A DNA stretch of 64,000 nucleotides. Source: Candidatus Scalindua rubra (GTDB taxonomy: Bacteria; Planctomycetota; Brocadiia; Brocadiales; Scalinduaceae). The notes beneath the pieces were generated by a model. That model ran no database searches. It saw only the letters and a program-made list of their open reading frames with translations, and had not been told where the DNA came from. Positions 1 through 64,000 of the stretch are shown here, piece after piece. The position numbers and the translations under genes are program-made. Where the stretch lies: positions 1 to 64,000 of the forward strand of contig MAYW01000002.1 of assembly GCA_001723765.1 (NCBI GenBank). Direction: 5' to 3'. The first letter of the stretch is position 1; each line of letters begins with the position of its first letter.

Positions 1-479
1 CTTCAGAATCTCTAATACCATTTACTTATTTTTTCCTCTTACTAATTGTGAAAAATAACCATTCCTGCATCCAACTATATTAAGATTTGGGTATTCTTCA
101 TTAAAAAACGGCTACTACCCTTTTTTAAAAATATCCTCTTTTGCCCCTAATAAAAAATATTTTATGTTTTTTTTTTTGATGACAGTTTTATCACATTCAG
201 CATCAAATCAATGCCTGTTACCCTTTCAGGGACGTTCAATCCCAAACATCTAGCTGCCCATACAATTCCCTGACCATCTGCACTAATTAATCCACAGGAA
301 TTAACAATCTTCCTCAAATTTTCATCCTTTTGCATTTTGACCATTTTTGCAACATTAATAGCAACATGTTGAGTAGTAACCCTATTTTGAATAATATTCT
401 CAACACATTTCAATGTGTCTTCCATAGTAAGTGGATCTATCCAGATGCCAAAAAGTTTGACTCTATTTCGTGCTTCCAT
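1..479 (-). pseudogene. WecG/TagA/CpsF-family glycosyltransferase, decayed and cut by the window edge
   Basis: The first 105 codons (479 down to 162) read as the N-terminal half of a WecB/TagA/CpsF glycosyltransferase: the region around SADGQGIVWAARCLG carries the family's conserved Asp-Gly, followed by ERVTGIDLM. Members transfer N-acetylmannosaminuronate or related sugars to a lipid-linked acceptor and are usually about 240 residues. The frame closes just after a T11 run at 167-177; adding one base there restores LLGAKEDIFKK. Further downstream, after two in-frame stops near 140, NEEYPNLNIVGCRNGYF is recognisable, which is the family's mid-region. Several lesions therefore separate real family sequence, so the gene is broken or badly base-called. 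It lies downstream of the asparagine synthase in the same direction, as the last visible member of a polysaccharide cluster. Confidence 0.75.
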
Positions 480-616
480 TAATTTACTTTTTCTAATTGG
501 TCATGTAAACTTCCTATCATCTCTTGATAACAGCTTAAGACATTAAACATCCATGCCTGAGATCAACGCATATAAGAAACTTTATTCGTATAACATTTGC
601 TTTTTCTCTAATACCG

Positions 617-791
617 TCAAGAATGCTGATTTTCACGTTGTAATATCTCTGATTCGATTTTTTTGTTCTCAAAAAATGTTTTGTGCCACAACTCAAAGGA
701 TAATAGTAAAAATATATGCCTTTTAAAATTCTCTTTTCTATTTTGATGCTGATCTATCAGCCCGTTAATAAAATTTAGGTTAAAATATTTT
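617..791 (-). pseudogene. Displaced C-terminal piece of the asparagine synthase
   Basis: This stretch translates to the last roughly 50 residues expected of AsnB (NFINGLIDQHQNRKENFKRH, then LLSFELWHKTFFE) but in a different frame from the 775-2538 gene. It is not an independent gene. The join point is the short A run (T4 on the plus strand) at 788-791, where a single missing base accounts for the frame change. Confidence 0.75.
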
Positions 792-2538
792 CTGCACGCA
801 GAATCTTTTTTGTTAAAAAAGATTTTTTGGCGGTTTTTGCAAAATCTTTTTGAAGCCATTCATCCATTGGTGTAGAGAAACCTCTCTTTTTTCTATAAAT
901 AATCTCTTTTGGCAACCACTTTTCAACCGCTTTTTTATGGATGTACTTCCTGCTTAAACCATTCAGTTTTAATTTTGAAGGTAATGATTCAATAAATTTA
1001 ACAAATTCAATATCTAAAAAAGGGACTCGCATTTCAAGTGAGTTAGCCATTGTCATTTTGTCATTAAATAACAGTAGGTTATCCGACAAACTCATTCTTG
1101 TATCTATGAATAAAATCTTTGACAGAGAGTCATCCAACATACTTGTTTGTGAATAAAAGCTCTCAACGAGTGCCTCATCAACATTATGTAATCGTTTTTT
1201 AACTTCTGGTAGAACCAAATATTCCTTTTGTAATGGTGTGAATATGGTATATGTACCTAAAAACCTTTGAAGTTCATTTGAAAATCTGTTTGCATAAGCT
1301 GCCCTCTTTAATCTTTCATTCCTGGGTAAAAGTGATGATATGGTATTAAGTGGCAGTTTTTGTAATACACTTGCATACTTACAAATGTAATGAGCTCCAA
1401 TGTATCGGGGGTAACCGGCTAATGGCTCATCAGCGCCTTGACCACCCAGAACAACCTTTAAGTGTTGACTTGCCAATTTAGAAACATAATATAGAGCTGG
1501 AATTGCCGACTCTGCAATCGGCTCCTCTGTGTACCAGAATGATTTATAAAAAAAATCCAGATACTCCTTTTGTGTGATTGTTAAGTCGTAGTGTTCTGAA
1601 CCAATCCGCTTCGCTGTTATTCTGGCAACATCAAGTTCATTAAAATCACCTTTACCAAGAAATCCTATTGTAAATGATTTTATTTTCTCTGATGTATTCT
1701 CCTGCATTAAATAACCAATAACCGCAGAATCAACGCCTCCACTTAATAATAATCCCACAGGCACATCACTTATCATCTGACGATAGACAGCGTTCGAAAA
1801 CAACCTTTGATATTCCTCGACAGTTTCATTTTCTGATATATGATTATTTGTCTTTGGAACATAGTCCCAAAAAGATTTCAATTTAACATTTCCTTTAGTG
1901 GTCACCTGCAAATTATGTCCGGGTTGTAATTTTTTTAAACCTTTAAAAAGAGTCTGTGGCGAAGGATTATACCTGAATGTAAGAAAGCTGTTAAAAGCAT
2001 CATAATCCAGCTCTTTCTTTACAAAGGGAGCTTGTAAAATCGCCTTCATCTCTGAGCCGAAAAGCAAGCTTCCATTTGCAAACGTGTAATAAAGGGGCTT
2101 AACACCAAAATGGTCTCTAGCAAGGATAACACATCTTTTTCGCTTATCGTAGATTGCAAAAGCGAATATACCATTTAAGCGTGCAAAACCTTCTTCACCG
2201 TATTCTTCGTACATATAGATAATTACTTCGGTATCTGAAGTTGTGCGAAAGTTATAACCTTTGCCCTGTAATTCCTTTTTTAATTCAGGAAAATTGTAGA
2301 TTTCCCCATTGAAGACAATCCAGATAGTTTCATCTACATTTGCCATTGGCTGTTTTCCTGTTTTAATGTCTATGATACTAAGGCGCTTATGACCCAAGGC
2401 AATACCTGTTTCCTGATCAGAGAAAAATCCTTCTTCATCAGGGCCACGGTGAGTTATTGATCCACACATCCCAGATAGCAATGTAGTATTTACCTCTTGG
2501 CCTGTTTGATAATTAAAAATACCTGTAATACCACACAT
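775..2538 (-). CDS. asnB: Asparagine synthase (glutamine-hydrolysing), C-terminus frameshifted
   Basis: AsnB-type enzyme that makes asparagine, or amidates a related acyl-adenylate, using glutamine; such paralogues are common in polysaccharide clusters. It starts with MCGITGIF, so Cys2 is the N-terminal amidotransferase nucleophile after Met removal. The class II glutaminase domain covers about residues 1-200. The synthetase domain follows, with the pyrophosphate-binding motif LLSGGVDS near residue 265. The reading frame stops at 775, but family sequence (KYFNLNFINGLIDQHQ, then LLSFELWHKTFFE) continues in another frame down to 617. One extra base in the T4 run at 788-791 would join the two into a protein of about 640 residues, the usual length. 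Its start lies 22 bases downstream of the radical SAM gene's stop. Function is confident; the exact in vivo substrate is not. Confidence 0.9.
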   Translation of the reverse strand: MCGITGIFNYQTGQEVNTTLLSGMCGSITHRGPDEEGFFSDQETGIALGHKRLSIIDIKTGKQPMANVDETIWIVFNGEIYNFPELKKELQGKGYNFRTTSDTEVIIYMYEEYGEEGFARLNGIFAFAIYDKRKRCVILARDHFGVKPLYYTFANGSLLFGSEMKAILQAPFVKKELDYDAFNSFLTFRYNPSPQTLFKGLKKLQPGHNLQVTTKGNVKLKSFWDYVPKTNNHISENETVEEYQRLFSNAVYRQMISDVPVGLLLSGGVDSAVIGYLMQENTSEKIKSFTIGFLGKGDFNELDVARITAKRIGSEHYDLTITQKEYLDFFYKSFWYTEEPIAESAIPALYYVSKLASQHLKVVLGGQGADEPLAGYPRYIGAHYICKYASVLQKLPLNTISSLLPRNERLKRAAYANRFSNELQRFLGTYTIFTPLQKEYLVLPEVKKRLHNVDEALVESFYSQTSMLDDSLSKILFIDTRMSLSDNLLLFNDKMTMANSLEMRVPFLDIEFVKFIESLPSKLKLNGLSRKYIHKKAVEKWLPKEIIYRKKRGFSTPMDEWLQKDFAKTAKKSFLTKKILRAENILT

Positions 2539-2560
2539 ATAAACAATCCTTTATCCAATG

Positions 2561-4009
2561 CTAACTATTAGATATTAAATTTTTAACCAATGCAAATTTT
2601 CTGAAAATGCCCCTTATATCCCGGACTCGTTTAAATTCCTTTATGTACATAGAAGGGTTCATATAGTAGAATTGCCCATATTTGGTTTTAAGCTTTTTTC
2701 TGGCAATCTTTCCCATTAAATAGTAATAGGCTTTCAGAATTTCATCCCCTGTCATTACATCTGTTCTCATTACAGGTTGGTAATCATCAATGGCATAAGG
2801 GGAAGTAACATATTTAGACCAGTCTTCGACCTGTAACCAGTTATTCTTTAAAGCAATCTTATAAAGTGGAGAACCCGGAAAAGGTGTGGATATTGATAAT
2901 CCGGGATAATCACTATCTATCTTTTCTATTAACTTTTCAGTAAGTTTTACAGAATCAAAAGTCTCTCCTATACTACCCACCATTATAAAAGTAGTAATAA
3001 TTAAACCTGCCTCTTTAGACAACTTGTGAGCATTAATAATTTGCTCAATCTTAATTTTTTTGCTGATATTCTGGATAACAACCGGGTCTCCAGACTCTAC
3101 TCCATAATTAATAGCCGTGCATCCCGCTTTTTTCATCGCTTTTAATAATTCTAAATCAACCAAATTTACTCTTGCGTTGCAGATCCATTTGATCTTTAAA
3201 TTATTCTTCAAGATAAGCGCGCATACCTCATGTACTCTCTTGACATCCACTGTAAATGTATCATCCACAATATCAAATTGCCTTGCTTGAAAACGCTCAT
3301 TCATATATTTAATTTCTTCAACAATATTTTCAGGTGTTCTAGCATTAAAGCCCCTACCAAATACTGTATGAGAATCACAAAAGACACAATCATATGGACA
3401 AGATCTACTGGTCAATAGAGGAAATACCATCTCCTTATTGTTTACACCTGGCAGGCTTATGTTGTAATGGCTACTCTCCAACGGAAACAGATGCCAGGCC
3501 GGAAAAGGAAGAGAGTTTATATCTGGTGTTTCACCTTTTCCCTGATTTATAATATTACCTGCCCGGTTTCTATATACAAGACCCGGAATTGTTTCCAAAT
3601 ATTTTTCATCATTCAGGTTCTTAACAAGTTTCATTATGGTGTACTCACCCTCTCCCAAAGCTACAAAATCAGCTTTTAATTCATCAATTGACTGCTCTGG
3701 CATGGCCGATGCGTGAGGCCCTCCAATTACAATTAATGTATCCTTTTGCTTTCTCCTGATCAGTCGTACAAATTCCCTTACAATATTAAACTGTGGTGTT
3801 AGAAACGAAATCCCGATCAAAGAATAATCTTTATCAAAATGAGTACTGAAATCCTTGAGGTTAAGACCCTCAGCATCCATATCCAGTATATCAACCTCTA
3901 TTCCGCTTTCTATTAAGACGGAAGCGATATAGGCTAAGCCTAAAGCAGGCCTTTTGTATTCCCATACATAAGGCGGGTATATAAGCAACACTCTTATATT
4001 TCTTCTCAA
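2561..4009 (-). CDS. B12-binding-domain radical SAM protein
   Basis: 482 residues. The N-terminal half (about 5-135) looks like a cobalamin-binding Rossmann domain (RVLLIYPPY, then VIGGPHAS and LGEGEYT). The radical SAM core follows, with the 4Fe-4S motif CPYDCVFC near residue 205. This architecture is typical of family members that methylate or rearrange unactivated carbons on lipids, sugars or natural products; the substrate cannot be read from sequence. It sits between the heparinase-like gene (16 bases away) and asnB in one minus-strand run, so a role in modifying a surface polysaccharide or glycolipid is plausible but inferred. A second gene of the same architecture lies at 38450-39856. 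Confidence 0.85.
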   Translation of the reverse strand: MRRNIRVLLIYPPYVWEYKRPALGLAYIASVLIESGIEVDILDMDAEGLNLKDFSTHFDKDYSLIGISFLTPQFNIVREFVRLIRRKQKDTLIVIGGPHASAMPEQSIDELKADFVALGEGEYTIMKLVKNLNDEKYLETIPGLVYRNRAGNIINQGKGETPDINSLPFPAWHLFPLESSHYNISLPGVNNKEMVFPLLTSRSCPYDCVFCDSHTVFGRGFNARTPENIVEEIKYMNERFQARQFDIVDDTFTVDVKRVHEVCALILKNNLKIKWICNARVNLVDLELLKAMKKAGCTAINYGVESGDPVVIQNISKKIKIEQIINAHKLSKEAGLIITTFIMVGSIGETFDSVKLTEKLIEKIDSDYPGLSISTPFPGSPLYKIALKNNWLQVEDWSKYVTSPYAIDDYQPVMRTDVMTGDEILKAYYYLMGKIARKKLKTKYGQFYYMNPSMYIKEFKRVRDIRGIFRKFALVKNLISNS

Positions 4010-4025
4010 GAATCTGTTCTTATTT

Positions 4026-6491
4026 TTATATTTTTATTAGAAGGAGCATATGAAACCCCACCTCTCGGGTAAATTCCACATAATTAAGATATTGATCACT
4101 CAAAAACACACGTTTTCCCGAATATATCAGCAATTTAGCATCTATTGCAAAAACCCTTTTCAATGTCTTGTTATTTGCCAGTGAAATAACACACATCTTC
4201 CCTTCAAATTCAAAATCCTTGAAAAAAACTTTTGTATGGTTATCTTCTGGCTTTAATAAAATAAAATCTTCATTTCCATATTGTATGCCCCAGCATTGAA
4301 AACTATTTTCTTTGTATTCGCCTAGTCTATCAATCTTAGCCTTTAATATAGCAGTATTCCTCTTAGCAACAATTGGTACTATTAAAGTGATACAGCTAAA
4401 AATAGACCCATTATCAGTTGAACAAATGACCTCATCTGATTCGATCTTATCACCATAAGTATTAGAATACCATCCTCCGATCGGATTATCAGATCCTCTT
4501 CTTATGGAAACTTTAAAATTCTTATTATTTTGCAGGAAGTACAGGTTCAGGCTGTTATTTTCTCCATCTACAGCGGTAATATGAAATTCATCCTCATTGC
4601 TAACAGATACATCTGGAGCAAAATGAAATCTCATCTGGTAATTATGCCATTTACAAGCATTTAAGTTGTCATCAATAACAAAAAACCCGGGCTTTACAAA
4701 TAAAACTATTCTTTCACATGTGACAGGATCTGGTAGTCGGATATAACCATCATGCTTACCTCTGAAATAGTCAAAATGTGCAGATGTATACCAGTCAATT
4801 AAATCCGTCTTGGCCTTTCTCTTCCAGATAAAAGGAGCTATGCTCTGAGATTGACTTTGGTTATCAACGGTTATAACGTTGTGTGCGTGCGATCCCCTAA
4901 AATATTCACGCCAATCCTTTTTACAAGTATAAATGTAAGTCCCAGGATCTACAATAAAAGGATGTCCGTTTAAGCCAATAACAAAACTCAAGGCATCTGC
5001 GTGGCCATGACCGGAAGGAGAACCAAACCCAAGAGGACCACTGTCTAACATTAATCCAAACTGATTGTCATCTTGTTCTGAAATCATGCTAAAGTATCCT
5101 GAATCAGGATAGGCAAAACTTTTGCGTGGATTCAATCCTGATCCCAATGCCTTAAAACTTTCATAGCCATCGACTCCTGTTAGCCAAAAGCTCTTTTCCT
5201 CAAACACTTTTACCGCACTCTTTATTCGTTTGCTGGAAAAAAGGACTGCACCTGTTGAAAGACATGCATCAAAATCCTGTTCAGGATCGGTACTGAAACG
5301 TATAGCCTGCCCCTCATCACCATCTCCAATATGTGGCACAAATCCAAGGTTGGCTTTCAGGTACGCTAAAAAAATACACATTTTCTTTACATTCTGAATA
5401 ATTTCATCGTAAACAATTATGTTATTTAATTGAGCAATAAAAATATAAGTCAGGTAATAATCCAGCACAAAGGCATGATAACTTGTTGACTGCTCCATGT
5501 GAACCCCATCTTTAAATATCTGTCTTCCAGACTCCTGAAGAAGCACTTTAGTTCCTTGCTCCTGCAATTCTGCTGATATGGTCAATTCTGGACATAAAAT
5601 GCCAACGAGTGCCAAAGCGGCTCCTTGCCCGATAAGATGATTGCTAGCTGAAGATCCATAAGACAGGTTTTTTTGAATATGACTTATCTGTAAATAAATC
5701 ATCTTAATAATTTTGAAATTAATGTCAGCGGTATAATGGATCGAATGGCAAAAAAATCGAATGGCAAAAATCCAGGATATTACTCTTATTCCAATATCCA
5801 ATTTGGTTATCCAATTAATCCCCATCTCAAATGGATTTTGTTCGATCCATGAATCTATTTGTCTAACAAATTCCAGTGCATATCTTTCATCTTGTGTATA
5901 TAAATAAGCCTTACCCAGCTCCAGGAAATATTGATGGCGGTTTAATTCCCATATAATTTTGATATCTCCCATACTCTCCGTGTTCCGGTAATCTATGTCA
6001 TACCAGAATTTCATAGGCCAGTTTTTTTTCGTTTCAAAACATAAATGCCAATTTATTTCATCTCCCATTTCTACTAAAGAGGATTTATAAAAAGAAAATT
6101 TATGTTCCAGTATTAAATTTGCTCTGTAAATGGTTTTTTCAATACTGCCCGGATAATTTCTTTTAATAAAAACGATATATTCATCTCTTTTACTAATATC
6201 AAGAGGAAAAGTTGGTTTCTTTTTATATCTACAATAATTTAAATAATTTTCTTTGGTATATTCTAGATTCAGTGTGTCAGATGTTCCTCTAATAACTCCG
6301 TTAGAATTAGATATTAAATACTTCGATGCAAAATCAAAATCGCTGATCTCACTGAAAAAAGGCCTTATAATGTTTTTTCGGAATTTACACCTTACAAAAT
6401 CAAATCCCCGCCAGAGTATCTCCTGTGGCTCCATAACAGAAAAACGATCGTAAAGCCAAATCACCTTTTGTTTAAATAATGTTGACTTCAT
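4026..6491 (-). CDS. Heparinase II/III-like family protein
   Basis: 821 residues. The N-terminal part is an alpha-helical toroid typical of heparinase II/III N-terminal domains (LNRHQYFLELGKAY; SYGSSASNHLIGQGAALALV, whose Asn-His pair is the conserved catalytic-site motif). The C-terminal half is the heparinase II/III beta-sandwich: FGSPSGHGHADALSFVI, then PFIVDPGTYIY and RGSHAHNVITVD. These proteins are polysaccharide lyases, or lyase-like enzymes often found in exopolysaccharide clusters where they trim or modify the exported polymer. No convincing signal peptide is visible, so location is uncertain. It is followed by the radical SAM gene and preceded by a GT4 gene. Fold confidence is high; lyase activity is inferred. 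Confidence 0.85.
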   Translation of the reverse strand: MKSTLFKQKVIWLYDRFSVMEPQEILWRGFDFVRCKFRKNIIRPFFSEISDFDFASKYLISNSNGVIRGTSDTLNLEYTKENYLNYCRYKKKPTFPLDISKRDEYIVFIKRNYPGSIEKTIYRANLILEHKFSFYKSSLVEMGDEINWHLCFETKKNWPMKFWYDIDYRNTESMGDIKIIWELNRHQYFLELGKAYLYTQDERYALEFVRQIDSWIEQNPFEMGINWITKLDIGIRVISWIFAIRFFCHSIHYTADINFKIIKMIYLQISHIQKNLSYGSSASNHLIGQGAALALVGILCPELTISAELQEQGTKVLLQESGRQIFKDGVHMEQSTSYHAFVLDYYLTYIFIAQLNNIIVYDEIIQNVKKMCIFLAYLKANLGFVPHIGDGDEGQAIRFSTDPEQDFDACLSTGAVLFSSKRIKSAVKVFEEKSFWLTGVDGYESFKALGSGLNPRKSFAYPDSGYFSMISEQDDNQFGLMLDSGPLGFGSPSGHGHADALSFVIGLNGHPFIVDPGTYIYTCKKDWREYFRGSHAHNVITVDNQSQSQSIAPFIWKRKAKTDLIDWYTSAHFDYFRGKHDGYIRLPDPVTCERIVLFVKPGFFVIDDNLNACKWHNYQMRFHFAPDVSVSNEDEFHITAVDGENNSLNLYFLQNNKNFKVSIRRGSDNPIGGWYSNTYGDKIESDEVICSTDNGSIFSCITLIVPIVAKRNTAILKAKIDRLGEYKENSFQCWGIQYGNEDFILLKPEDNHTKVFFKDFEFEGKMCVISLANNKTLKRVFAIDAKLLIYSGKRVFLSDQYLNYVEFTREVGFHMLLLIKI

Positions 6492-6622
6492 TATGCTTTA
6501 CTTTAACAATCCACCCAGGAATATCTGTTAATGAAAATACAAAATTAAGAAGTAGATAAATTTACTATAAAACAAAAAAACAGAAACGTCTTAGACACGG
6601 CGAATGCACTTTACATGATAAT

Positions 6623-7744
6623 CTACACACCTTGCACCAGCATTTTAGAGTAAATTTTAAGAAACTCTCTCCCGACTCTCTCACGACTAAACTGTTGAGC
6701 CAATTTCTTATTGTTTATTGCCATTTTTTCTGTGAGTTGTGGATGATTTAAAAGATAGCTCATCTTATCAACGAGCATCTCACAATCTTTTGGTTCAGTC
6801 CATAGACAATTATCCGGTTCTTTTAGATAATCTGCTACCGCCCTGATTCTGGAAGTAATAATTGATAAACCAGCTGCCACAGAATTGAAAACTGTCATAG
6901 AGAAACCTTCAGTAGCAGTAGGAAACACTAAAATGTCAGATCCTAAATATATCTCCGGGGTTTCTATCTCATCTACATATCCTGTAAAAGTTGTCTCATC
7001 TTCCAATTTCAATAATGCAACCAATTCCTTTGATGCTTTCATCATCGTACCATCACCAACTAAAAGGAGATGCGTGTCAGTATATTTCTTTTTAACAACG
7101 GAAAATGCTTTTATAACTTCTAATATTCCTTTACTCTCGATAAATCTGGCGATAAAGAGAAATACGGTTTTCTGTTTGGATATCTTGTATCTTTCCCTGA
7201 AATCTGACTTTATCTGAAAACGAGATGAGTTAACTACATTCTTTACAATATAGAATTTATCTTTAAGTTCAGGGAATGCGGCTAAAAAATTATTTTTCTC
7301 TTCAGTAGATAAAAGTCCTGCACCATCAATGTTCCTTAACAATATTAACGTGATTAGTTTCCATTTAAGATTTTTTGATAATAGACTCGCATCTGATCCA
7401 TGAAATTTTAAAAATAATTTTGCTCTAATATTCACAAGCCTGAGATATAATACAATGAAAACATCTCTTAAAAGCGCTTTAATATCATATGATGTGTTAA
7501 TGTGAATAATATCAGGGACCTCTTTTTTTGCTATTTTCATCATATCTCTACTCAAATTTACAGTATCAAGTATCCTAAGCCAGACATGTTTTTGTCTACC
7601 ATGAGAACCATAGATTATAGTAAATACTTTTGCTCGGCCATTGGTTTGTAAATACTCTAACAAATATGGTACACACGATAAAAGTCCTCCTTTGGCATCC
7701 GGGTTCGGAATTCCCATGAGAATTCTTATACTTTTATGTTCCAT
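6623..7744 (-). CDS. Glycosyltransferase family 4
   Basis: 373 residues with the GT-B fold of GT4. The N-terminal domain begins IRILMGIPNPDAKGGLLS. The second domain has the nucleotide-sugar region VFLFIARFIESKGILEVIKAF and the C-terminal segment LVFPTATEGFSMTVFNSVAAG, in which Glu-x7-Glu is replaced by Glu-x7-Asn. It would transfer a sugar from an activated donor to a growing lipid-linked glycan at the cytoplasmic membrane face. It is the first gene of the minus-strand polysaccharide run that continues to the heparinase-like gene after a gap of about 130 bases. The missing second Glu may affect activity or be subfamily variation. Confidence 0.85.
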   Translation of the reverse strand: MEHKSIRILMGIPNPDAKGGLLSCVPYLLEYLQTNGRAKVFTIIYGSHGRQKHVWLRILDTVNLSRDMMKIAKKEVPDIIHINTSYDIKALLRDVFIVLYLRLVNIRAKLFLKFHGSDASLLSKNLKWKLITLILLRNIDGAGLLSTEEKNNFLAAFPELKDKFYIVKNVVNSSRFQIKSDFRERYKISKQKTVFLFIARFIESKGILEVIKAFSVVKKKYTDTHLLLVGDGTMMKASKELVALLKLEDETTFTGYVDEIETPEIYLGSDILVFPTATEGFSMTVFNSVAAGLSIITSRIRAVADYLKEPDNCLWTEPKDCEMLVDKMSYLLNHPQLTEKMAINNKKLAQQFSRERVGREFLKIYSKMLVQGV

Positions 7745-7869
7745 ATACCCAACCTGGCAGAGCCAGAACTCTCCGAGGCGTAGTCTCTACGAGACGTAGT
7801 CCAAAAAGGGATAAATTCCTGACAAAGCTGATATTATCAAAAACATTTTATTATTCCAAAGCTTTGTTA

Positions 7870-8050
7870 CTAAATAATTACTTCATAAATCCCTTCAATA
7901 TTATTTAATATATCCAGATCACTAAATCTTATAATTTTTACTCTGTACTTAGTTAACTCCTTTGTTCTCAGTTTATCTCTCTTCCTGTATTTATCTTCGT
8001 AATGTTGTCTACCATCAGCTTCAAAATTATGAAAGAAGTCTGCCCATATG
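7870..8050 (-). pseudogene. DUF559-type endonuclease-like fragment
   Basis: About 57 codons ending at a stop at 7870-7872. The text HNFEADGRQHYEDKYRKRDK, then LTKYRVKIIRFSDLDILNN and IEGIYEVII, matches the core of DUF559/Vsr-like PD-(D/E)XK proteins, in which E-x-DG-x-QH is the nuclease motif. The N-terminal third of the domain is missing and no start codon with a ribosome site precedes it. It lies directly downstream of the vapBC remnants and is probably a relic from the same accessory island. Confidence 0.6.
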
Positions 8051-8105
8051 ACAGGATTAAGTTTTTCTGTTTTTCAAATTCTTTTATTTAAATTATTATC
8101 TTCTT

Positions 8106-8135
8106 TTATAACTCAGTTGTGTCAACCAATATCAA
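8106..8135 (-). pseudogene. VapC toxin remnant (first nine codons)
   Basis: Immediately after the vapB-like stop the sequence reads LILVDTTEL and then stops. VapC PIN-domain toxins begin M-I-L-V-D-T-S with the first catalytic Asp at this place, so this is the very start of a vapC gene whose body has been deleted. Confidence 0.45.
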
Positions 8136-8138
8136 TTA

Positions 8139-8332
8139 TTATCCCCTCGATTTTCTTCGTGGTACCAATTGTAATTTTTTTTCCGTTCCGCCCAATTTTG
8201 CAAGGCGTTTACTGCTTTCGAGTGATATAAGGGCTTTTAAGCCCAATTTGACGAGAGAGGTTTTTCTTTAATTCCAGTAAGTTGTGAAGCTCTCTTTAGA
8301 AGTTTGTCTTCAATATTCAATGTTGTCCTCAT
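8139..8332 (-). pseudogene. VapB-type (DUF2191-like) antitoxin, frameshifted
   Basis: The start is set by a good ribosome site (GGAGGG, 6 bases before ATG at 8332). The first frame gives MRTTLNIEDKLLKRASQLTG and then IKEK. After a T5 run at 8261-8265 the family sequence continues in another frame as SLVKLGLKALISLESSKRLA, then KLGGTEKKLQLVPRR, to a stop at 8139. One extra base in the run restores a complete antitoxin of about 64 residues of the VapB class that begins with a short beta strand and carries a C-terminal toxin-binding tail. Known role: neutralise VapC and repress its own operon. The neighbouring toxin has been reduced to its first codons. Confidence 0.75.
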
Positions 8333-8361
8333 GGTAAATCCCTCCATACATTGTATTATTT

Positions 8362-8387
8362 ATATGCATAAGCAATATGCATAAGCA
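8362..8387. promoter_or_regulatory. Tandem 13-bp direct repeat upstream of the vapB remnant
   Basis: ATATGCATAAGCA occurs twice without a gap (8362-8374 and 8375-8387), about 30 bases upstream of the antitoxin start, followed by a further TGCAT. Antitoxins of this type autoregulate by binding repeated sites over their promoter, so this is a candidate operator. The sequence is seen; the role is inferred. Confidence 0.4.
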
Positions 8388-8507
8388 TGCATTATTCGTA
8401 CATATTTGCCAAGTAGCATTTTATCAATGGAGATTAATAGATTAGTGAGCTGTTATTTGGATTATGTTAAATAGGCGCTATCCTTATTATCCAGTAAAGT
8501 GATGAAC

Positions 8508-8586
8508 CCTGTCATTCCCGCAGTCTGTTAAGCGGGAATCTAATCCGCCAGATTTCTGGATTCCCATTTTCATGGGAATGACAAAG
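8508..8586. repeat. Dispersed GTCATTCCCG / GGGAATGAC inverted-repeat element
   Basis: The element begins TGTCATTCCCGCAG, contains GCGGGAATCT and GATTCCCATTTTCATGGG, and ends GGGAATGACAAA, so it can fold into hairpins. Related copies lie at 15879-15993 and 30957-31053. It is a short non-coding repeat of a kind widespread in bacterial intergenic regions. The rest of the gap between 8333 and 8707 shows nothing else recognisable. Confidence 0.6.
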
Positions 8587-8707
8587 TTGCTTAATAATCG
8601 CTCAATTTAGTAACCTGTATTCTATAAAACCTTTGTCCATAGTGAGCAACAAGATCATCCTTCCATTAATCATCCATATTTCATCATTTATTTTTAATTC
8701 GGAATTC

Positions 8708-11560
8708 TTAATTCGACATTCTTAATTCTTTTATCTCCCCATCTCTCCTATGATAGCCGGTCTCTTCAATTAGCTTTTCTGCCTTTTCCAAATTCTTCCT
8801 GAACTTTGTTTCCATCTCTTCTTTGGACAAACTAAATGTCTCACCATTCTCAATTATCTGATAATCTTTATTTGCCAACTGTTCACTGTCAATTGTCAAC
8901 TGGATTCTAATATTCCTGCACGCCTCCAGGTGATAATCTGTAAGATGTAATCTCATCTGCCCGTATGCTGCAATTTCCCGGGCTTCATCAAGGTCGACCC
9001 AGGATTTGAGTAAATCTTTTTGATGTCTGGAAAGGGTTGTACGGGCAAGTAATCCCCATGGCAATCGGGACTGATCTCCAGCTTTCCGCAAGCTATCAAC
9101 CGCCTGGTTTAAATAATCAGGCGCTTCAGCAAAACACCCCTCTTTTATCCCCCCTCGAGAGCCTGTCCCGGACTCGATCCGGGAGGGGGGTGTCACAGCT
9201 TGAAGCATCAAGGCTTTGCCGATTGAGAGACTATTTAATCCAAAATCTAAAAGTGGAATTGTTGTTTTTAATTTAATAGCATAATTTGCCCTCTCCAGCA
9301 CCTCCTGATATTTCCCCATAGAAAGCAGCAAATCACAGAATCGAAAACCCTGCAAAGAATAGAGCCAGGGATATTCAGGCTGGCTCTTTTTCTGCATATT
9401 CTCAGCTTCAATAAACAGTTTTTCCGCGTCTTTGTTTTTTCCTGCCTGGTGTAAAGCATCTGCATGCGTAGTACGACTGCCCATTTCCCAGAAACCATCC
9501 CCGCTGCGATCGGCAAAGGTTACACTCTGCGCCCCATATTTTTGTGCAGATGCTACGTCACCAAGCGTGAGATACAGTTCGCTGATTGTACTAGCCCCAC
9601 TTGAAGCATTTTCCCAATCTTTAAGCTGAATTACATTTTCAATTGCGGCTTTCATTGGCTGAGCAGCTTCGGAAAGCCTTCCCACTGCACGGAGAGCAAA
9701 TCCTGCCCAGCTTAGAACTACAGCTTTTCTGTGATCCGTCAACTTAGTAGCAGGTTTGTCCCACAATCTTTCAAAAAAATTTGATAAACAGGAAAGGTCT
9801 GCTCCAAATGCTCCTAATTTATGTACAGTAAATGCTTCATTACCTCGTGCAATTCTTTTCCAATAAACGTCATATTCTGCCTCATTATATTCACCCGCAA
9901 GACATCCATGCATAACTGCCGCAAACAGCGGTTCCATTTCTTCAAGCGTGTCTGGTAATTCCTTTTCAGGCAGGTTTTTATAATATTCATACAATCTGGT
10001 ATGGGCATCTTTCCAGGCAGCGGGGTTCCCTTTTTCCAGTTTGTCGCCAAAGTGTTCGCGGATTAAGGGGTGGCAGTCGAGGGTGTCGGGATTGTGTTCG
10101 CTCTCTTTAAAAAGGAGTTTATGTTTCCTGAGATTTTCTAATGTTGATAACCAACCGCTGCCGCTCGTATCCGTAATTTTATCAGATAAACCAGCAACAG
10201 GATTATCACGAATGATTGCATTTACAGCGTCAATAGGAACCGGGCGGTCAAAAAGCCCCAGTATTGAAAGAAGCTGGTATTCAGCAGATGCGCTGCCAAA
10301 GTGGTTTGCAAACGCTTCAATTATGCGGCGGGCGTGCTTTCCCTGCTCGTCAGGAATTTTTAAATTGGGGATGCTTTTTGCTTTTTCCAGCGGGTGGTTT
10401 TTAAAAATACGAAGATATTCTGCCAGCAAATTAATGGCTAAAGCATGGTTGCCAAATTGTTGTACAATACGTTCCAGCTCTTTTTCAGAACCGAAAATTC
10501 GTCGCGTCTCTAATAATTTCCTGCCGGCCTCATCAGAAATATGTTCAAGATTCTCCTGCTTTGTCGTTTTTGTGTAGCGGTCAAGTTCCGGCACATGTTC
10601 ACGGGTTGTTATTAAACAGAGCCCTTTATTATTTTTTGCCAGCTCTGTGACGAGTGTTGCCAGGGCAGGATCCTTTATTTTTCCTTTTTCAACTTTTTCA
10701 GCAGCTTGCAAAGGCTCCAGCCCATCGAGTATCAGCAGGGTTTTGTGAATATTAATGAGCTTAGCCAACCGTTTCCCTTTATCCCACGGCGACCCCTGCA
10801 CAGGCTCTGCATCTCCGAACCATTCCAGAGCATTATTGATAAACATATCAGCAGAAATCACTTGTTCTTTTGTTCCCTGGGAATAAAATGACCAGGCATA
10901 TACTTTTTCCGCGCCGCGGTAATTATCCCAGCGCATTTTTTCCACCCATTTATTGACGAGTGTGGATTTTCCCACACCTCCGTACGCTACAAAACTGACA
11001 ATATTGGTGGCGCCGGATTCCCATGCTTCATTGAGAAGAGTTAGTTCTTTCTGCCTGCCAAAGAGTTCAAATCCTGTTTGCGGGAGTCTTTTTATGTCGA
11101 TATAGTGGTCTTCCAGAGGGGGATAAGTTTTCTTTTCAGGTTCAGTTTGCTCATAATCTTTTTTTATTTGTTTGATCACTCTTTCAAGTTGTGTGTCCCA
11201 TTCAGCTTTATCTGTGAAGTCGGCATAGGTAAAAATTCCGAGTCGTTTGGGCGGAGTACATTTATGAAGCATGATTGGAAATATTCGTTTTTTTAATCCT
11301 GCCGGATCGTCAGTTTGAAGCATGAGACCTTCAAAATTCGCAAATTCGCTATTCACCCAATCTGGCGTGAAGACCAGAACTGTTTTCGTACATTGTTCAA
11401 CAGCTTGCTCCATATTGATTAATGAAGCGGTGCCAATCTCAAAATCCCGATAATCAATATGGCAAGGAATCCCATTCTTTTCGAGATTAGTGAGCAGATA
11501 ATCTTTTACCCACTTTTCGTCTTTATGGCTGTAGCTGATAAATACTGAAGGATTAGTCAT
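8708..11560 (-). CDS. TIR-STAND NTPase with TPR-like C-terminus (candidate antiphage protein)
   Basis: 950 residues. Residues 1-145 form a TIR-type domain: SVFISYSHKDEKWVKDYL at the start and, around 68-80, WVNSEFANFEGLM, whose Glu77 is the likely NAD-hydrolysing residue. Residues 165-420 are a STAND/NB-ARC ATPase with Walker A GGVGKST ending at residue 200, Walker B LLILDGLEP near 275-283 and LITTRE near 316-321. The remainder is helical and TPR-like (for example LSEAAQPMKAAIENV). In this architecture a C-terminal sensor recognises a trigger, the STAND module oligomerises, and the TIR effector destroys NAD. It is followed by TA relics and preceded by an attC-like site and a second STAND protein, which supports a defence island. 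A hairpin insertion lies inside the coding region at 9149-9190. Confidence 0.85.
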   Translation of the reverse strand: MTNPSVFISYSHKDEKWVKDYLLTNLEKNGIPCHIDYRDFEIGTASLINMEQAVEQCTKTVLVFTPDWVNSEFANFEGLMLQTDDPAGLKKRIFPIMLHKCTPPKRLGIFTYADFTDKAEWDTQLERVIKQIKKDYEQTEPEKKTYPPLEDHYIDIKRLPQTGFELFGRQKELTLLNEAWESGATNIVSFVAYGGVGKSTLVNKWVEKMRWDNYRGAEKVYAWSFYSQGTKEQVISADMFINNALEWFGDAEPVQGSPWDKGKRLAKLINIHKTLLILDGLEPLQAAEKVEKGKIKDPALATLVTELAKNNKGLCLITTREHVPELDRYTKTTKQENLEHISDEAGRKLLETRRIFGSEKELERIVQQFGNHALAINLLAEYLRIFKNHPLEKAKSIPNLKIPDEQGKHARRIIEAFANHFGSASAEYQLLSILGLFDRPVPIDAVNAIIRDNPVAGLSDKITDTSGSGWLSTLENLRKHKLLFKESEHNPDTLDCHPLIREHFGDKLEKGNPAAWKDAHTRLYEYYKNLPEKELPDTLEEMEPLFAAVMHGCLAGEYNEAEYDVYWKRIARGNEAFTVHKLGAFGADLSCLSNFFERLWDKPATKLTDHRKAVVLSWAGFALRAVGRLSEAAQPMKAAIENVIQLKDWENASSGASTISELYLTLGDVASAQKYGAQSVTFADRSGDGFWEMGSRTTHADALHQAGKNKDAEKLFIEAENMQKKSQPEYPWLYSLQGFRFCDLLLSMGKYQEVLERANYAIKLKTTIPLLDFGLNSLSIGKALMLQAVTPPSRIESGTGSRGGIKEGCFAEAPDYLNQAVDSLRKAGDQSRLPWGLLARTTLSRHQKDLLKSWVDLDEAREIAAYGQMRLHLTDYHLEACRNIRIQLTIDSEQLANKDYQIIENGETFSLSKEEMETKFRKNLEKAEKLIEETGYHRRDGEIKELRMSN
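9149..9190. repeat. Palindromic element inserted in frame inside the TIR-STAND gene
   Basis: The outer arms CCCCCCTC (9149-9156) and GAGGGGGG (9183-9190) are complementary, as are the inner arms TCCCGGA (9166-9172) and TCCGGGA (9178-9184). It encodes a low-complexity Pro/Ser/Arg/Gly-rich insert in the TPR-like region without breaking the frame. Its G+C-rich sequence stands out from the AT-rich gene. Confidence 0.6.
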
Positions 11561-11634
11561 TTTCTCTTCCGAAATTTAAAAATGATTCCTGACAGATGAA
11601 TATAATATGACTGATGTTGGTAATTCCAATTATG

Positions 11635-11723
11635 GGCTAACGCATCACATCACCGGCAGTAAAAAGCATAACGAGGAACGAGCGACGCTTTTTGCTGTCC
11701 GAGTGCATGTGATTGTTATAAGC
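11635..11723 (-). other. Integron attC-like recombination site
   Basis: Read on the minus strand, the 89-bp stretch begins GCTTATAAC and ends GCGTTAGCC, close to the RYYYAAC...GTTRRRY boxes of attC. Between the ends, the arm TCACATGCACTCGGACAGCA, then AAAAGC, pairs imperfectly with GCTTTTTACTGCCGGTGATG, then TGATGC, leaving unpaired bases as attC hairpins do. It lies between the end of the upstream STAND gene (11728) and the start of the TIR-STAND gene, in the orientation expected of a cassette carrying the upstream gene. The terminal GTTAGCC deviates from GTTRRRY by one base. No integrase gene is in the window. Confidence 0.55.
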
Positions 11724-11727
11724 GTAT

Positions 11728-13491
11728 TTACCATGCCTCTGTAAAGTCTCTTTTTTTCTCATCCTGTATTTGCTGGCGTAAACTTTGTACTCTTTTCTCT
11801 AGCAATTGCCTATGCTTCAGAAACTTTACCGAATCACATATAGATATAAGTTGTTCATAAAAATATATCCTTTCTTGAAGAAGTGGAACTTGGCTACCAG
11901 ACCAGCTCCAACTAGTAGGTTCAAATGGAAGCTTTTCAAAATCATCAAAATTTTGGTTTGCCTCCAGAAACACTTGATAGAATTTGATCCTGCGGTCACG
12001 CTTAAACTCGGCAATAACGTAAAATAATAAATGCATATACTCTTTATTAGTGGATTTACCTCTAACTTCTTCACATAAAAAGCCATCTTGTCTGTCTAAT
12101 ATTTTTTCATCAGTTTGAGGGTTTACGTTTTTGTTAAAAAACAATTCATAATATCCGAAGCAGTGACCTTTCTGTTCATGCTTGAAAACTATTTCTGAGA
12201 TATTACTCATAACACTCATATAGTCATCACGCTGCCATATAAACGAATAGTCACGGCCATCATCATGCTTACTTAGATAACTTTTCCCTGAGAACTTATC
12301 CTCTAGGTATCTATTAATAAAGTTTGAATCATTATCCAGCAGTTTAGAAAACATACTACCATCATAATCAGCGTAATGATCTATCTTATCTACTGTTATA
12401 AAGGCGTCTTCAAGTAGTATTGAATTGGATGAAAATAATGATAATAGCTGTTTGTTTATTTCCGTGTGCTTATTAAAAATCAGAGATAGCGTATGTGCAA
12501 CAAGTGGTTCAGAAATTGTTCTATTGACAATAATTTGAGTTATTCTGACAATAAAGCCATTTTCAATGGATTCATACTTTAGAAGAAAATCTAGGTCATT
12601 GATAAAGTATTCGTATGCTGATGTGGCATATAACTCTGCTAGAGCCTCGAAATGTTCTGATTTAATATCTTCTTTTTGAAGATGTTGATAATAACTAAAG
12701 AGCCATCTATTTTTCGACGGATAATCGGCCATCGATATAACCTCAAATGCGGTTACTGCTCCACACGATGCAATAAGATTAGAAACTAGTATCCATGGAT
12801 TAAGTCTTAGAATGTCACCTTTATGTAAGTAATGTTTAATAACTTCACCATATAGACTTGAGTTTCGTTCGACGAGCTCTTCAAGTATATAACTAACCCC
12901 TTGTTCTATTTGCCATTTAGAGTGGTCGCTAAGAGTTTGGAGAATATCGAAAAGTTCTTGAAACATCTTATCGTAGTCATCTCTCGAATATGATTTGGTA
13001 AATCCTCTTATTTTCTTCTTTTTATATTCTCGATACTCATCATGACTCAACTTTAATTCTATTCTGTCGAATTTATTAGTAAGAAGATCGTAGAGTTCAT
13101 AGCTAGTGGATTGAAATAATGTTTTTAAATCTTCTTCAAATGGAATTTTAAGACGCCTTAATAGCTTTAGATATTCTTGGACAATAATGCAATGATAGAG
13201 GTTAGTTGGGGCAAGATCGTCCTTAAAAAAGGCTAATACTAACTTTGCGTCCTGTTCAATAATACTGTTAGCAGAAATATTCAATCCAGACTGTGAGTGA
13301 GTCAATAGTAAGTTAAGAATATATTGTTGCAGATTTTTATTTTCATAAAGACTAAACAAATAAGTTAAAATCAATTTTCTGAGATTACGTAGCTCACTTG
13401 ATTCAACCAGGTCAAATTTTGTGAAGGTTATTGTATGACCTCTTCCTGACTTGGCGCGAGAAAAATGGGTATGAAGATAATTTTCTGCCAA
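11728..13491 (-). CDS. C-terminal helical sensor half of an Avs-like STAND protein (split gene)
   Basis: 587 residues, mainly alpha-helical, with no catalytic motif of its own. The apparent start MAENYLHTHFS is not a natural beginning. Read upstream in the same frame, the DNA gives EYFSRVFIALAENYLHTHFS running directly into the tail of the 13517-15484 gene, separated from it only by a T7 run at 13521-13527. Removing one base there fuses the two into one protein of about 1250 residues. Large STAND antiphage proteins end in a long helical repeat region that senses a phage component, and this segment fits that position. On its own it would be a hypothetical protein. Confidence 0.7.
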   Translation of the reverse strand: MAENYLHTHFSRAKSGRGHTITFTKFDLVESSELRNLRKLILTYLFSLYENKNLQQYILNLLLTHSQSGLNISANSIIEQDAKLVLAFFKDDLAPTNLYHCIIVQEYLKLLRRLKIPFEEDLKTLFQSTSYELYDLLTNKFDRIELKLSHDEYREYKKKKIRGFTKSYSRDDYDKMFQELFDILQTLSDHSKWQIEQGVSYILEELVERNSSLYGEVIKHYLHKGDILRLNPWILVSNLIASCGAVTAFEVISMADYPSKNRWLFSYYQHLQKEDIKSEHFEALAELYATSAYEYFINDLDFLLKYESIENGFIVRITQIIVNRTISEPLVAHTLSLIFNKHTEINKQLLSLFSSNSILLEDAFITVDKIDHYADYDGSMFSKLLDNDSNFINRYLEDKFSGKSYLSKHDDGRDYSFIWQRDDYMSVMSNISEIVFKHEQKGHCFGYYELFFNKNVNPQTDEKILDRQDGFLCEEVRGKSTNKEYMHLLFYVIAEFKRDRRIKFYQVFLEANQNFDDFEKLPFEPTSWSWSGSQVPLLQERIYFYEQLISICDSVKFLKHRQLLEKRVQSLRQQIQDEKKRDFTEAW

Positions 13492-13516
13492 TGCAATAAA
13501 TACTCTAGAAAAATAT

Positions 13517-15484
13517 TCACTTTTTTTCAGAATTGCAGTATTCTATTGTTTTCTCAGCAACAGCATATTGCACATCGTAACCAAAGCAATAAGAGTCTGG
13601 TTGAAATCCATATCTATCTACGAAGTAGTGTAAAATTTTAGATGTGTCTTGTGGTTGCTTCTCGACATATTGCAAGAACACATCTAAAGACATTTTAGTT
13701 TCATCTATTCCTAGAAACCTAAACAATGAAAGAGTCGAAAGAAATTCTGGCAAAGTAGAACTAGAGTCTGCTTCAAATTTAATTTCATCAGTATTTATTT
13801 CCTGGCTTTTAAGACTTTTGATTTTATCCTGAATAAAGATTAGTGTCTCAGTTGGCTTCAAAAACCAAAATACATCAATTAATTGAAGAAAAGTATTTAT
13901 ATCCTTTGCTTGGGTGTGATCCCATACTTTGTCAACTGATGACTGCATGGTTTTCTTAGTTTCATCAAAATTAAAGGCGTTCAGTATTGGGCTGATAGCA
14001 TCCACAAGGCGTTGTTTAAATTGTGGGAATAAATCATTTATGAGGATAGAGAAGTCGAGGATCTTTTCTTTAATAAACACCAAATAGAAAAGATAGGTAG
14101 CAAGAACTTGGTCTGATGTTTTAACGACCTCATTTTCGAACATATCTAAAACTTCCATGTCATGGAGTGTTTTAGCTGCCTCCCAGAAATCTTCTGCAGA
14201 CATACTAAATATTCCCTCAATATCTGACATTAAGTTATTATTTGTTCGATCTACACTTCTAAAAAATGCTACAATTCCAGCAACCTTTAGAATATTTTCA
14301 TCCTTCAAGGCATCAAGGTCAGATTTTATTGATGAATAATATGTATCATATAATTCTGAGACATCTCTTATACTTTCAAGCGTATTACTTTCTTTGGCAA
14401 CTTTCGCTGCCATTATCGCTACACGCGGGTTTCCTTGGGCAATATCTATTATTCTATCTAAATATAGATGATTATTTATTTCAAATTCGTCTTGAACGAG
14501 CTTCTTGATTTCACTATCAGTGAATGGACTTAAACTTATCTCTGCGCCTGCTTCAAAAGGTTTACAGGTATCTCTAATCTTATCTAGCGCGTAATCCCTT
14601 ACAGTTACAATAATTTTGAAATTCTGGTCACTACGCTTTGTTTGCAATAGCTGTATAATATATTGAAAACCACTAATGCGATTTGCATCATCGACAAAAA
14701 TTAGATAATTGCCAGAATCAGAAAAATATGACCTAACATCTTCAAATAGATCAATTCCCTGATTGAAAATACAATATGCTTTGTATGACGTATTATTTTT
14801 TATGAAATGTTGGTAGCATTCAATAGCAATCCTGGATTTGCCCACTCCAGCTTGCCCCGAAACAATAACTATGCTGTTACATTCTATAGATGCAAGTAAG
14901 TTATTCTTTTCTTCTTCTCGAAAATGGAAGGCTGTTTTTAGCGTTGTTGTTAACTTGTTCTTTTCATACAGAGAGATAAATTTATTGAGTGGTACAATTT
15001 GCCCTGTGTCTACTTCAATACCAAGGTAATCTTTTGCAATGCTAGGATATTTTTCTAAGATATCATAAGAAACCGCTCCAATCCCATATAGATTAAGGTT
15101 TACGCCTGTTGCTTCACATTTCTCTCGTAATTGATCTATATTTTTTACTGATAATTCAGACGTATAACACAATACAATTTCTTTTATTTTTGCAACTGAT
15201 ATACCCGTTTTACTTTCATCAAGGCATTTGTCTATATCATCACAAAATTTGCTAAATACTTGATTTGCTGAAATTGTTGTATATTCCGCAAATATATACT
15301 TGCCATTTGGTGTTGGAATTAAGGTATCTGGGGTTCCTTTTCTTACTTTATTGCTTCCAGCAACGGAGCCAATAGGATTAATTTGTTGATAACCTTTTCT
15401 CAGTAGATAAGAGTCTGCCAGCTTTTGAAATGCACCTCCATCTAATTCCGAGATGGCTGTTTGAATTTGATTTATCTTTGCCAT
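13517..15484 (-). CDS. PD-(D/E)XK nuclease + nSTAND-type NTPase (N-terminal half of an Avs-like protein)
   Basis: 655 residues. Residues 10-150 resemble a restriction-type nuclease: AFQKLADSYLLRKGY, then TPD (Asp53) and IFAEYTT (Glu67), a PD...ExT variant of PD-(D/E)XK in which Thr replaces the usual Lys. The STAND ATPase follows, with Walker A GQAGVGKS at 210-217, Walker B LIFVDDANR at 261-269 and TVRD near 294-297. The nuclease-STAND-helical order is that of Avs-like defence proteins, in which target binding activates DNA cutting. The frame ends in a homopolymer (13521-13527) just where the helical domain should continue, and the next gene supplies it. Nuclease activity is uncertain because of the Lys-to-Thr change. 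Confidence 0.8.
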   Translation of the reverse strand: MAKINQIQTAISELDGGAFQKLADSYLLRKGYQQINPIGSVAGSNKVRKGTPDTLIPTPNGKYIFAEYTTISANQVFSKFCDDIDKCLDESKTGISVAKIKEIVLCYTSELSVKNIDQLREKCEATGVNLNLYGIGAVSYDILEKYPSIAKDYLGIEVDTGQIVPLNKFISLYEKNKLTTTLKTAFHFREEEKNNLLASIECNSIVIVSGQAGVGKSRIAIECYQHFIKNNTSYKAYCIFNQGIDLFEDVRSYFSDSGNYLIFVDDANRISGFQYIIQLLQTKRSDQNFKIIVTVRDYALDKIRDTCKPFEAGAEISLSPFTDSEIKKLVQDEFEINNHLYLDRIIDIAQGNPRVAIMAAKVAKESNTLESIRDVSELYDTYYSSIKSDLDALKDENILKVAGIVAFFRSVDRTNNNLMSDIEGIFSMSAEDFWEAAKTLHDMEVLDMFENEVVKTSDQVLATYLFYLVFIKEKILDFSILINDLFPQFKQRLVDAISPILNAFNFDETKKTMQSSVDKVWDHTQAKDINTFLQLIDVFWFLKPTETLIFIQDKIKSLKSQEINTDEIKFEADSSSTLPEFLSTLSLFRFLGIDETKMSLDVFLQYVEKQPQDTSKILHYFVDRYGFQPDSYCFGYDVQYAVAEKTIEYCNSEKK

Positions 15485-15561
15485 TACTCCCCTAATGTTT
15501 TCTCAGATGCTTTTCGAGCGTAAAACTATTAATATAAAATGTTATGTTTATTGTGACTTTT

Positions 15562-15680
15562 TGATACTTCGACGGCGCTCAAACCCCGCCTTTTCAAGGC
15601 GGGGATAAAAAAAGCGCCGCTCAGTATCAACCCTGAGCAAACCCCGTCCTTGAGGTCGGGGAAAGTCGAAGGTTGATATT
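15562..15680. repeat. Composite hairpin repeat
   Basis: The outer sequence starts TTGATACTTCGAC and ends GTCGAAGGTTGATATTC; its arms pair as CTTCGAC/GTCGAAG. Inside it is CAGTATCAACCCTGAGC plus two similar hairpins, ACCCCGCC...GGCGGGG (near 15583-15604) and ACCCCGTCC...GGTCGGGG (near 15640-15661). The first hairpin is bracketed by GGCGCT and AGCGCC. It looks like a dispersed repeat into which two related G+C-rich hairpins have been placed. No T-run follows the hairpins on either strand, so a terminator role is unlikely. Confidence 0.5.
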
Positions 15681-15878
15681 CAACATCTTAGATTAATAAA
15701 GTATTTAAATCAATGAAATTAGATGTAATTAACTAGGTAGGATATGGACGCCTGCTTGACCGTTTATAGTTCCGAGGCAAGCGTCCACGTCCACCTTGGT
15801 GGGATGTCTCGGCTATTTCTGGTTATTTTCGTGTTAAATGCTTATGGCCTTTAGCACAGCACGAGTTACTTAAATTCT

Positions 15879-15993
15879 AGATTCCCTGTCTGCTTACCAG
15901 GTAAGTCGTTTCCTCGGGAATGACAAGAAGAATAATAAATGTCATTTCCGACTTGCCCTGTACCATTACGGTTTAGGGCTTGATCGGAAATCT
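15879..15993. repeat. Dispersed GATTCCC / GGGAATGACA repeat, second copy
   Basis: Begins CTAGATTCCCTGTCTGC and contains CGGGAATGACAAG and TGTCATTTCCGAC, ending GATCGGAAATCTTTTTT. It shares its ends with the 30957-31053 copy. It lies in the 540-base gap between the STAND gene and the VWA gene. That gap otherwise holds the composite hairpin and an inverted repeat around 15749-15786 (GGACGC...GCGTCC). Confidence 0.55.
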
Positions 15994-16028
15994 TTTTTCG
16001 TGCAAAAAATGTTAATGGTTTATGTAGC

Positions 16029-17192
16029 CTACCACAGCATCTTGCGTCTTGAGGCTACGAAGTCATCGAGGACGTATCTGCCCAGTTCTTCAGACCTTGG
16101 ATAAAATGCCCTGCCTCTGTTTACGTTTGTAAGCCTGCCTACAAAATTGGCAAGATCAAAGTAGTAATAATCATCAATCAAGGCAAATGTATTTATTACA
16201 ATCCCCTCGTTTTTACATTTTCTGGCCTCGCGGAGGGTTTCTTTCGTAGTTCTATCATTTGGCGGGTAAATGAGACATAGCGTGTCTCCTTCGTAATGTG
16301 CGGTTGGTTCACCATCGGTTATCAACATTACCTGTTTGTTGTGACATGTTTCTTTTGAAAGAATCTTTCTTGATAGTCTTAGCCCTGCATGAATATTTGT
16401 AAAATGTTCGGGAATACGCCCTTTGTATTCTTTCATATCCTCTTTTTTAACCTCTAAATAGATGCATGAATCAAAGAGCCTTATGGGTCTTGGCATGATA
16501 TATGGTAAATCTTTAATCTTTAACTCTCTTGCAAATGAGTAAAATCCTATAAAATATAGTCTATCGTTAGGGAATTGTGTCTGGACTAAACCCTGAAGTG
16601 CAAGTGCGACTTTTTTAGCCTTGTAAAATTTGCCGTACCTCATCATAGACCCACTCATATCAAGTAACAAAATAGTTGCGCAACTTGGCTGTGCTTCTGA
16701 TTCATAAACCATAAAATCTTCCCTGTTCATCTCGATTGGTATGGACAGCCCTGTACGTCTTAACGAATTTTTCAATGTTGAGTTCAAATCAAGATTTGAT
16801 AACGGGTCGCCAAATTCGTAATTTTTAGATTCTTCCTGGATTATTGTACTATGGCCTTTAAAATTTGATTCGTGATTACCATAGTTGTCTTTCTTCATTG
16901 AAGTAAAGATTTCCAGTAATGCCTTGCGTTCCATTCTTTTTAAACCTTTTGGTGATAGTACAAATTTTCCCTTGACCTTTTTTATATAACCCTCTTCCTC
17001 GAGGCTTGAGGCATCAAGGTCTGTTTGCTGAAGGATCGTATCTAAATCAACCCCATGCTTGAGTATAAAATCCGAAAGTTGATCCATCAAATGCTTTGGA
17101 TTTATAAAATCAGCTTCCTGTGAACCATCCCACTTTGAGTACCTGAACATTTGCATTATATTTCTCTTTTTTGACAAATATTTCCATCTCAT
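16029..17192 (-). CDS. VWA-domain protein partnered with MoxR-type ATPase
   Basis: 387 residues. The VWA domain runs from about residue 165 to 375 with an intact metal-ion-dependent adhesion site: DMSGS at 178-182, a downstream Thr (HFTNIHAG) and LITDGEP. The N-terminal 150 residues are helical with no recognised family. VWA proteins of this type work with MoxR/ChlI-like AAA+ ATPases, as in Mg-chelatase D/I pairs, to remodel or insert metal into a target protein. The ATPase gene lies 9 bases upstream in the same direction, so the two are almost certainly one operon. The target is unknown, and no chelatase catalytic subunit is nearby. Confidence 0.85.
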   Translation of the reverse strand: MRWKYLSKKRNIMQMFRYSKWDGSQEADFINPKHLMDQLSDFILKHGVDLDTILQQTDLDASSLEEEGYIKKVKGKFVLSPKGLKRMERKALLEIFTSMKKDNYGNHESNFKGHSTIIQEESKNYEFGDPLSNLDLNSTLKNSLRRTGLSIPIEMNREDFMVYESEAQPSCATILLLDMSGSMMRYGKFYKAKKVALALQGLVQTQFPNDRLYFIGFYSFARELKIKDLPYIMPRPIRLFDSCIYLEVKKEDMKEYKGRIPEHFTNIHAGLRLSRKILSKETCHNKQVMLITDGEPTAHYEGDTLCLIYPPNDRTTKETLREARKCKNEGIVINTFALIDDYYYFDLANFVGRLTNVNRGRAFYPRSEELGRYVLDDFVASRRKMLW

Positions 17193-17201
17193 GAATGTTT
17201 A

Positions 17202-18638
17202 CTATATTTCTATTTTCCTTCTTTTATAGGTGGCTTTTCCTCCCAGTTCATCTTTATTCAGTTTCTTGTTTGCATGTAAACCATCGAGTAAGAATTCTAC
17301 TAAAGATGCAGCCATTGGAGGAGTAATTTCTCGATCCATAATCACATCTTCCATTTTGTTGTGTAAGCCCTGTACCATTTTCTTGATTTCTTTATTACTT
17401 TCCAAAAGTTTAACGTACTCCTCTGAAGGCATTTCGTCGGAGACGTAAATATTTTTATCGTTAAGCAATCTTATTTCTTCCTGATGTGCTTCAATCTTGA
17501 AGTATTGATTAAAGACGTTTTTGATGGCTTCTCTTGTGATCTTTCGAAGAATTTCATCTTCTTGTTCATCATCCATGGTTGAGTCAAGTTCAACTTTACC
17601 CCTTGCAGAAGCGAATATGTGCCTTAAATCACTTATTCTTGGTACCGTATCTTTTTCGCTTGTCTTGATAGCACGGCGCTCAGCATTACTTGTTAGTGTT
17701 TCATAGTTGCAAATTGACATCCTTGCACTTACACCTGATGACTGATTTATTTCTTGACTGGACCTTGCTATATGGGAAATCTCTTCTATTATTTCTTTCA
17801 TAAATTTTGGTATTGCAACTTTAATGCCACAATTTCTGTCAATCCATGCATTTTGTTCTATAATTCTTATGCCATCATCTCTGGTTAATGGATAATGAGT
17901 TGTTACTACGGAACCAATTCTGTCTTTGAGGGGGGTAACTATTCTTCCTCTATTAGTATAGTCTTCGGGATTAGCAGAAAAGACAAGTATTACGTCAAGA
18001 GGCAGTCTAATTGGGTATCCTCTTATTTGTATATCTCTTTCTTGTAATACATTAAAAAGACTTACCTGTATTTTTGGAGAGAGATCTGGTAATTCATTAA
18101 TTGCAAAAATACCCCTGTTAGTTCTTGGAATGAGACCGAAATGTATTGTTAATTCGCTTGAAAGATATTTGCCTTCTGCAACTTTTACTAGATCTATATC
18201 TCCAATTAAATCAGCTACAGTTACATCAGGAGTGGCAAGTTTTTCTCTATATCTATATTCTCGAGAGAGCCAGGTTATTTCGGTATATTCACCATGCTCA
18301 TTAACTTTATCTGTACATGCTTTGCAAACGGGATGAAAAGGATTGTCATTTATTTCGCAACCCTTGATAATTGGGATTTCCTCATCTAATAGATTTATCA
18401 GATTTCTTAGAATTCTTGTTTTTGCCTGTCCACGAAGACCGAGAAGCAGGGTATCATGTTTGGAAAGAATTGCATTTTCGATCTGTGGTATAACGGTATC
18501 ATCATATCCAATAATACCCGGAAATAATTCCTCACTTTCTTTTAGCCTGGTGATGAGATTTTTTCTCATTTCATCTTTGATAGATAATACTTCATATTTA
18601 GAGTCTTTTAATTCTCTGATTGTCTTTGGTTTTTGCAT
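17202..18638 (-). CDS. MoxR/ChlI-like AAA+ ATPase
   Basis: 478 residues. The AAA+ core spans about residues 35-330 with Walker A GLRGQAKT at 67-74, an insert with Cys105-x2-Cys108 (FHPVCKACTDK), Walker B-like GIFAINELPDL and sensor 1 FSANPEDYTNRG. This is the Mg-chelatase-I/MoxR clade, which forms hexameric rings and acts with VWA partners. The stop lies 9 bases from the VWA start and the gene starts 8 bases after the gyrA stop, so gyrA, ATPase and VWA are probably cotranscribed. That would couple an unknown chaperone or chelatase-like function to gyrase expression. Confidence 0.85.
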   Translation of the reverse strand: MQKPKTIRELKDSKYEVLSIKDEMRKNLITRLKESEELFPGIIGYDDTVIPQIENAILSKHDTLLLGLRGQAKTRILRNLINLLDEEIPIIKGCEINDNPFHPVCKACTDKVNEHGEYTEITWLSREYRYREKLATPDVTVADLIGDIDLVKVAEGKYLSSELTIHFGLIPRTNRGIFAINELPDLSPKIQVSLFNVLQERDIQIRGYPIRLPLDVILVFSANPEDYTNRGRIVTPLKDRIGSVVTTHYPLTRDDGIRIIEQNAWIDRNCGIKVAIPKFMKEIIEEISHIARSSQEINQSSGVSARMSICNYETLTSNAERRAIKTSEKDTVPRISDLRHIFASARGKVELDSTMDDEQEDEILRKITREAIKNVFNQYFKIEAHQEEIRLLNDKNIYVSDEMPSEEYVKLLESNKEIKKMVQGLHNKMEDVIMDREITPPMAASLVEFLLDGLHANKKLNKDELGGKATYKRRKIEI

Positions 18639-18646
18639 ATTATGTG

Positions 18647-21109
18647 TTATTCAACCTCCTCAGTTTGTTCTGATGTTTCTTCTTCTTTGACATCACTTAT
18701 AACTGGTGCAATAGATACTAATTTATCTCCTTCTTGCAAAGTAATAAGTCTTACTCCTTGAGTATTACGTCCAATAGATCTAATAGTATTTATGGCGGTG
18801 CGAATTACCATACCATTAGCAGTCATCATCATAAGTTCGTCTTCATCTCTCACATTTTTTAAACCAATGACTTTGCCATTTCTTTCTGTTGTTTTTATAT
18901 TAATAACACCTTGTCCTCCTCTTCGTTGTACATGGTATTCACTATATTCTGTCCTTTTCCCATATCCATTTTCACATACTGTTAGAAGTGTTGCATCCTT
19001 GTCAACTATAACGATGCCTCTTACATTATCATCTTCTTGTAACTCAACACCTTTTACTCCACGTGTAGCACGACCCATACATCTTACATCGTTTTCCGAA
19101 AACCTTATTGCTTTTCCTTTTTCAGTTCCAAGTACGATTTCCCGCTCCCCATGCGTTAGCTTCACTCCTATAAGTTTATCACCACTGTCAAGAAGGATAG
19201 CAATTATTCCACCTTTTTGAGGACGACCAAAGGCGCTAAGGACTGTCTTTTTTATTATTCCATTTTTAGTTGCCATAATTAACATTCTATCATCAAACCT
19301 GCGAATCGGGATCATCGATGAAATATTTTCACCCTTTTCTAAGTTTAAAAGATTAATTATTGCACGTCCTCTTGCTGTACGTCCTAATTGTGGAATATCG
19401 TATACCTTCTGCCAATATACCTTACCCATATCTGTAAAGAAAAGTATATAATCATGTGTTGAGGCGATGAAGAGGTGCTCAACAAAATCTCCTTCTTTCA
19501 TATCAGCGCCGGTAACACCTTTTCCCCCTCTATGTTGTTTCCTGTACGTGCTTAAGGGCAATCTTTTTGTATAGCCATCATGAGTAACTATAACTATTAC
19601 GTCTTCCTCGGAAATGAGGTCTTCCATCTCAAATTCGCCGATTTCACCTATAATTTCAGTGTTTCGTGGGTCCCCATATTTCTCTTTTATTTCATAAAGA
19701 TCTTCCCGGATAATGTCTAAAACAAGTTTTTCATCTGCCATGATAGCCTTATATTCTTTTATATTTTCACAGATTTTCTTATACTCTTCTTCGATCTTAT
19801 TTTGTTCAAGGTTAGTTAACCTCTGAAGTTTCATGTCAAGGATTGCATTTGCCTGTACCTCAGTTAAAGAAAATTTAGATACTAATGAGGCCCTTGCGTC
19901 TTCGACGTTTTTGGAAGATTTGATTAGCTTAATAATCTCATCAATATTTTTAAGAGCAATCCTCAAACCTTCCAGTATATGAGCCCTTTCTTCTGCACGA
20001 GCTAATAGAAAACGCGTTCTACGTTGTATCACTTCCTTTCTATGATCAATATAAGCAGTGATCAACTGTTTTAGATTCAACGTTTGAGGACGATTATTTA
20101 TTAAGGCTATCATAATTATGCTGTAAGAGTCTTGCAGTTTTGTGTGTTTATATAACAGATTAAGCACAACTTCCTCACGTTCACCTTTTTTCAAATCAAT
20201 CACAATCCGGCTTCCTTCTCTATCACTCTCATTCCGAACATCTGATATACCTTTTATCTGTTCATTTTTTACCAATTCTGCTATTCTTTCTATTATTTTG
20301 TCCCTATTAAGTTGATAAGGTATTTCGGTTATGACTATATTCTTTTTACCAGTCTTTGTCGTTTCGGTATGTGCCCTTGCACGGACGATTATAGTACCTC
20401 GACCAGTTTTGTAGCCCTCATTTATACCTTTTGTACCACATATTAATGCACCCGTTGGAAAATCAGGACCTTTTATAATCTCTATAAGTTCATCTATAGT
20501 GACATCTGGATTATCAATAACTCTTATTATGCCATCACATACCTCATTTACATTATGTGGAGGTATGCTTGTCGCCATACCTACGGCAATACCTGAGCTA
20601 CCGTTACATAAGATATTTGGAAATTTTGAAGGAAGTACAACAGGTTCCATACGGGTTTCATCATAATTTGGAACGAAATTGACTGTGTTTTGTTTAAGGT
20701 CTGCCATCATTTCCATAGATGCGTTGGTCATCCTTGCTTCTGTGTATCTCATTGCAGCAGGTGGATCTCCGTCAATTGATCCAAAATTACCTTGACCGTT
20801 TATGAGGGTATATCTGCAACTGAAATCTTGAGCTAAGCGAACAAGTGTGGGATATACTACCTGTTCACCATGTGGGTGATAATTTCCTGTTGTATCTCCA
20901 CAAATTTTAGCACACTTTCTAAATTTGGAAGCCGGACCAAGGCCTAGATCATTCATCGCAACAAGTATTCTCCTTTGAGATGGTTTCAAACCATCTCTCA
21001 CATCAGGTAATGCCCTACTCATTATTACGCTCATTGCAAACGTTAAATACGAGTCTTTCATTTCCTCTTCAATGATGACGTCTTTTATATTTCCCTTTTC
21101 TTCTATCAT
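18647..21109 (-). CDS. gyrA: DNA gyrase subunit A
   Basis: 820 residues. The breakage-reunion domain carries the catalytic Tyr122 in AAMRYTEAR, with the same numbering as E. coli GyrA. The C-terminal beta-pinwheel contains gyrase-box-like motifs QHRGGKG and QRRGGQG, favouring gyrase over topoisomerase IV. Together with GyrB it introduces negative supercoils. In the quinolone region the sequence is HPHGEQVVYP, giving Gln83 and Pro87 where E. coli has Ser83 and Asp87. The last ten or so residues are acidic. It is somewhat shorter than E. coli GyrA (875) but typical of many phyla. It lies upstream of the MoxR/VWA pair in the same direction. Confidence 0.97.
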   Translation of the reverse strand: MIEEKGNIKDVIIEEEMKDSYLTFAMSVIMSRALPDVRDGLKPSQRRILVAMNDLGLGPASKFRKCAKICGDTTGNYHPHGEQVVYPTLVRLAQDFSCRYTLINGQGNFGSIDGDPPAAMRYTEARMTNASMEMMADLKQNTVNFVPNYDETRMEPVVLPSKFPNILCNGSSGIAVGMATSIPPHNVNEVCDGIIRVIDNPDVTIDELIEIIKGPDFPTGALICGTKGINEGYKTGRGTIIVRARAHTETTKTGKKNIVITEIPYQLNRDKIIERIAELVKNEQIKGISDVRNESDREGSRIVIDLKKGEREEVVLNLLYKHTKLQDSYSIIMIALINNRPQTLNLKQLITAYIDHRKEVIQRRTRFLLARAEERAHILEGLRIALKNIDEIIKLIKSSKNVEDARASLVSKFSLTEVQANAILDMKLQRLTNLEQNKIEEEYKKICENIKEYKAIMADEKLVLDIIREDLYEIKEKYGDPRNTEIIGEIGEFEMEDLISEEDVIVIVTHDGYTKRLPLSTYRKQHRGGKGVTGADMKEGDFVEHLFIASTHDYILFFTDMGKVYWQKVYDIPQLGRTARGRAIINLLNLEKGENISSMIPIRRFDDRMLIMATKNGIIKKTVLSAFGRPQKGGIIAILLDSGDKLIGVKLTHGEREIVLGTEKGKAIRFSENDVRCMGRATRGVKGVELQEDDNVRGIVIVDKDATLLTVCENGYGKRTEYSEYHVQRRGGQGVINIKTTERNGKVIGLKNVRDEDELMMMTANGMVIRTAINTIRSIGRNTQGVRLITLQEGDKLVSIAPVISDVKEEETSEQTEEVE

Positions 21110-21211
21110 TTAAATTAGCTCCTGAATGACGTAGTCGGGCAGGTCGAGCTAGCGATCCGGCACCCGTCAGAACGATGTCGGGCTGGCGGGCAAAGTCTAG
21201 CAAGTTCTAAA

Positions 21212-21856
21212 TTAAAAGAAATTAAATCTTTCTTTTTCAACTTCCACAGTTGTGGATGAGCCATGCCCAGGATGTATAATTGTATTTTCATCAAGTGTGA
21301 AAATGTATTGTTTTATTGATTGTATAAGAAGGTGATAACTGCCGCCCGGCAAGTCAGTTCGGCCAATACCTCCTGCAAATAAGGTATCACCTGAAAATAA
21401 TACTGGAGCCTCACCATTGCATGTTGAATCAGTATATATTCCTATTCCTCCAGATGTATGACCAGGGAGATGCAAGATCCTGAAGGTATACTCATCAAAC
21501 ATAATTTTATCATTGTGATTTAAGATTCGGTTTGCTGGTGGCGATACATATCTTTTTCCACTTAGAAGCGAAAGGTTTTTGTATGGATCTGTTAGCATCT
21601 CTGCATCATCGTTATGAACACAGATTTGAATATCCGGGTACCTTTTCTTTAACTCTTTATTGCCACCTATATGGTCACCATGACCATGAGTATTAATTAG
21701 AATAATTGGATCCAGTTTCTTTTTGTTAATATAGTCAATAATTTTATCTGTTTCTTCCCCTGGATCTATAATGACAGCTTTTGAAGATATTCTTGTTGAA
21801 ATTATGTAACAACAAGCCTCCAAAGGGCCAAGTTCAAATTTTTGAATATTCAACAT
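21212..21856 (-). CDS. MBL-fold metallohydrolase (glyoxalase II-like)
   Basis: 214 residues, a compact metallo-beta-lactamase fold. The metal-binding motif HGHGDH is at residues 57-62, followed by HLPGHTSGG, SGDTLFAGGIGR and the C-terminal IHPGHG. It belongs to the hydroxyacylglutathione-hydrolase-like group but lacks the long C-terminal substrate domain of true GloB, so it is probably a general thioester or related hydrolase. Its start overlaps the end of the NDK-like gene by 23 bases, which implies coupled translation. Cytoplasmic; no signal peptide. Confidence 0.88.
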   Translation of the reverse strand: MLNIQKFELGPLEACCYIISTRISSKAVIIDPGEETDKIIDYINKKKLDPIILINTHGHGDHIGGNKELKKRYPDIQICVHNDDAEMLTDPYKNLSLLSGKRYVSPPANRILNHNDKIMFDEYTFRILHLPGHTSGGIGIYTDSTCNGEAPVLFSGDTLFAGGIGRTDLPGGSYHLLIQSIKQYIFTLDENTIIHPGHGSSTTVEVEKERFNFF

Positions 21857-23042
21857 TTGAATTTGTGTATCTTTCTATTATTTCCTTGATATCGCAAGTT
21901 TTCTCATCTTTCCACAAACCGATGATTTTCCTTTCCCTTTCCGCATTCTCAATAGAATCAGATGCATGCACTGCATTTCTTAGTATGTCCTCTCCATAAA
22001 ATCTACGAATACTGGAATGATCTGCTTTTTTGGGATCTGTGGCCCCTAAAAGTTCTCTAATAGTACTGATTGCATTTATGCCTTGATATAGTAAAGCAAA
22101 ACAGATAGTTTTCTTTCCTTCTTTTGCTTTTTCTGTATCAACGAAACCGGAAAGTTCATGACCAGTCATATATCTCACTATTTTGTTGAATTCTCCTGTA
22201 ACAGTAGGTTCCTTAAGTTGATCGACTAGTTTTTGCATAATGTCATCATTCAGCTCAAAAGGGACATCCTGTTTATTTAATGCTGTTTTTAACTTTTCAA
22301 TTAGATTCGGTTTAAATTTTTCATCGAATTTATCCGTGAACATATCTTTTACAGGTTTATAAATCTCTTCTGCCTGTTTAACACTCATATTGATAAGCTT
22401 TATTCCGACCATAAAGAAGCCTGTTCTTGAAATCATATCTACTATATTCCCCGGGCGTGGGTCTTGTTTTTCAAAAGGTTTGAATATTACGAGTGATGTT
22501 TCAGGTTTTTCGTTCTTATCAAAACTTATAACATTCTCTAATACACCACCATCGCTTAATGCATATTTTGCAAATAAATCAAGTTGATTTATATTTGTTG
22601 TTGGATCTGTAGAAGTAAGGACTGCAGGTTCAAAGTATTCGACTATTCCATCATCAAATTTAATACAATCACCATACGTTCCCCTAATTGTATCACCCTT
22701 TAGATGGTCTGATATTGGCCCGATTACTTTATTTTGGAGAACATTAATAGCATCATCACCTTCAAAAAGAAGAAACATGGTACGATTAGATATTCCAAGT
22801 TTATTACTTTTTCTAAGTTTGTCATTTACGTATTCTATCAGTGCTTTTTTCCATAAAGGTTTTATTTCCTGCTTCTCTATCGTTTTACAATACTCATCCA
22901 AAAACTCATCACCTGGGGTATACATTCTTGCTCCTACAAGATCCAGATCGGATAATGAAAGAATTCTGCTGATTATACCACCCGTTCTGCTCTTCAATAA
23001 GCTATACGGCGTTATTAATGCATAAGTTAATTCTTTTCCCAT
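21834..23042 (-). CDS. Tandem nucleoside-diphosphate-kinase-like protein
   Basis: 402 residues made of two NDK-like halves. The first (about 1-160) begins YALITPYSLLKSRTGGII and has no catalytic histidine motif. The second (about 185-380) begins TSLVIFKPFEKQDPRPGNIV, carries a long helical insertion, and ends with NAVHASDSIENAERE, whose His359 matches the phosphohistidine in N-x-x-H-x-SDS. Classical NDK is about 140 residues and transfers gamma phosphate between NTPs and NDPs. Here only the second half looks active, and the first may be structural or regulatory. It overlaps the MBL gene. NDP kinase activity is likely but unproven. Confidence 0.8.
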   Translation of the reverse strand: MGKELTYALITPYSLLKSRTGGIISRILSLSDLDLVGARMYTPGDEFLDEYCKTIEKQEIKPLWKKALIEYVNDKLRKSNKLGISNRTMFLLFEGDDAINVLQNKVIGPISDHLKGDTIRGTYGDCIKFDDGIVEYFEPAVLTSTDPTTNINQLDLFAKYALSDGGVLENVISFDKNEKPETSLVIFKPFEKQDPRPGNIVDMISRTGFFMVGIKLINMSVKQAEEIYKPVKDMFTDKFDEKFKPNLIEKLKTALNKQDVPFELNDDIMQKLVDQLKEPTVTGEFNKIVRYMTGHELSGFVDTEKAKEGKKTICFALLYQGINAISTIRELLGATDPKKADHSSIRRFYGEDILRNAVHASDSIENAERERKIIGLWKDEKTCDIKEIIERYTNSNVEYSKI

Positions 23043-23179
23043 AATAAATTAGTTTCCTTCCCGCCAAAAGACGTGTCGGGCAGGCGGTCACTAATCCTGA
23101 CCTGTCGTCAGGACAGGTTTATGACCGTTTTGCTCCGCAAAACAAATTTACAGAAAAATAATGCTTAGAATTGTAGGGT

Positions 23180-23313
23180 GCATTCCCAAATTGTTGCAAT
23201 ACACCTATATCGGCGGGGAATATGGAGTGCATCGACCGTGTCGATGCATGCAGTGACACCGTCACTGCACTCCAAAAAACCCAAAACAACCCGGTACAAC
23301 AATTTGGGAATGC
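23180..23313. repeat. 134-bp inverted-repeat element (MITE-like) with internal hairpins
   Basis: Perfect 17-bp terminal inverted repeats GCATTCCCAAATTGTTG (23180-23196) and CAACAATTTGGGAATGC (23297-23313). Inside, GGAGTGC (23224-23230) pairs with GCACTCC (23267-23273) and encloses two perfect hairpins: TGCATCGAC/GTCGATGCA (23228-23248) and GCAGTGAC/GTCACTGC (23250-23268). It has no coding capacity on its own. It lies between dnaE and the NDK-like gene, close to another G+C-rich repeat near 23059-23120. Confidence 0.7.
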
Positions 23314-23335
23314 TCCCATGTGTTTTTGTAACTAT

Positions 23336-26300
23336 TCATCCCATTTTTGGGATCAGACATCCTTCTCCGATAAGATTTCTTATTTCATTATGTACCTTTT
23401 CGTTTAAAGAAACAGAGTACTTTTCGGAAGTCTTTATCTTTGCAAATTTTTCACCGGGCAACTTGAATTCTATAAATACAGGACAAGTACCTTTATTTGA
23501 CAATAGGATTTCTTTTAAGCGAAAAAGGAGTTCATCGTTAATTTGTGAATATTCTAATCTAATTATAGCATTTTTAGGAGATGTGTTCTCTATTATTTTA
23601 TTTACTTCTTTTGGAATAATTATTTCTGAAACCCTGATTGAAGGTTCAGTGTCTCTAAAGCTGATACGCCCTTTAATAAAAACTATTTCTTCGGCATGAA
23701 GTAAATTGTTGAGTGTTGTCAACTCGCTCTTAAATAATACACACTTTACTATTCCTTCCATATCTTCAATTGTAAAATATGCAATTGGATCACCACCTTT
23801 TTTGGTGGTTGTATTTTTAATATTATCAATTATCCCTCCTATTAAGACCTCTTCACCTTCAGATGATTCAGGTAGGCTGCCGGTTGATGTATTTGAATAT
23901 TTTTCTATTAATTCCTTATACCTTTTTAATGGGTGAGAACTAACATAAAATCCCAATGAGTCTTTTTCTGCTTTTAGTAACTGTTTTTCAGACCAATTTT
24001 CCGTCTCAGGTAATTGTTGGTGAGAATTTGAATTTATGGTATTTTCTTTTGTATTGAATAGACTCTTCTGTCCCATACGACGGTCTTTATTTGATTTAGC
24101 GCCGAGTTGTAACAATATATCTATTCCTTCAAAGAATTGGGCTCTGTGTCCTGACAAGGAATCAAAACAGCCTGATTTGATGAGACTTTCCATTACTTGC
24201 CTATTTACCAGACGCAAGTCTACACGTTCACAGAAATTGAATATTGAGGAAAATTTATCCTTTTTTCTAGTTGATATGATAGATTCTATTGCCTTTTCAC
24301 CAACATTCTTTATTGCCCCAAGACCGAATCTTATCTTTTTATCCGATACTATTGTGAAATCAGAATAGCTTTCATTTATGCATGGTGGTAATAACTCAAT
24401 ACTCATTCGATGGCATTCATTCATATAATCCACTATCTTTGTATTATTTTGCTTTTCGCAGGTCATCTGAGCTGCCATATACTGTGTAGGGTAGTTTGTT
24501 TTCAAATATGCTGTTTGATAGCAAATCAATGCGTATGCAGCAGAGTGCGATTTATTAAATCCATAACCTGCGAAATATTCCATTAACTCAAAAATTCGCT
24601 CAGCAATGTCTCTCGGTATTCTATTTTGCACTGCTCCATTAATGAATTGATTTTTGAATCTTGCCATAACTTCAGGTTTCTTTTTCCCCATTGCCTTTCT
24701 CAGATTATCAGCCTCATTTAAGGTAAAACCTCCCAGCTTGTTTGCAATGCGCATTACTTGCTCTTGATATACAATCAAGCCGTATGTTTCCTTAAGTAAT
24801 GGTTCGAGCTTTGGATGAAGATAGGCAACTTCCTCTTTACCATGTCTGCAATTTATAAATGAATCTACCATTCCACTCTGCAATGGCCCTGGTCTATATA
24901 ATGCGACAAGAGGTAAAATATCTTCAAATATTTTAGGCTTAAGCTTTCTTAATAAATCTCTAAAGCCTCTGCTTGTCTCCACTTGAAAAACACCCTTCAC
25001 ATCGCCTCGAGACAACAATTTATATGTATTTCTATCATTTAAAGGAATGTTGTTTATATCAATATCCTTCCCAATTGTTTCTTTTATCAGTTTTGTTGTC
25101 TTGTCAATAACAGTAAGCTTCCTTACCCCAAGGAAATCTGCCTTTAATAGACCTATCTTCTCCACAAGGGTAACATCATCGAATTGTGTTATTACTATGT
25201 CGCGATTTTTAGCTAGAGGGATATAATTGGTTAAAGGTTTATCAGAAACGACTACACCCGCTGCATGTGTAGAGGCATGCCTGCATAATCCTTCAAGCTT
25301 TGAAGAAGTATTGAACAGTTCTTGAATTTGTTTCTCATTTTCATACATTGATTTCAATTTTGGCTCTTGCTCAAGCGCTTCTTGCAATGTAATACCTAGA
25401 GTAGATGGGATTAATTTCGCTACTTTATCAACAACAGACAATGGTATACTCATCACCCGGCCAACATCTCTAATAACGGCTTTAGCCTTCATAGTACCGA
25501 AGGTGATAATCTGAGCTACGTTATTGTTACCCCCATATCTTTTGCGTACGTATTTAATTACTTTGTCCCTTCCCTCAGCGCAGAAATCAATATCCAGATC
25601 AGGCATGGAAATTCTTTCAGAATTGAGGAATCTTTCAAATAACAAATCATATTTTATGGGGTCCATATTAGTGATTCCAAGCACATAGGCTACTAAACTG
25701 CCTGCACCTGAACCACGAGCAACAGCAGGTATATAATTTTTTCTTGCAAAATCAATAAAGTCCCAGACGATTAGGAAATAGTCAACAAAACCAGTTTCCT
25801 CTATTACCTTAAGTTCATGTTCAAGTCGATCATTTATTGTTTTATTAATCGTTTTATATATTTTTAATGCGCCATGTCTGCAAAGTTCTCTCAGAAATTG
25901 TGAATTTGTAATACCTGGTTTATAACAACTAGAATCCTTCTTTGGAGTAAACTTGGGCAAGTGCATTTCATCTAAATTTAATTCAATGCAACATCTATCT
26001 GAAATTTTTAATGTATTTGTTAGTGCTTTAGGTATATCTTTAAAGATTTCTTCCATCTGTTTTTGAGACTTAAAATAGAATTCATTGGTACAAAAACGCA
26101 TTCTTTTAGTGTCTTGCAGGGTCTTTCCTGTATTTATACATAAGAGTGCATCATGAGCGAAAGAATCATCAGGGTTCATATAGTGCACGTCATTTGTAAC
26201 AACTGTTTCTAAACCCAAATCTTTACTAATTCTTATAGCCTTATTTACTAACTCATCTTGCCCCACAATTTTATTATCTTGTAGTTCTATGAAAAAATTA

Positions 26301-26806
26301 CTTATGCCAAAGATGTCTTTGTACTGAGATGCAGATTTTAGGGCTTTATCATAATCACTGTTTTCTAGATTTTGATTTATCTCGGATTTCATACATCCAC
26401 TTAGGCAAATTATGCCTTTTGAGTATTCATTTAATAATTCTTTGTCCACTCTGGGTTTGTAGTAGAAGCCTTCTAAATAGGAAGATGTAGCCAGTTTTAA
26501 CAAATTTTTATAACCATCGTTGTTTTCCGCTAATAGTGTTAGATGGTATATGTGATCTTTACCTCCTTTTTTTGTTAATCTACTTTCCGGGGCGACATAC
26601 GTCTCAAAACCGATAATTGGTTTTATTCCATTTTCCCTTGCACATTCGTAAAACTTAATTGCCCCAAACATATTACCATGGTCAGTTAGTGCCAGGCTCT
26701 TCATATTCAAGGCCCTGGTTCTATTAATAAGGTCATTGATCCTACATGCACCGTCTAACAGGCTATATTCACTATGGATATGTAAATGTACAAAATCATT
26801 TTTCAT
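23336..26806 (-). CDS. dnaE: DNA polymerase III alpha subunit
   Basis: 1156 residues, the usual size for DnaE1. The N-terminal PHP domain shows HLHIHSEYSLLDGA. The polymerase core has the catalytic Asp pair in ISMPDLDIDF and the preceding GSGAGSLVAYVLG. The fingers region (GVFQVETSRGF, LYRPGPLQSGM) and the GYGFNKSHSAAYAL motif are intact. A C-terminal OB-fold (VLIGGIIDNI) and tail follow. It is the replicative polymerase catalytic subunit. No frameshift is seen across 3.4 kb despite many homopolymer runs, which is useful when judging base-calling quality elsewhere. Confidence 0.97.
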   Translation of the reverse strand: MKNDFVHLHIHSEYSLLDGACRINDLINRTRALNMKSLALTDHGNMFGAIKFYECARENGIKPIIGFETYVAPESRLTKKGGKDHIYHLTLLAENNDGYKNLLKLATSSYLEGFYYKPRVDKELLNEYSKGIICLSGCMKSEINQNLENSDYDKALKSASQYKDIFGISNFFIELQDNKIVGQDELVNKAIRISKDLGLETVVTNDVHYMNPDDSFAHDALLCINTGKTLQDTKRMRFCTNEFYFKSQKQMEEIFKDIPKALTNTLKISDRCCIELNLDEMHLPKFTPKKDSSCYKPGITNSQFLRELCRHGALKIYKTINKTINDRLEHELKVIEETGFVDYFLIVWDFIDFARKNYIPAVARGSGAGSLVAYVLGITNMDPIKYDLLFERFLNSERISMPDLDIDFCAEGRDKVIKYVRKRYGGNNNVAQIITFGTMKAKAVIRDVGRVMSIPLSVVDKVAKLIPSTLGITLQEALEQEPKLKSMYENEKQIQELFNTSSKLEGLCRHASTHAAGVVVSDKPLTNYIPLAKNRDIVITQFDDVTLVEKIGLLKADFLGVRKLTVIDKTTKLIKETIGKDIDINNIPLNDRNTYKLLSRGDVKGVFQVETSRGFRDLLRKLKPKIFEDILPLVALYRPGPLQSGMVDSFINCRHGKEEVAYLHPKLEPLLKETYGLIVYQEQVMRIANKLGGFTLNEADNLRKAMGKKKPEVMARFKNQFINGAVQNRIPRDIAERIFELMEYFAGYGFNKSHSAAYALICYQTAYLKTNYPTQYMAAQMTCEKQNNTKIVDYMNECHRMSIELLPPCINESYSDFTIVSDKKIRFGLGAIKNVGEKAIESIISTRKKDKFSSIFNFCERVDLRLVNRQVMESLIKSGCFDSLSGHRAQFFEGIDILLQLGAKSNKDRRMGQKSLFNTKENTINSNSHQQLPETENWSEKQLLKAEKDSLGFYVSSHPLKRYKELIEKYSNTSTGSLPESSEGEEVLIGGIIDNIKNTTTKKGGDPIAYFTIEDMEGIVKCVLFKSELTTLNNLLHAEEIVFIKGRISFRDTEPSIRVSEIIIPKEVNKIIENTSPKNAIIRLEYSQINDELLFRLKEILLSNKGTCPVFIEFKLPGEKFAKIKTSEKYSVSLNEKVHNEIRNLIGEGCLIPKMG

Positions 26807-26840
26807 AAATTAGTTCCTTTGTAATAACTCAGCTACTTTT

Positions 26841-27179
26841 TTGACAGGATAACAGGATAGATAAGATAATTTTTAAATCTTGTTCACCCTGTGCAATAGA
26901 GTCTATAGAATATTACTTTGTAAAATCTTTTTTTTTTTTGCAAGGTTTTTGGTTGTGGTTATGCTGCAATGCATTATTCCACAGGGTAAATCATTTATTC
27001 CAAATTCTTGATTTTACGCTTAATCTCAACTTTGCTTTCCTCAAAATTAATAATATTAAAACAAAAAACTTCTCAAAAAAGAAGTATCTCCAAAGTAATA
27101 CTATACAACCTCCTTCAGATTGTGATAGATGTTTTTGATTAACTGGATTTATATCATGCTCATCCTGTTATCCTGTCAA
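26841..27179. repeat. MITE-like element with 18-bp terminal inverted repeats, carrying a nested insert
   Basis: The ends TTGACAGGATAACAGGAT (26841-26858) and its exact reverse complement (27162-27179) delimit 339 bases. The 117-bp copy at 42625-42741 shares both ends and adjoining interior (AATTTTTAAATC, TTTTTGATTAACTGGATTTA). The difference is about 230 extra bases here, starting near TTGTTCACCCTGTG and containing a CCACAGGGT inverted match. This looks like one small element inside another. It fills most of the 400-base gap between dnaE and the sigma-54 regulator. Confidence 0.65.
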
Positions 27180-27213
27180 ATATTTCCCCTTGGTGAACGC
27201 TTACATTTATTTG

Positions 27214-28590
27214 CTATTTTAAATTCAACTCCCTAATCTTTTGTTGCAAACTTTGTCTGTGCATACCAAGAGCTTCAGCAGCTTTGCTTATGTTTCCATC
27301 ATTCTCTTCTAATTTCTTACTTACAAAATCTCTTTCAAAGGCTTCCACAGCCATTCTTTTTGCATTTCTGAAAGACAGGTTATAGTCAATGTTAAAAAAC
27401 GGATTAATATATGTATTTGAGCTTCTAATTTCTTCGGGGAAATCAATAATCCCTAGAATTTCAGAATTAGCCATAACTACTGCACTTTCGATTACATTCT
27501 GCAATTCTCTAACATTACCAGGCCAGTTATAATTAGTAAAAATCTTTACTACTTCACCTGAGATAGATTTTACGTTCTTTTTGTGCTTTTCAGAAAAAAA
27601 CTGTATAAACTTATCGACTAATATTAAGATGTCTTCTTTGCGGTTTCTTAATGGTGGAAGTGAGACTTCAACAACTTTTAGCCTGTAATACAAATCTTCC
27701 CTAAACTTACCTTCTTTAATTTCTTTCAGCAAGTCTTTGTGAGTTGCACTTATCAGCCTAACATCAACATGAAGAGTATCAGTGCCTCCTAATCGTTCGA
27801 AACTCTGTTCTTGCAAGACTCGTAATACCTTTGATTGTGTATTTGGACTCATATCTCCAATTTCATCAAGAAATATAGTACCTTTATCTGCCAATTCAAA
27901 TTTGCCTAGACGTCTTTCTGTAGCACCAGTAAATGCGCCTTTCTCATGCCCAAATAATTCACTTTCAATTAATGTCTCTGGCAATGCTGCGCAATTCATT
28001 ATTATCATAGGGTTATTTTTACGAGAACTTCTTTTATGAATTTCTTTTGCTACTAACTCTTTTCCACTCCCGCTTTCACCTTGTATCAATACTGTCACAT
28101 CGGATGGCCCCACCTTTTCTATTTTATTAAATACACTTTTCATTGACGGACTTTCGCCCAATATTTCTCCCATTGATTCCAGTCTGTTGATTTCAGAACG
28201 CAACCTTGCATTTTCTTCCTCTAGTGCGAGTTTTTCGAGCGCATTTTTAGCGATTAATCTGAGTTCGTCGATTTCATATGGCTTAGCAATATAATCGTAA
28301 GCTCCCTTTTTCATGGCATCCACTGCCACTCTTTCAGACCCATAGGCAGTTACTATAACTACCATAGGAGGGTTGTTTAGGCGATTTACTTTCTCTAATA
28401 CCTCAATCCCATTAACCCGTGGCATATTGATATCAAGAAAAATCAGAGCGGGCTTTTTTGCCTTTATTACCTCAAGAGCGTCAATACTATCACTAGTTTC
28501 TATGACATTATGACCGTCTTTTTCTAAAGCCATTTTCATTCCAAACCTTGCACCCTTTTCATCATCTACTATTAATATTAATCTTTTCAT
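27214..28590 (-). CDS. NtrC-family sigma-54-dependent response regulator
   Basis: 458 residues with three parts. The receiver domain (1-120) has the phosphoacceptor Asp53 (LIFLDINMP). The AAA+ sigma-54 activation domain has Walker A GESGSGKE, the sigma-54-contacting loop GAFTGA and Walker B GTIFLDEIGDMS. The Fis-type helix-turn-helix ends in GNISKAAEALGMHRQSLQQK. All catalytic motifs are intact. It would activate sigma-54 promoters after phosphorylation by the histidine kinase encoded 18 bases upstream in the same direction. Target genes cannot be assigned from this window. Confidence 0.95.
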   Translation of the reverse strand: MKRLILIVDDEKGARFGMKMALEKDGHNVIETSDSIDALEVIKAKKPALIFLDINMPRVNGIEVLEKVNRLNNPPMVVIVTAYGSERVAVDAMKKGAYDYIAKPYEIDELRLIAKNALEKLALEEENARLRSEINRLESMGEILGESPSMKSVFNKIEKVGPSDVTVLIQGESGSGKELVAKEIHKRSSRKNNPMIIMNCAALPETLIESELFGHEKGAFTGATERRLGKFELADKGTIFLDEIGDMSPNTQSKVLRVLQEQSFERLGGTDTLHVDVRLISATHKDLLKEIKEGKFREDLYYRLKVVEVSLPPLRNRKEDILILVDKFIQFFSEKHKKNVKSISGEVVKIFTNYNWPGNVRELQNVIESAVVMANSEILGIIDFPEEIRSSNTYINPFFNIDYNLSFRNAKRMAVEAFERDFVSKKLEENDGNISKAAEALGMHRQSLQQKIRELNLK

Positions 28591-28608
28591 ATGATCAATC
28601 TTTAAATA

Positions 28609-30720
28609 CTAACTTGCCAAAATTCCCTCTGATGATGGAATATTAACTATAAATTTTGTAGTTGAATTAGCACTTTCTACGTGGATCATACCTCCCACTT
28701 CTTCCAGTTTCCTTTTAACAATAGTCAGTCCTAAACCAGTGCCTGTTTGTTTAGTTGTATAAAATGGTTCGAAAACTTTTTCTATATTTTCTCCGGAGAT
28801 ACCAGGTCCGGTATCTTCAAAAACAACTTTGATATAATCACTCTTTTGTTCATAGCTAATAGAGATTGTTAATCTTCCTCCATCTAACATTGCTTGTATA
28901 GCATTATGAATGATATTAAAAAAAACTTCCTTTAATGACCCCTCATCTGCAGTAATGACAGGTAAGTTATCTGAATCATCTAAGTGTATGACAATATTAT
29001 TCATTTTTGCTTCATGTCTCAAAACGACTAGTACCTTATTTATTACTTCTTTAATCTTAACATCGATTTTATTATCTCCCTGAGGTTTAGCAAATACCAA
29101 AAGTTGATTTACTACTTTTGTCAAACGGTCTATTTCCTCAATAATTATTGAGAGGCTTTTCTGCGTTTTTGTTTCATCTTTAAAGTCTTCTCTCAAGACT
29201 TGAACAATGGCTTTGATTGAACTCAAGGGGTTTTTTACTTCATGAGCGACACTGGTAGATAATCTACCGAGGCTAGACAAATTTTCGTTTTCAAACATTT
29301 TCCTTTCTAGCTGTAGTTTTTCCTGAATCAGCTCAGCCTTTGCCATTGCTGAACTTATTTGATTTGCAATGATCATCAACTGTTCGAGATTATCGGCTGG
29401 TAAACGTAATCCCCTTCTGGACTTACCAAGAGTTAGTAAACCTATTAATTTTCTATCCTTAAAAATAGGAAAAATGAAGAATACCTCTAATCGTTTCATC
29501 TCATTTATTATAGATACATCTGTAATTTCATGTCTGTCTAGTACTGCAATCTCGCCTTTGCCAAAATATTTAATTATATTTAAGATGTCATCTTTGGCTA
29601 TAAAGTTATCCTTCCCATATCCGGTAACTTGTGTTCTTCCACCTTTGAATAGAATTAGGTTAACATTTTTAATTGCAGTTGCTTTTTTGATTGATTCTAC
29701 AACATTTTCCAGCAGAAGTGACAGATCAATCAACAAGTCTGTGCTAATCTGATGACTTAAATCGTTTAAAAGATATTCACTATCAGCAATCCTCTTAAAG
29801 AGTAATCTTCTCATTAAACCTTGAACCTTTTCTTTTATTTTTGGAAACCAGTATACCAGTGCTATAACAAATACTGCTTCTATCACCTTCGCATTAATTG
29901 AATAATTAAGTTCAAGATATTTACTTAATTGTCTTATTCCAAAATAATAAAGACATATAACTAGCAGTGCCAGGAATGAATAAAACACACTTCGCCTAAG
30001 AACAAATTCCATATAATTGTAACGATAGACATAATAAGAGAATATGATACTTGGGAAGATGGAAGAAAGCATAGTAGCAAGGACCATATAATCGCCAATA
30101 TATGAGATGGTTCTTCCTTCAAGAAGGATTGTAAATGTAACCAGGATTGTGATAAAAATAAGAATCCAGAAAATAGAAAAGTGAAATTTTCGCTCTTCCA
30201 CTTCTCCCACCTTGGAAGAAAGTATGCGGGAGATAACAGCAGAGGTAAATATAGAAAATAATAGCCATATGATAAAAGGTTTTACAAAGGGCGATACACT
30301 CATTAAGATATGAGTCTCTTCAAAAAATATTATTCTACTAGCTATAAACGAAAGCGGAATGACAGGAAGGTAAATTATGGTAACCATGGTTAGTCTTATT
30401 TTCTTCTTGATATTCCAGCCACTTTCTAAGAGGAATAATATCGCAGTATGTAGAAGTAGACTTGGCATTACACCCATTCCCATATGTGCAACAGTTTTTG
30501 ATATTTGGTTAATAATAAGAATATTTTTTCCAAAAAGCATTACACTGAAAAACGAAATGGCATTGCCATAATGCCACATTGCCACACTAATTACGAGGAA
30601 TAAGAATACAAGTTCACTTCCTTTTTTGTTTTTCCTCTGGATTATGAGAATTGAAAGTACTGTATGAAGGATTGAACCAAGAATGAAGCCTATTAATGCT
30701 ACTATTTCGTTTAGTGCCAT
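28609..30720 (-). CDS. Membrane-bound sensor histidine kinase (GAF, HisKA, HATPase)
   Basis: 703 residues. The N-terminal 280 residues contain about eight hydrophobic segments, so the sensor is multi-pass in the inner membrane. A GAF-like domain follows (about 325-460), then HisKA with the phosphorylated His in SVAHEVKNPLSSI, and the ATPase with an N box (IIHNAIQAML), G1 (DTGPGISGENI) and G2 (TGTGLGLTIV). It pairs with the NtrC-type regulator immediately downstream. The layout resembles PrsK-type kinases of exopolysaccharide systems, but that identity is not secure. Confidence 0.92.
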   Translation of the reverse strand: MALNEIVALIGFILGSILHTVLSILIIQRKNKKGSELVFLFLVISVAMWHYGNAISFFSVMLFGKNILIINQISKTVAHMGMGVMPSLLLHTAILFLLESGWNIKKKIRLTMVTIIYLPVIPLSFIASRIIFFEETHILMSVSPFVKPFIIWLLFSIFTSAVISRILSSKVGEVEERKFHFSIFWILIFITILVTFTILLEGRTISYIGDYMVLATMLSSIFPSIIFSYYVYRYNYMEFVLRRSVFYSFLALLVICLYYFGIRQLSKYLELNYSINAKVIEAVFVIALVYWFPKIKEKVQGLMRRLLFKRIADSEYLLNDLSHQISTDLLIDLSLLLENVVESIKKATAIKNVNLILFKGGRTQVTGYGKDNFIAKDDILNIIKYFGKGEIAVLDRHEITDVSIINEMKRLEVFFIFPIFKDRKLIGLLTLGKSRRGLRLPADNLEQLMIIANQISSAMAKAELIQEKLQLERKMFENENLSSLGRLSTSVAHEVKNPLSSIKAIVQVLREDFKDETKTQKSLSIIIEEIDRLTKVVNQLLVFAKPQGDNKIDVKIKEVINKVLVVLRHEAKMNNIVIHLDDSDNLPVITADEGSLKEVFFNIIHNAIQAMLDGGRLTISISYEQKSDYIKVVFEDTGPGISGENIEKVFEPFYTTKQTGTGLGLTIVKRKLEEVGGMIHVESANSTTKFIVNIPSSEGILAS

Positions 30721-30956
30721 GATTTAAAAAGGTAAATTATGTTACAAATATATGAGCTATTAACAAATAACGTAAAGAATATATGGATAAAATAACAAGT
30801 TAAAATCTTTCAGGAATTATGAAAGACAACTTATATTATTATTAACTAAATAGTCTGTCAATAATAAAAAGACACATATTTGTATAGAGTTTTTTGTGTG
30901 AATCAAACGCTCACAACCATTTTAGAGCACCATGAATTATGAAAATGTATCTTTTC

Positions 30957-31053
30957 TAGATTCCCTGTCTGTTGGACAAGTAGGCTGAAACCACGGGAAT
31001 GACAGAGAATACAACACATTGTCATTCGACCCTGATCGGGAATCTATTTTTGT
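30957..31053. repeat. Dispersed GATTCCC / GGGAATGACA repeat, third copy
   Basis: Begins CTAGATTCCCTGTCTGTTGG, contains CGGGAATGACAGAG and TTGTCATTCGACC, and ends GATCGGGAATCTATTTTTG. It closely matches 15879-15993 and, more loosely, 8508-8586. It touches the stop of the radical SAM gene at 31055. The remaining bases between 30721 and 30956 show no gene. Confidence 0.55.
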
Positions 31054-31054
31054 A

Positions 31055-32077
31055 TCAAAGATATAGATAATCATTTACTTTACAAATATGGCAAACTGTT
31101 TTTATATTATTTTTAAGACCGAGAATTTCCTTTCGTGCTGATGCATATTTTTCGTTGTTCCATATGTTTTTAAATGATTCTTCCTTAATATTACCAAAAG
31201 AATATGTTTCATTGTATACGGCGCAACATGGTAAAATACAACCATCCCAGTTGATAACGGTTTCAGCCCATAATAGATCGCAATTAAATCTGTTCTTCGG
31301 CTTCTTTTCTGTCATATTAAATATGTTATATTCTGGGTTGCCAGGTATCCATTTTGAATCGCGTTCAATAGATTTTTCGGAGGTTTCAAATATCTCTTTG
31401 CCCATATCGGTACGCATCTTATTTATGACTAGCTTTATACCTATGTCCTTTGCCATTGCCTTAGCTTTTTCAATTTCATGTTCATTATGTTTAAAGACAT
31501 GAAATAACCAAATTATCTCAGTGTAATGATTATTTAATTGCTTCTTTTTTTTTAGTAAAAGTTTCATATTTGATATTACTTTGTTAAAATCTCCATCAAT
31601 ATGATAGGTTGAATAAGTTGAGCTGCTTGCCCCATCACAAGAAATGTATATTTTTTGCAAATTGGCTTTGATTAAAGCTTTCGCTAGAGTGTCTTCAATA
31701 GGCAGGCTGAGATTTGTGCTGATTTTCACGGCTATTTTACTTTTATCGGCATATTCTACCATTTTTACAAGTTCTTTATTAAGGAGTGGTTCTCCCCAAT
31801 TGTATAGTCTGATTAAAAGTATATTTTTGCCTATTTCATCTATAAATCTTTTAAAATCTGAGAAGGAAAGTAAACCTTTTTTGGCAGAATCATCTTTTTG
31901 GCCAGTGGGGCAAAGTGGACAACGGAGGTTACATATATTTCCTGATTCTATGGTAATCCTGGCTGGGTAATAATAAAGTCGTATAGAACCAGTTGCAAAC
32001 TGAATTTTACCCATAAAAAGGTTGTATAATTTTCTTATACTGAAAACACGAAAATGCTTCCATAATTTTTTTAACAT
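31055..32077 (-). CDS. Radical SAM/SPASM-domain protein
   Basis: 340 residues. The radical SAM 4Fe-4S motif CNLRCPLC lies near residue 50 in ESGNICNLRCPLCPTG. A C-terminal SPASM-like region supplies extra Cys for auxiliary clusters: INWDGCILPCCAVYNETYSF, then a final CHIC. Proteins of this shape modify peptides or sugars (for example in glycan or cofactor biosynthesis). The neighbours are a carbamoyltransferase and a methyltransferase relic on the opposite strand, suggesting a secondary-metabolite or sugar-decoration cluster. The substrate is unknown. Confidence 0.85.
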   Translation of the reverse strand: MLKKLWKHFRVFSIRKLYNLFMGKIQFATGSIRLYYYPARITIESGNICNLRCPLCPTGQKDDSAKKGLLSFSDFKRFIDEIGKNILLIRLYNWGEPLLNKELVKMVEYADKSKIAVKISTNLSLPIEDTLAKALIKANLQKIYISCDGASSSTYSTYHIDGDFNKVISNMKLLLKKKKQLNNHYTEIIWLFHVFKHNEHEIEKAKAMAKDIGIKLVINKMRTDMGKEIFETSEKSIERDSKWIPGNPEYNIFNMTEKKPKNRFNCDLLWAETVINWDGCILPCCAVYNETYSFGNIKEESFKNIWNNEKYASARKEILGLKNNIKTVCHICKVNDYLYL

Positions 32078-32285
32078 TTTATCTCAAATTACGCGTAATC
32101 CTATTATGCGTAATTTATTACATGCCTGTTTATGGTTTTCTTTCTATTTAAATATTTGGCGTGTGACCAAATGTCACCAGATTTGATGTGTTTTTATAAT
32201 TATATTAAAAACCATCTTTAATATCAAACTAATCGTTGTGATGAGTGACAAGGTTTTTAGAAATTTACCAACTTAAAGAATAATA

Positions 32286-32615
32286 ATGCCAAACACACAA
32301 TTTAAGATAAAACAAAAACTAGAATACATTCCTTGCTATTTGTGTGGCAATGATACATATGAGATTGTCTTGACTAGTCATAGCATAAATACATCCATCC
32401 ATCATATTTTTGAACCACTAAATACACTAAAGGAGATAAGAAGAATATTAAAACTCAGCTTGCATAATCTCAGATATGGAAAGTACAGATTTATTTCTAA
32501 GTTATCGCGTTTCAAAATGCTAATGAAAATGCTTAATTTTATTCTAGCAATGTTTGGGCCTTGCGATATTATAGTAATCCACTCACGGAAGAAAACATCC
32601 AATTACACAAATTAA
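32286..32615 (+). pseudogene. Internally deleted class I SAM methyltransferase
   Basis: 109 codons. The N-terminus YIPCYLCGNDTYEIVLTS matches the zinc-binding beginning of sugar or lipid class I methyltransferases. The middle HHIFEPLNTLKEIRRILKLS matches the HVFEPLKTLxEIxRILKPGG motif that normally lies about 100 residues later, and the end matches a family C-terminus. The SAM-binding D/E-x-G-x-G-x-G region between them is absent. It is therefore a shrunken relic of a gene of about 250-300 codons. It lies 27 bases upstream of the carbamoyltransferase, suggesting an original pair. Confidence 0.6.
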
Positions 32616-32642
32616 GAAAACAATATACATGGAAAGTAATAA

Positions 32643-34217
32643 ATGATAATTCTGGGAATAACCCACCCTATTTCATGGAATAACGGTGCATGTATCCTTG
32701 TTGATGGTGAATTGATCGCTATGGTGGAGGAGGAAAGGTTTAATAGATTTAAACACTCGCCAAGAGTATCAGCTGACAGATCGATAGAATTTTGTCTTAA
32801 AAGAGCTGGAGTAACACTGGATGATGTAGATTATATTGCTATAGGATGGGAATCCTCGAAAAATCAGAAAAAGAAGAAAAGATTTGCATGGGATTTTTTG
32901 CTAAGACAGCTACCGTTCAGACATGAGGAAGATAAGATGATGTTTGTAAATCATCATAAGGCTCATGCATTAAGTTCATATTATGTCTCGGGATTTGATT
33001 ATTCGAATATCATTTCTCTTGATGGTTATGGGGGCAGCGAAGCCGGCATCCTGGCGATTGGAGAAGGTGATGAATTCAGAGTGGTCAAGTCAATACCTAA
33101 CAGAAATAGCTGGGGACACCTGTACAGTGAAATCACAAGGATGTTGGGTTTCAAATCTCATAGTGATGAAGGAAAAGTCATGGGTCTTGCGGCCTATGGA
33201 CAACCGGTTGAAAATGAATTTAAATTTATCGACTGGGATGATGACATACCGGTTATAGATAAGAAAGGTTTTAAGAAATATCTTTCTGGCATCACTCCAA
33301 GGAAAAGAGGGGAAGAGTTAAATCAGTATCATAAAGACTTAGCTGCCACTGTGCAACACACACTTGAGAAAGCAGCGCTACAGATGAGTTCCTATCTCTA
33401 TAGTATTACAGGTTATAAGAATCTATGTATGTCAGGTGGATGTGCCTTAAACTGCTCAATGAATGGCGTACTATTAAGGTCAGACCATGTTGACAATATA
33501 TTTATTCAACCCGCTGCTCATGATATTGGTACGGCATTAGGGGCTGCCGTAAGTGTCTATAAAGATGTTGTGGGGCACAGACCTGATATTGTTCTAGAAC
33601 ATCCCTATTTCGGCCCTGATTACACCAATGAAGAAGTTGAATCCGAATTAAAGAGATTTAAACTTAATAATTATAAACGTTGTAACGATATAGCTAAAAA
33701 AGTTGCCACATTGATTGCAGAGAATAAGACTATAGGTTGGTTTCAGGGAAGGATGGAATTTGGCCCAAGGGCGCTTGGAGGTAGAAGCATACTCGCAAAT
33801 CCTAAAAATGAGGGGATGAAGGATATAGTAAACAAAAGCATAAAAGGAAGAGAACCCTGGAGACCATTCGCACCATCATTTATAGAAAATGATTATCACG
33901 ACTATGTGAAGAAACCTTACGGTTCCCCATTTATGATAATTGCGTTTCAGGGTGTTGAGGATAAAATTCCTGATATAGTGTCAGCTTCACATGTAGATAA
34001 TACAATAAGAGTACAAACAGTTAAAAAAGAAATATTTCCGAGGTATTGGGAATTAATCAATGAATTCAGAAAGATAACGGGAGTACCGGCTGTTCTCAAT
34101 ACCAGTTTTAACGTAGCAGGTCAGCCTATTGTTTGCTCACCCCGTGATGCGATAATGACTTTTTATGGTTGTGGTCTTGATTATCTGGCGATAGAAGATT
34201 ATCTGGTGTGGAAGTGA
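32643..34217 (+). CDS. Carbamoyltransferase, NodU/CmcH family
   Basis: 524 residues, full length for this family. The N-terminal Kae1/YrdC-like half shows ILGITHPISWNNGACILVDG, then the metal-binding HHKAHALSSYY near residue 105, SLDGYGG and MSGGCALNCSMNG. The C-terminal half has GPRALGGRSILANP and ends in EDYLVWK. Members carbamoylate hydroxyl groups of sugars or antibiotics using carbamoyl phosphate and ATP. Its last 190 bases and the following roughly 95 bases are duplicated at 39948-40237, and the final 21 bases recur at 40905-40925. Confidence 0.93.
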   Translation: MIILGITHPISWNNGACILVDGELIAMVEEERFNRFKHSPRVSADRSIEFCLKRAGVTLDDVDYIAIGWESSKNQKKKKRFAWDFLLRQLPFRHEEDKMMFVNHHKAHALSSYYVSGFDYSNIISLDGYGGSEAGILAIGEGDEFRVVKSIPNRNSWGHLYSEITRMLGFKSHSDEGKVMGLAAYGQPVENEFKFIDWDDDIPVIDKKGFKKYLSGITPRKRGEELNQYHKDLAATVQHTLEKAALQMSSYLYSITGYKNLCMSGGCALNCSMNGVLLRSDHVDNIFIQPAAHDIGTALGAAVSVYKDVVGHRPDIVLEHPYFGPDYTNEEVESELKRFKLNNYKRCNDIAKKVATLIAENKTIGWFQGRMEFGPRALGGRSILANPKNEGMKDIVNKSIKGREPWRPFAPSFIENDYHDYVKKPYGSPFMIIAFQGVEDKIPDIVSASHVDNTIRVQTVKKEIFPRYWELINEFRKITGVPAVLNTSFNVAGQPIVCSPRDAIMTFYGCGLDYLAIEDYLVWK

Positions 34218-34310
34218 TTAAAGCGTTACTTGATACTCGATCCCGGATGCTTGATTTTCATAATAATCTACCAACATCAAAACACGGAAAATTCAATAGT
34301 TAATTTCCAT
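34027..34310 (+). repeat. Direct repeat A: 3' end of carbamoyltransferase plus downstream flank
   Basis: From AAAGAAATATTTCCGAGG through the gene's stop and on to TTTCCAT, this segment is nearly identical to 39948-40237, apart from a few substitutions and short indels. Upstream of it similarity to the second copy falls off quickly, so the boundary is fairly sharp. It forms the left edge of the block that contains the cassette-like genes, the IS and the second radical SAM gene. Confidence 0.8.
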
Positions 34311-34343
34311 TTATTCTAACTGTTATATTTCGAAATAATTGAA

Positions 34344-35105
34344 ATGGCAAATAATTACATTCACATCCCTTTTAAAGAAAAAAATAAACCTATATTTAGA
34401 ATCATCAGCATTTCTCGACTTCTTGAGATGTTTGATTTAAAGAAAAATACGCTTTTAAAGCCCAAATTATGGGATGACCCATTTGAAAATTTTGTATGTA
34501 AATCTACTTTCCAGTCAGAAAATGGGAAAACCTTTAAATTTCCTTTCCGCAATAGATCTTATGGTCAGTGTTGGACACTAAAAAATGAAAGTGATGCGAT
34601 GTGGCGAATATATGCTCCAAATAAGGATGGAGCAAAAATTGAAACAACAATTAAGACACTTTTTGACAGTCTACGGAATGAGAATCAAAGTAATTACCCT
34701 CGATCATCATGTTTTATCGGGAAAGTAAAATATTATAAACAGGAAGAATTGCAAAAACTTATTGTAAACCCTGATAGAGTTTTTGAATTGATGAAGGGTG
34801 AGAATAGTCCTAGTGAGGGTCATGCAAAAACTCTATTACTGAAACGAAAAGAATTTAATCATGAAGAAGAAGTAAGGTTGTTATATTTATACCATCGAGA
34901 TGATGGCGACGATATCTATCAATATCCATGTGATCCATTTAAATTAGTTACGAGTATTACCTTAGACCCAAGAATGGATCCTCGGGTTTATGAAGTTTAC
35001 AAAACGTTTTTTACAAGAATTGAATATGAGGGGAATGTTGATCAATCAAAGTTGTATAGTATTCCTCAACTTACAGTTGCTTATAAATCTCCCGACTTCA
35101 AATAG
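34344..35105 (+). CDS. DUF2971-domain protein, cassette-like
   Basis: 253 residues with the DUF2971 signature: LLKPKLWDDPFENFV near the N-terminus, then SYGQCWTLKNESDAMWRIYA and a later FNHEEEVRLLY. The biochemical role of this family is not established; members are frequent in mobile and defence-related DNA. The gene is followed within 25 bases by an attC-like site, so it reads as a gene cassette in the sense expected for integrons. It starts about 125 bases after the carbamoyltransferase stop, just beyond repeat A. No signal peptide is seen. Confidence 0.75.
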   Translation: MANNYIHIPFKEKNKPIFRIISISRLLEMFDLKKNTLLKPKLWDDPFENFVCKSTFQSENGKTFKFPFRNRSYGQCWTLKNESDAMWRIYAPNKDGAKIETTIKTLFDSLRNENQSNYPRSSCFIGKVKYYKQEELQKLIVNPDRVFELMKGENSPSEGHAKTLLLKRKEFNHEEEVRLLYLYHRDDGDDIYQYPCDPFKLVTSITLDPRMDPRVYEVYKTFFTRIEYEGNVDQSKLYSIPQLTVAYKSPDFK

Positions 35106-35124
35106 CCTATAGAAAAAATTAAAA

Positions 35125-35211
35125 TATAACAAATGCGTTAACCTGACAGCGAGTCTGCCGTGGCCTTACGATATTTTACCTTGGTACTGCAGGTTACGCG
35201 TGGCGATATGC
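35125..35211 (+). other. Integron attC-like site after the DUF2971 cassette
   Basis: The 87-bp stretch starts TATAAC and ends GGCGATATGC, one base from the usual GGCGTTATGC. The arms GCGTTAACCTG (35135-35145) and CAGGTTACGC (35190-35199) pair with one unpaired base, as attC extrahelical bases require, and are joined by a variable centre. It sits between two plus-strand genes, with the ribosome site of the next one (AAAGGAGG) directly after it. Confidence 0.6.
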
Positions 35212-35224
35212 AAAGGAGGAGACA

Positions 35225-35719
35225 ATGAAGACTTCATTTGTCTTAATAATAGCTGCATTATTATTGACAAGTTGCGCTACTGCCTATCAAAAGCGTGGCT
35301 TGACCGGAGGTTTTTCTGAAACTCAGTTAGGCGAAAATATATTTCAAATATCATTTAAGGGGAATGCCTACACTAGCCATGAACGTGCTTTGGATTTCAA
35401 TTTTTTGCGGTCAGCTGAAATCACTTTGGAAAATGGATTCAGGTATTTCGTTATTGTAGATTCTGAGAAATATTCAAAGACAGGTACATATACAACACCC
35501 ACTACTTACCACACAACGGGTAACGCATACGCTTATGGCAACTATGGACATGGTAGTGCCACAACCACAACAACTGGAGGACAAACGTATTCCTTTTCTA
35601 AACCAAGAACAACCAACACAATTGTCTGCTTTAAAGATAAACCGGAAATTGGTGCATTGGTTTACGATGCAACTTTTATAGTTAGATCAATCAAAGAAAA
35701 GTACGACATTAAAAATTAA
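35225..35719 (+). CDS. Small lipoprotein, cassette-like
   Basis: 164 residues. Signal peptide type II: after MKTS a hydrophobic stretch ends in the lipobox LTSC, so Cys17 would be lipidated and the protein anchored to a membrane. The mature part has a Gly/Thr/Tyr-rich segment (about 95-125). It resembles a widespread uncharacterised lipoprotein family (CC0125/CC1285-like) often carried in integron cassettes. The start is set by AAAGGAGG six bases upstream. It is flanked by attC-like sequence on both sides. Function unknown. Confidence 0.75.
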   Translation: MKTSFVLIIAALLLTSCATAYQKRGLTGGFSETQLGENIFQISFKGNAYTSHERALDFNFLRSAEITLENGFRYFVIVDSEKYSKTGTYTTPTTYHTTGNAYAYGNYGHGSATTTTTGGQTYSFSKPRTTNTIVCFKDKPEIGALVYDATFIVRSIKEKYDIKN

Positions 35720-35723
35720 TACA

Positions 35724-35771
35724 TAACAAATCGCTGGAGAATTGACGGGAAAATGCTAGTGCGTTTCCCGT
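35724..35771 (+). other. Truncated attC-like site after the lipoprotein cassette
   Basis: It starts TAACAAATCGCTGGAG and carries ACGGGAAA (35745-35752) with its complement TTTCCCGT (35764-35771), like the inner arms of an attC hairpin. The right-hand GTTRRRY end is not present; the sequence runs instead into the flank of the IS. This suggests a cassette boundary cut by later insertion. Confidence 0.4.
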
Positions 35772-35854
35772 GTCGCAAAAGATAAAGGAGGAAATAGGGT
35801 CAGGTCTTGCAATATTACATTTTAGTTAATAAAATTGTTCTATTAATTGCCTAT

Positions 35855-37729
35855 CCCAACTTTCGCTATTCGTCCCTAATTTAAAAAATTTTTAAGTATG
35901 CAAAGATGTAAGTGTTTGTAAATAAAGGGTTCAATTTTTTAAAAAGTCCCAAAATACGCCAAAATCCCCTGTAGTGTAGACCTACCCCCTTTTTTTCTTA
36001 ATTCCTTTTTGCGATAATACCTCCATCATGTTTCTAAGATGCAACGAACGATTTAAAAATGGCAAGAATCATAGGTACTGGAACATAGTCGAAAACAAGC
36101 GGACAAGTGGAGGCCGTATTGTCCAACGTCAAGTCCTCTATCTTGGTGAAATAAATGATAACCAGCAAGAGGCGTGGCGTAAGACTATCGAGATATTTGA
36201 AGAAGGACATAAACAACCAAAGCAAATGCTCCTTTTCCCTGAAGATGCGTCCAGTTACAAAAGAGCACATAATGCAATACATGTAAGACTAAATGAGCTA
36301 CAAATAAAAAAGCCTCGTCAATGGGGAGCTTGCTGGTTATTTTGTGAGCTATGGAGTCTCTTAGAGCCAGATAGATTTTGGATAGACAAACTATTGCCAG
36401 GCAGAAAAGGAACACGTTGGCTAAATGTTTTTAAAACACTTACAGCCTATCGATTAATAGATCCGGGAAGCGAGTGGCGTTTACATAGATTATGGTATGA
36501 ACAAAGCGCCATGGGAGATTTATTAGGTGAAGACTATGGTTTAGTCCAAAAGGACAAATTATATCGTTGTCTTGACAAACTCCTTGAGCATAAAGAATAT
36601 CTTTTTTCATTTCTCCGAGAGAGATGGCAAAACATGTTCAATGTTAAATTTGATATTTTACTTTATGACCTAACCAGTACCTATTTTGAATGTGATCCAC
36701 CTGGTGCAGGAATACGGAAGTTTGGATACGGAAGAAACAATAAAGAAAATGAAAGGTTCTGAATATCCGATAAAATATCTCATAGGCACACCCAAAGGCA
36801 GATTGACAAAACTTGAAAAGAAGTTTTTAGATAAACCATGGGAAGAAGTTCGCGACAAAGTTAAAGTGAAGCTACTTAAGGAAGCCTGCCCAAGCCTGGT
36901 CAAGGCCAGGGATGGAGAACTTTATGTTTTGGTAGAGAGTGCAGACCGTGTAAACAAAGAGCGGTCTATGCGTAGGCACAAGTTGAAAAGACTATGGGCA
37001 CGGTTAAAACAGTTGCAGGCCCAGAGCAATACAAGAGATCAATTACTATTAAAGATTGGGGCCGCCAAAAAAGAAGCTGGTAGGGTGTACCCACTGGTAA
37101 AGATCAATTTGCCTGACGCAAAAGGAATAGTTAACAAGGAGACGTTTACCTTCAGTTTGAATAAAGATAAATTTTGCAAAGTGATGAAAAAGGAAGGAAA
37201 GTATTTGCTTCGATCGAATTTGACGGCTACAGATCCTGGATTACTCTGGAAGCAGTATATGTTATTGGGAGAAATAGAACAGGCTTTTAAAGAGATTAAA
37301 GGAGACTTATTGATACGACCTATTCATCATCAAAAAGACATAAGGATAGAGGCACATATTTTTGTCGCATTCCAGGCCTATTGTCTAAACGTTACGCTTA
37401 AACAGAGGTTAAAATTATTAGCGCCAGGACTAACACCAAGGGCTGTAATAGAAAAGTTCAAGAAGATACAAATGCTTGATGTGCATCTTCCGACAACGGA
37501 TGGAAAGCAACTCGTATTGACTCGTTATACACAACCTGAAAGGGAGCATAAGATGTTACTAAACCAGATGAAATTGAATTTGCCAAAGCAACCACCACCG
37601 AAAATCACATCTAATGGGGAGACTATCGTGAAGTAGTGAAATAGCAATTTGTAGTGTAGACTTTTAAGGTGTTTTCATTGATTTATAAGGACTTAGCTCG
37701 CCAAAACACCTCGAATAGCGAAAGTCGGG
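35855..37729 (+). mobile_element. Broken IS element, IS1634-like
   Basis: Terminal inverted repeats CCCAACTTTCGCTATTCG (35855-35872) and CGAATAGCGAAAGTCGGG (37712-37729) match at 17 of 18 positions and enclose a damaged transposase. The sequence TGTAGTGTAGAC appears near both ends (35972-35983 and 37655-37666). The outer flanks TGCCTAT and ATAGGCA are also inverted, so the true ends may be slightly further out. The element is unlikely to move by itself because the transposase is interrupted. Confidence 0.7.
36028..37636 (+). pseudogene. IS1634-family transposase, frameshifted and internally deleted
   Basis: The first frame (36028-36762) gives the DNA-binding N-terminus and the first catalytic region LLYDLTSTYFE, whose Asp belongs to the DDE triad, up to FGYGRNNKENERF. 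The second frame (36686-37636) gives MKGSEYPIKYLIGTPKGRL and onward to the C-terminal catalytic area GEIEQAFKEIKGDL. About 100 or more residues normally found between these segments, holding the second Asp region, are missing, and the frame changes at the joint near 36740. The protein would not be functional. Confidence 0.75.
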
Positions 37730-37883
37730 CTAGCATAGGCATGAAGCTAACTGGCAATTAGCCGTGTTTTTCAACATTTTTTCTATTTCCCATTCTATAG
37801 TCTTTTTGCTATCATGCCGCTCACAGGCGGCGGTAGCTTATGCCTGAGTTAAAACTCTTAAATTTATTAACGCTTGACAACAC

Positions 37884-37982
37884 AGCATACGAATTAATGA
37901 TCAATGGCGTATATGTTTTATCTGGAGGAATGGTAACGCTTTTGAAGTAGAGATAGTTGATTACCATAAGGAGAAAAAATGA
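37884..37982 (+). pseudogene. HigB toxin, C-terminal remnant
   Basis: The frame ending TGA at 37980-37982 reads SIRINDQWRICFIW, then RNGNAFEVEIVDYHKEKK, the C-terminal third of a HigB/RelE-fold mRNA interferase. Codons before it contain a stop, and the N-terminal two thirds cannot be found in one frame. The TGA overlaps the higA start (ATGA), the usual HigBA arrangement. Confidence 0.65.
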
Positions 37983-38278
37983 GTAAACGCGATTTTGAAC
38001 CAATTCATCCTGGAGAAATTCTTTTATAAGAATTTCTTAAGCCTATGGGCATTTCCCAATATCGATTGGCTAAGGACATTAGTGTGTCCCAACACCGAAT
38101 CAGTGAGATTGTACGGGGGAAACGTACCATTTCTGCCGACACAGCACTTCGTCTTGGCCGATTTTTTGGAATGGAGGCTCAATTCTGGCTGAACCTTCAA
38201 GCTCGCTACGATTTAATCTAGACAGTAACCACTTTGCAAACACGGCTCGAGAAAGAAGTTCGTCCACATGCAGCTTAA
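37979..38278 (+). pseudogene. HigA antitoxin with two in-frame stops
   Basis: Read through, the gene gives MSKRDFEPIHPGEILL, stop, EFLKPMGISQYRLAKDIS and a Cro/C1-type helix-turn-helix (QHRISEIVRGKRTISADTAL), then FWLNLQARYDLI, stop, and a normal tail to 38278. The stops are TAA at codon 17 and TAG near codon 81. It is therefore a decayed antitoxin of about 100 codons next to the higB remnant. An internal Met in the helix-turn-helix part could start a shorter protein, but no ribosome site supports it. Confidence 0.7.
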
Positions 38279-38449
38279 GGCTAAAATCGAGTTCTAACCA
38301 TTCACTGTACCAAACTTGCTACTTTGTTGTCGAACCTTGGCAGCATGTGGCTTTGTTTTAAATTGTTAAATTTTCTTAGTCAAATAACTTCATGCTTCGA
38401 TCAGCTCAAAATATTCGCTATCACTTAACGGGGTGCAGTATATATAATT

Positions 38450-39856
38450 GTGAAAAAAAACATTAACGTTGTATTTATTAGGATAAACAGCTTAGCAGAC
38501 GAGATAATTCCTCCTCTTCATTATGGGTATCTTGCCGCAAGCTTACCGGGATCATGCAAAATATCTTTGATTGATATGCTCAGGGATAATACAAATGAGC
38601 AACGCCTTTTAAAAGAAATTGAAAGTAAAAGATTCGACTTAATTTGCCTTAGCAGCTATTCTAAGGATATAGCCAATATCAAGAGTCTGTCTGGCAAACT
38701 AAAGGCAAATTCACCAGAGTCTATTATTGTACTTGGAGGTGTTCAGCCTAGTTTGATGCCGGAAGCTACCATGGAGTTTGTAGAACCTGGTGTAGATTTT
38801 TGTTTTACTGGTGACGGAGAACATAGTCTTGCCAGGTTTGTCGTAGATACCGAATGTAGGAATTTTTCTTATGATGTTCTAAAAAATATTCCAGGGCTTG
38901 TTTTTAGGTTAGACGGAGAAATAATAAAGAATCCATCTGAATTAATTGAAGACCTGGATTCTATTCCTTTTCCCAGATGGGATTTAATGCCTCCTGCTTC
39001 TTACCCCAAATCTCCACATGGCGCATTTTACAAATATTTTCCATACGCCCCTATCTATGCAACACGAGGCTGTCCTTTTCCATGTACTTTTTGTTCTGCC
39101 TCAAGATTGTCAGGTAAGAAAGTACGGTTTAGAAGCATAAGAAATATTTTGGAGGAAATTAAGTTACTGAAAGAAAAATATGGAGTTAGGGAAATTCATT
39201 TTGAAGATGATAATTTTTCTGTTAAAAGAAAGTATCTTGTTGAATTTTGTGAAACCTTGCTAAAAGAAGATCTTAACATAGCATGGTGTTTTCCAAACGG
39301 ACTAAGGCTGGAAATGCTTGATCTTAATGATTTTCGTTTAATGCATCGTGCAGGCTGCTATGCAGTAAATGTAGGTATTGAAAGCGGTAGCGATCGCATC
39401 TTAAAACGTATGAAAAAATGTATAACTACAGAAGAGATGAAAGAAAGTATTTCTAAAGTTAAAAGGGCTGGCATTGACATAGGGGGATTCTTTATAATAG
39501 GCTTCCCTGGAGAAACAAAAGAGGACATTTTACAAACAATAAAATATTCGAAGTCTCTTGAACTCGACAGAATAGGGGTTTCATACTTTCAACCATATCC
39601 TGGTACAAAAGAATATGATGATCTTGTGGAATGTGGTAAATTTAGTTATGACATGAGCTTAATGAAGCTATCCCTTCATACGATAAATTATATTAACGAT
39701 AATCTTACAAAACGACAACTTTATTGGTTGAGAAGAAAAGCCTTTATTGCTTTTTATTTTCGCTGGAAAATATTTGTGAAACTCTTGAAGGAAGTGAAAA
39801 ACCTCGAACATATGACGTTTATTTTGAAAAGAGCAATACATTGGTTAACAAGCTAA
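38450..39856 (+). CDS. B12-binding-domain radical SAM protein
   Basis: 468 residues with a GTG start. The N-terminal cobalamin-binding-type domain (about 5-145) includes VLGGVQPSLMPE and TGDGEHSL. The radical SAM core has CPFPCTFC after YATRG near residue 205, with IGFPGETKED later. It is the same architecture as 2561-4009 but only distantly similar. It is followed directly by a truncated second carbamoyltransferase copy, so radical SAM plus carbamoyltransferase may once have formed an operon decorating a sugar or natural product. No strong ribosome site is visible before the GTG. Confidence 0.8.
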   Translation: MKKNINVVFIRINSLADEIIPPLHYGYLAASLPGSCKISLIDMLRDNTNEQRLLKEIESKRFDLICLSSYSKDIANIKSLSGKLKANSPESIIVLGGVQPSLMPEATMEFVEPGVDFCFTGDGEHSLARFVVDTECRNFSYDVLKNIPGLVFRLDGEIIKNPSELIEDLDSIPFPRWDLMPPASYPKSPHGAFYKYFPYAPIYATRGCPFPCTFCSASRLSGKKVRFRSIRNILEEIKLLKEKYGVREIHFEDDNFSVKRKYLVEFCETLLKEDLNIAWCFPNGLRLEMLDLNDFRLMHRAGCYAVNVGIESGSDRILKRMKKCITTEEMKESISKVKRAGIDIGGFFIIGFPGETKEDILQTIKYSKSLELDRIGVSYFQPYPGTKEYDDLVECGKFSYDMSLMKLSLHTINYINDNLTKRQLYWLRRKAFIAFYFRWKIFVKLLKEVKNLEHMTFILKRAIHWLTS

Positions 39857-40138
39857 TTGCTCATGTTAAATTCTGGCGTTACTTGTTTTCCAAATATGTT
39901 TTCATCCGCGCATGTAAATAATACGGTTAGAGTGCAGATGGTCAGGAAAGAAATATTTCCGAGGTATTGGGAATTAATCAATGAATTCAAAAAGATGACG
40001 GGAGTACCGGCTGTTCTCAATACCAATTTCAACGTAGCAGGTCAGCCTATTGTTTGCTCACCCCGTGATGCGATAATGACTTTTTATGGTTGTGGTCTTG
40101 ATTATATGGCGATAGAAGATTATCTGGTGTGGAAGTAA
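39857..40138 (+). pseudogene. Truncated second carbamoyltransferase (C-terminal 90 codons)
   Basis: From about codon 18 (SSAHVNNTVRVQMVRKEIFP) to the end EDYMAIEDYLVWK it matches residues 440-524 of the 32643-34217 enzyme, and from 39948 the DNA is almost identical. The first 17 codons have no family match. It lacks all catalytic motifs of the N-terminal domain. The DNA repeat continues to 40237 past the stop. Confidence 0.75.
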
Positions 40139-40237
40139 TTAAATGATACTTGATACCCGATCCCGGATGCTTGATTCTTGATTTTCATAATAATCTACCA
40201 ACATCAAAACACGGAGAATTCAATATTAATCTTCCAT
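39948..40237 (+). repeat. Direct repeat B: copy of the carbamoyltransferase 3' end and flank
   Basis: Partner of 34027-34310. The last 21 bases of the gene (GATTATCTGGTGTGGAAGTG plus one base) occur again at 40905-40925, outside any carbamoyltransferase. Three copies of the same gene end therefore bracket two accessory segments, 34311-39947 and 40238-40904. Confidence 0.75.
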
Positions 40238-40263
40238 CTATCTGTTAGGCCACAAGAAACATA

Positions 40264-40291
40264 TTGACTTCCGCTTCATAATACGTACAAT
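40264..40291 (+). promoter_or_regulatory. Promoter and palindromic operator before brnTA
   Basis: TTGACT (40264-40269) and TACAAT (40286-40291) are separated by 16 bases and resemble a sigma-70 -35/-10 pair. The -10 box lies within GTACAATGTAC, a perfect palindrome around a central A, which would suit binding by the BrnA antitoxin that represses this operon in known systems. The toxin start follows at 40298, so the leader is very short. Confidence 0.45.
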
Positions 40292-40297
40292 GTACAT

Positions 40298-40593
40298 ATG
40301 AATGAGTTAAGATTCGAGTGGGATGGCAGGAAGTAAAAGGCCGATATTAAAAAGCACGGTGTTTCCTTCGATGAAGCGCGCACTGCTTTCTACGATGAAA
40401 ATGCCATCCAGTTCTTTGATCCCGATCATTCGGAGGATGAAAAACGCTTCATCTTACTCGGAATAAGTTTCAAACTACGAGTTCTTGTTGTCTGTCACTG
40501 TTTCCGAAAGAGTGAGACAGTAGTTCGCGTATTTTTTCAGCCAGGAAGGGGGACAAAGATGAAGAGCATGGGTATTGGAGGTATAGAAAATGA
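40298..40593 (+). pseudogene. BrnT toxin, inactivated by a stop and a frameshift
   Basis: The sequence reads MNELRFEWDGRK, stop (TAA at 40334-40336), then KADIKKHGVSFDEARTAFYD and LLGISFKLRVLVVCHCFR, the body of a BrnT RNase toxin. At a T6 run before CAGCCAGG the C-terminal signature moves to another frame as FSARKGDKDEEHGYWRYRK, with the expected TGA overlapping the brnA ATG by 4 bases. Two independent lesions make an active toxin very unlikely. Confidence 0.75.
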
Positions 40594-40808
40594 GAGACCA
40601 TTACGATTTTTCTAAAATGAAAGGGCGCAAAAACCCCTACATTAAATATCTGAAACAACCGGTGACTATGCGGCTGGATCGTGACACCATTGCCTATTTC
40701 AAGTCTATGTCAGATGAAACAGGTATTCCTTATCAGAGCCTGATCAATCTTTATCTTCGGGACTGCGCGGTTAATCATCGTAAACTTGAAATGAAGTGGG
40801 CTTCCTGA
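40590..40808 (+). CDS. brnA: BrnA antitoxin
   Basis: 72 residues: MRDHYDFSKMKGRKNPYIKY, then a ribbon-helix-helix region (PVTMRLDRDTIAYFKSMSDE, then TGIPYQSLINLYL). This is the BrnA layout, in which an N-terminal toxin-binding part precedes the DNA-binding RHH domain. It is intact although its toxin gene is broken. It would bind the palindrome upstream of brnT and repress the operon. Confidence 0.8.
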   Translation: MRDHYDFSKMKGRKNPYIKYLKQPVTMRLDRDTIAYFKSMSDETGIPYQSLINLYLRDCAVNHRKLEMKWAS

Positions 40809-40957
40809 TACGTCCGAATCTGCTGTACTTGACCTCTCAGGAGAGAAGAAGAGGGGGAAGGTCTGTTAATGAATTGTGTAAAACAACGAGGGAACCTATT
40901 AATGATTATCTGGTGTGGAAGTGAAAAATCAGTTTAAGATGGATTTTTAAATGGTTT

Positions 40958-42013
40958 TTATTTAAATGTCCCTCTCTTGCCTTTTTGTGGCTCGGGGTGA
41001 GGCATGGGTTTTTCTGTCTTACTTATCCTCTTTGGTCTCTCTTCCTGGCCTACTCTTTTAAAGGATGTCTGAACACCATATTCATGTGCAAGTAATTCTG
41101 ATAGTTTACCAAACTCATCTTCGCAGACCTCAAGGTTGATGCCCGAATCAGATTCTATTAAGTTATGTAGATGTAGCCTGAAGGTAACAGGCCCCTCATT
41201 AATTGTGTCAAAGGTCTGGAGCACAGGGCTGTTGTAATCACCATCTTTCTCGTATCCTGGTTCTGATACCTCCTCAAATCCCAATGATGCACAGACCTCC
41301 CTCAAACCCTTTAAGATGTATAAACGTCTCTGGTGCAGTTCTTCTCTATTGTAAGCCTCCTGAGCTAAACCTGTGAGTCTTTTGCTTAGATCAGAAAGTA
41401 TTCCTTCTGTCTCTTTAAAATTTTTAGCTACTTCTTCTGCATCTTTACCATTACGTAATGTCTCTTTGCATCGTATGAGTTTTCCCTGGAAGGTATTATA
41501 ATCCTGTGTAAATTGGCTGTATTCATCGTGCATCCATTTTTTAAGAAACTCTTCCTGATTTTTAACGTCATTCTGAAACTTCTGCATGTTAAACTCAATA
41601 TTAGATAAGGTCTTATCTGCAACATTAAGGTTGATAATATTTAAGTCAACTTCATCAATGGCATTACCTGTACTCTGGCTTTTGCCCTTAATCTGCAATA
41701 TTCGTCTCCGAGTTGCCTCAAGCCAATCAGAGTTGATATCTAGGATTGAGTCAGGAAGTTGAGTATCTTGCAACTCTCTCCCTCTCTTTTCAAGATTAAG
41801 GGTTTCTTTCTTCAAAAGTTCTTTATACTCTGCGAACCGTTTAGAAATAGCAGAGTCTTCTGTTTGGACCTCATCTATTCTTGATTTTATATTGTCAATC
41901 CTGCCGGTAAGTTCCTCTATTTTCTTTAAAGTTGTATCCCTTTCCCTTTTGGCTTTTAAGAGTAATTCTGCAATTCTATTTAGAGCTATACTGCTGCATT
42001 TTGATCCGCTCAT
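40958..42013 (-). CDS. Coiled-coil protein of the GTPase island
   Basis: 351 residues, family not recognised. Residues 10-235 are strongly predicted coiled coil (heptads in LLKAKRERDTTLKKIEELTG, then long Glu/Lys-rich helices). A small globular domain follows (about 240-320, around GFEEVSEPGYEKDG) and the C-terminal 30 residues are basic and Pro-rich (RPKRISKTEKP, then MPHPEPQKGKRG). No membrane segment or catalytic motif is seen. It is the last gene of the minus-strand island, about 900 bases downstream of the GAP1-N1 gene. In conflict-type NTPase systems such coiled-coil proteins may act as scaffolds or effectors; that role is inferred only from position. Confidence 0.65.
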   Translation of the reverse strand: MSGSKCSSIALNRIAELLLKAKRERDTTLKKIEELTGRIDNIKSRIDEVQTEDSAISKRFAEYKELLKKETLNLEKRGRELQDTQLPDSILDINSDWLEATRRRILQIKGKSQSTGNAIDEVDLNIINLNVADKTLSNIEFNMQKFQNDVKNQEEFLKKWMHDEYSQFTQDYNTFQGKLIRCKETLRNGKDAEEVAKNFKETEGILSDLSKRLTGLAQEAYNREELHQRRLYILKGLREVCASLGFEEVSEPGYEKDGDYNSPVLQTFDTINEGPVTFRLHLHNLIESDSGINLEVCEDEFGKLSELLAHEYGVQTSFKRVGQEERPKRISKTEKPMPHPEPQKGKRGTFK

Positions 42014-42169
42014 TTTTTCACTCCAGATAAAATTTTTACCACGGATTTTATATTTAGGACGCAGGTGAACGCAGATTCTTAGGATTTAGGTGATGAGTCT
42101 CTCTAGCCATTTTACGCAGGCTAAAGCCTGCGGCTACCGAACCTTATGTCAACTTATTTTTTACGTTCC

Positions 42170-42346
42170 CTATAAGAAGATGGAATATCCTTCTTTTGCC
42201 TCAAACGTTTTGTGTAGATTTTTGAGCCATGAATCTTCCTCAGACAGCCTTGTCCTTATTTCATGAAGACCTGCCATCATATCATCTACTTTACCCTCGC
42301 TGTCTGTTAAACTCCTTTGCAATCTCATCTCGTACTTCCACCTCAT
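42170..42346 (-). CDS. Possible small ORF, 58 codons
   Basis: Encodes MRWKYEMRLQRSLTDSEGKV, then DDMMAGLHEIRTRLSEEDSW and a short helical tail. The composition is helical and charged like that of the coiled-coil neighbour. No clear ribosome site precedes it. An overlapping frame upstream (starting ATGTCTTATTTC near 42372) reads FSKFYEVEVRDEIAKEFNRQ and then stops, so the region could instead be one small gene with a frameshift. Treated as tentative. Confidence 0.3.
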   Translation of the reverse strand: MRWKYEMRLQRSLTDSEGKVDDMMAGLHEIRTRLSEEDSWLKNLHKTFEAKEGYSIFL

Positions 42347-42405
42347 AGAATTTACTGAAATAAGACATCTCCTTCACCTTAAGACAAATCTTCTTATATT
42401 TTATC

Positions 42406-42588
42406 CTACTTCACTATTTTTTTATAACCATATTCTGTTTCTACATATCTATATCCACATTCCTCTACGAACTCTTTTGCCTCTTTTTGGATATTTTCTA
42501 TTAAAGAATGAGGATCACATCCACTTTTTTCCCACATTTCTCTTCTTATCTTATGAATCTCTTCTAACATAATGTCTTTCTTCATCAT
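42406..42588 (-). CDS. Small antitoxin-like protein
   Basis: 60 residues: MMKKDIMLEEIHKIRREMWE, then CDPHSLIENIQKEAKEFVEE and a short basic tail. The beginning ILEEIHKIRxE followed by a D-x-H helix is typical of small proteins encoded next to PIN-type toxins. No toxin gene follows; only the tentative 58-codon ORF is downstream. It sits between the MITE at 42625 and the coiled-coil gene. It may be an orphan antitoxin. Confidence 0.5.
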   Translation of the reverse strand: MMKKDIMLEEIHKIRREMWEKSGCDPHSLIENIQKEAKEFVEECGYRYVETEYGYKKIVK

Positions 42589-42624
42589 ATATTATTCTCT
42601 CTTTGTAATAGTTCAGTTACTTTT

Positions 42625-42741
42625 TTGACAGGATAACAGGATAGAGGCGTTCAGTTGAATTTCGTAGAAAGCTTAGATAATTTTTAAATCCTGTTTTTGA
42701 TTAACTGGATTTATATCGTGCTCATCCTGTTATCCTGTCAA
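42625..42741. repeat. MITE-like element, short copy
   Basis: Perfect 18-bp terminal inverted repeats TTGACAGGATAACAGGAT (42625-42642) and its complement (42724-42741). It matches the outer parts of the 26841-27179 element and gives the uninterrupted form of that repeat. A related end (ATCCTGTAATCCTGTC) is seen near 52695-52711. Confidence 0.7.
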
Positions 42742-42862
42742 ATATTTTCAATGTGTTGCAAGAAAACTTTGCTAAAAAAACAAGGTTTTACACGTTTGTA
42801 GTAAAGAGATCGCAGAGAAGAATATATCAACAGGAACTTAGCTCCGCACATTTATTAATGAA

Positions 42863-42932
42863 GTAGGGTGGGCATTGCCCACCGTTTCTTTTGCGGACAA
42901 ATATATGTTTTTGGTGGGCAATGCCACCCTAC
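42863..42932. repeat. GTAGGGTGGGCATTGCCCACC inverted-repeat element
   Basis: It starts GTAGGGTGGGCATTGCCCAC and ends GGTGGGCAATGCCACCCTAC, so the two ends pair over almost their whole length, and each end is itself palindromic. It lies immediately downstream of the GAP1-N1 stop and could fold into a strong hairpin in the transcript. A single arm of the same repeat occurs at 53402-53428, in the spacer between the ClpB-like and radical SAM genes. Confidence 0.6.
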
Positions 42933-42935
42933 CTT

Positions 42936-44723
42936 CTACCTCCTGAAACCCTTCGCTAATATCCTATCGAAAAATGATGGTTTTGATTCTAAGAGCTTTT
43001 CTAGTCTGTTCCTTATCTCCATGGTTGTTTCATTCTGAGGAAGTTTTTTCATAAATCCTAAGATTGTTTCTTTAAGCACCTTCTTTGATTTGCCTGACAC
43101 CTCAAACCTTTCTACTGAGGCTATCAACTTAAGGAAATAATCTTTTCTCTGCCATGCTTTCTCAAAGAGTATGTTAAGTGGCATCTTTATCTCATCTATT
43201 CTACCTGACCTAATAATTCCATTCAGGAGCGAATCTAACACGATCGTTTGATACCTTTCTGAAAGAATAAACACATCGCTTTCAATAATTCTTTTCAATA
43301 AAAGTGGGTCTTTGCTCAATTCGTATCTCACAAAGGTTCTTAGTAGTTCCGAATCTGCAAAACCTGGATGTGGAAGGTTATCTAGCACACCTGAGAAGTG
43401 TTTCGACAATCTCTTATCGGCCCTTATATAAGGGAGGAGATTGATTGTCTCCTCGAGTAATATATCCTCAAATTCTCTGGAGTAGTGTGCTGGTAATATA
43501 CTGACCGGCTCAATTAGAAGTGTTATATTTTGAGGATGACACCTTATCCTTTCAAGAAAGACCCTCCAAAGGTTGCAAGACTTGAATAACAGGGGATGAA
43601 ACTGCCTTTTATCTCCCTTTGTACATAGCCAGTCTACAAACACCTCAATTATCCTCCTATTATCTGTGTCAACGAGTCTCTCGATAACCCCGTAATCTGA
43701 AGAGAGGATGTTTACATCCTCAACTGTTATTTTGGCTGTTATCATTTCTAACAGTTCCACATCCTTTTTAGTTGTTATATAATTCAGGATGGTTTCTCTA
43801 TGGGAAGTATAGAGAAAGTCTTTGATTTCAGGCGAGACAGTCTTATATCCTACTTTAAATTTAGTATAATCACCCTTTTGTAGGCAATACTCCAGAGAAT
43901 ACATAGAGTTTATGTCTTTTGCCCTTCCTTCGGCTGCCATTTCTGCAATGAATGAGATGAGCTTTGAGGGCTCTTTTAGCTCAAAATTAGTGGTATACTG
44001 CCAGGTTTTAAGGTCTAGTTTTAAAGAGTATGAAATATTTTGTTGAAACTCAACCTCATCAGGAATTCCCATGATTGGAAAGCCAAGATTAGTTCCATAA
44101 GAATATGTATCAAAGGAGATTTTTTCTCTTAAGTTATATGGTAGAAGATTATACAGCCATTCAAGGAAATCCAGGTATTCTTTATCTGTACCTGTGAGTA
44201 ATAATGGGCGCTGTAGAGATTTGTGATTAAAGCAGAAATAAACCAGGTTAAGGATAAGGTCTCGTTGCAACGAGGGGATTCTGGATATACTAAGACTGTC
44301 ATTCTGAGTCCTTCGCATCTCATCAACAGGGAGTTCAATCACATTCAGGGGTTCTTCAGGGATTTTATCTCTAAATAGTTCCTTTCCTTCCAGCAATTTT
44401 ATTAGCCTTGCAGGATTTAGATTTAGCCACATAAAGTCTTCTTTATATATAATAAAATTATGAAATAGATAGTTTCCTGGTCTTCCAAGGCTATCCTTAC
44501 CGATGTATATAGCCCTTCCTATAACCAATCGGTATTCATCTAAGGGATAGAAGATATACTTCGTTGGTTTAGGCTGGTCGTCTTTGTAAAGAAGTGTCCC
44601 GGGAAGGATATATAAAGAATGGTTCTCCAATCTTATTCGTTCGTCCCGATTTATACCTGATGTGGCTGCAATAGTAGTAAATTCTGTCTTGCCACTTGTG
44701 TAAATATGTTGTTCCAATTTCAT
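42936..44723 (-). CDS. GAP1-N1 domain protein (GTPase-associated protein 1)
   Basis: 595 residues. The N-terminus matches the GAP1-N1 domain: LEQHIYTSGKTEFTTIAATS, then LDEYRLVIGRAIYIGKDSLG and RPGNYLFHNFII near residue 80-95. Residues from about 150 onward are mainly helical and probably the family's middle and C-terminal regions. Proteins of this kind are found beside dedicated GTPases and are thought to be their partners or effectors. Here the start overlaps the end of the GTPase gene by 4 bases (ATGA), which implies coupled synthesis. The actual activity is not established. Confidence 0.75.
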   Translation of the reverse strand: MKLEQHIYTSGKTEFTTIAATSGINRDERIRLENHSLYILPGTLLYKDDQPKPTKYIFYPLDEYRLVIGRAIYIGKDSLGRPGNYLFHNFIIYKEDFMWLNLNPARLIKLLEGKELFRDKIPEEPLNVIELPVDEMRRTQNDSLSISRIPSLQRDLILNLVYFCFNHKSLQRPLLLTGTDKEYLDFLEWLYNLLPYNLREKISFDTYSYGTNLGFPIMGIPDEVEFQQNISYSLKLDLKTWQYTTNFELKEPSKLISFIAEMAAEGRAKDINSMYSLEYCLQKGDYTKFKVGYKTVSPEIKDFLYTSHRETILNYITTKKDVELLEMITAKITVEDVNILSSDYGVIERLVDTDNRRIIEVFVDWLCTKGDKRQFHPLLFKSCNLWRVFLERIRCHPQNITLLIEPVSILPAHYSREFEDILLEETINLLPYIRADKRLSKHFSGVLDNLPHPGFADSELLRTFVRYELSKDPLLLKRIIESDVFILSERYQTIVLDSLLNGIIRSGRIDEIKMPLNILFEKAWQRKDYFLKLIASVERFEVSGKSKKVLKETILGFMKKLPQNETTMEIRNRLEKLLESKPSFFDRILAKGFRR

Positions 44724-45694
44724 AAATATCCCTCCAACCTTAGTGTCAGCAGCATTGGGTCAAAGATACGTGAAGGCGCCAATATGGACATTTTGTTATC
44801 TTCTGGTTGAGTACCCAGAGGAGCTAGAGAGGTAAAGTATACAGAATTAAAGTTATTATAAAGGGTGGTATGAAATCTTTCGTAGTGTTTATAGATGTAT
44901 TCACTGATATATTCAGAGTGCTGTTTTGTCTCATCAAAATAATCTGACACTTCACTAATAGAAGGCATGTTGCTATCCGACCTTTTTGCAAGGGGGCCAT
45001 ATATATCCTCTTTATCCCACATAAGGTCAGCCTTGGTAAAACAGATAATGATATTTTTCTTATTGGTCTGTTCAAGTTCTTCTATAGCGAGATAGACTGT
45101 ATTCAATAGATTATGCAACTTCTGTACGACAGATATTCCTTCTTGAGCTTCATCTATAAGACCTGGTAGGTTTATCAAAAATATTAGGGTGTTAATCTGA
45201 TTTAAAATTGGTAAGTTTTGCTTAATCTTCTCATCAACCTCATAGGTGCCTCCACCAATATCATAAAATATGAAGATAATTTCCCTCTGTTTTATGGTTG
45301 AACGTCTAAATAATCTTTTGACTTTTAGAGGCATTTGTTGAAGTTTTAATATCAAAGGCGTAGGAAACATTATCGCAGTTTTGGGAGGAAGCACCCCTTG
45401 CTCCAGTATATTGACATATTCATCGTGTATCTTGTTCAGGGTTTCCATAGTCAAACCAATAAATGAGAAACCCGGCCATCTCTTTGATATTGCACCATGA
45501 TATAATGTATGAAAAAAACTGCTTAAAAAGCAGGTTTTGGTGTGACCACTATACCCGACAGTAAACATAAACACGACAGGGGTACCCTTTTTTGAATCAT
45601 GTATATATGTTGAAGGTATTTTTATCTTTTTGTCAGGACATTCTGTTATTGAGCTATCATGGGATTTCATGCAAAATGGGCAGAGAATCATCAT
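44720..45694 (-). CDS. Zn-ribbon plus GTPase-like protein
   Basis: 324 residues. The N-terminal Zn ribbon has CPFC and a later Cys (SSITECPDKK). The P-loop GTPase-like domain shows a Walker A variant VGYSGHTKTCFLS near residues 47-59, a Walker B/G3 motif YDIGGG near 148 and a G4 motif FTKADLM near 225. It matches the TRAFAC-like or double-GTPase class that accompanies GAP1 proteins. It overlaps HEAT2 upstream and GAP1-N1 downstream by 4 bases each. Role inferred: the nucleotide switch of the island. The P-loop GYSGHTKT is divergent but keeps the key Lys and Thr. Confidence 0.75.
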   Translation of the reverse strand: MMILCPFCMKSHDSSITECPDKKIKIPSTYIHDSKKGTPVVFMFTVGYSGHTKTCFLSSFFHTLYHGAISKRWPGFSFIGLTMETLNKIHDEYVNILEQGVLPPKTAIMFPTPLILKLQQMPLKVKRLFRRSTIKQREIIFIFYDIGGGTYEVDEKIKQNLPILNQINTLIFLINLPGLIDEAQEGISVVQKLHNLLNTVYLAIEELEQTNKKNIIICFTKADLMWDKEDIYGPLAKRSDSNMPSISEVSDYFDETKQHSEYISEYIYKHYERFHTTLYNNFNSVYFTSLAPLGTQPEDNKMSILAPSRIFDPMLLTLRLEGYL

Positions 45695-46923
45695 TGTCTA
45701 AAGACTACCTCCTTTACTTCTCTGAATAGATTTTTAAAAAGGTTTCGTAGATTAGGATGGAGCTTCTCTGGGTTGCCGTGTATTACGACCTCTACCTTTT
45801 TCCTCAGACGTTTCTCACCTATATAATTGACAGCATAGGTGATAAATCGTTCAACCTGATGAAAGTCATAGGTCTCTGCATCAACTATGACCTTGCTTAT
45901 ATTTTTCATGGGTATAGTCAATTCAGAGACATCAGGGTTCTTCAGGCTGGTTTCATCGTCGTCTGTTGAGATTTCACCGAAGACAATCCTTGTAACCAGT
46001 GAACAAATCCCTTCCACTTTTTCCCAATGGCGATTTGCTATTAGATAATGAACCATTTCTGTGTTATTTCTTGGTTGATAGCATAATTGGTCTAATACAT
46101 TTATTACATTTTCTCTAATTCTAAGATTACTATTTCTCAAGTGCATTATGAGCGATTCTATTGCTGGTTTGCCTATCTTTACCAATGCCTCTCTTGCTTT
46201 CTCTCGAACATTCCACTCATCATCTCCAACCGCCTTGATTAAAGGCTCTATTGCACAGGTATCTCCTATTTTCCCTAATGCCTTTGCTGATTCCTTTCGG
46301 ACATCCGAAACCCTATCTTCAAGTGCCCTGATTAAAGGTTCTACCGCCCTGGTGTCACATATCTTACCTAATGTTTCTGCTGCTTTCTCTCGAACAACTA
46401 AATTCTCATCTCCAAGCGCCATGATTAAAGGTTCTACTGCTGGATCGCCAATCCTTACTAATATCTCTGCTGCATGCATTCTGATATCCCGATTCCTATC
46501 TGCAAGTGCCTTCTTTAAAGCCCCTATTGCTGAAGTGCCTATCTTTAGTAATGCCTTTGTTGCTTCCTTTCGGACATACTCATCCTTACCCCCAAGCGCC
46601 CTGATTAAAGGCTCTACTGCACGGGTATCATCTATCTTTCCTAATGCCCATGCTGCTTCACTTTGGATATTCGAAGACATATCCCCAAGTTCCTTGATTA
46701 AAGGCTTTACTGCACGGGCATCACCTATTTCCCCTAATGCCTTTGCTGCTTTCCCTCCGACAACCCAATCCCCAAGTGCTTTGATTAAAGGCTCTACTGC
46801 ACGGGCATCACCTATCTTTCCTAATGCCTCTGCTGCTTCCTCTCGGACTTCCAAATCCCTGTCCCCAAGCGCATTGATTAATTCCTCTACTCTATCATCC
46901 TTCATTCTGTCACTACCCCACAA
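45691..46923 (-). CDS. HEAT-repeat protein with conserved C-terminal domain (HEAT2)
   Basis: 410 residues. About eight HEAT/PBS-lyase-like repeats of 31 residues (consensus [20 protein letters not shown], then AEALGKIGD) fill residues 5-270. After a YLIANRHWEKV motif a C-terminal domain starts near residue 305 (VTRIVFGEISTDD) and runs to the end (KLHPNLRNLFKNLF). The same C-terminal domain ends the protein at 50669-52480. It is encoded immediately upstream of the GTPase with a 4-base overlap, so it probably recognises a target or scaffolds the GTPase/GAP1 pair. The HEAT fold is certain; binding partners are inferred. Confidence 0.85.
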   Translation of the reverse strand: MWGSDRMKDDRVEELINALGDRDLEVREEAAEALGKIGDARAVEPLIKALGDWVVGGKAAKALGEIGDARAVKPLIKELGDMSSNIQSEAAWALGKIDDTRAVEPLIRALGGKDEYVRKEATKALLKIGTSAIGALKKALADRNRDIRMHAAEILVRIGDPAVEPLIMALGDENLVVREKAAETLGKICDTRAVEPLIRALEDRVSDVRKESAKALGKIGDTCAIEPLIKAVGDDEWNVREKAREALVKIGKPAIESLIMHLRNSNLRIRENVINVLDQLCYQPRNNTEMVHYLIANRHWEKVEGICSLVTRIVFGEISTDDDETSLKNPDVSELTIPMKNISKVIVDAETYDFHQVERFITYAVNYIGEKRLRKKVEVVIHGNPEKLHPNLRNLFKNLFREVKEVVFRQ

Positions 46924-46980
46924 AATCCAAAATTATCACCCCTTGTTTTTTTGTCTGGGTTACAAGTAACAAGTGCGTAT

Positions 46981-47112
46981 TCATTGCTTTCCTATGGGAA
47001 GTTTTCTAATACGATATCCTTCCTCATGTATTGATACGATAACACCTTCAGTGATGTCAGCTTCAATGGTAACAGGAGAAATATGTATGTCAGCTATAAA
47101 CTTTAATTTCAT
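46981..47112 (-). pseudogene. PIN-like (DUF5615) toxin, internally deleted
   Basis: 43 codons starting MKLKFIADIHISPVT, the first strand and first catalytic Asp of DUF5615 toxins, joined directly to IEADITEGVIVSIHEEGYRI, then RKLPIGKQ, the family C-terminus. Some 70 central residues carrying the other acidic residues are missing, yet the frame is kept. It lies 5 bases after the DUF433 antitoxin stop, the usual pairing. It cannot be an active nuclease. Confidence 0.65.
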
Positions 47113-47117
47113 AGTTT

Positions 47118-47357
47118 CTATTCAGCAAAAGCGGGGAAGGGATGGTAATATTCTCCTGCAAGCCATGCTGCATACTCAATAGCCTGAAGAATATCTTTCT
47201 CTTCCAGTTCTGGATACGCCTTTAAGATTTCTTCATGGCTCATACCCGAAGCCAATAATTTGAGCACAAAGGCAACAGTTATACGCATTCCACGTATGGT
47301 AGGTTGTCCCATGCAGACTTCAGGATTGACTGTAATACGGTCTAATAGTTTCTTCAT
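47118..47357 (-). CDS. DUF433 antitoxin
   Basis: 79 residues: MKKLLDRITVNPEVCMGQPT, then IRGMRITVAFVLKLLASGMS and HEEILKAYPELEEKDILQAI. This is a complete DUF433 domain with its helix-turn-helix, the usual partner of PIN-like DUF5615 toxins. The ribosome site (GGAGGGAAAAT before ATG) supports the start. Its toxin downstream is gutted. It sits inside the GTPase island between HEAT2 and the FGE-like gene. Confidence 0.85.
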   Translation of the reverse strand: MKKLLDRITVNPEVCMGQPTIRGMRITVAFVLKLLASGMSHEEILKAYPELEEKDILQAIEYAAWLAGEYYHPFPAFAE

Positions 47358-47402
47358 CGTATTTTCCCTCCTTCAATTATCTTTATTCGTAACAGTTCAG
47401 CT

Positions 47403-47627
47403 CACCGCAGAGGACGCTGAGATCGCAGAGATTTTCAGATAAGTAGTAACTACTTTTTCCAAGTCATGCCTACGGTAGAATCGCCGAATCAAGCCTTTCC
47501 TGACCTGTCCCTGATTTCCATCATGACAAGCGTTAGGACAGGTTTCAAGATCTAATAGTTTTTAGTAAATTCTCTTATTTTTATTGTTTTTAAGGTTTTC
47601 TCTGCATCCTTTGCGTGCTCTGCGGTG
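47403..47627. repeat. CACCGCAGAG inverted-repeat element
   Basis: CACCGCAGAG (47403-47412) and CTCTGCGGTG (47618-47627) bracket about 225 bases. A related element at 55455-55617 begins TCACCGC and ends GCGGTGA with similar inner sequence (GCATCCTCTGCGT). Intergenic, non-coding, of a type seen in many bacterial genomes. Confidence 0.5.
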
Positions 47628-47635
47628 AACTTTTA

Positions 47636-48238
47636 TCACTCATCTACATATGATAGCACGCAGCAAAGTCCAAAATTATTACCCCTTGTTTTTTTGCTCG
47701 GACTGCCCGTAATCAGTGCCTGTTCCTGGTTATGTTTTAGATAAATCCTTCCATAAGGCTCTACAGGAAATTCACTTACAAGTTCTCCTATACTGCTGTT
47801 TAAATCTCGTCTTTTTATCCCCAACCTGTGTAAATGCTCTAGTAGCTTCAATATCCTTATGTCTATTTTTCGTTTTTCCTTCATTTCTGTCATATACTTC
47901 AATGCCTCATCAAACAGAAGATAATTGCTGAAAACCATCTCATAAACCTCATCCCATTCTTTAACAGTAGGTAGCCTTCCACAAAGCCATCTACAAATCT
48001 CTTGTGCCTCTTCAAAGTTTATATTTGTCAGAAATGCTGATGAGAGATTCTTTATGTTAATTTCATGTGGCGAAATTCTGCCGGTATCCTCTATAATCTT
48101 CTCATAATCACACCATGAAGGCGCAGTACTCCATATAAACCTTTCAAACTGATACTTTGTTACTGGAAGGATGTAGATGTATTTTGTTCCGGAAAACTTA
48201 ATTGCAGGAGCACCGCTTCTATCTATCATAAATTCCAT
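47636..48238 (-). CDS. Formylglycine-generating-enzyme-like (SUMF1 fold) protein
   Basis: 200 residues. Family features: ILPVTKYQFERFIWS early (like the PVTNxQFxxFV of FGE-sulfatase domains), NFEEAQEICRWLCGRLPTVK and EWDEVYE near residues 75-100, and GNNFGLCCVL near the end (like GFRCV). It is shorter than true formylglycine-generating enzymes, and the catalytic Cys pair cannot be assigned, so an oxidase role is unlikely. FGE-like domains in conflict systems may act as binding modules. It lies 139 bases downstream of the 48377-48991 gene in the island. Confidence 0.65.
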   Translation of the reverse strand: MEFMIDRSGAPAIKFSGTKYIYILPVTKYQFERFIWSTAPSWCDYEKIIEDTGRISPHEINIKNLSSAFLTNINFEEAQEICRWLCGRLPTVKEWDEVYEMVFSNYLLFDEALKYMTEMKEKRKIDIRILKLLEHLHRLGIKRRDLNSSIGELVSEFPVEPYGRIYLKHNQEQALITGSPSKKTRGNNFGLCCVLSYVDE

Positions 48239-48376
48239 TTGTTACCGTAAAGAATTCTTTATCTCCCTTCTTATTTCGTAATAGAAGTTTCAACCAGACA
48301 CCAAGCCTGTACCGAACTTGATTCAGTAGTTATAATAACTTAACCTTCAAATATATGGTCATTGAAAGACTATACT

Positions 48377-48991
48377 TTAAATCAGGTTTATTCTTTTAAG
48401 AATTTCTAGGCTTTTAATAACAAAATCTTCGATCTCTACTTGTCCGGTATCAATATGACGTGATGGATTTTCAAAAGGATGTTCATGATAAGAACCACCC
48501 TCTTTGTCGATTCCATAAATTCTTTCTCCTGAAACAATAAGAGCCATATTTACCTTTTCCTTCTTAATATTCACATACACATGGACAAATATCTCTAAAG
48601 AAATTCCAATTCTAGAAATAAGAGTGATATCTGTATAGTCTAGATATAAAATTTTCAACCCATATCTTTTGTTAATTTCCTTTAAGGTCTGGATTATTTC
48701 ACTAATTTCCATCATCAATGGTTTAATTTTATTTATCTTTTCCTGAAGATACCTTAAACCCTCCACTGCATGTTCCCATTCCATTGCATCTTTTTCAATT
48801 TCCCATGAAAACCCTTTTTCTTTTACCATATTTTTTTCGCCAAATTCCTTAAAGCTCATGCTATATTTTTTTTTCAATAGTTCATCTGTAAACTTGTATA
48901 AAACAAGCCTTTTCTCGTACTCTCCTAATACAGCCTCTTTTATTTCCTTTTCAGAAATTAATTCAACTAGTTTCATCAAAAACACCTCCAT
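48377..48991 (-). CDS. Possible antitoxin-toxin (TumE-like) fusion protein
   Basis: 204 residues, tentative. The N-terminal part (about 25-95) reads YSMSFKEFGEKNMVKEKGFS, then DAMEWEHAVEGLRYLQEKI, and resembles small antitoxins; the decayed gene at 50208-50523 has the parallel text YGKSYKEFSQ and DDWMEWSYL. The C-terminal half (about 110-195), with RIYGIDKEGGSYHEHPFE then NPSRHI, recalls DUF6516/TumE-like toxins by its aromatic-Asp and His-x-His-Pro spacing. It starts 4 bases after the vWA-like stop. Function unknown; the TA comparison is by pattern only. Confidence 0.45.
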   Translation of the reverse strand: MEVFLMKLVELISEKEIKEAVLGEYEKRLVLYKFTDELLKKKYSMSFKEFGEKNMVKEKGFSWEIEKDAMEWEHAVEGLRYLQEKINKIKPLMMEISEIIQTLKEINKRYGLKILYLDYTDITLISRIGISLEIFVHVYVNIKKEKVNMALIVSGERIYGIDKEGGSYHEHPFENPSRHIDTGQVEIEDFVIKSLEILKRINLI

Positions 48992-48995
48992 AATT

Positions 48996-50156
48996 TTACC
49001 TGAATGTCAAGATATAAATCCCCTCATCAGGATGATAAAACAAACCTTTGTGTATCTCATGAAGTTCAAACACCTCCAATCTATCTGAAATCCTGGCATA
49101 GGAAATCCTGCCATCATCTGGTGTCACTATAAATTCTTTGCCCTTCAAACATAAAACAGGTTTTCCAAATACCTGCCAGTGGAGCTTACCCTCACTTTGA
49201 CGAAAGACCACATATCTTGAATCCGTCTTTCTACCCGCTTCAATCTCTTCAAAAATGAGACATTCAGTTGCAAAGAGGCGAGTCGGGCTCTTTTGCCTGT
49301 TACATATAAACGCCTTTGTAAATTTATGATTATTTTGACATATCAGACAATAATGCTCGAATATCTTTTCATTATAAACTTTTATAGAATCTAAAAATAT
49401 TTGTTCCTCTTTATTCTCAAATCTGTTATTAATAGAGATAACTTCCGGTTGAGTGTTTTTGATATAGCCTCCTGTTTTTAAATTGCATGCTTCAACAATA
49501 AATTGCAACTCATCCTTCAATCCACAGGGTTTTAAATCAATGTTAACAAGCCGACTATCAAAATCCTTTGTCAGTATTAATTTACCCTCTTCAATATTTA
49601 GATTAAATCCATTAGGAAAATCATAGCAAAGGCTATCTTTAAAAGATATGATGATTTTGTCAATCTTAAAGTCAAATATAGATTCGATTAATTCATTCTC
49701 TAATTGTATAGGGGCCTTTTGTTCTAAATCATCTGGATTTAGAAAATGTACTCTATTGAATATTGTGTTAATCTCGTCCTGCCAATCTTCCCAATCATAA
49801 ATCTTACCGGCGGATAATATGATAAGATCATATTTTTTCTCCCTTAATTTATAGAATATATCCTCCACAAGAGGTGTGATGAATCTTCCTCTCTTTGAGA
49901 TATTTTTTGATGAGAGAAAATCCTCATCAGGAATTTTATCAAGCTCTTTATCCCAGCTTAAAAGAACCAATTTAAAATCTATATCAAAACTCCTGCATTG
50001 TGACTTGATAAAGCTATGTAGCCTCTTACACAAATTACTGACAGGCGGGACGCCTGTCTTACTACCATCCAGGCATAAGAATATGCCCTCTCTTCTAATC
50101 TTTATCCTGTTGTCTTCAACAAAAACCCTCAAAGCTATCTCCTCTAACCTGGACAA
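48996..50156 (-). CDS. vWA-like protein of the GTPase island
   Basis: 386 residues. The N-terminal domain (about 20-150) has a von Willebrand A-like pattern: IFLCLDGSKTG for the first strand and metal loop (D-G-S in place of D-x-S-x-S), then KRGRFITPLVEDIFYKL with the expected Thr, and DLIILSAGKIYDW. The C-terminal part is beta-rich and unassigned, with Cys residues in HYCLICQNNHK. vWA proteins pair with MoxR/ClpB-like ATPases in related systems, and a ClpB-like gene occurs further upstream in this run. The metal site is degenerate, so metal dependence is uncertain. Confidence 0.6.
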   Translation of the reverse strand: MSRLEEIALRVFVEDNRIKIRREGIFLCLDGSKTGVPPVSNLCKRLHSFIKSQCRSFDIDFKLVLLSWDKELDKIPDEDFLSSKNISKRGRFITPLVEDIFYKLREKKYDLIILSAGKIYDWEDWQDEINTIFNRVHFLNPDDLEQKAPIQLENELIESIFDFKIDKIIISFKDSLCYDFPNGFNLNIEEGKLILTKDFDSRLVNIDLKPCGLKDELQFIVEACNLKTGGYIKNTQPEVISINNRFENKEEQIFLDSIKVYNEKIFEHYCLICQNNHKFTKAFICNRQKSPTRLFATECLIFEEIEAGRKTDSRYVVFRQSEGKLHWQVFGKPVLCLKGKEFIVTPDDGRISYARISDRLEVFELHEIHKGLFYHPDEGIYILTFR

Positions 50157-50207
50157 GACAGAACCAAACAGGGGTAATAAACTTCAAATAAGAAAAATTA
50201 TTTTCTG

Positions 50208-50523
50208 TCATTTACCTATAAGAAGTCTTAGTTTCTCAATTTTATTTACTAACTCATCTGCTACTTTAACCAGATATGACCATTCCATCCAATCATCATG
50301 TCCTTTTACTGTATCAGGCACATCTTGTGAAAACTCTTTGTAGGATTTACCATACTTTGCTTCATATACAGCAATTTTTTTTCTTCAAATCCTTAACACG
50401 TCTTTGAATATAAGACATTCTTTTTCGGGCAACCTCTTTTAAGGCTTCAACATAAAGTGTTTTACTTGTATCATCAATAAAATCCTTTATATCTTCGGGT
50501 ACTTTAACAGTTACTTCAATCAT
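50208..50523 (-). pseudogene. Antitoxin-like small protein, frameshifted at T8
   Basis: From ATG at 50523 the gene reads MIEVTVKVPEDIKDFIDDTS, then KRMSYIQRRVKDLKKK. At the T8 run (50375-50382) the frame closes after NCCI, while the other frame continues IAVYEAKYGKSYKEFSQDVP, then GHDDWMEWSYLVKVADELVN, to a stop at 50208. Removing one base yields a coherent protein of about 104 residues. The second half matches the N-terminal part of the 48377-48991 protein. No toxin lies next to it. Confidence 0.6.
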
Positions 50524-50668
50524 TTAATATCACCTCCACTTAATAAAGAACTTCAAAGCCTAATTCCCTTTACGGATAGTGTTACACGATAAAAACTTCT
50601 TTTTTCTGAAAGTTTCTTGTGATCGTTCAGCCATAGTATATCCCACGAAAATACACGAAATTATTTCT

Positions 50669-52480
50669 TTAATTCGAGTAATCTTTTTTTTGTGTTCTTT
50701 CGTGTGTTTCGTGGGCTGATTGGTTACGGCTTGCCACGTTATGCATTTCTACATTTTTACATAGATTGTTAAATAAGTTCTGGAGGTTTGGGTGAAGTTT
50801 GTCTGGATCGCCGTTAATATGAACCTCCACATACTTTTTAAGACGTTTCTCTCCTATGTAATTGACGGCATAAGTGAGAAATCTTTCAACCTGCCTGAAG
50901 TCATATGACTCTGTATCAACAAGTATTTTGATTAAATTTTTCATTGGCATAGTTAATTCAGAGACATCAGGATTCTTAAGGGTGGTTCTCTCGTCATCTG
51001 TTGAGACCTTTCCAAAGACGACAGTAGTGATTTGAACACAGATTCTTTCTAATGCCTCTGCTGCTTTCTCTCTGACAATAGAATCCTTATCCCCAAGTGC
51101 CTTGATTAAAGGCTCTACTGCTATTGAACCTAATAAGACAACAGATTCCCAATCCGTTTTTGCTATAAAATAATAGGATTTTTCTCTATCAAGAGAGGGT
51201 CTCCAACCTATTTTTTCCAGAATCTCTGCTGCTCTCATTCGGACAAAACAACTTGCATCCTCCAGCGTCTTAACTAAAGGCTCTACTGCCGGTTTGCCTA
51301 TCTTTCCTAACGCATATGCTGTCCTTTCACGCACATAGTACTCCTCATCCCGAAGTGCCTTGATTAATGGCTCTATTGCCTTTGAGTCACCTATATTTCC
51401 TAATGCCTCTGCTGCCATCATTCGGACAGAGTATTTCGTATCTCTAAGTGCCTGAATTAAAGGTTCAACTGCACTTGCATCTCCTATATTTCCTAATGTC
51501 TCCGCTGCTTTCTCTCTGACAATAGTATACTTATCCCCAAGTGCCTTGATTAAAGGCTCTACTGCTATTGAACCTAATGAGACAAGAAATTCCCAGTCCC
51601 TTTTTGCTATAAAATAATAGGATATTTCACTATCAAGTGAGGGTCTCCAACCTATACGGTTTAATGCTTTTGCTGCTCCCTGTCGGACATCGGAATCCTC
51701 ATCACCAAGCGCCTCGATTAAAGGTTCTACTGCCGGCTTACCTATCTCTCCTAATGCCCATGCTGCTTCCTTTCGGACACACTCAAAGTCATCTGCAAGT
51801 GCCTTGATTAAAGGCCCTACTGCATCCGGTTTGCCTATCTTTCCTAACGCATATGCTGTCCATTCACGCACATAGTACTCCTCATCCCGAAGTGCCTTGA
51901 TTAATGGCTCTACTGCCTTTGAGTCACCTATATTTCCTAATGCCTTTGCTGCTTTATCTCGGACATCCCAATCCTTATCCCCAAGCGCCTTGATTAAAGG
52001 TTCTACTGCTCTGGGGTCACCTATCATTCTTAATGCCTCTAACACTTCCCTTCGGACATACATATTCTCATCACCGGGCGCCTTGATTAAAGGTTCTACT
52101 GCTCTAGGATCACCTATCATTCTTAATGCCTCTGCTGCTCCACTTCGGACATCCGAATCCTTATCCCCAAGCGCCCTGATTAAAGGCTCTACTGCCGGCT
52201 TACCTATCTTTCCTAATGCCTCTGCTGCTGCAACTACTACAACCGAATCTCCAAGCACCCTGATTAAAGGCTTTATTGCCGGCTTACCTATCTTTCCTAA
52301 TGCTTTTGCTGCTTCATCTCGGACATCCCCAAAGTCATATGCAAGTGCCTTGATTAATGGCTCTACTGCTGGCTCACCTATCTTTCCTAAAGCCTCTGCT
52401 GCTTCCATTCGGACATCTTGATTCCAGTCTTTAAGTTTAGCAATCCATCTCTCAACTTTATCACGCCTTCTCCACCACAC
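50669..52480 (-). CDS. HEAT-repeat protein with conserved C-terminal domain (HEAT1)
   Basis: 603 residues: about 14 HEAT repeats of 31 residues ([20 protein letters not shown]) interrupted twice by an almost identical block, [20 protein letters not shown] and [20 protein letters not shown], each followed by [16 protein letters not shown]. The last 110 residues ([20 protein letters not shown] to [14 protein letters not shown]) match the C-terminal domain of HEAT2. The repeats are also similar at DNA level, a sign of internal duplication or recombination. Likely a protein-binding sensor or scaffold subunit of the island. The stop is preceded by a His/Glu/Thr-rich tail. Confidence 0.85.
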
Positions 52481-52559
52481 AGCAAACCTCCCGAGTTAAG
52501 CGCATCCTGCCAGAATGAATGTCGGGCTGACAAAAGATATGATTTTGAAATTCCTAAAC

Positions 52560-52720
52560 ATTAAATTAACGCCCTTTGGGCGGACTTTTTGACCCGTCCG
52601 AACGGCATGCCGGGCGGGCAGGATTAACAAGATATACCTGTCTGCCGACAGGCAGGCAAGATTTTTATATTCCTGATTAAAATTTATCTTGATCATCCTG
52701 TAATCCTGTCTGGAAAAATG
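52560..52720. repeat. Mixed repeat region with G+C-rich hairpins and a MITE-like end
   Basis: Between the HEAT1 start and the radical SAM stop. It contains CGCCCTTTGGGCG, CCGGGCGGGCAGGATTAAC, CCTGTCTGCCGACAGG (a hairpin) and ATCATCCTGTAATCCTGTC, which resembles the ends of the 42625 element. It looks like remnants of several repeat families stacked together. No gene is visible. Confidence 0.4.
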
Positions 52721-52727
52721 GGAATTC

Positions 52728-53390
52728 CTATACGTTTTCAGTGAGAACTACACCATAATTGTCTCTAAGTCTCTCTGCAATCTTCTCAAACAAATCCATA
52801 TCAAAGTTTCCTGTAAGGGAAACGTCTTTATCTGCTATAGATAATTCAATATCCACACCCTCACGATTGATAACCTCTTTGTAATGCCTGTACCTTTTAG
52901 TAAAAAAATACACCCTTTGGTTTCTGCTACCTCTCCACATCAAGGGTGCAGCTTCATCGGCTTTAAATCTGCCGTCAACAAGAATGTCTAATGTTGATAG
53001 TAGACCTGAGACATATTTATCATTCCGATAAACAAGCTCATCATAGGTGTAGCCTGAATAAGACATAATTGTTAAACCTTCTTTTTTGAGCAATTTACTT
53101 AAATGATAAAGACCTTCTGCTTGCTCAAATGGTTCTCCTCCTGAATAGGTAACCCCCTCTATATTTGTATTTGATGTTATCAGTTCATATAGGTCTGACA
53201 CAGACATTATTATCTTAGGCTCATAAGATAATAATTCCTGATTTGCGCATTGCGGACATCTGAAGTTGCAACCCTGAAGCCAGATAACAAATCGCACACC
53301 AGGACCATTTACTCTACTTCTTGCAAGTAATCTGCCAATATTTAACTGTATCGGAATTTTAAAATTAGCCACAAAGTCACCAAGACACAA
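52728..53390 (-). CDS. Radical SAM activase-like protein (NrdG/PflA type)
   Basis: 220 residues. The 4Fe-4S motif CNFRCPQC lies in IWLQGCNFRCPQCANQE near residue 40, followed by GVTYSGGEPFEQ and GLTIMSYSGYTYDEL, typical of the short activase-like radical SAM proteins with a single cluster. No glycyl radical enzyme gene is in the window. In related ClpB/GTPase systems a radical SAM gene of this size accompanies the AAA+ gene; here it follows the ClpB-like gene by 44 bases, with a hairpin repeat in the spacer. The substrate may be a component of the island, which is inference. Confidence 0.8.
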   Translation of the reverse strand: MCLGDFVANFKIPIQLNIGRLLARSRVNGPGVRFVIWLQGCNFRCPQCANQELLSYEPKIIMSVSDLYELITSNTNIEGVTYSGGEPFEQAEGLYHLSKLLKKEGLTIMSYSGYTYDELVYRNDKYVSGLLSTLDILVDGRFKADEAAPLMWRGSRNQRVYFFTKRYRHYKEVINREGVDIELSIADKDVSLTGNFDMDLFEKIAERLRDNYGVVLTENV

Positions 53391-53434
53391 AAGGTTTTAA
53401 AAGTAGGGTGGGCAATGCCCACCTTACATTACTA

Positions 53435-55231
53435 TTAAAGCTCGATTCTAAGATTGTCATCTTCAACGCTTATATTTATTGTGCCGGAGGAGAGGTTTTG
53501 ATACTCTGCCTGTAATATCTGCAGGGCAAGTTCATCACGTATTCGCTCATTGACGATATTCTCAACCTCTCTTCCTCCAAAGCTTTTTATCCTTTCTCTG
53601 TACACTTTATATAAATACTCAACTATTTCGCTGATATTCATCTCTAAATTCAATTTAGGCGTTGCATTACTGTATGACTCATTGAATTCCTTTTGAACCT
53701 GTGTGAGGTGATGCTTAAGCATCCCTTTCATAGTGTCCTCTGTAGCAATGTAGTTGAAGATAATGATATTATCCCTTCCTATTCTGTTGAGCAGTTCCGG
53801 GCGTGACATCTCATACTGAAAGAAATATTCAACAGAATTAAGAAAATGCTGCCTTATTCTTTCTGTATCATTATTGCTGATAAGCCCTTCTAATGCCTCT
53901 CTTTCCTTGATGGCTTCACCTTTTGTCTTTGTAGTCCTTGTGCCAAGATTTGAGGTAAATATAATAATAGATTCAGAGAAGAATACTACGTCACCCTTTG
54001 AATCTGTTAGTCTGCCATCGCTCAAGGTTTGCAAGAATATATCAAATACCCTTGGATGTGCCTTCTCTATCTCATCAAACAAGATGACTGAGAATGGTCT
54101 TGTCTTTACAGCGTTGGTAAGTGTTCCGCCACTTTCGTAGCCTACGTAACCAGGGGGAGCCCCATAAAGCCGTGTTACCTGGAAGTCTTGACTATATTCA
54201 CTCATATCAAATCTAAGGAATGTATCCTCAGAACCGAACAAGAAATTCGCCAGTTTCTTTGCGGTAAGGGTCTTACCGACACCTGTAGGCCCGGCAAAGA
54301 AAAGTACTCCTCGTGGACTCTTAGGGTTACCTCCAGTCTTTCGTTGAATATCAGCCCTTGCCCTTATAATGACTCTAATAACTTTTGAAATTGCCTTATC
54401 CTGTCCTTTTATGCCTTCCTCTTGTGCAAAATAATTAAAGGCGTTATCAAGCCTTTGTAAACTTACCTCTTCCCAATAGTTTCTGAGCTCACCAAATTTA
54501 TACGACCTGACACGATTCTCAAAATCCTTAATGCCAAAATCGTCCTTGAATGAGTCAACTATCTGTTCTATTTCCAGAAATTTTAGACCATCAGTAATAT
54601 TTACAGACCGTTCTACTTCATCATCCTTTCTCTTGTAAAAATACTTAAATAATGTCATCAGGTCAGTCCTATCAGGAGATGGGACAACAATCACCTTACT
54701 CTTTGGTTGATTCTGATATATTTCTTTGGGTATCTGTTCAGGGGAGAGATAAATTAAAATTTGCTTGTTCGTTGGATGGATATTCTCAACTATCTTCTCC
54801 AAGTGAAGTATAAGGCGCATTTCATCCGGAGAATTCGCCTTCTCAGGTGTGGTCTTATCCGTATACTGTATAATAAAGCATAGGTTTGTCTGGGACGTAA
54901 GCTCTCTACTGATTCTAACTAAATCTCTATCTATGGTACTCTCTGATGGTGAAGTTCTTTGAGGAGCTGTATGGGAGAGATCGCTTGAAGGTTTCTTTTC
55001 CCGGGTTTGGGAATAGTGGGTTATCTTTTTAATAGGGTCATAAAATCTTAAGGTATTAAATCTTCTTCCCAAGAATTCTATTAAGTATTCCTTGAGGGTT
55101 AAAAGTTTACATTCATTTTTTGTATAAGGTTCTTCATGAAGGTATTTATCCCTTATATTTCCACAGAGTATAATGGTATTCTTGTAATTCAGGGCATCTT
55201 CTAATTCCTTCTGCCATCTACTTATGCTCAT
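53435..55231 (-). CDS. ClpB-like AAA+ ATPase
   Basis: 598 residues. The C-terminal AAA+ module is intact: Walker A GPTGVGKT, pore loop GYVGYESGG, Walker B VILFDEIEKAHP, sensor 1 IIFTSNLGT, and a C-terminal ClpB small domain (IKSFGGREVENIV). The N-terminal 230 residues look like a degenerate first AAA module (IILCGNIRDKYL in place of a P-loop, then ILIYLSPEQIPKEI) without Walker motifs. Full ClpB has two active rings and an N-domain (about 860 residues), so this is a specialised relative. It heads the radical SAM/HEAT part of the island. No protease partner is nearby. Confidence 0.85.
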   Translation of the reverse strand: MSISRWQKELEDALNYKNTIILCGNIRDKYLHEEPYTKNECKLLTLKEYLIEFLGRRFNTLRFYDPIKKITHYSQTREKKPSSDLSHTAPQRTSPSESTIDRDLVRISRELTSQTNLCFIIQYTDKTTPEKANSPDEMRLILHLEKIVENIHPTNKQILIYLSPEQIPKEIYQNQPKSKVIVVPSPDRTDLMTLFKYFYKRKDDEVERSVNITDGLKFLEIEQIVDSFKDDFGIKDFENRVRSYKFGELRNYWEEVSLQRLDNAFNYFAQEEGIKGQDKAISKVIRVIIRARADIQRKTGGNPKSPRGVLFFAGPTGVGKTLTAKKLANFLFGSEDTFLRFDMSEYSQDFQVTRLYGAPPGYVGYESGGTLTNAVKTRPFSVILFDEIEKAHPRVFDIFLQTLSDGRLTDSKGDVVFFSESIIIFTSNLGTRTTKTKGEAIKEREALEGLISNNDTERIRQHFLNSVEYFFQYEMSRPELLNRIGRDNIIIFNYIATEDTMKGMLKHHLTQVQKEFNESYSNATPKLNLEMNISEIVEYLYKVYRERIKSFGGREVENIVNERIRDELALQILQAEYQNLSSGTINISVEDDNLRIEL

Positions 55232-55267
55232 CTTTATCTATCCTATTTTATTACCAACAAAGATTCT

Positions 55268-55426
55268 TCACAAACACTCTCTAACAACGTTTTTTTGACT
55301 TTCTTTTTCACTTCCGTTAGCATTGCTTATATATTTTTTATTAATTAGTATTAATCCCGTTATAACTAAAAACATTATGCCGATCTTAATTAATATTTTC
55401 AGTAATTTTACAATTCTTGTTCCCAT
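55268..55426 (-). CDS. Small single-pass membrane protein
   Basis: 52 residues starting MGTRIVKLLKILIKIGIMF, with a hydrophobic stretch of about 17 residues (IGIMFLVITGLILI) followed by NKKYISNANG and a charged C-terminus (GSEKESQKNVVREC). AAGGAAA lies before the ATG. It ends 36 bases upstream of the ClpB-like start in the same direction, so it could be the first gene of the island. No family is recognised. Confidence 0.45.
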   Translation of the reverse strand: MGTRIVKLLKILIKIGIMFLVITGLILINKKYISNANGSEKESQKNVVRECL

Positions 55427-55454
55427 TTAATTTCCTTTTATTTAACATTTCAGA

Positions 55455-55617
55455 TCACCGCAAAGGCGCAAAGCTCGTAAAGTTATTTTTTCTAGATAGT
55501 AAATGATGGAAATTTCTGAAAAGCGTTGAAATTATGTTGTAGAAGCCTATCCTGGCGCAGGCCAGGGATAATCTCCTATCAAGTTTCTTCTTTGCATCCT
55601 CTGCGTCTTCGCGGTGA
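55455..55617. repeat. TCACCGC inverted-repeat element, second copy
   Basis: Ends TCACCGC (55455-55461) and GCGGTGA (55611-55617), with inner sequence GCATCCTCTGCGTCTTC. Related to 47403-47627. It separates the GTPase island from the glycan cluster. Confidence 0.45.
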
Positions 55618-55623
55618 ACACTA

Positions 55624-56769
55624 TTACGCTAAGAGTTCTTCATAAACTCTCTCAACTTTTTCAGCCATAGATTCCAGAGAAAACCTGTTTTGTGCTTTTT
55701 TCAGTGATGCCTCAGTCAATTTCCTTCTCAGCTCATTATCTTTAGTTAACTTTATAATAGCCGTTGCTAAGTTTTCGGGTGTGTCGTCAATGACAAGTCC
55801 TGTGATATTATCATCAACCATTTCAGGTAACATTCCTCGATTAGCGGCAATAACAGGTTTTCCCATTGCCATGACTTCCCTGACTGCACGGCAGGAACCA
55901 TCTGTACCGGGAACCAGAAATATATTGAAATCCATACACGAAATGGCTTCTACATAGTCTTTAGTCCTATAACCAATATGGAGTATGACATCTTCTAATC
56001 CCATCGTCTTGGTTGGTTCTGTCAAAAGTTGTTTTTCTTTAGTCCCTCTACCTATGACAAGAAGTCTTAATCTTGAATCTTCTTGGGATGCTATTTTTAT
56101 TGCCTTTAAGAGTACGTCAAATCTCCGATGAGTTTGAATCCTTGCAATAATACCGGCCACAATGTCGTCTTTTTTCATTCCAAATTTATCCCTATAGGCA
56201 AGATTTTCATTTCCTGGATTGAAACGCTGGCAATCTATTGAAGCATCAATCATAATTACATTATCTTCGGATAATCCAAAATTTTTCATGTCTGCCATTT
56301 TTGCCTTTTCTGACACCATAATTAATTTATCAGTGAGTTTGGTCAAACAAATTTTGTTCCTTAGATCTTTCTTCAATGCAACTCCATCATGACTTGTACG
56401 TACGATGGGCAAAAACCTTCCCGTACGCCTGGCCGCAATCCCACCTACGAGGTGGTCTTGGTTGCGATGAACATGAACTATATCAAATGCCTCATTATTC
56501 ATAAAAACTGATAGTTTCTTAATGTCAGAGATTGCCTTAAAAAGCCTGAAGTGCTTGCTTAAATTAAAATTGGTAACAGGTACAAAACCACGTTCGTATG
56601 CACTCCTTTCTACCGATTCAGAGTCAGGCGGAAACGGATAGTCATCAATAGCCTTCCCACAGGCGATGGTGATATCGTGTCCACGCTTCTTTAATTCTGT
56701 ACAAAGGTTGAGCGCCGGTTCTGCTGGACCTGTCCATTTCCAATCACTATAGAGATGAAGTACTTTCAT
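55624..56769 (-). CDS. Glycosyltransferase family 4
   Basis: 381 residues, GT-B fold: an N-terminal domain with LHLYSDWKWTGPAEPALNLC and HVHRNQDHLVGGIAARR, then a C-terminal domain with GIIARIQTHRRFDVLLKAI and the donor-binding region GSCRAVREVMAMGKPVIAAN, in which the first Glu of the GT4 E-x7-E motif is present and the second falls in RGMLPE. It transfers a sugar to a lipid-linked acceptor. It is the last gene of the minus-strand arm of the glycan cluster, about 300 bases after the GT2 gene. Confidence 0.88.
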   Translation of the reverse strand: MKVLHLYSDWKWTGPAEPALNLCTELKKRGHDITIACGKAIDDYPFPPDSESVERSAYERGFVPVTNFNLSKHFRLFKAISDIKKLSVFMNNEAFDIVHVHRNQDHLVGGIAARRTGRFLPIVRTSHDGVALKKDLRNKICLTKLTDKLIMVSEKAKMADMKNFGLSEDNVIMIDASIDCQRFNPGNENLAYRDKFGMKKDDIVAGIIARIQTHRRFDVLLKAIKIASQEDSRLRLLVIGRGTKEKQLLTEPTKTMGLEDVILHIGYRTKDYVEAISCMDFNIFLVPGTDGSCRAVREVMAMGKPVIAANRGMLPEMVDDNITGLVIDDTPENLATAIIKLTKDNELRRKLTEASLKKAQNRFSLESMAEKVERVYEELLA

Positions 56770-56829
56770 TTTTTAATCACAGAGCTGCTTTTGAGCGCAA
56801 CCAAAGTAAAGAATGAAAATCCCGAATAT

Positions 56830-56941
56830 CGAAATCCGAAACAATACCAAAATTCGAATTCTCAAAATTCAAAACAGCTTGAATTTTAAGTAGAGTTTGG
56901 AGCATTAGAATTTATGTTATTCGAATTTGTTTCGCATTTCG
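56830..56941. repeat. CGAAATCCGAAAC inverted-repeat element
   Basis: CGAAATCCGAAAC (56830-56842) and GTTTCGCATTTCG (56929-56941) pair with one mismatch and bracket about 110 bases of AT-rich sequence. A dispersed-repeat type common in several bacterial phyla. The rest of the 56770-57074 gap shows no gene. Confidence 0.5.
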
Positions 56942-57074
56942 TGCTTCGTATTTCGAATTTATTTTCATTAGGTAGCACAAAAACATTGCTAAAAAGACAA
57001 CGTTTTATACATTTTGTAATATAGGGATACACAGTTAATATTGAAAAAGACAGAAATATAGAAAATTATGCAAA

Positions 57075-57860
57075 TTATTTTTCGTGTTTATTCGTGTCAA
57101 TTCGTGACTGATTCTTTGTACGTGATTCCCATAGTTTTGCATACTTCATGAAGACATAAAAAGATGTTGTTGTTGCAGCTATTAAACCCGGAACTCCATC
57201 CAGAAATCCACGTTTGAAGAAATATCCTTTGATAAATCTAAAAAGTGGTCTAAATATAAGTTGAAGAGTGATAGATTTTACACCTTTTTTATCCATTTCT
57301 ACAGCACTCATGTCTGTATATTTGTCAATAGTTTCAAGTTGGTGTGAAAGGTTTTTATATGTATAGTGAAAAACATCATTTTTTAAATATTTTGCCCTGC
57401 CGTTTAACTCGAGTGTTGCATGTGGTTCTTTCACCCACTTACCCTTGTTTTTTCTATATAGAAGGAGATCATACGCAGGATACCATTCTCCATAATTAAT
57501 CCATTTTCCAAGATAAAATGTTCTACGCGGAAAGTAAAAACCATCCCAATTTGAATTATCCTTAAGATATGATTGAATTTCTTCGTAAAGCTCAGGAGAA
57601 ATCCTTTCATCTACATCCATAAAGAGAATCCATTCATAATTGGCAAGGCTCACAATATAGTTAGACTGATCTTGAAAACCTGGCCATTTTCTTTGATAAA
57701 CTCTGTCTGTATATTTACGGCATATGTCAACCGTTTTATCAGTACTATATGAATCTACAACGATGATTTCATCAGCCCATTTAACATTCTCCATACAGTC
57801 CTGGATTAAGTCTTCATTATTAAAGGTCATTACACATGCGGAAACCCTGGCTTTGGCCAT
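57075..57860 (-). CDS. Glycosyltransferase family 2 (LPS-core type)
   Basis: 261 residues, GT-A fold: ARVSACVMTFNNEDLIQDCM, then DEIIVVDSYSTDKTVDIC and the metal-binding ILFMDVDERIS (D-x-D). After residue 85 the pattern FYFPRRTFYLGKWINYGEWY and HATLELNGRAKYL matches the KdtX/WaaE-like group that adds a sugar to an inner-core or lipid-linked acceptor. Near the C-terminus a hydrophobic helix (GLIAATTTSFYVFMKYAKLW) suggests membrane association. Part of the minus-strand glycan arm. Confidence 0.88.
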   Translation of the reverse strand: MAKARVSACVMTFNNEDLIQDCMENVKWADEIIVVDSYSTDKTVDICRKYTDRVYQRKWPGFQDQSNYIVSLANYEWILFMDVDERISPELYEEIQSYLKDNSNWDGFYFPRRTFYLGKWINYGEWYPAYDLLLYRKNKGKWVKEPHATLELNGRAKYLKNDVFHYTYKNLSHQLETIDKYTDMSAVEMDKKGVKSITLQLIFRPLFRFIKGYFFKRGFLDGVPGLIAATTTSFYVFMKYAKLWESRTKNQSRIDTNKHEK

Positions 57861-58057
57861 TATAATACTCCTTAAAGCTAATTTAATAATATAGGAATTC
57901 CCATTTTAAGTGCATGGACAGTTAGTAAAAATGATTACATGATCACCGGCAAGAATCCCATGGTGAGAGGAAGGCTAAAGCCTTCCGCTACATTTTATAC
58001 AACATAAAAAAGAAACTCCTATACAAAATATATTTAGCAGTATATTTAGGTTTGCGT

Positions 58058-59164
58058 CTACATTAAATTCTGAAATTCCGTGATTAAACTTGCAACAGCT
58101 TCGATTTCTTCTGTGGTTAATTCTGGATAAATAGGTAACGACAATATTTCTTCGGCATTTCTTTCACTTATCGGAAAGTCTCCTACTTGATATCCAAGTA
58201 TTTTATACGCTTTCTGCTGATGAATTGGGATTGGATAATGTATTTGTGTACCAATTCCATGTTTTTCAAGATAATCTTTTAAGGCATCTCTTTTATTTGC
58301 CCTTATTACAAAGAGGTGATAAACGTGTCTTGACCATTCTTTTTCACAAGGGAGTTGTATATTTGAACCTTCTAGTAATTGTTGGTATAGCATGGCTATA
58401 TCTCTGCGCTTGTTATTCCATTCATCTAAATACTTTAATTTAACTCGAAGGATAGCTGCCTGAAGCTCATCCAGCCGGGAATTAAACCCCTCAATCTTTG
58501 AAGTAAACTTTTTAACTTCGCCGTAATTTCTAAGCATAATTAGTTTCTTATATAGTTCTTCATTGTTTGTAACTATCATTCCACCATCGCCATATGCCCC
58601 TAGATTTTTCGTGGGATAAAAGCTAAAGCAGCCTAGATCACCAATAGTTCCTGTGTTTTTTCCTCTATACTTTGCACCATGGGCCTGACAAGCGTCTTCA
58701 ATGGTCTTTAGATTATATACTTTCGCTAATTTCGTTATTTGTTCCATCTCTGTAGGGTGACCATAAAGATGCACAGGTAAAATTGCCTTTGTTCTATTTG
58801 TAATTTTTTCTTCTATTTTTTTTACATTCATTGTGAAGGTATCTTGTGTAATATCTACAAGTATCGGTTTAGCTCCGGCAAAGGATATGGCAGAGATAGT
58901 TGGTACTGCTGTATTTGGAACTGTAATTACTTCATCTCCAGGTCCAATCTCACAGGCTTTTAAAGAAAGATGCAATGCTTCTGTACCTGAACCTACTCCA
59001 ACGGCAAATCTAACTCCAAAAAAATTTGCAAATTCCTCTTCAAACAATCTAACATTTTCACCTAGAATAAAAATCCCCTTTTTGAAAACCCTGAGAAATG
59101 CATTATCAAGTTCTTCCTTTAGACAATCATACTGTCTTTTAAGGTCAAAAAAGGGTATTTCCAT
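58058..59164 (-). CDS. DegT/DnrJ/EryC1-family aminotransferase
   Basis: 368 residues, PLP-dependent sugar aminotransferase. The PLP-binding Lys is in FSFYPTKNLGAYGDGG, preceded by EDACQAHGAKYRGKNTGTIG. N-terminal GSGTEALHLSLKAC and C-terminal QIHYPIPIHQQKAY complete the fold. It would aminate a nucleotide-linked keto sugar, supplying an amino-sugar for the glycan. It is followed by the GT2 gene and preceded by the epimerase in the minus-strand arm. All catalytic residues are visible, unlike in the 60851 gene. Confidence 0.92.
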   Translation of the reverse strand: MEIPFFDLKRQYDCLKEELDNAFLRVFKKGIFILGENVRLFEEEFANFFGVRFAVGVGSGTEALHLSLKACEIGPGDEVITVPNTAVPTISAISFAGAKPILVDITQDTFTMNVKKIEEKITNRTKAILPVHLYGHPTEMEQITKLAKVYNLKTIEDACQAHGAKYRGKNTGTIGDLGCFSFYPTKNLGAYGDGGMIVTNNEELYKKLIMLRNYGEVKKFTSKIEGFNSRLDELQAAILRVKLKYLDEWNNKRRDIAMLYQQLLEGSNIQLPCEKEWSRHVYHLFVIRANKRDALKDYLEKHGIGTQIHYPIPIHQQKAYKILGYQVGDFPISERNAEEILSLPIYPELTTEEIEAVASLITEFQNLM

Positions 59165-59315
59165 ATTGCTATACTATTAAATTAAATAGGACACAATTTT
59201 CGCAGATACATACAGATAGCTATTTTCCAGAGCTAAACCAAAGCTTAGCTTAGTCAGCTTTGTTATATTATCAAAAACCTTACGCTTAAAATCAGGTTTA
59301 GGTCCAAAATGGAAA

Positions 59316-60299
59316 TTACCAATAATGCTTTTTGTATTTCTCATAATAATCAAAGGTTGATCTTAGTCCTTCCTCTAAAGAAACCTTTGGTTGCCATCCA
59401 ACAGTTCTCTTAATCTTTTCATAATTTGCAACATAATTTCCTATTTCTATCTTTTTAAGGTCTTCCTTGAAAGGGACTAATTCATAATTACCATTATTAT
59501 ATACGCCTATCATTGTCTCTACCAAATCTATCAGGTTTTTTGGGATACCTCCAATGTTAAAAACTTCACCGTTGGCCTTTTCACTACAAGCTACCAGTAA
59601 TAATGCCTCAACAACATCATCAACATAGTTGATGTCTCTAATTTGTTTACCATCGCCGTATAACTTTATGGTCTGACCTTCTATTAATTGCCTTATAAAC
59701 CAGTTAATTATTCCTTGCTTGGGATGTTTCATCTGATGTCTGGGTCCATAAGTATTAGTTAATCTAAGCGAAACGGCTCTTATACCATAAATGTTGTTGT
59801 ATAAAATATGATAAGACTCTCCTGCAATATTATTTATCCCATTAACGTCGGTTGGATGCATTAAATGATTTTCATCTACGGGTAGATGGTCTGCTTTACC
59901 GTATTGCCCTCTGGTACCGGCAAAGACAATTTTGATATCTCTGTTATTTTTACGGCAGGATTCCAGGATTGACAACTGGCTCCTGCAGTTAATTTCTAGA
60001 TCAGTAAAAGGATCATTCATACTGTCTATGTGACTTAGTGTTCCTGCAAGATTAAAGATAATGTCCTTTCCTTTTACTAAATAGTCCATGCTATGTTTGT
60101 CTCTAACATCAGCGATGTTAACCTTTACCTTATCCTCTATACCATTAATGTTAAAATTATTCCCTCCATATTCTGGTATCAGGGAGTCGATAAGGTATAT
60201 GTCTGCTCCCATCTTTACAAGCCGATGAGCCAGAGTGCTTCCTATAAAACCCAGACCTCCAGTTATCAATATCTTCTTGTTTTTGAAATAATCTTCCAT
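59316..60299 (-). CDS. NAD-dependent sugar epimerase/dehydratase, YxxxK motif missing
   Basis: 327 residues, extended SDR fold. The nucleotide-binding motif is GGLGFIGS near residue 15-22, and LRLTNTYGPRHQMKHPKQGI and DINYVDDVVEALL are typical. At the catalytic site the expected Tyr-x3-Lys is replaced: the sequence is VNGINNIAGESYHILYN, so Asn stands where both Tyr and Lys should be. A related subfamily keeps Lys as NGINKxAGE. It may be a specialised or weak enzyme. First gene of the minus arm, with its start facing the divergent 60851 operon. Confidence 0.85.
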   Translation of the reverse strand: MEDYFKNKKILITGGLGFIGSTLAHRLVKMGADIYLIDSLIPEYGGNNFNINGIEDKVKVNIADVRDKHSMDYLVKGKDIIFNLAGTLSHIDSMNDPFTDLEINCRSQLSILESCRKNNRDIKIVFAGTRGQYGKADHLPVDENHLMHPTDVNGINNIAGESYHILYNNIYGIRAVSLRLTNTYGPRHQMKHPKQGIINWFIRQLIEGQTIKLYGDGKQIRDINYVDDVVEALLLVACSEKANGEVFNIGGIPKNLIDLVETMIGVYNNGNYELVPFKEDLKKIEIGNYVANYEKIKRTVGWQPKVSLEEGLRSTFDYYEKYKKHYW

Positions 60300-60850
60300 A
60301 TAAATTAGCTCCTTCCAGTCGCTAATTTATGATTTTTGCTGCGCAAAGTGAAATAGATAAAGGTTTCATAATAAAAGGTTACCCGCCTGAATGACTAAGT
60401 CTGGCAGGAAGCCTTAACTCCAATATATTTAAAATGGAAATCCCCATACTATCAAATTAAAAGCTGGAATTTCGTAGCGGAAACCTTCAGTTTACATGCA
60501 AAATCGCTGCTTTTCATAAATTGTTATTTATTAGTATTAACATTTGTGTTTAGAAATTTCAAAATCGTATGTGCGTAAGCACATGTCCAAAATGGCGTGA
60601 AGCAGCGATATGGATGTCGTTATAGCCATTTTGAAAGAGTGGCGCAGGATGCACTTAACTCTATAGGATTATTTCATAATGTAATTGGGTAAATAAACTC
60701 TAATGTCGGATTTTGTCAAGTAAAATCCCATTCCTTGAACGTATATTTAACTGTAAATAGTAACAGAATTTTCAATAAATAACTTGATATTTTTTTGTCT
60801 GAATCATAATATTACAAAGAAATATTTTCAATCATTTTACCTAGAGATAG
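60300..60850. other. Divergent intergenic region with hairpins
   Basis: No gene is seen in these 550 bases. They separate two divergent glycan operons and should carry both promoters, but no convincing -35/-10 pair stands out. Perfect hairpin ATGTGC (60569-60574)/GCACAT (60579-60584) and inverted repeat CAAAATGGC (60588-60596)/GCCATTTTG (60625-60633) lie in the middle. A G+C-rich repeat piece (CCCGCCTGAATGACTAAG) lies near 60381-60405. Confidence 0.4.
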
Positions 60851-62107
60851 ATGAAGCTAAATTCAGGTACAATAAAGGAAGCTCCAGTCAAGAAAAGAAT
60901 TTCTGTGGGTGATTTCCAAATCAGCGTGGAAGAAAGGGCTGCCATTAATGAAGTCCTGGATGCTGGAAGAATTTCCGAATGGAAGAAAGTTCGAGAATTT
61001 GAAAGGCTTTTTGCTGATTATGTTAATACGAAACATTGCGTAGCCGTTAACTCTGGCACTTCTGCCCTGATAATAGGATTATCAGCATTAATAAATGAAT
61101 CTCGATTTCCAAAAGTTAGAAAAGGCAGTAAGGTAATAACAACACCTTTGACATATATTGCAACAATAAATGCTATTGTGTTGACAGGCTTAGAGCCTGT
61201 TTTTGTGGACATTAACCCTTATGACTTCTCAATACTGCCTCAAAAGATTGAAGAACATCTGGAAAGCGCAAATGATCCAAAAAAGTATTCCATTATCTTA
61301 CCCGTACATCTTATGGGTTATCCCTGTGATATGGATGAAATAAATAGAATTGCGGAAAAATATGATTTGGTTGTCCTTGAAGATTCTGCCCAGGCTCATG
61401 GTTCACTTTATAAGGGGGAAAAAACGGGGTCATTATCCTTCCTTTCTGTTTTTTCTTTTTATATAGCACATAATATACAGGCAGGAGAGATGGGGGCAGT
61501 AGCGACAGATGATGCCAATCTAATAAGTCTGATGAGAAAATTAAAGGCTAACGGTAGAATGTGTGACTGTTCTGTTTGTACAAGGCCAAATGGATATTGT
61601 CCTTACTTTCCCGGATACGAAGATGATGATCTTGATCCGCGTTTCGTCCATGATGTTATAGGTTACAATTTTAAAATAATGGAGTTCGAAGCAGCTCTGG
61701 GAGTAAGTCAATTGAAAAAAGCGGATTTTATACTTGAAAAAAGACAAAATAATGTACGTTTTCTTAATGAGCATTTAGATAAATATTCAGATGATTTGCA
61801 ATTGCCGGCATTTTCAAAGGACATAAGCTATCTGGCTTATCCAATTGTAATAAAGGAACATAGCAAATTTACCAGAAAGTATTTGCGGGAAGAACTGGAG
61901 AAAAATGGTGTTGAAAGCAGGCCTCTCTTTGGATGTGTCCCCACTCAACAGCCGGCATATAATTATCTTAAGGAAGAATATGAGGGGAAAATACCAAATG
62001 CAGAATATGCTGGTAAAAAAGCCTTTTATATTGGTTGCCATCAATACTTAGAACGAGAGGATTTAGATTATGCGGTAAAAGCATTTGATCAAATTCTCGC
62101 AAAATAA
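60851..62107 (+). CDS. RfbH-like sugar 3-dehydratase (DegT fold, His in place of PLP-Lys)
   Basis: 418 residues. The fold is DegT/DnrJ/EryC1, with VNSGTSALIIGLSAL and EDSAQAHGSLYKGEKTGS, but the PLP-binding Lys position in FSFYIAHNIQAGEMGAV is His207. The same change marks PMP-dependent CDP-4-keto-6-deoxyglucose 3-dehydrase (RfbH/E1) and GDP-analogue ColD. Like RfbH it also has a Cys-rich insert, GRMCDCSVCTRPNGYCPYFP, that can bind an iron-sulphur cluster. It would therefore remove the C-3 hydroxyl of a 4-keto-6-deoxy sugar to make a 3,6-dideoxyhexose. First gene of the plus-strand arm; annotation as an aminotransferase would be misleading. Confidence 0.8.
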   Translation: MKLNSGTIKEAPVKKRISVGDFQISVEERAAINEVLDAGRISEWKKVREFERLFADYVNTKHCVAVNSGTSALIIGLSALINESRFPKVRKGSKVITTPLTYIATINAIVLTGLEPVFVDINPYDFSILPQKIEEHLESANDPKKYSIILPVHLMGYPCDMDEINRIAEKYDLVVLEDSAQAHGSLYKGEKTGSLSFLSVFSFYIAHNIQAGEMGAVATDDANLISLMRKLKANGRMCDCSVCTRPNGYCPYFPGYEDDDLDPRFVHDVIGYNFKIMEFEAALGVSQLKKADFILEKRQNNVRFLNEHLDKYSDDLQLPAFSKDISYLAYPIVIKEHSKFTRKYLREELEKNGVESRPLFGCVPTQQPAYNYLKEEYEGKIPNAEYAGKKAFYIGCHQYLEREDLDYAVKAFDQILAK

Positions 62108-62132
62108 CATTAAAAGCATGAGGAGCTAGCAA

Positions 62133-63107
62133 GTGAACTTCTGGGAAAATAAAAAAGTCTTAGTAGCTGGAGGAGCAGGTTTTGTAGGCTCTCATGTTGT
62201 AGAACTGTTGGTAGAAAAAGGGGCCAGAACTGTAGTTGTTGATAATCTTGAAAACGGGACTCTTGAAAATCTAACTCATGTCAGAGATGAAGTTGAGTAT
62301 ATTAAAGGTGACTTGCATAACTGTGATGTGTGCAAAAATGCGTCTAGAGGCATGGATGTTGTACTGAATGTCGCAGCAAAAGTTGGAGGAATAGATTTCA
62401 ACCAAAAACATCCGGGTACGATGTTTAGAGATAATGCTCTCATAAACACAAATATGTTGGAAGCAGCTAGATTAAATGATGTAGGAAGATTTTTGGTGGT
62501 GAGCAGTGCCTGTGTCTATCCTCGGTTTTGCAGAATTCCAACTCCGGAAACTGAAGGTTTTGAAGGGGTTCCCGAGCCTACAAATGATGGTTATGGCTGG
62601 TCTAAGAGAATGGCTGAGTTTCAGGCTGGCGCTTATGCTAGAGAGTTTGGGATGAAAATTGCGATCGCAAGACCATATAATACCTATGGGCCAAGAGACC
62701 ATTTCGACTCTGAGAAATCTCATGTCATTCCTGCTTTAATTAAAAGAGTATTCGATGGAGAGAACCCTCTGACTGTATGGGGAGATGGAGAACAGAGTAG
62801 GGCTTTCCTGTACGTAACTGACCTTGCCCGTGGATTGTTAGAATTAACTGAGAAATATGGAGAAGCAGATCCCATAAACCTTGGAACTGATGAAGAAATT
62901 AAGATTAAGGACTTAGTTTCCCTAATCCTTAATCTTTCTGGCTTTAATCATAAAGTATACTTCGACACATCCAAACCGTCCGGCCAGCCAAGAAGGAATT
63001 GTGATAATACTAAAGCTATGGCTAAAATTTGCTTTAGAGCCAAAGTAAAGTTGGAAGAGGGTTTGAAAAAGGCGATTGAATGGTACGTTGCAAACCAACA
63101 AAAATAG
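62133..63107 (+). CDS. NAD-dependent epimerase/dehydratase (GDP-fucose-synthase-like)
   Basis: 324 residues with a GTG start. Extended SDR: GGAGFVGSHVVELL near the N-terminus, VVSSACVYP, and catalytic YGWSKRMAEF with Tyr and Lys intact. The C-terminal half has RPYNTYGPRDHFD and GDGEQSRAFLYVTDLARGLL. Substrate class: a nucleotide-linked 6-deoxy or hexose sugar; GDP-fucose synthase and related epimerases are the nearest by pattern. It follows the RfbH-like gene by 25 bases and precedes the GT2 gene by 3, so it is in the same operon. Confidence 0.9.
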   Translation: MNFWENKKVLVAGGAGFVGSHVVELLVEKGARTVVVDNLENGTLENLTHVRDEVEYIKGDLHNCDVCKNASRGMDVVLNVAAKVGGIDFNQKHPGTMFRDNALINTNMLEAARLNDVGRFLVVSSACVYPRFCRIPTPETEGFEGVPEPTNDGYGWSKRMAEFQAGAYAREFGMKIAIARPYNTYGPRDHFDSEKSHVIPALIKRVFDGENPLTVWGDGEQSRAFLYVTDLARGLLELTEKYGEADPINLGTDEEIKIKDLVSLILNLSGFNHKVYFDTSKPSGQPRRNCDNTKAMAKICFRAKVKLEEGLKKAIEWYVANQQK

Positions 63108-63110
63108 AAG

Positions 63111-63803
63111 ATGAAATCCTCTCTCATCATATTAACGCTAAATGAGATAGAAGGTGTAAGGACTCTATATGATAGAATTCCCTTTGATGCTGTAGACGAA
63201 TGTTTTGTGGTAGATGGAGGCTCTATAGACGGTACTGTTGAGTTTTTTAGGGAAAGGGGAATTAAGGTTGTTCCCCAGGAAATTAAAGGGAGAGGAGAAG
63301 CCTTCCGAATAGCTGTAAAAGAGGCCAAAGGAAGCTATCTGATATTCTTCAGTCCTGATGGGAACGAAAACCCAGGCGACATACCTAAGCTTCTCGAATT
63401 GCTTGCAAGGGGATATGACATAGCAATTGCTTCCCGGTTTTTGTCGGGCTCGCAAAATGAAGAAGATGATTTACGTTTTCCATGGCGAGCTTGGGCAAAT
63501 AGAACTTTTACCTATATTGCTAACATTATCTGGAATACCAATAGGAATTATATTACAGATACTATTAATGGTTACCGAGCCGTTAAGAAAGGGGCATTTA
63601 ATAAATTAAATATTAATGCACCTGGTTTTGTAATTGAATATCAAATGTCCATAAGGGCAATGAAATTAGGTTTAAAGGTTGTTGAAATTCCTACTATTGA
63701 GGGTCAGAGAATTGGTGGTGTAAGTACCGCCAAATCAATCTCAACCGGCCTCCTGTTTCTGAGATTTCTTTTCAAGGAAATCAAGAATGGAAGGAAATTT
63801 TAA
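63111..63803 (+). CDS. Glycosyltransferase family 2 (DPM1-like)
   Basis: 230 residues, GT-A fold: LIILTLNEIEGVRTLYDRIP, then VVDGGSIDGTVEFF and RGEAFRIAVKEAKGSYLIFF, SPDGNENPGDIPKL, and ASRFLSGSQ. The D-x-D is replaced by PDG, as in many dolichol- or undecaprenyl-phosphate sugar transferases. It would attach a sugar to a polyprenyl phosphate or similar acceptor. The C-terminus is helical without multiple membrane spans. Encoded between the epimerase and the Zn-ribbon gene, with a one-base overlap with the latter. Confidence 0.88.
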   Translation: MKSSLIILTLNEIEGVRTLYDRIPFDAVDECFVVDGGSIDGTVEFFRERGIKVVPQEIKGRGEAFRIAVKEAKGSYLIFFSPDGNENPGDIPKLLELLARGYDIAIASRFLSGSQNEEDDLRFPWRAWANRTFTYIANIIWNTNRNYITDTINGYRAVKKGAFNKLNINAPGFVIEYQMSIRAMKLGLKVVEIPTIEGQRIGGVSTAKSISTGLLFLRFLFKEIKNGRKF

Positions 63804-63988
63804 TGGGAAAAGAGTTGTCTTATATTAAATACCTCATCTGGTGGTTGGGCCTAATCAAGAATTGTCCAAAATGTAAAGGTAAACTGATTATTGTTGGCAA
63901 CAGAGACTGGAAACTTTATAAATGTTCTAATCTTGAATGTGATTTTGGGAAAAAGCCATTACGCTATCCATGGGAGGTTTGGAAGTAA
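63803..63988 (+). CDS. Zn-ribbon protein, Trm112-like
   Basis: 61 residues: a hydrophobic start (YIKYLIWWLGLIKN), then CPKC and, after a short hairpin, CSNLEC, giving four Cys for one zinc, with FGKKPLRYPWEVWK at the end. This pattern recalls Trm112/YcaR-like small proteins that assist methyltransferases or glycosyltransferases. The last gene of the plus arm within the window; its start overlaps the GT2 stop. Its partner is not known. Confidence 0.6.
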   Translation: MGKELSYIKYLIWWLGLIKNCPKCKGKLIIVGNRDWKLYKCSNLECDFGKKPLRYPWEVWK

Positions 63989-64000
63989 AGAAATAAGTCT

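Follow-up and report, generated by a model that had tools for sequence, protein, structure and literature searches.

The DNA analysed here (the window) is a stretch of 64,000 nucleotides from Candidatus Scalindua rubra, contig MAYW01000002.1. Two adjacent open reading frames (ORFs) of 655 and 587 aa lie on its minus strand, and the locus raises the question of whether they are two genes or a single gene whose reading frame has been broken, and, in the latter case, whether the break belongs to the organism or to the assembly. An earlier note had described them as one Avs-like protein gene split by a homopolymer indel; the coordinates that it gave for both ORFs were right (Table 1).

The presence of hydrazine synthase alpha (PF18582) in the genome identifies the host as an anammox planctomycete; the draft is 88% complete with 5.4% contamination. 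The GyrA encoded at 18647-21109 shares about 79-85% identity with its counterparts in same-family genomes, and the contig therefore belongs to the host genome. The MoxR-VWA genes at 16029-18638 adjoin the broken gene and follow GyrA in the relative G004. Directly downstream from the broken gene lies a probable second STAND-type immune gene, coding for a TIR-STAND-TPR protein; plasmid relatives of this protein match parts of it only. The upstream spacer (15485-16028) contains a terminator-like stem (15640-15617, minus strand) and G-rich repeated words, and a search of repeat families and Rfam near the gene, including this spacer, gave no match.

Table 1. Features of the broken gene and of its downstream neighbour, in window coordinates.
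Feature	Position	Strand	Evidence
Broken gene: nuclease, nSTAND3 NTPase, helical C-terminal part (sensor); 1251 codons across the break	11728..15484	-	Full-length intact homologues
N-terminal fragment, 655 aa, ATG start	13517..15484	-	
C-terminal fragment, 604 codons of open frame; putative sensor, predicted almost entirely alpha-helical	11728..13542	-	
Listed ORF of 587 aa; TTG start at 13491 without support	11728-13491	-	
A7 run (T7 on the plus strand), site of the frame break	13521..13527	-	Homologues without a run here
PD-(D/E)XK-like nuclease domain, residues 1-170	14975..15484	-	Alignment of seven sequences; predicted secondary structure
nSTAND3 NTPase core and following region, residues 181-480	14045..14944	-	PF20720, E 8.4e-8
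TIR (PF13676) - NB-ARC/NACHT-like - TPR protein, 950 aa, directly downstream	8708-11560	-	

One reading frame across an A7 run

The analysis confirmed that the 655-aa and 587-aa ORFs belong to one gene, interrupted by an indel of a single base. The purine-rich sequence AGGGGAG precedes the ATG of the 655-aa ORF, which ends in ...NSEKK-TGA, and the A7 run abuts the stop codon at 13517-13519. When one base of the run is skipped, a frame of 3756 nt with a single terminal stop is obtained, coding for 1251 residues; this reproduces the fused length proposed in the earlier note. The downstream frame opens only shortly before the A7, where it overlaps the upstream one by no more than 26 nt, and the break must fall within this overlap.

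A search of the collection with the read-through protein yielded G415, from a Methylococcales MAG (L005), in which a single ORF of 1250 aa shows 69% identity over residues 1-1249. Genome searches added two further intact homologues, one gammaproteobacterial (G660, L036; 1250 aa) and the other from a planctomycete of a different family (G127, L010; 1244 aa), as well as the gammaproteobacterial G526 (L035, 891-4637), which keeps the same frame over 1250 codons and contains two nonsense codons. A distant branch is found on Leptospira plasmids, where annotation gives each homologue as one protein, 1242 or 1244 aa long. In all, five intact full-length homologues crossing the join were found, and these settle the fusion of the two ORFs; the split-gene claim of the earlier note is thus borne out by the short overlap at the A7 and by single-ORF homologues.

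The presence of two ORFs could also be read as a two-component system, with the helical protein encoded apart from the nuclease-NTPase, and effector and sensor are indeed split into separate genes in other defence systems. Every intact homologue is, however, a single ORF of 1242-1250 aa, and no homologue split at the junction was seen in the alignment of seven sequences. Moreover, the downstream frame has its first in-frame ATG at codon 176, the sole start codon near the junction being a TTG. Two real genes are therefore extremely improbable, and this arrangement was ruled out on the ground that all intact homologues are fused.

No relative of the broken gene was detected in the search of viral contigs and phage records, and a sequence search of solved structures gave none beyond P-loop-type and chance matches. 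A search of 58 other genomes from the same family and order did not find the gene either, except for one weak match to the NTPase region. A 1260-aa archaeal protein encoded on a Haloarcula plasmid (L008, 5440-9222) has a related NTPase and a different N-terminus, and its gene adjoins that of a VWA-domain protein. In L006, the intact Leptospira copy is followed by the gene of a different large protein (11881-15675; 1264 aa) with a P-loop motif.

Domain order and relation to Avs systems

The order nuclease, STAND NTPase, helical C-terminus given in the earlier note is backed by Pfam, by the predicted structure and by the intact homologues. For the nuclease domain, no Pfam family was recognised in this protein or in its homologues. 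In the low-confidence structural model (pLDDT about 30-80 in this region) the predicted elements follow each other as H16-29, E55-57, E63-69, H73-88, E100-107, H113-124 and E129-134, an order that fits the alpha-beta-beta-beta-alpha-beta core of PD-(D/E)XK. Residues D53 (GTPD), E67, T69-T70 (ExTT), K79 and D83 are invariant in the seven sequences. The threonine noted earlier at the position of the catalytic lysine (AEYTT) is present, and since all seven sequences have Thr at this canonical ExK position it is a family trait and not a local inactivation. Judging from the alignment, the invariant Lys79, located on the following helix, may replace the missing lysine.

The NTPase was recognised by PF20720 with 32.5 bits (gathering cut-off 27.2) in this protein and with 36 bits in the intact homologue, and the same family matched in four of four homologues. 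Walker A (GQAGVGKS, 210-217), Walker B (IFVDD, 262-266) and the GNPR motif (351-354) are all intact, and their key positions are invariant in the seven sequences.

The C-terminal part is predicted to be almost entirely alpha-helical; the models are weak, with a mean pLDDT of 56 for this part and of 47 for the N-terminal part. A fold search with the C-terminal part returned only generic helical-repeat proteins, with E values of 1e-3 or weaker, and no match to a recognised phage sensor was obtained. The C-terminal half is also the least conserved, with 18-21% identity between the two branches, compared with 32-38% for the nuclease, as may be expected for a putative sensor.

The description of the gene as Avs-like was upheld in part: architecture and best structural match agree with it, but the protein falls short of the curated Avs4 model. 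With Foldseek, the best PDB match of the low-confidence N-terminal model was Avs4 bound to phage portal (8dgf; E 1.3e-6); TM-scores were low, and this match is a lead rather than proof. Applied to the intact homologue G415, the curated Avs4 model of NCBIfam gave 18.6 bits where its cut-off asks for 1500, a weak match in the P-loop region. No Avs model of NCBIfam was listed at E values up to 10 for four homologues; of six members run against PADLOC, a single one was hit, by Avs2 at E 0.003.

The tripartite plan of effector, STAND and repeat sensor is present in a single chain, the effector and sensor being assigned from low-confidence models. Avs4 (AVAST type 4), which binds the phage portal, likewise combines an N-terminal nuclease, a STAND NTPase and a long helical C-terminus in one chain, but spans about 1579 positions, against 1251 residues here. 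Avs5 (SIR2-nSTAND3-repeat sensor) shares the PF20720 NTPase and the C-terminal helical sensor; its effector is a SIR2 NADase, whereas a nuclease is found here, and AVAST5 filaments appear only as weak matches further down the fold list of the N-terminal part. With Avs2, a nuclease-STAND protein that senses the large terminase subunit, the single-gene effector-STAND-sensor plan is common, although the PADLOC model touches just the one homologue. Avs5 has nSTAND3 as its NTPase, and Avs1-4 act through nuclease effectors (PMC12931631). The family is Avs-like by architecture and is not a member of the curated Avs1-5.

Origin of the frame break

The A7 run at the break could be used for recoding: were RNA polymerase or the ribosome to slip on it, some full-length protein would be made, and the site would adjust the dose of a toxic immune protein like a rheostat. 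The position of the run, directly against the stop codon, speaks for this, as does the sequence A AAA AAG, which is a known slippery heptamer for -1 frameshifting. A -1 programmed frameshift at this heptamer was nevertheless rejected: it leads to a stop after about 30 codons and leaves the halves unjoined, as these are joined by a +1/-2 shift only. Slippage at A/T runs can restore disrupted ORFs in bacteria (PMC1088944), which also counts for recoding. Against it, the slippery site is not conserved, the six homologues having no run at the junction, and programmed slippage is unlikely because the run is missing from all of them. The run is, in addition, shorter than the roughly nine nucleotides from which selection against A/T runs, and so against slippage, shows in many genomes (PMC1088944). 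Finally, a deletion is needed here, while single-base insertions, not deletions, dominate the transcript errors in A-runs (PMC5574713). Recoding is accordingly judged improbable.

An error of assembly or sequencing is the other explanation. The gene would then be an intact 1251-aa Avs-like gene, and the extra A a homopolymer miscall or a minority variant in the metagenome. The break sits in an A7 run, the genome is a draft of 443 contigs, and the rest of the gene is undamaged and under purifying selection. Compared with G415, zero further indels were found in 1250 aligned codons, except for one extra C-terminal residue, and sites that are otherwise invariant were not enriched in unusual residues. 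The dN/dS ratio against G415 was about 0.13 before the break and about 0.14 after it; synonymous divergence between the two is near saturation, and a recent break would leave no trace in these values.

About 430 kb of the 5.2 Mb assembly served as a control for homopolymer splits. In these sequences 44 same-strand adjacent-frame pairs were counted, and only the pair of the broken gene has an A7/T7 run in its overlap; the A7-linked split is more than chance. Inside intact long ORFs there were 143 A/T runs of at least seven nucleotides. The sole longer run, an A10 in L032, divides a permease gene from a substrate-binding-protein gene according to Pfam, a normal gene pair. Besides the broken gene, three pairs with a run in the overlap were checked with Pfam: two consist of separate known families, and the second ORF of the third (L025) had no match. 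With 143 unharmed runs and no second A7/T7-linked split in these 430 kb, errors at such runs are not a general feature of the assembly, and homopolymer splitting as a general assembly fault was rejected.

Elsewhere in the window, at 35980-37633 of the plus strand, two long frames share 89 nt, and no homopolymer is present there; they may be a normal overlapping pair or a further frame break.

The control speaks against an error at this particular run, and so do the homologues, which are broken independently by lesions that are not homopolymer errors. G526 carries one TGA and one TAG, both in-frame. Among the broken Leptospira plasmid copies (L049, L050, L051), that of Leptospira noguchii has a one-base deletion and those of two L. 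interrogans plasmids are interrupted by IS1501 within the nuclease domain, in one case alongside a further 23-base deletion; sister Leptospira plasmids hold intact copies. Independent breakage on several occasions suggests a cost to the carrier, and the gene seems to be an ordinary immune-type gene that mutation often disables.

Because the homologues are independently and recurrently broken, a real mutation is the more plausible origin of the indel, and an assembly error, although it keeps some weight, is unlikely. The evidence favours a genuine, probably recent inactivation over a sequencing error.

Proposed function and fate of the gene

We consider it probable that the locus is a single-gene, Avs-like intracellular sensor of phages in an anammox planctomycete, and that the one-base indel in the A-run has abolished or greatly lowered its activity. 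When intact, the protein would bind a conserved phage protein through its C-terminal helical array (about residues 480-1251), and this binding would free the nSTAND3 NTPase to bind ATP and to oligomerise. Oligomerisation would gather the N-terminal PD-(D/E)XK-type nuclease domains, and the gathered nucleases would degrade DNA, so that the infection is stopped or the cell killed. In the broken gene, translation would end after residue 655 and yield a nuclease-NTPase protein that lacks most of the sensor. The system in this genome is most likely off, and the lesion would be present in the living organism and recent.

A broader proposal is made tentatively: this gene, G415, G526, G660, G127 and the Leptospira genes could represent an undescribed Avs-like type, with a nuclease that has ExT and a relocated Lys79, placed on nSTAND3. 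Such a type might sense a phage protein of its own and be inactivated repeatedly as costly, with populations carrying on and off copies.

These results resolve the split annotation of the locus and extend the Avs-like sensors by a nuclease-nSTAND3 family that is not yet catalogued. Its hosts include the anammox planctomycete, gammaproteobacteria (a Methylococcales MAG among them), another planctomycete and, through their plasmids, Leptospira. The natural intact homologues G415, G660 and G127 make the function of the family directly testable.

What the first reader, a model, noticed from the sequence alone, without database searches (positions are those of the whole stretch)
60851..62107. DegT-fold enzyme with His207 replacing the PLP lysine and a Cys-rich insert
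FSFYIAHNIQAGEMGAV has His where aminotransferases have Lys, and the Cys-rich segment MCDCSVCTRPNGYC matches the [2Fe-2S] region of RfbH. This predicts PMP-dependent C-3 dehydration and a 3,6-dideoxyhexose in the organism's surface glycan.
Basis: partly seen in the sequence, partly recalled or inferred. Interest (0 to 1): 0.5.

Follow-up and report, generated by a model that had tools for sequence, protein, structure and literature searches.

The report
Third kind of sugar 3-deoxygenase
A gene in a marine ammonium-oxidising bacterium appears to encode an enzyme that strips an oxygen from an activated sugar to make a rare surface sugar; it belongs to its own branch of a known enzyme group and carries its own pattern of possibly metal-binding cysteines.

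Summary
ORF 60851-62107(+) is a 418-aa DegT-fold protein with His207 at the PLP-lysine position and a loop C238-x-C240-x2-C243-x6-C250. Both are conserved in relatives. The RfbH reading is only partly right. Three cysteines line up with E1/RfbH C251, C253 and C261. The fourth E1 ligand (C193, recalled) is alanine here, and a new cysteine (C243) sits inside the loop. RfbH's curated cut-off is missed (248 versus 423 bits). In trees built without the trait columns, the gene falls in a separate 35-member clade, outside the RfbH+ColD clade. The genome, almost certainly Ca. Scalindua rubra (anammox), has GDP-mannose 4,6-dehydratase; searches found no CDP-glucose 4,6-dehydratase and no E3-like reductase. 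Four of the other subclade relatives have GDP-mannose 4,6-dehydratase genes nearby. One cluster carries both a CDP/RfbH branch and this GDP branch. In one anammox-order genome a bona fide ColD occupies a cassette that elsewhere carries the sister enzyme. Best reading: a PMP-dependent GDP-4-keto-6-deoxyhexose 3-dehydratase of a third lineage, probably with an Fe-S cluster of altered ligation, making a GDP-3,6-dideoxyhexose such as colitose. Cluster, substrate and product are inferred, not measured.

The parts
60851..62107 (+). H-type DegT-fold protein, proposed GDP-4-keto-6-deoxyhexose 3-dehydratase (418 aa)
61388..61390 (+). Ala180 codon, at the position of E1 Cys193 (ligand number recalled)
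61469..61471 (+). His207 codon (CAT), at the position of the PLP-binding lysine / E1 His220
61562..61600 (+). Cys238-x-Cys240-x2-Cys243-x6-Cys250 loop, proposed Fe-S site
62133..63107 (+). SDR related to GDP-L-fucose synthase; keeps Ser125/Cys127, Tyr154-x3-Lys158 and His197 (numbered by hand); proposed epimerase/reductase acting after the dehydratase
   Evidence: roles of these residues in GDP-fucose synthase are recalled
63111..63803 (+). GT2 family glycosyltransferase, same strand, 3 bases after the SDR; possible user of the sugar
   Evidence: role inferred from position only
59316..60299 (-). SDR of the divergent glycan locus (context)
58058..59164 (-). ordinary Lys-type DegT protein of the divergent locus (context, contrast to the His type)

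Best explanation
The gene encodes a PMP-dependent nucleotide-sugar 3-dehydratase of a third lineage, next to RfbH/E1 and ColD. Inferred mechanism: the C-4 ketone of GDP-4-keto-6-deoxy-D-mannose (made by the gmd product encoded elsewhere in the genome) condenses with PMP. His207, which cannot form an internal aldimine, removes the C4' proton and the C-3 hydroxyl leaves. The resulting intermediate is reduced by electrons delivered through an Fe-S cluster held by C238/C240/C243/C250, probably from a general ferredoxin. Hydrolysis then gives GDP-4-keto-3,6-dideoxyhexose. The adjacent GDP-fucose-synthase-like SDR would epimerise and reduce it to a GDP-3,6-dideoxyhexose such as GDP-L-colitose, for a surface glycan. 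Shown here: predicted fold, His and Cys conservation, clade, gene neighbours. Inferred: the reaction, cofactor, cluster, substrate and product.
For: His207 in 35 of 35 clade members examined. All Lys types on one side of a branch, 100/99 support, 24 Lys rows against 55 His rows. AlphaFold model pLDDT 94.3, pTM 0.92, matching E1 (Z 49.5), ColD (48.8) and GDP-perosamine synthase (50.5). gmd over cut-off in the own genome and in the 3 gene-bearing family relatives; TIGR02622 in 0 of these 4. gmd near close relatives: phage contig L100 (gmd, this gene, GFS-like, contiguous), Dethiobacter L020, Victivallales L023, plus a gmd fragment upstream in L021. gmd lies in 3 of 4 named-genome subclade-A loci versus 5 of 59 Lys-type loci, Fisher p 0.005; the gmd profile was built partly from these loci. 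The Dethiobacter cluster holds RfbF-RfbG-RfbH and also ManC, gmd, GFS-like and this enzyme. In Brocadiales genome G088 a true ColD (438 bits to 2gms) sits among genes (SDR 82% to L205, B12 radical-SAM 71% to L201/L202) that elsewhere accompany the sister enzyme. Window SDR best PDB matches are GDP-fucose synthases and GDP-mannose 3,5-epimerases.
Against: gmd is not adjacent in the window, and it is also present in 4 of 4 family genomes that showed no match to this gene at 1e-80, so its presence is necessary but not diagnostic. The GFS-like SDR has no counterpart at E<=1e-40 in the 3 gene-bearing relatives, so the last step is not general. No cluster has been measured; the loop has model confidence of only about 70, and 7 of 35 clade members have His but no cysteines there. 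Subclade-A locus L099 shows no SDR-cluster gene in about 5 kb on one side, and L022 carries an HddC-like gene. Dethiobacter also has CDP-pathway genes close by. By structure alone GDP-perosamine synthase, an aminotransferase, matches as well as E1.
Confidence: 0.6

Rival explanations
1. ColD-like redox-free enzyme: PMP is regenerated with glutamate, the product forms by hydrolysis, and the cysteine loop is structural (for example zinc) or vestigial.
For: Same nucleotide context as ColD. ColD fills the sister enzyme's place in a conserved gene set. Seven of 35 clade members have His207 and no cysteines. No dedicated reductase seen.
Against: Four cysteines are strictly kept down to about 40% identity. 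C238, C240 and C250 coincide with three E1 positions.
Confidence: 0.2
2. True RfbH/E1 function: CDP-4-keto-6-deoxyglucose 3-dehydrase with an E3-type reductase.
For: Best NCBIfam and PDB matches by sequence are RfbH/E1. Three cysteines align.
Against: Below the RfbH cut-off. RfbH plus this family as one clade is rejected, p-AU 0.0013. No CDP-glucose 4,6-dehydratase in 4 gene-bearing genomes of the family. No E3 seen. A separate RfbH exists in the Dethiobacter cluster.
Confidence: 0.06
3. Same chemistry, but on GDP-4-keto-6-deoxy-heptose, giving a 3,6-dideoxyheptose.
For: Sister subclade B sits with HddA-like kinase (11 of 15 named-genome loci versus 0 of 59 Lys-type loci) and HddC-like guanylyltransferase (8 of 15 versus 1 of 59) (both below the NCBIfam cut-offs in the member scanned). 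3,6-dideoxyheptoses are known from C. jejuni HS:5 (PMC10440746, abstract and passages).
Against: HddA-like genes were found in 0 of 4 named-genome subclade-A loci, and none clustered in the stretches fetched around the four gene-bearing loci of the window's family.
Confidence: 0.1
4. Sugar 4-aminotransferase in which His replaces Lys without loss of transamination.
For: Overall fold matches GDP-perosamine synthase as well as E1. SpnQ is reported to transaminate when no reductase is present (PMC8987622, passages).
Against: His207 is invariant in the clade and the His types group apart from Lys types. The review reports no transaminase activity for E1 and ColD under such conditions, and only a non-catalytic one for E1 H220K (PMC8987622 passages).
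Confidence: 0.04

Closest known systems
E1 / RfbH (DdhC), CDP-4-keto-6-deoxyglucose 3-dehydrase, Yersinia; PDB 3bcx
   Same: DegT fold, His for Lys (His220), three aligned cysteines in the same loop, proposed PMP and Fe-S chemistry
   Different: C193 replaced by Ala180, extra C243, longer spacing, separate clade, GDP not CDP gene context, no E3 seen
ColD, GDP-4-keto-6-deoxymannose 3-dehydratase, E. coli; PDB 2gms
   Same: His for Lys (His188), GDP-mannose pathway context, partner related to GDP-fucose synthase/ColC (ColC kinship recalled)
   Different: ColD has no Cys loop and no cluster; the ColD-like rows are sister to RfbH, not to this family, and have Cys at the C193 position
SpnQ, TDP-sugar 3-dehydrase of spinosyn biosynthesis (from the review's passages only)
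   Same: His and a four-cysteine [2Fe-2S] motif; works with ferredoxin or flavodoxin pairs, as proposed here
C. jejuni HS:5 GDP-heptose C3-dehydratase (PMC10440746)
   Same: GDP-4-keto-6-deoxy sugar C-3 dehydration; heptose context like the sister subclade B
   Different: 62-67% identical to ColD-type enzymes, run with PLP and glutamate; a different lineage
GDP-perosamine synthase, Caulobacter; PDB 3bn1
   Same: Same fold, highest structural Z (50.5, tied with E1); acts on the proposed substrate (recalled)
   Different: Lys-type aminotransferase, no Cys loop

Membership tests
DegT/DnrJ/EryC1/StrS (PF01041) | Pfam gathering score 19.8 | tested here: met
   303 bits over residues 24-412
RfbH / E1 | NCBIfam NF011936 curated cut-off 423 bits | tested here: not met
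   247.7 bits; 13 of 199 phylum genomes do have a hit over it
RfbH / E1 | His at the PLP-lysine position | tested here: met
   His207 = E1 His220
RfbH / E1 | Four cysteine ligands C193-x57-C251-x-C253-x7-C261 (motif recalled) | tested here: not met
   C251, C253, C261 have counterparts; C193 is Ala180; 14 of 14 RfbH rows keep C193
RfbH / E1 | Falls in the RfbH clade | tested here: not met
   RfbH 14 rows 100/100, this family 35 rows 100/97, RfbH with ColD 100/100; RfbH+family rejected p-AU 0.0013
RfbH / E1 | CDP-glucose 4,6-dehydratase in the genome | tested here: not met
   TIGR02622 at E<=1e-60 in 0 of 4 gene-bearing genomes of the window's family; own genome 88% complete
RfbH / E1 | E3-type reductase partner | tested here: inconclusive
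   one domain search (PF00970) of an 88% complete genome: three proteins, none E3-like by eye; no domain scan of them was run
RfbH / E1 | Bound [2Fe-2S] cluster | not testable with these tools
   needs protein
ColD | Falls in the ColD clade | tested here: not met
   ColD-like 6 rows 100/94, sister to RfbH; one of the six checked against PDB ColD
ColD | No cysteine cluster motif | tested here: not met
   window has four cysteines; 0 of 6 ColD-like have the pattern
ColD | GDP-4-keto-6-deoxymannose supply (gmd) | tested here: met
   459 bits at G000:C48:5645-6589; not specific,
ColD | Glutamate-dependent turnover | not testable with these tools
   needs assay
SpnQ | Groups with SpnQ | not tested
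   no SpnQ sequence fetched
GDP-fucose synthase / ColC (window 62133-63107) | NCBIfam NF047922 cut-off 500 | tested here: not met
   223.7 bits; relative, not called a member

The most novel reading that the evidence does not exclude
A third, previously unnamed lineage of PMP-dependent sugar 3-dehydratases performs Fe-S-assisted C-3 deoxygenation of GDP sugars with a self-contained four-cysteine loop. The fourth ligand has moved from the E1 C193 site into the loop (C243). The same lineage also contains natural cysteine-free versions, so redox and redox-free deoxygenation can be compared inside one family.
Probability: 0.5. Interest if true: 0.62.

Novelty: new variant of a known kind. Interest (0 to 1): 0.5.

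Why it matters
A 2022 review (PMC8987622, passages read) names E1, ColD and SpnQ as the well characterised 3-dehydratases, with the Fe-S cluster absent in ColD. A clade with its own cysteine pattern, GDP context and cysteine-free members would show that cluster use changed more than once (4 changes on the tree). It would also give a clean comparison of the two mechanisms. And it predicts 3,6-dideoxy sugars in anammox Planctomycetes and on at least one pathway carried by a contig classed as viral; the rows listed showed no such report.

Tried and rejected
RfbH orthology was rejected (cut-off, tree, AU test, missing ligand). An E3-like reductase was sought and not seen. RfbH and this family as sister Fe-S groups excluding ColD: rejected under the model; one ancestral cluster with several losses remains possible. 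gmd co-occurrence as proof of substrate was rejected: gmd is in 8 of 8 family genomes examined, 4 of them without a match to the gene at 1e-80. A PDB search with phage-contig protein L118 gave no hit at 1e-40. Literature: the rows listed (20 of 64; 3 of 3; 1 of 1; 12 of 821; 3 of 3; 2 of 2) showed, by title and start of abstract, no paper on a Fe-S GDP-sugar 3-dehydratase or on colitose in anammox bacteria; only CC0/CC BY/CC BY-SA PubMed Central papers are held there, so this is weak evidence of novelty. The E1 and SpnQ papers themselves are not held; E1 ligand numbers are recalled, checked only by counting on the PDB sequence printed.

Rows dropped and biases: six duplicate rows (L187, L191, L190, L007, L194, L100) were left out before trees and counts. 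Of 143 Lys-type rows 34 were used in the quick tree and 24 in the careful tree, where 11 rows (10 Lys-type and L118) were left out as long or unsure. 66 of 68 prepared proteins went into alignment A2 (L076:15119-16291 and L053:7907-9046 were left out). The scans used the pattern ED[AS]A[EQ]AHG, which favours Ala at the C193 position, and kept only the best 80 (79 distinct loci) or 74 matches; that bias does not touch the window and the nine relatives, all Ala. The neighbour profiles were built from proteins of some of the same loci, and their thresholds were my choice.

Full report
What was claimed and what is there. The ORF at 60851-62107(+) encodes 418 residues and is a DegT/DnrJ/EryC1/StrS protein (303 bits). 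His207 (codon 61469-61471) and the segment MCDCSVCTRPNGYC (residues 237-250) are present as written. In the PDB alignment His207 falls on E1 His220, the residue that is Lys in the H220K chain 3bb8. Three relatives from separate assemblies at 83-86% identity, a protein of a contig classed as viral at 58% and six proteins at 39-41% all keep His207 and C238, C240, C243, C250. A sequencing error or chance is therefore excluded. In 392 genomes drawn from the phylum, 10 have a match at E<=1e-80, the own genome included.

How the cysteines compare with RfbH. In both the pairwise and the profile alignment, C238, C240 and C250 fall on E1 C251, C253 and C261. In many sister-subclade proteins the last cysteine even shares the C-x-KRF context of E1 (and the E1 sequence printed). 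The E1 ligand set is recalled as C193, C251, C253, C261. C193 is Cys in 14 of 14 RfbH rows and, notably, in 6 of 6 ColD-like rows, but Ala in 35 of 35 members of the window's family (the pattern-search bias is told under Tried and rejected). The family instead has C243 inside the loop. The pattern CxCx2Cx5-9C is in 28 of 35 members; the other 7 have His207 and no cysteine in the loop. None of 143 Lys-type proteins has two or more cysteines there. A move of the fourth ligand from C193 to C243 is the simplest reading, but it is inference; that ColD keeps a Cys at the C193 place without a cluster warns against reading too much into that residue.

Where it sits in the family tree. Trees were built with the His column, the loop and the C193 column left out. 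The quick tree (90 rows) and the careful tree (79 rows) agree. In the careful tree the 35-row family is one clade (100/97). RfbH (14 rows, 100/100) and ColD-like (6 rows, 100/94) together form another (100/100). The 24 Lys-type rows are on one side of a branch (100/99). Holding RfbH and the window's family together without ColD is rejected (p-AU 0.0013). The presence of cysteines needs 4 changes among 55 H-type rows; the tree cannot tell gain from loss. The ColD-like label is tested for one member: the G088 protein matches ColD 2gms over nearly its whole length with 438 bits. The NCBIfam RfbH model gives the window protein 247.7 bits against a cut-off of 423. Of 199 genomes of the phylum 13 have a hit over that cut-off, the own genome not.

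Structure. A model from 66 sequences has mean pLDDT 94.3 and pTM 0.92; the loop region 241-260 is near 70. VIA-align Z is 50.5 to GDP-perosamine synthase, 49.5 to E1 and 48.8 to ColD; E1 and the perosamine synthase are about tied, so the fold alone does not choose between aminotransferase and dehydratase. The His does, together with the tree.

Which organism. The genome has 5,194,263 bases in 443 contigs. The Ca. Scalindua rubra draft is reported as 5.19 Mbp in 443 contigs (PMC5486813, one passage). The genome holds a hydrazine synthase alpha domain (83 bits; 0 of 14 control genomes). The window is thus almost certainly from this anammox planctomycete.

Which sugar. GDP-mannose 4,6-dehydratase (TIGR01472, over cut-off) is present in the own genome and in the 3 gene-bearing family relatives. 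CDP-glucose 4,6-dehydratase is in 0 of these 4. By itself gmd is weak evidence, since it is also in 4 of 4 family genomes without a match to this gene. The neighbours of the ten subclade-A proteins say more. In contig L100 (IMG/VR) the order is gmd, this gene, GFS-like SDR, back to back. In L020 it is gmd, GFS-like, this gene. In L023 gmd lies 0.5 kb downstream. In L021 a gmd fragment begins the contig about 4 kb upstream. L099 shows no SDR-cluster gene in its one long flank, the L022 contig starts inside the gene, and in the four Scalindua-family genomes gmd is elsewhere. Against Lys-type loci the enrichment is 3 of 4 versus 5 of 59 (p 0.005, small numbers). The Dethiobacter contig is the clearest case: RfbF (433 bits), RfbG (493) and a true RfbH (757) stand in a row; on the same strand the cluster also has ManC (575) before them and, at its other end, gmd, GFS-like and this enzyme in a row. 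If the new enzyme did RfbH's job it would be redundant there.

The window's own partner. The next gene (62133-63107) is an SDR whose best solved relatives are GDP-fucose synthases and GDP-mannose 3,5-epimerases. It is below the GDP-fucose synthase cut-off (223.7 of 500) but keeps Cys127, Tyr154-x3-Lys158 and His197 in the aligned places (numbered by hand). It is the only NF047922 match at 1e-40 in the four gene-bearing genomes, so the relatives must finish the sugar differently. A GT2 gene follows (63111-63803).

The sister subclade as a functional test. Subclade B genes sit with HddA-like kinase (11 of 15 named-genome loci versus 0 of 59 Lys-type loci), HddC-like guanylyltransferase (8 of 15 versus 1 of 59), a B12 radical-SAM protein (9 of 15 versus 0 of 59) and an SDR (8 of 15 versus 0 of 59) (names, where the HddA and HddC models are not reached at their cut-offs). 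In the Brocadiales genome G088 relatives of that SDR (82% to L205), of the B12 radical-SAM protein (71% to L201 and L202), of the GFS-like gene (52% to L200) and of the split transketolase of L205 (45% and 40%) surround a ColD instead of the subclade-B enzyme. One enzyme taking the other's place in a shared gene set is good evidence that the family does C-3 dehydration of a GDP sugar. GDP-3,6-dideoxyheptoses made by a ColD-type enzyme are known in C. jejuni (PMC10440746, abstract and passages).

Electron supply. E1 uses E3; SpnQ uses ferredoxin or flavodoxin pairs (PMC8987622, passages). The own genome has three FAD_binding_6 proteins: one beside a dihydroorotate-dehydrogenase-like gene and two beside iron-sulfur subunits of Hdr/hydrogenase type, named by eye. 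None looks like E3, so a general ferredoxin, as with SpnQ, is the likely donor. The genome is 88% complete, so absence is not proof.

Verdict. The finding is a real and well-conserved enzyme. It is a new variant of a known kind, a third lineage of PMP-dependent 3-dehydratases, and worth a bench test because the clade contains both four-cysteine and cysteine-free forms.

Noticed in passing
L202, L205, L030, L036, L026 (subclade B loci); G088 L210/L211: Shared gene sets pair the 3-dehydratase with a B12 radical-SAM protein, often a distinct SDR, and in some loci a TPP enzyme (pyruvate-dehydrogenase E1 alpha/beta in L030, split transketolase in L205 and G088), which suggests a branched-chain dideoxy sugar.
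   Followed up: partly
G088 L211:286-1446 and published Kuenenia S-layer O-glycan: The unresolved 174.09-Da residue of the Kuenenia S-layer glycan (PMC5088730 passages) has the same formula, C8H14O4, as an O-methyl-3,6-dideoxyheptose or, worked out by hand, a yersiniose-type branched dideoxyhexose. G088 could not be shown to be that strain (no match).
   Followed up: partly
L100:3974-7105 (IMG/VR contig of 173 kb): A contig classed as viral carries gmd, the His-type dehydratase and a GFS-like SDR back to back, so a virus may make its own dideoxy sugar donor. Its viral nature was not checked here.
   Followed up: partly
window 55624-60299: A divergent glycan locus (SDR, Lys-type DegT, GT2, GT4) is conserved next to the His-type gene in G378 (L199) and in part in G390 (L197, where the contig ends).
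   Followed up: no
L020 + L213 (Dethiobacter contig): One cluster holds a CDP-dideoxyhexose branch with an acetolactate-synthase-like TPP enzyme as well as the GDP branch.
   Followed up: partly
L033, L035-L038: These five members (four titled Omnitrophota/Omnitrophica, L036 unnamed) form one clade, lack the whole cysteine loop but keep His207; L033, L035 and L036 keep the HddA-like, HddC-like, B12 radical-SAM and SDR neighbours: a natural cysteine-free version.
   Followed up: partly
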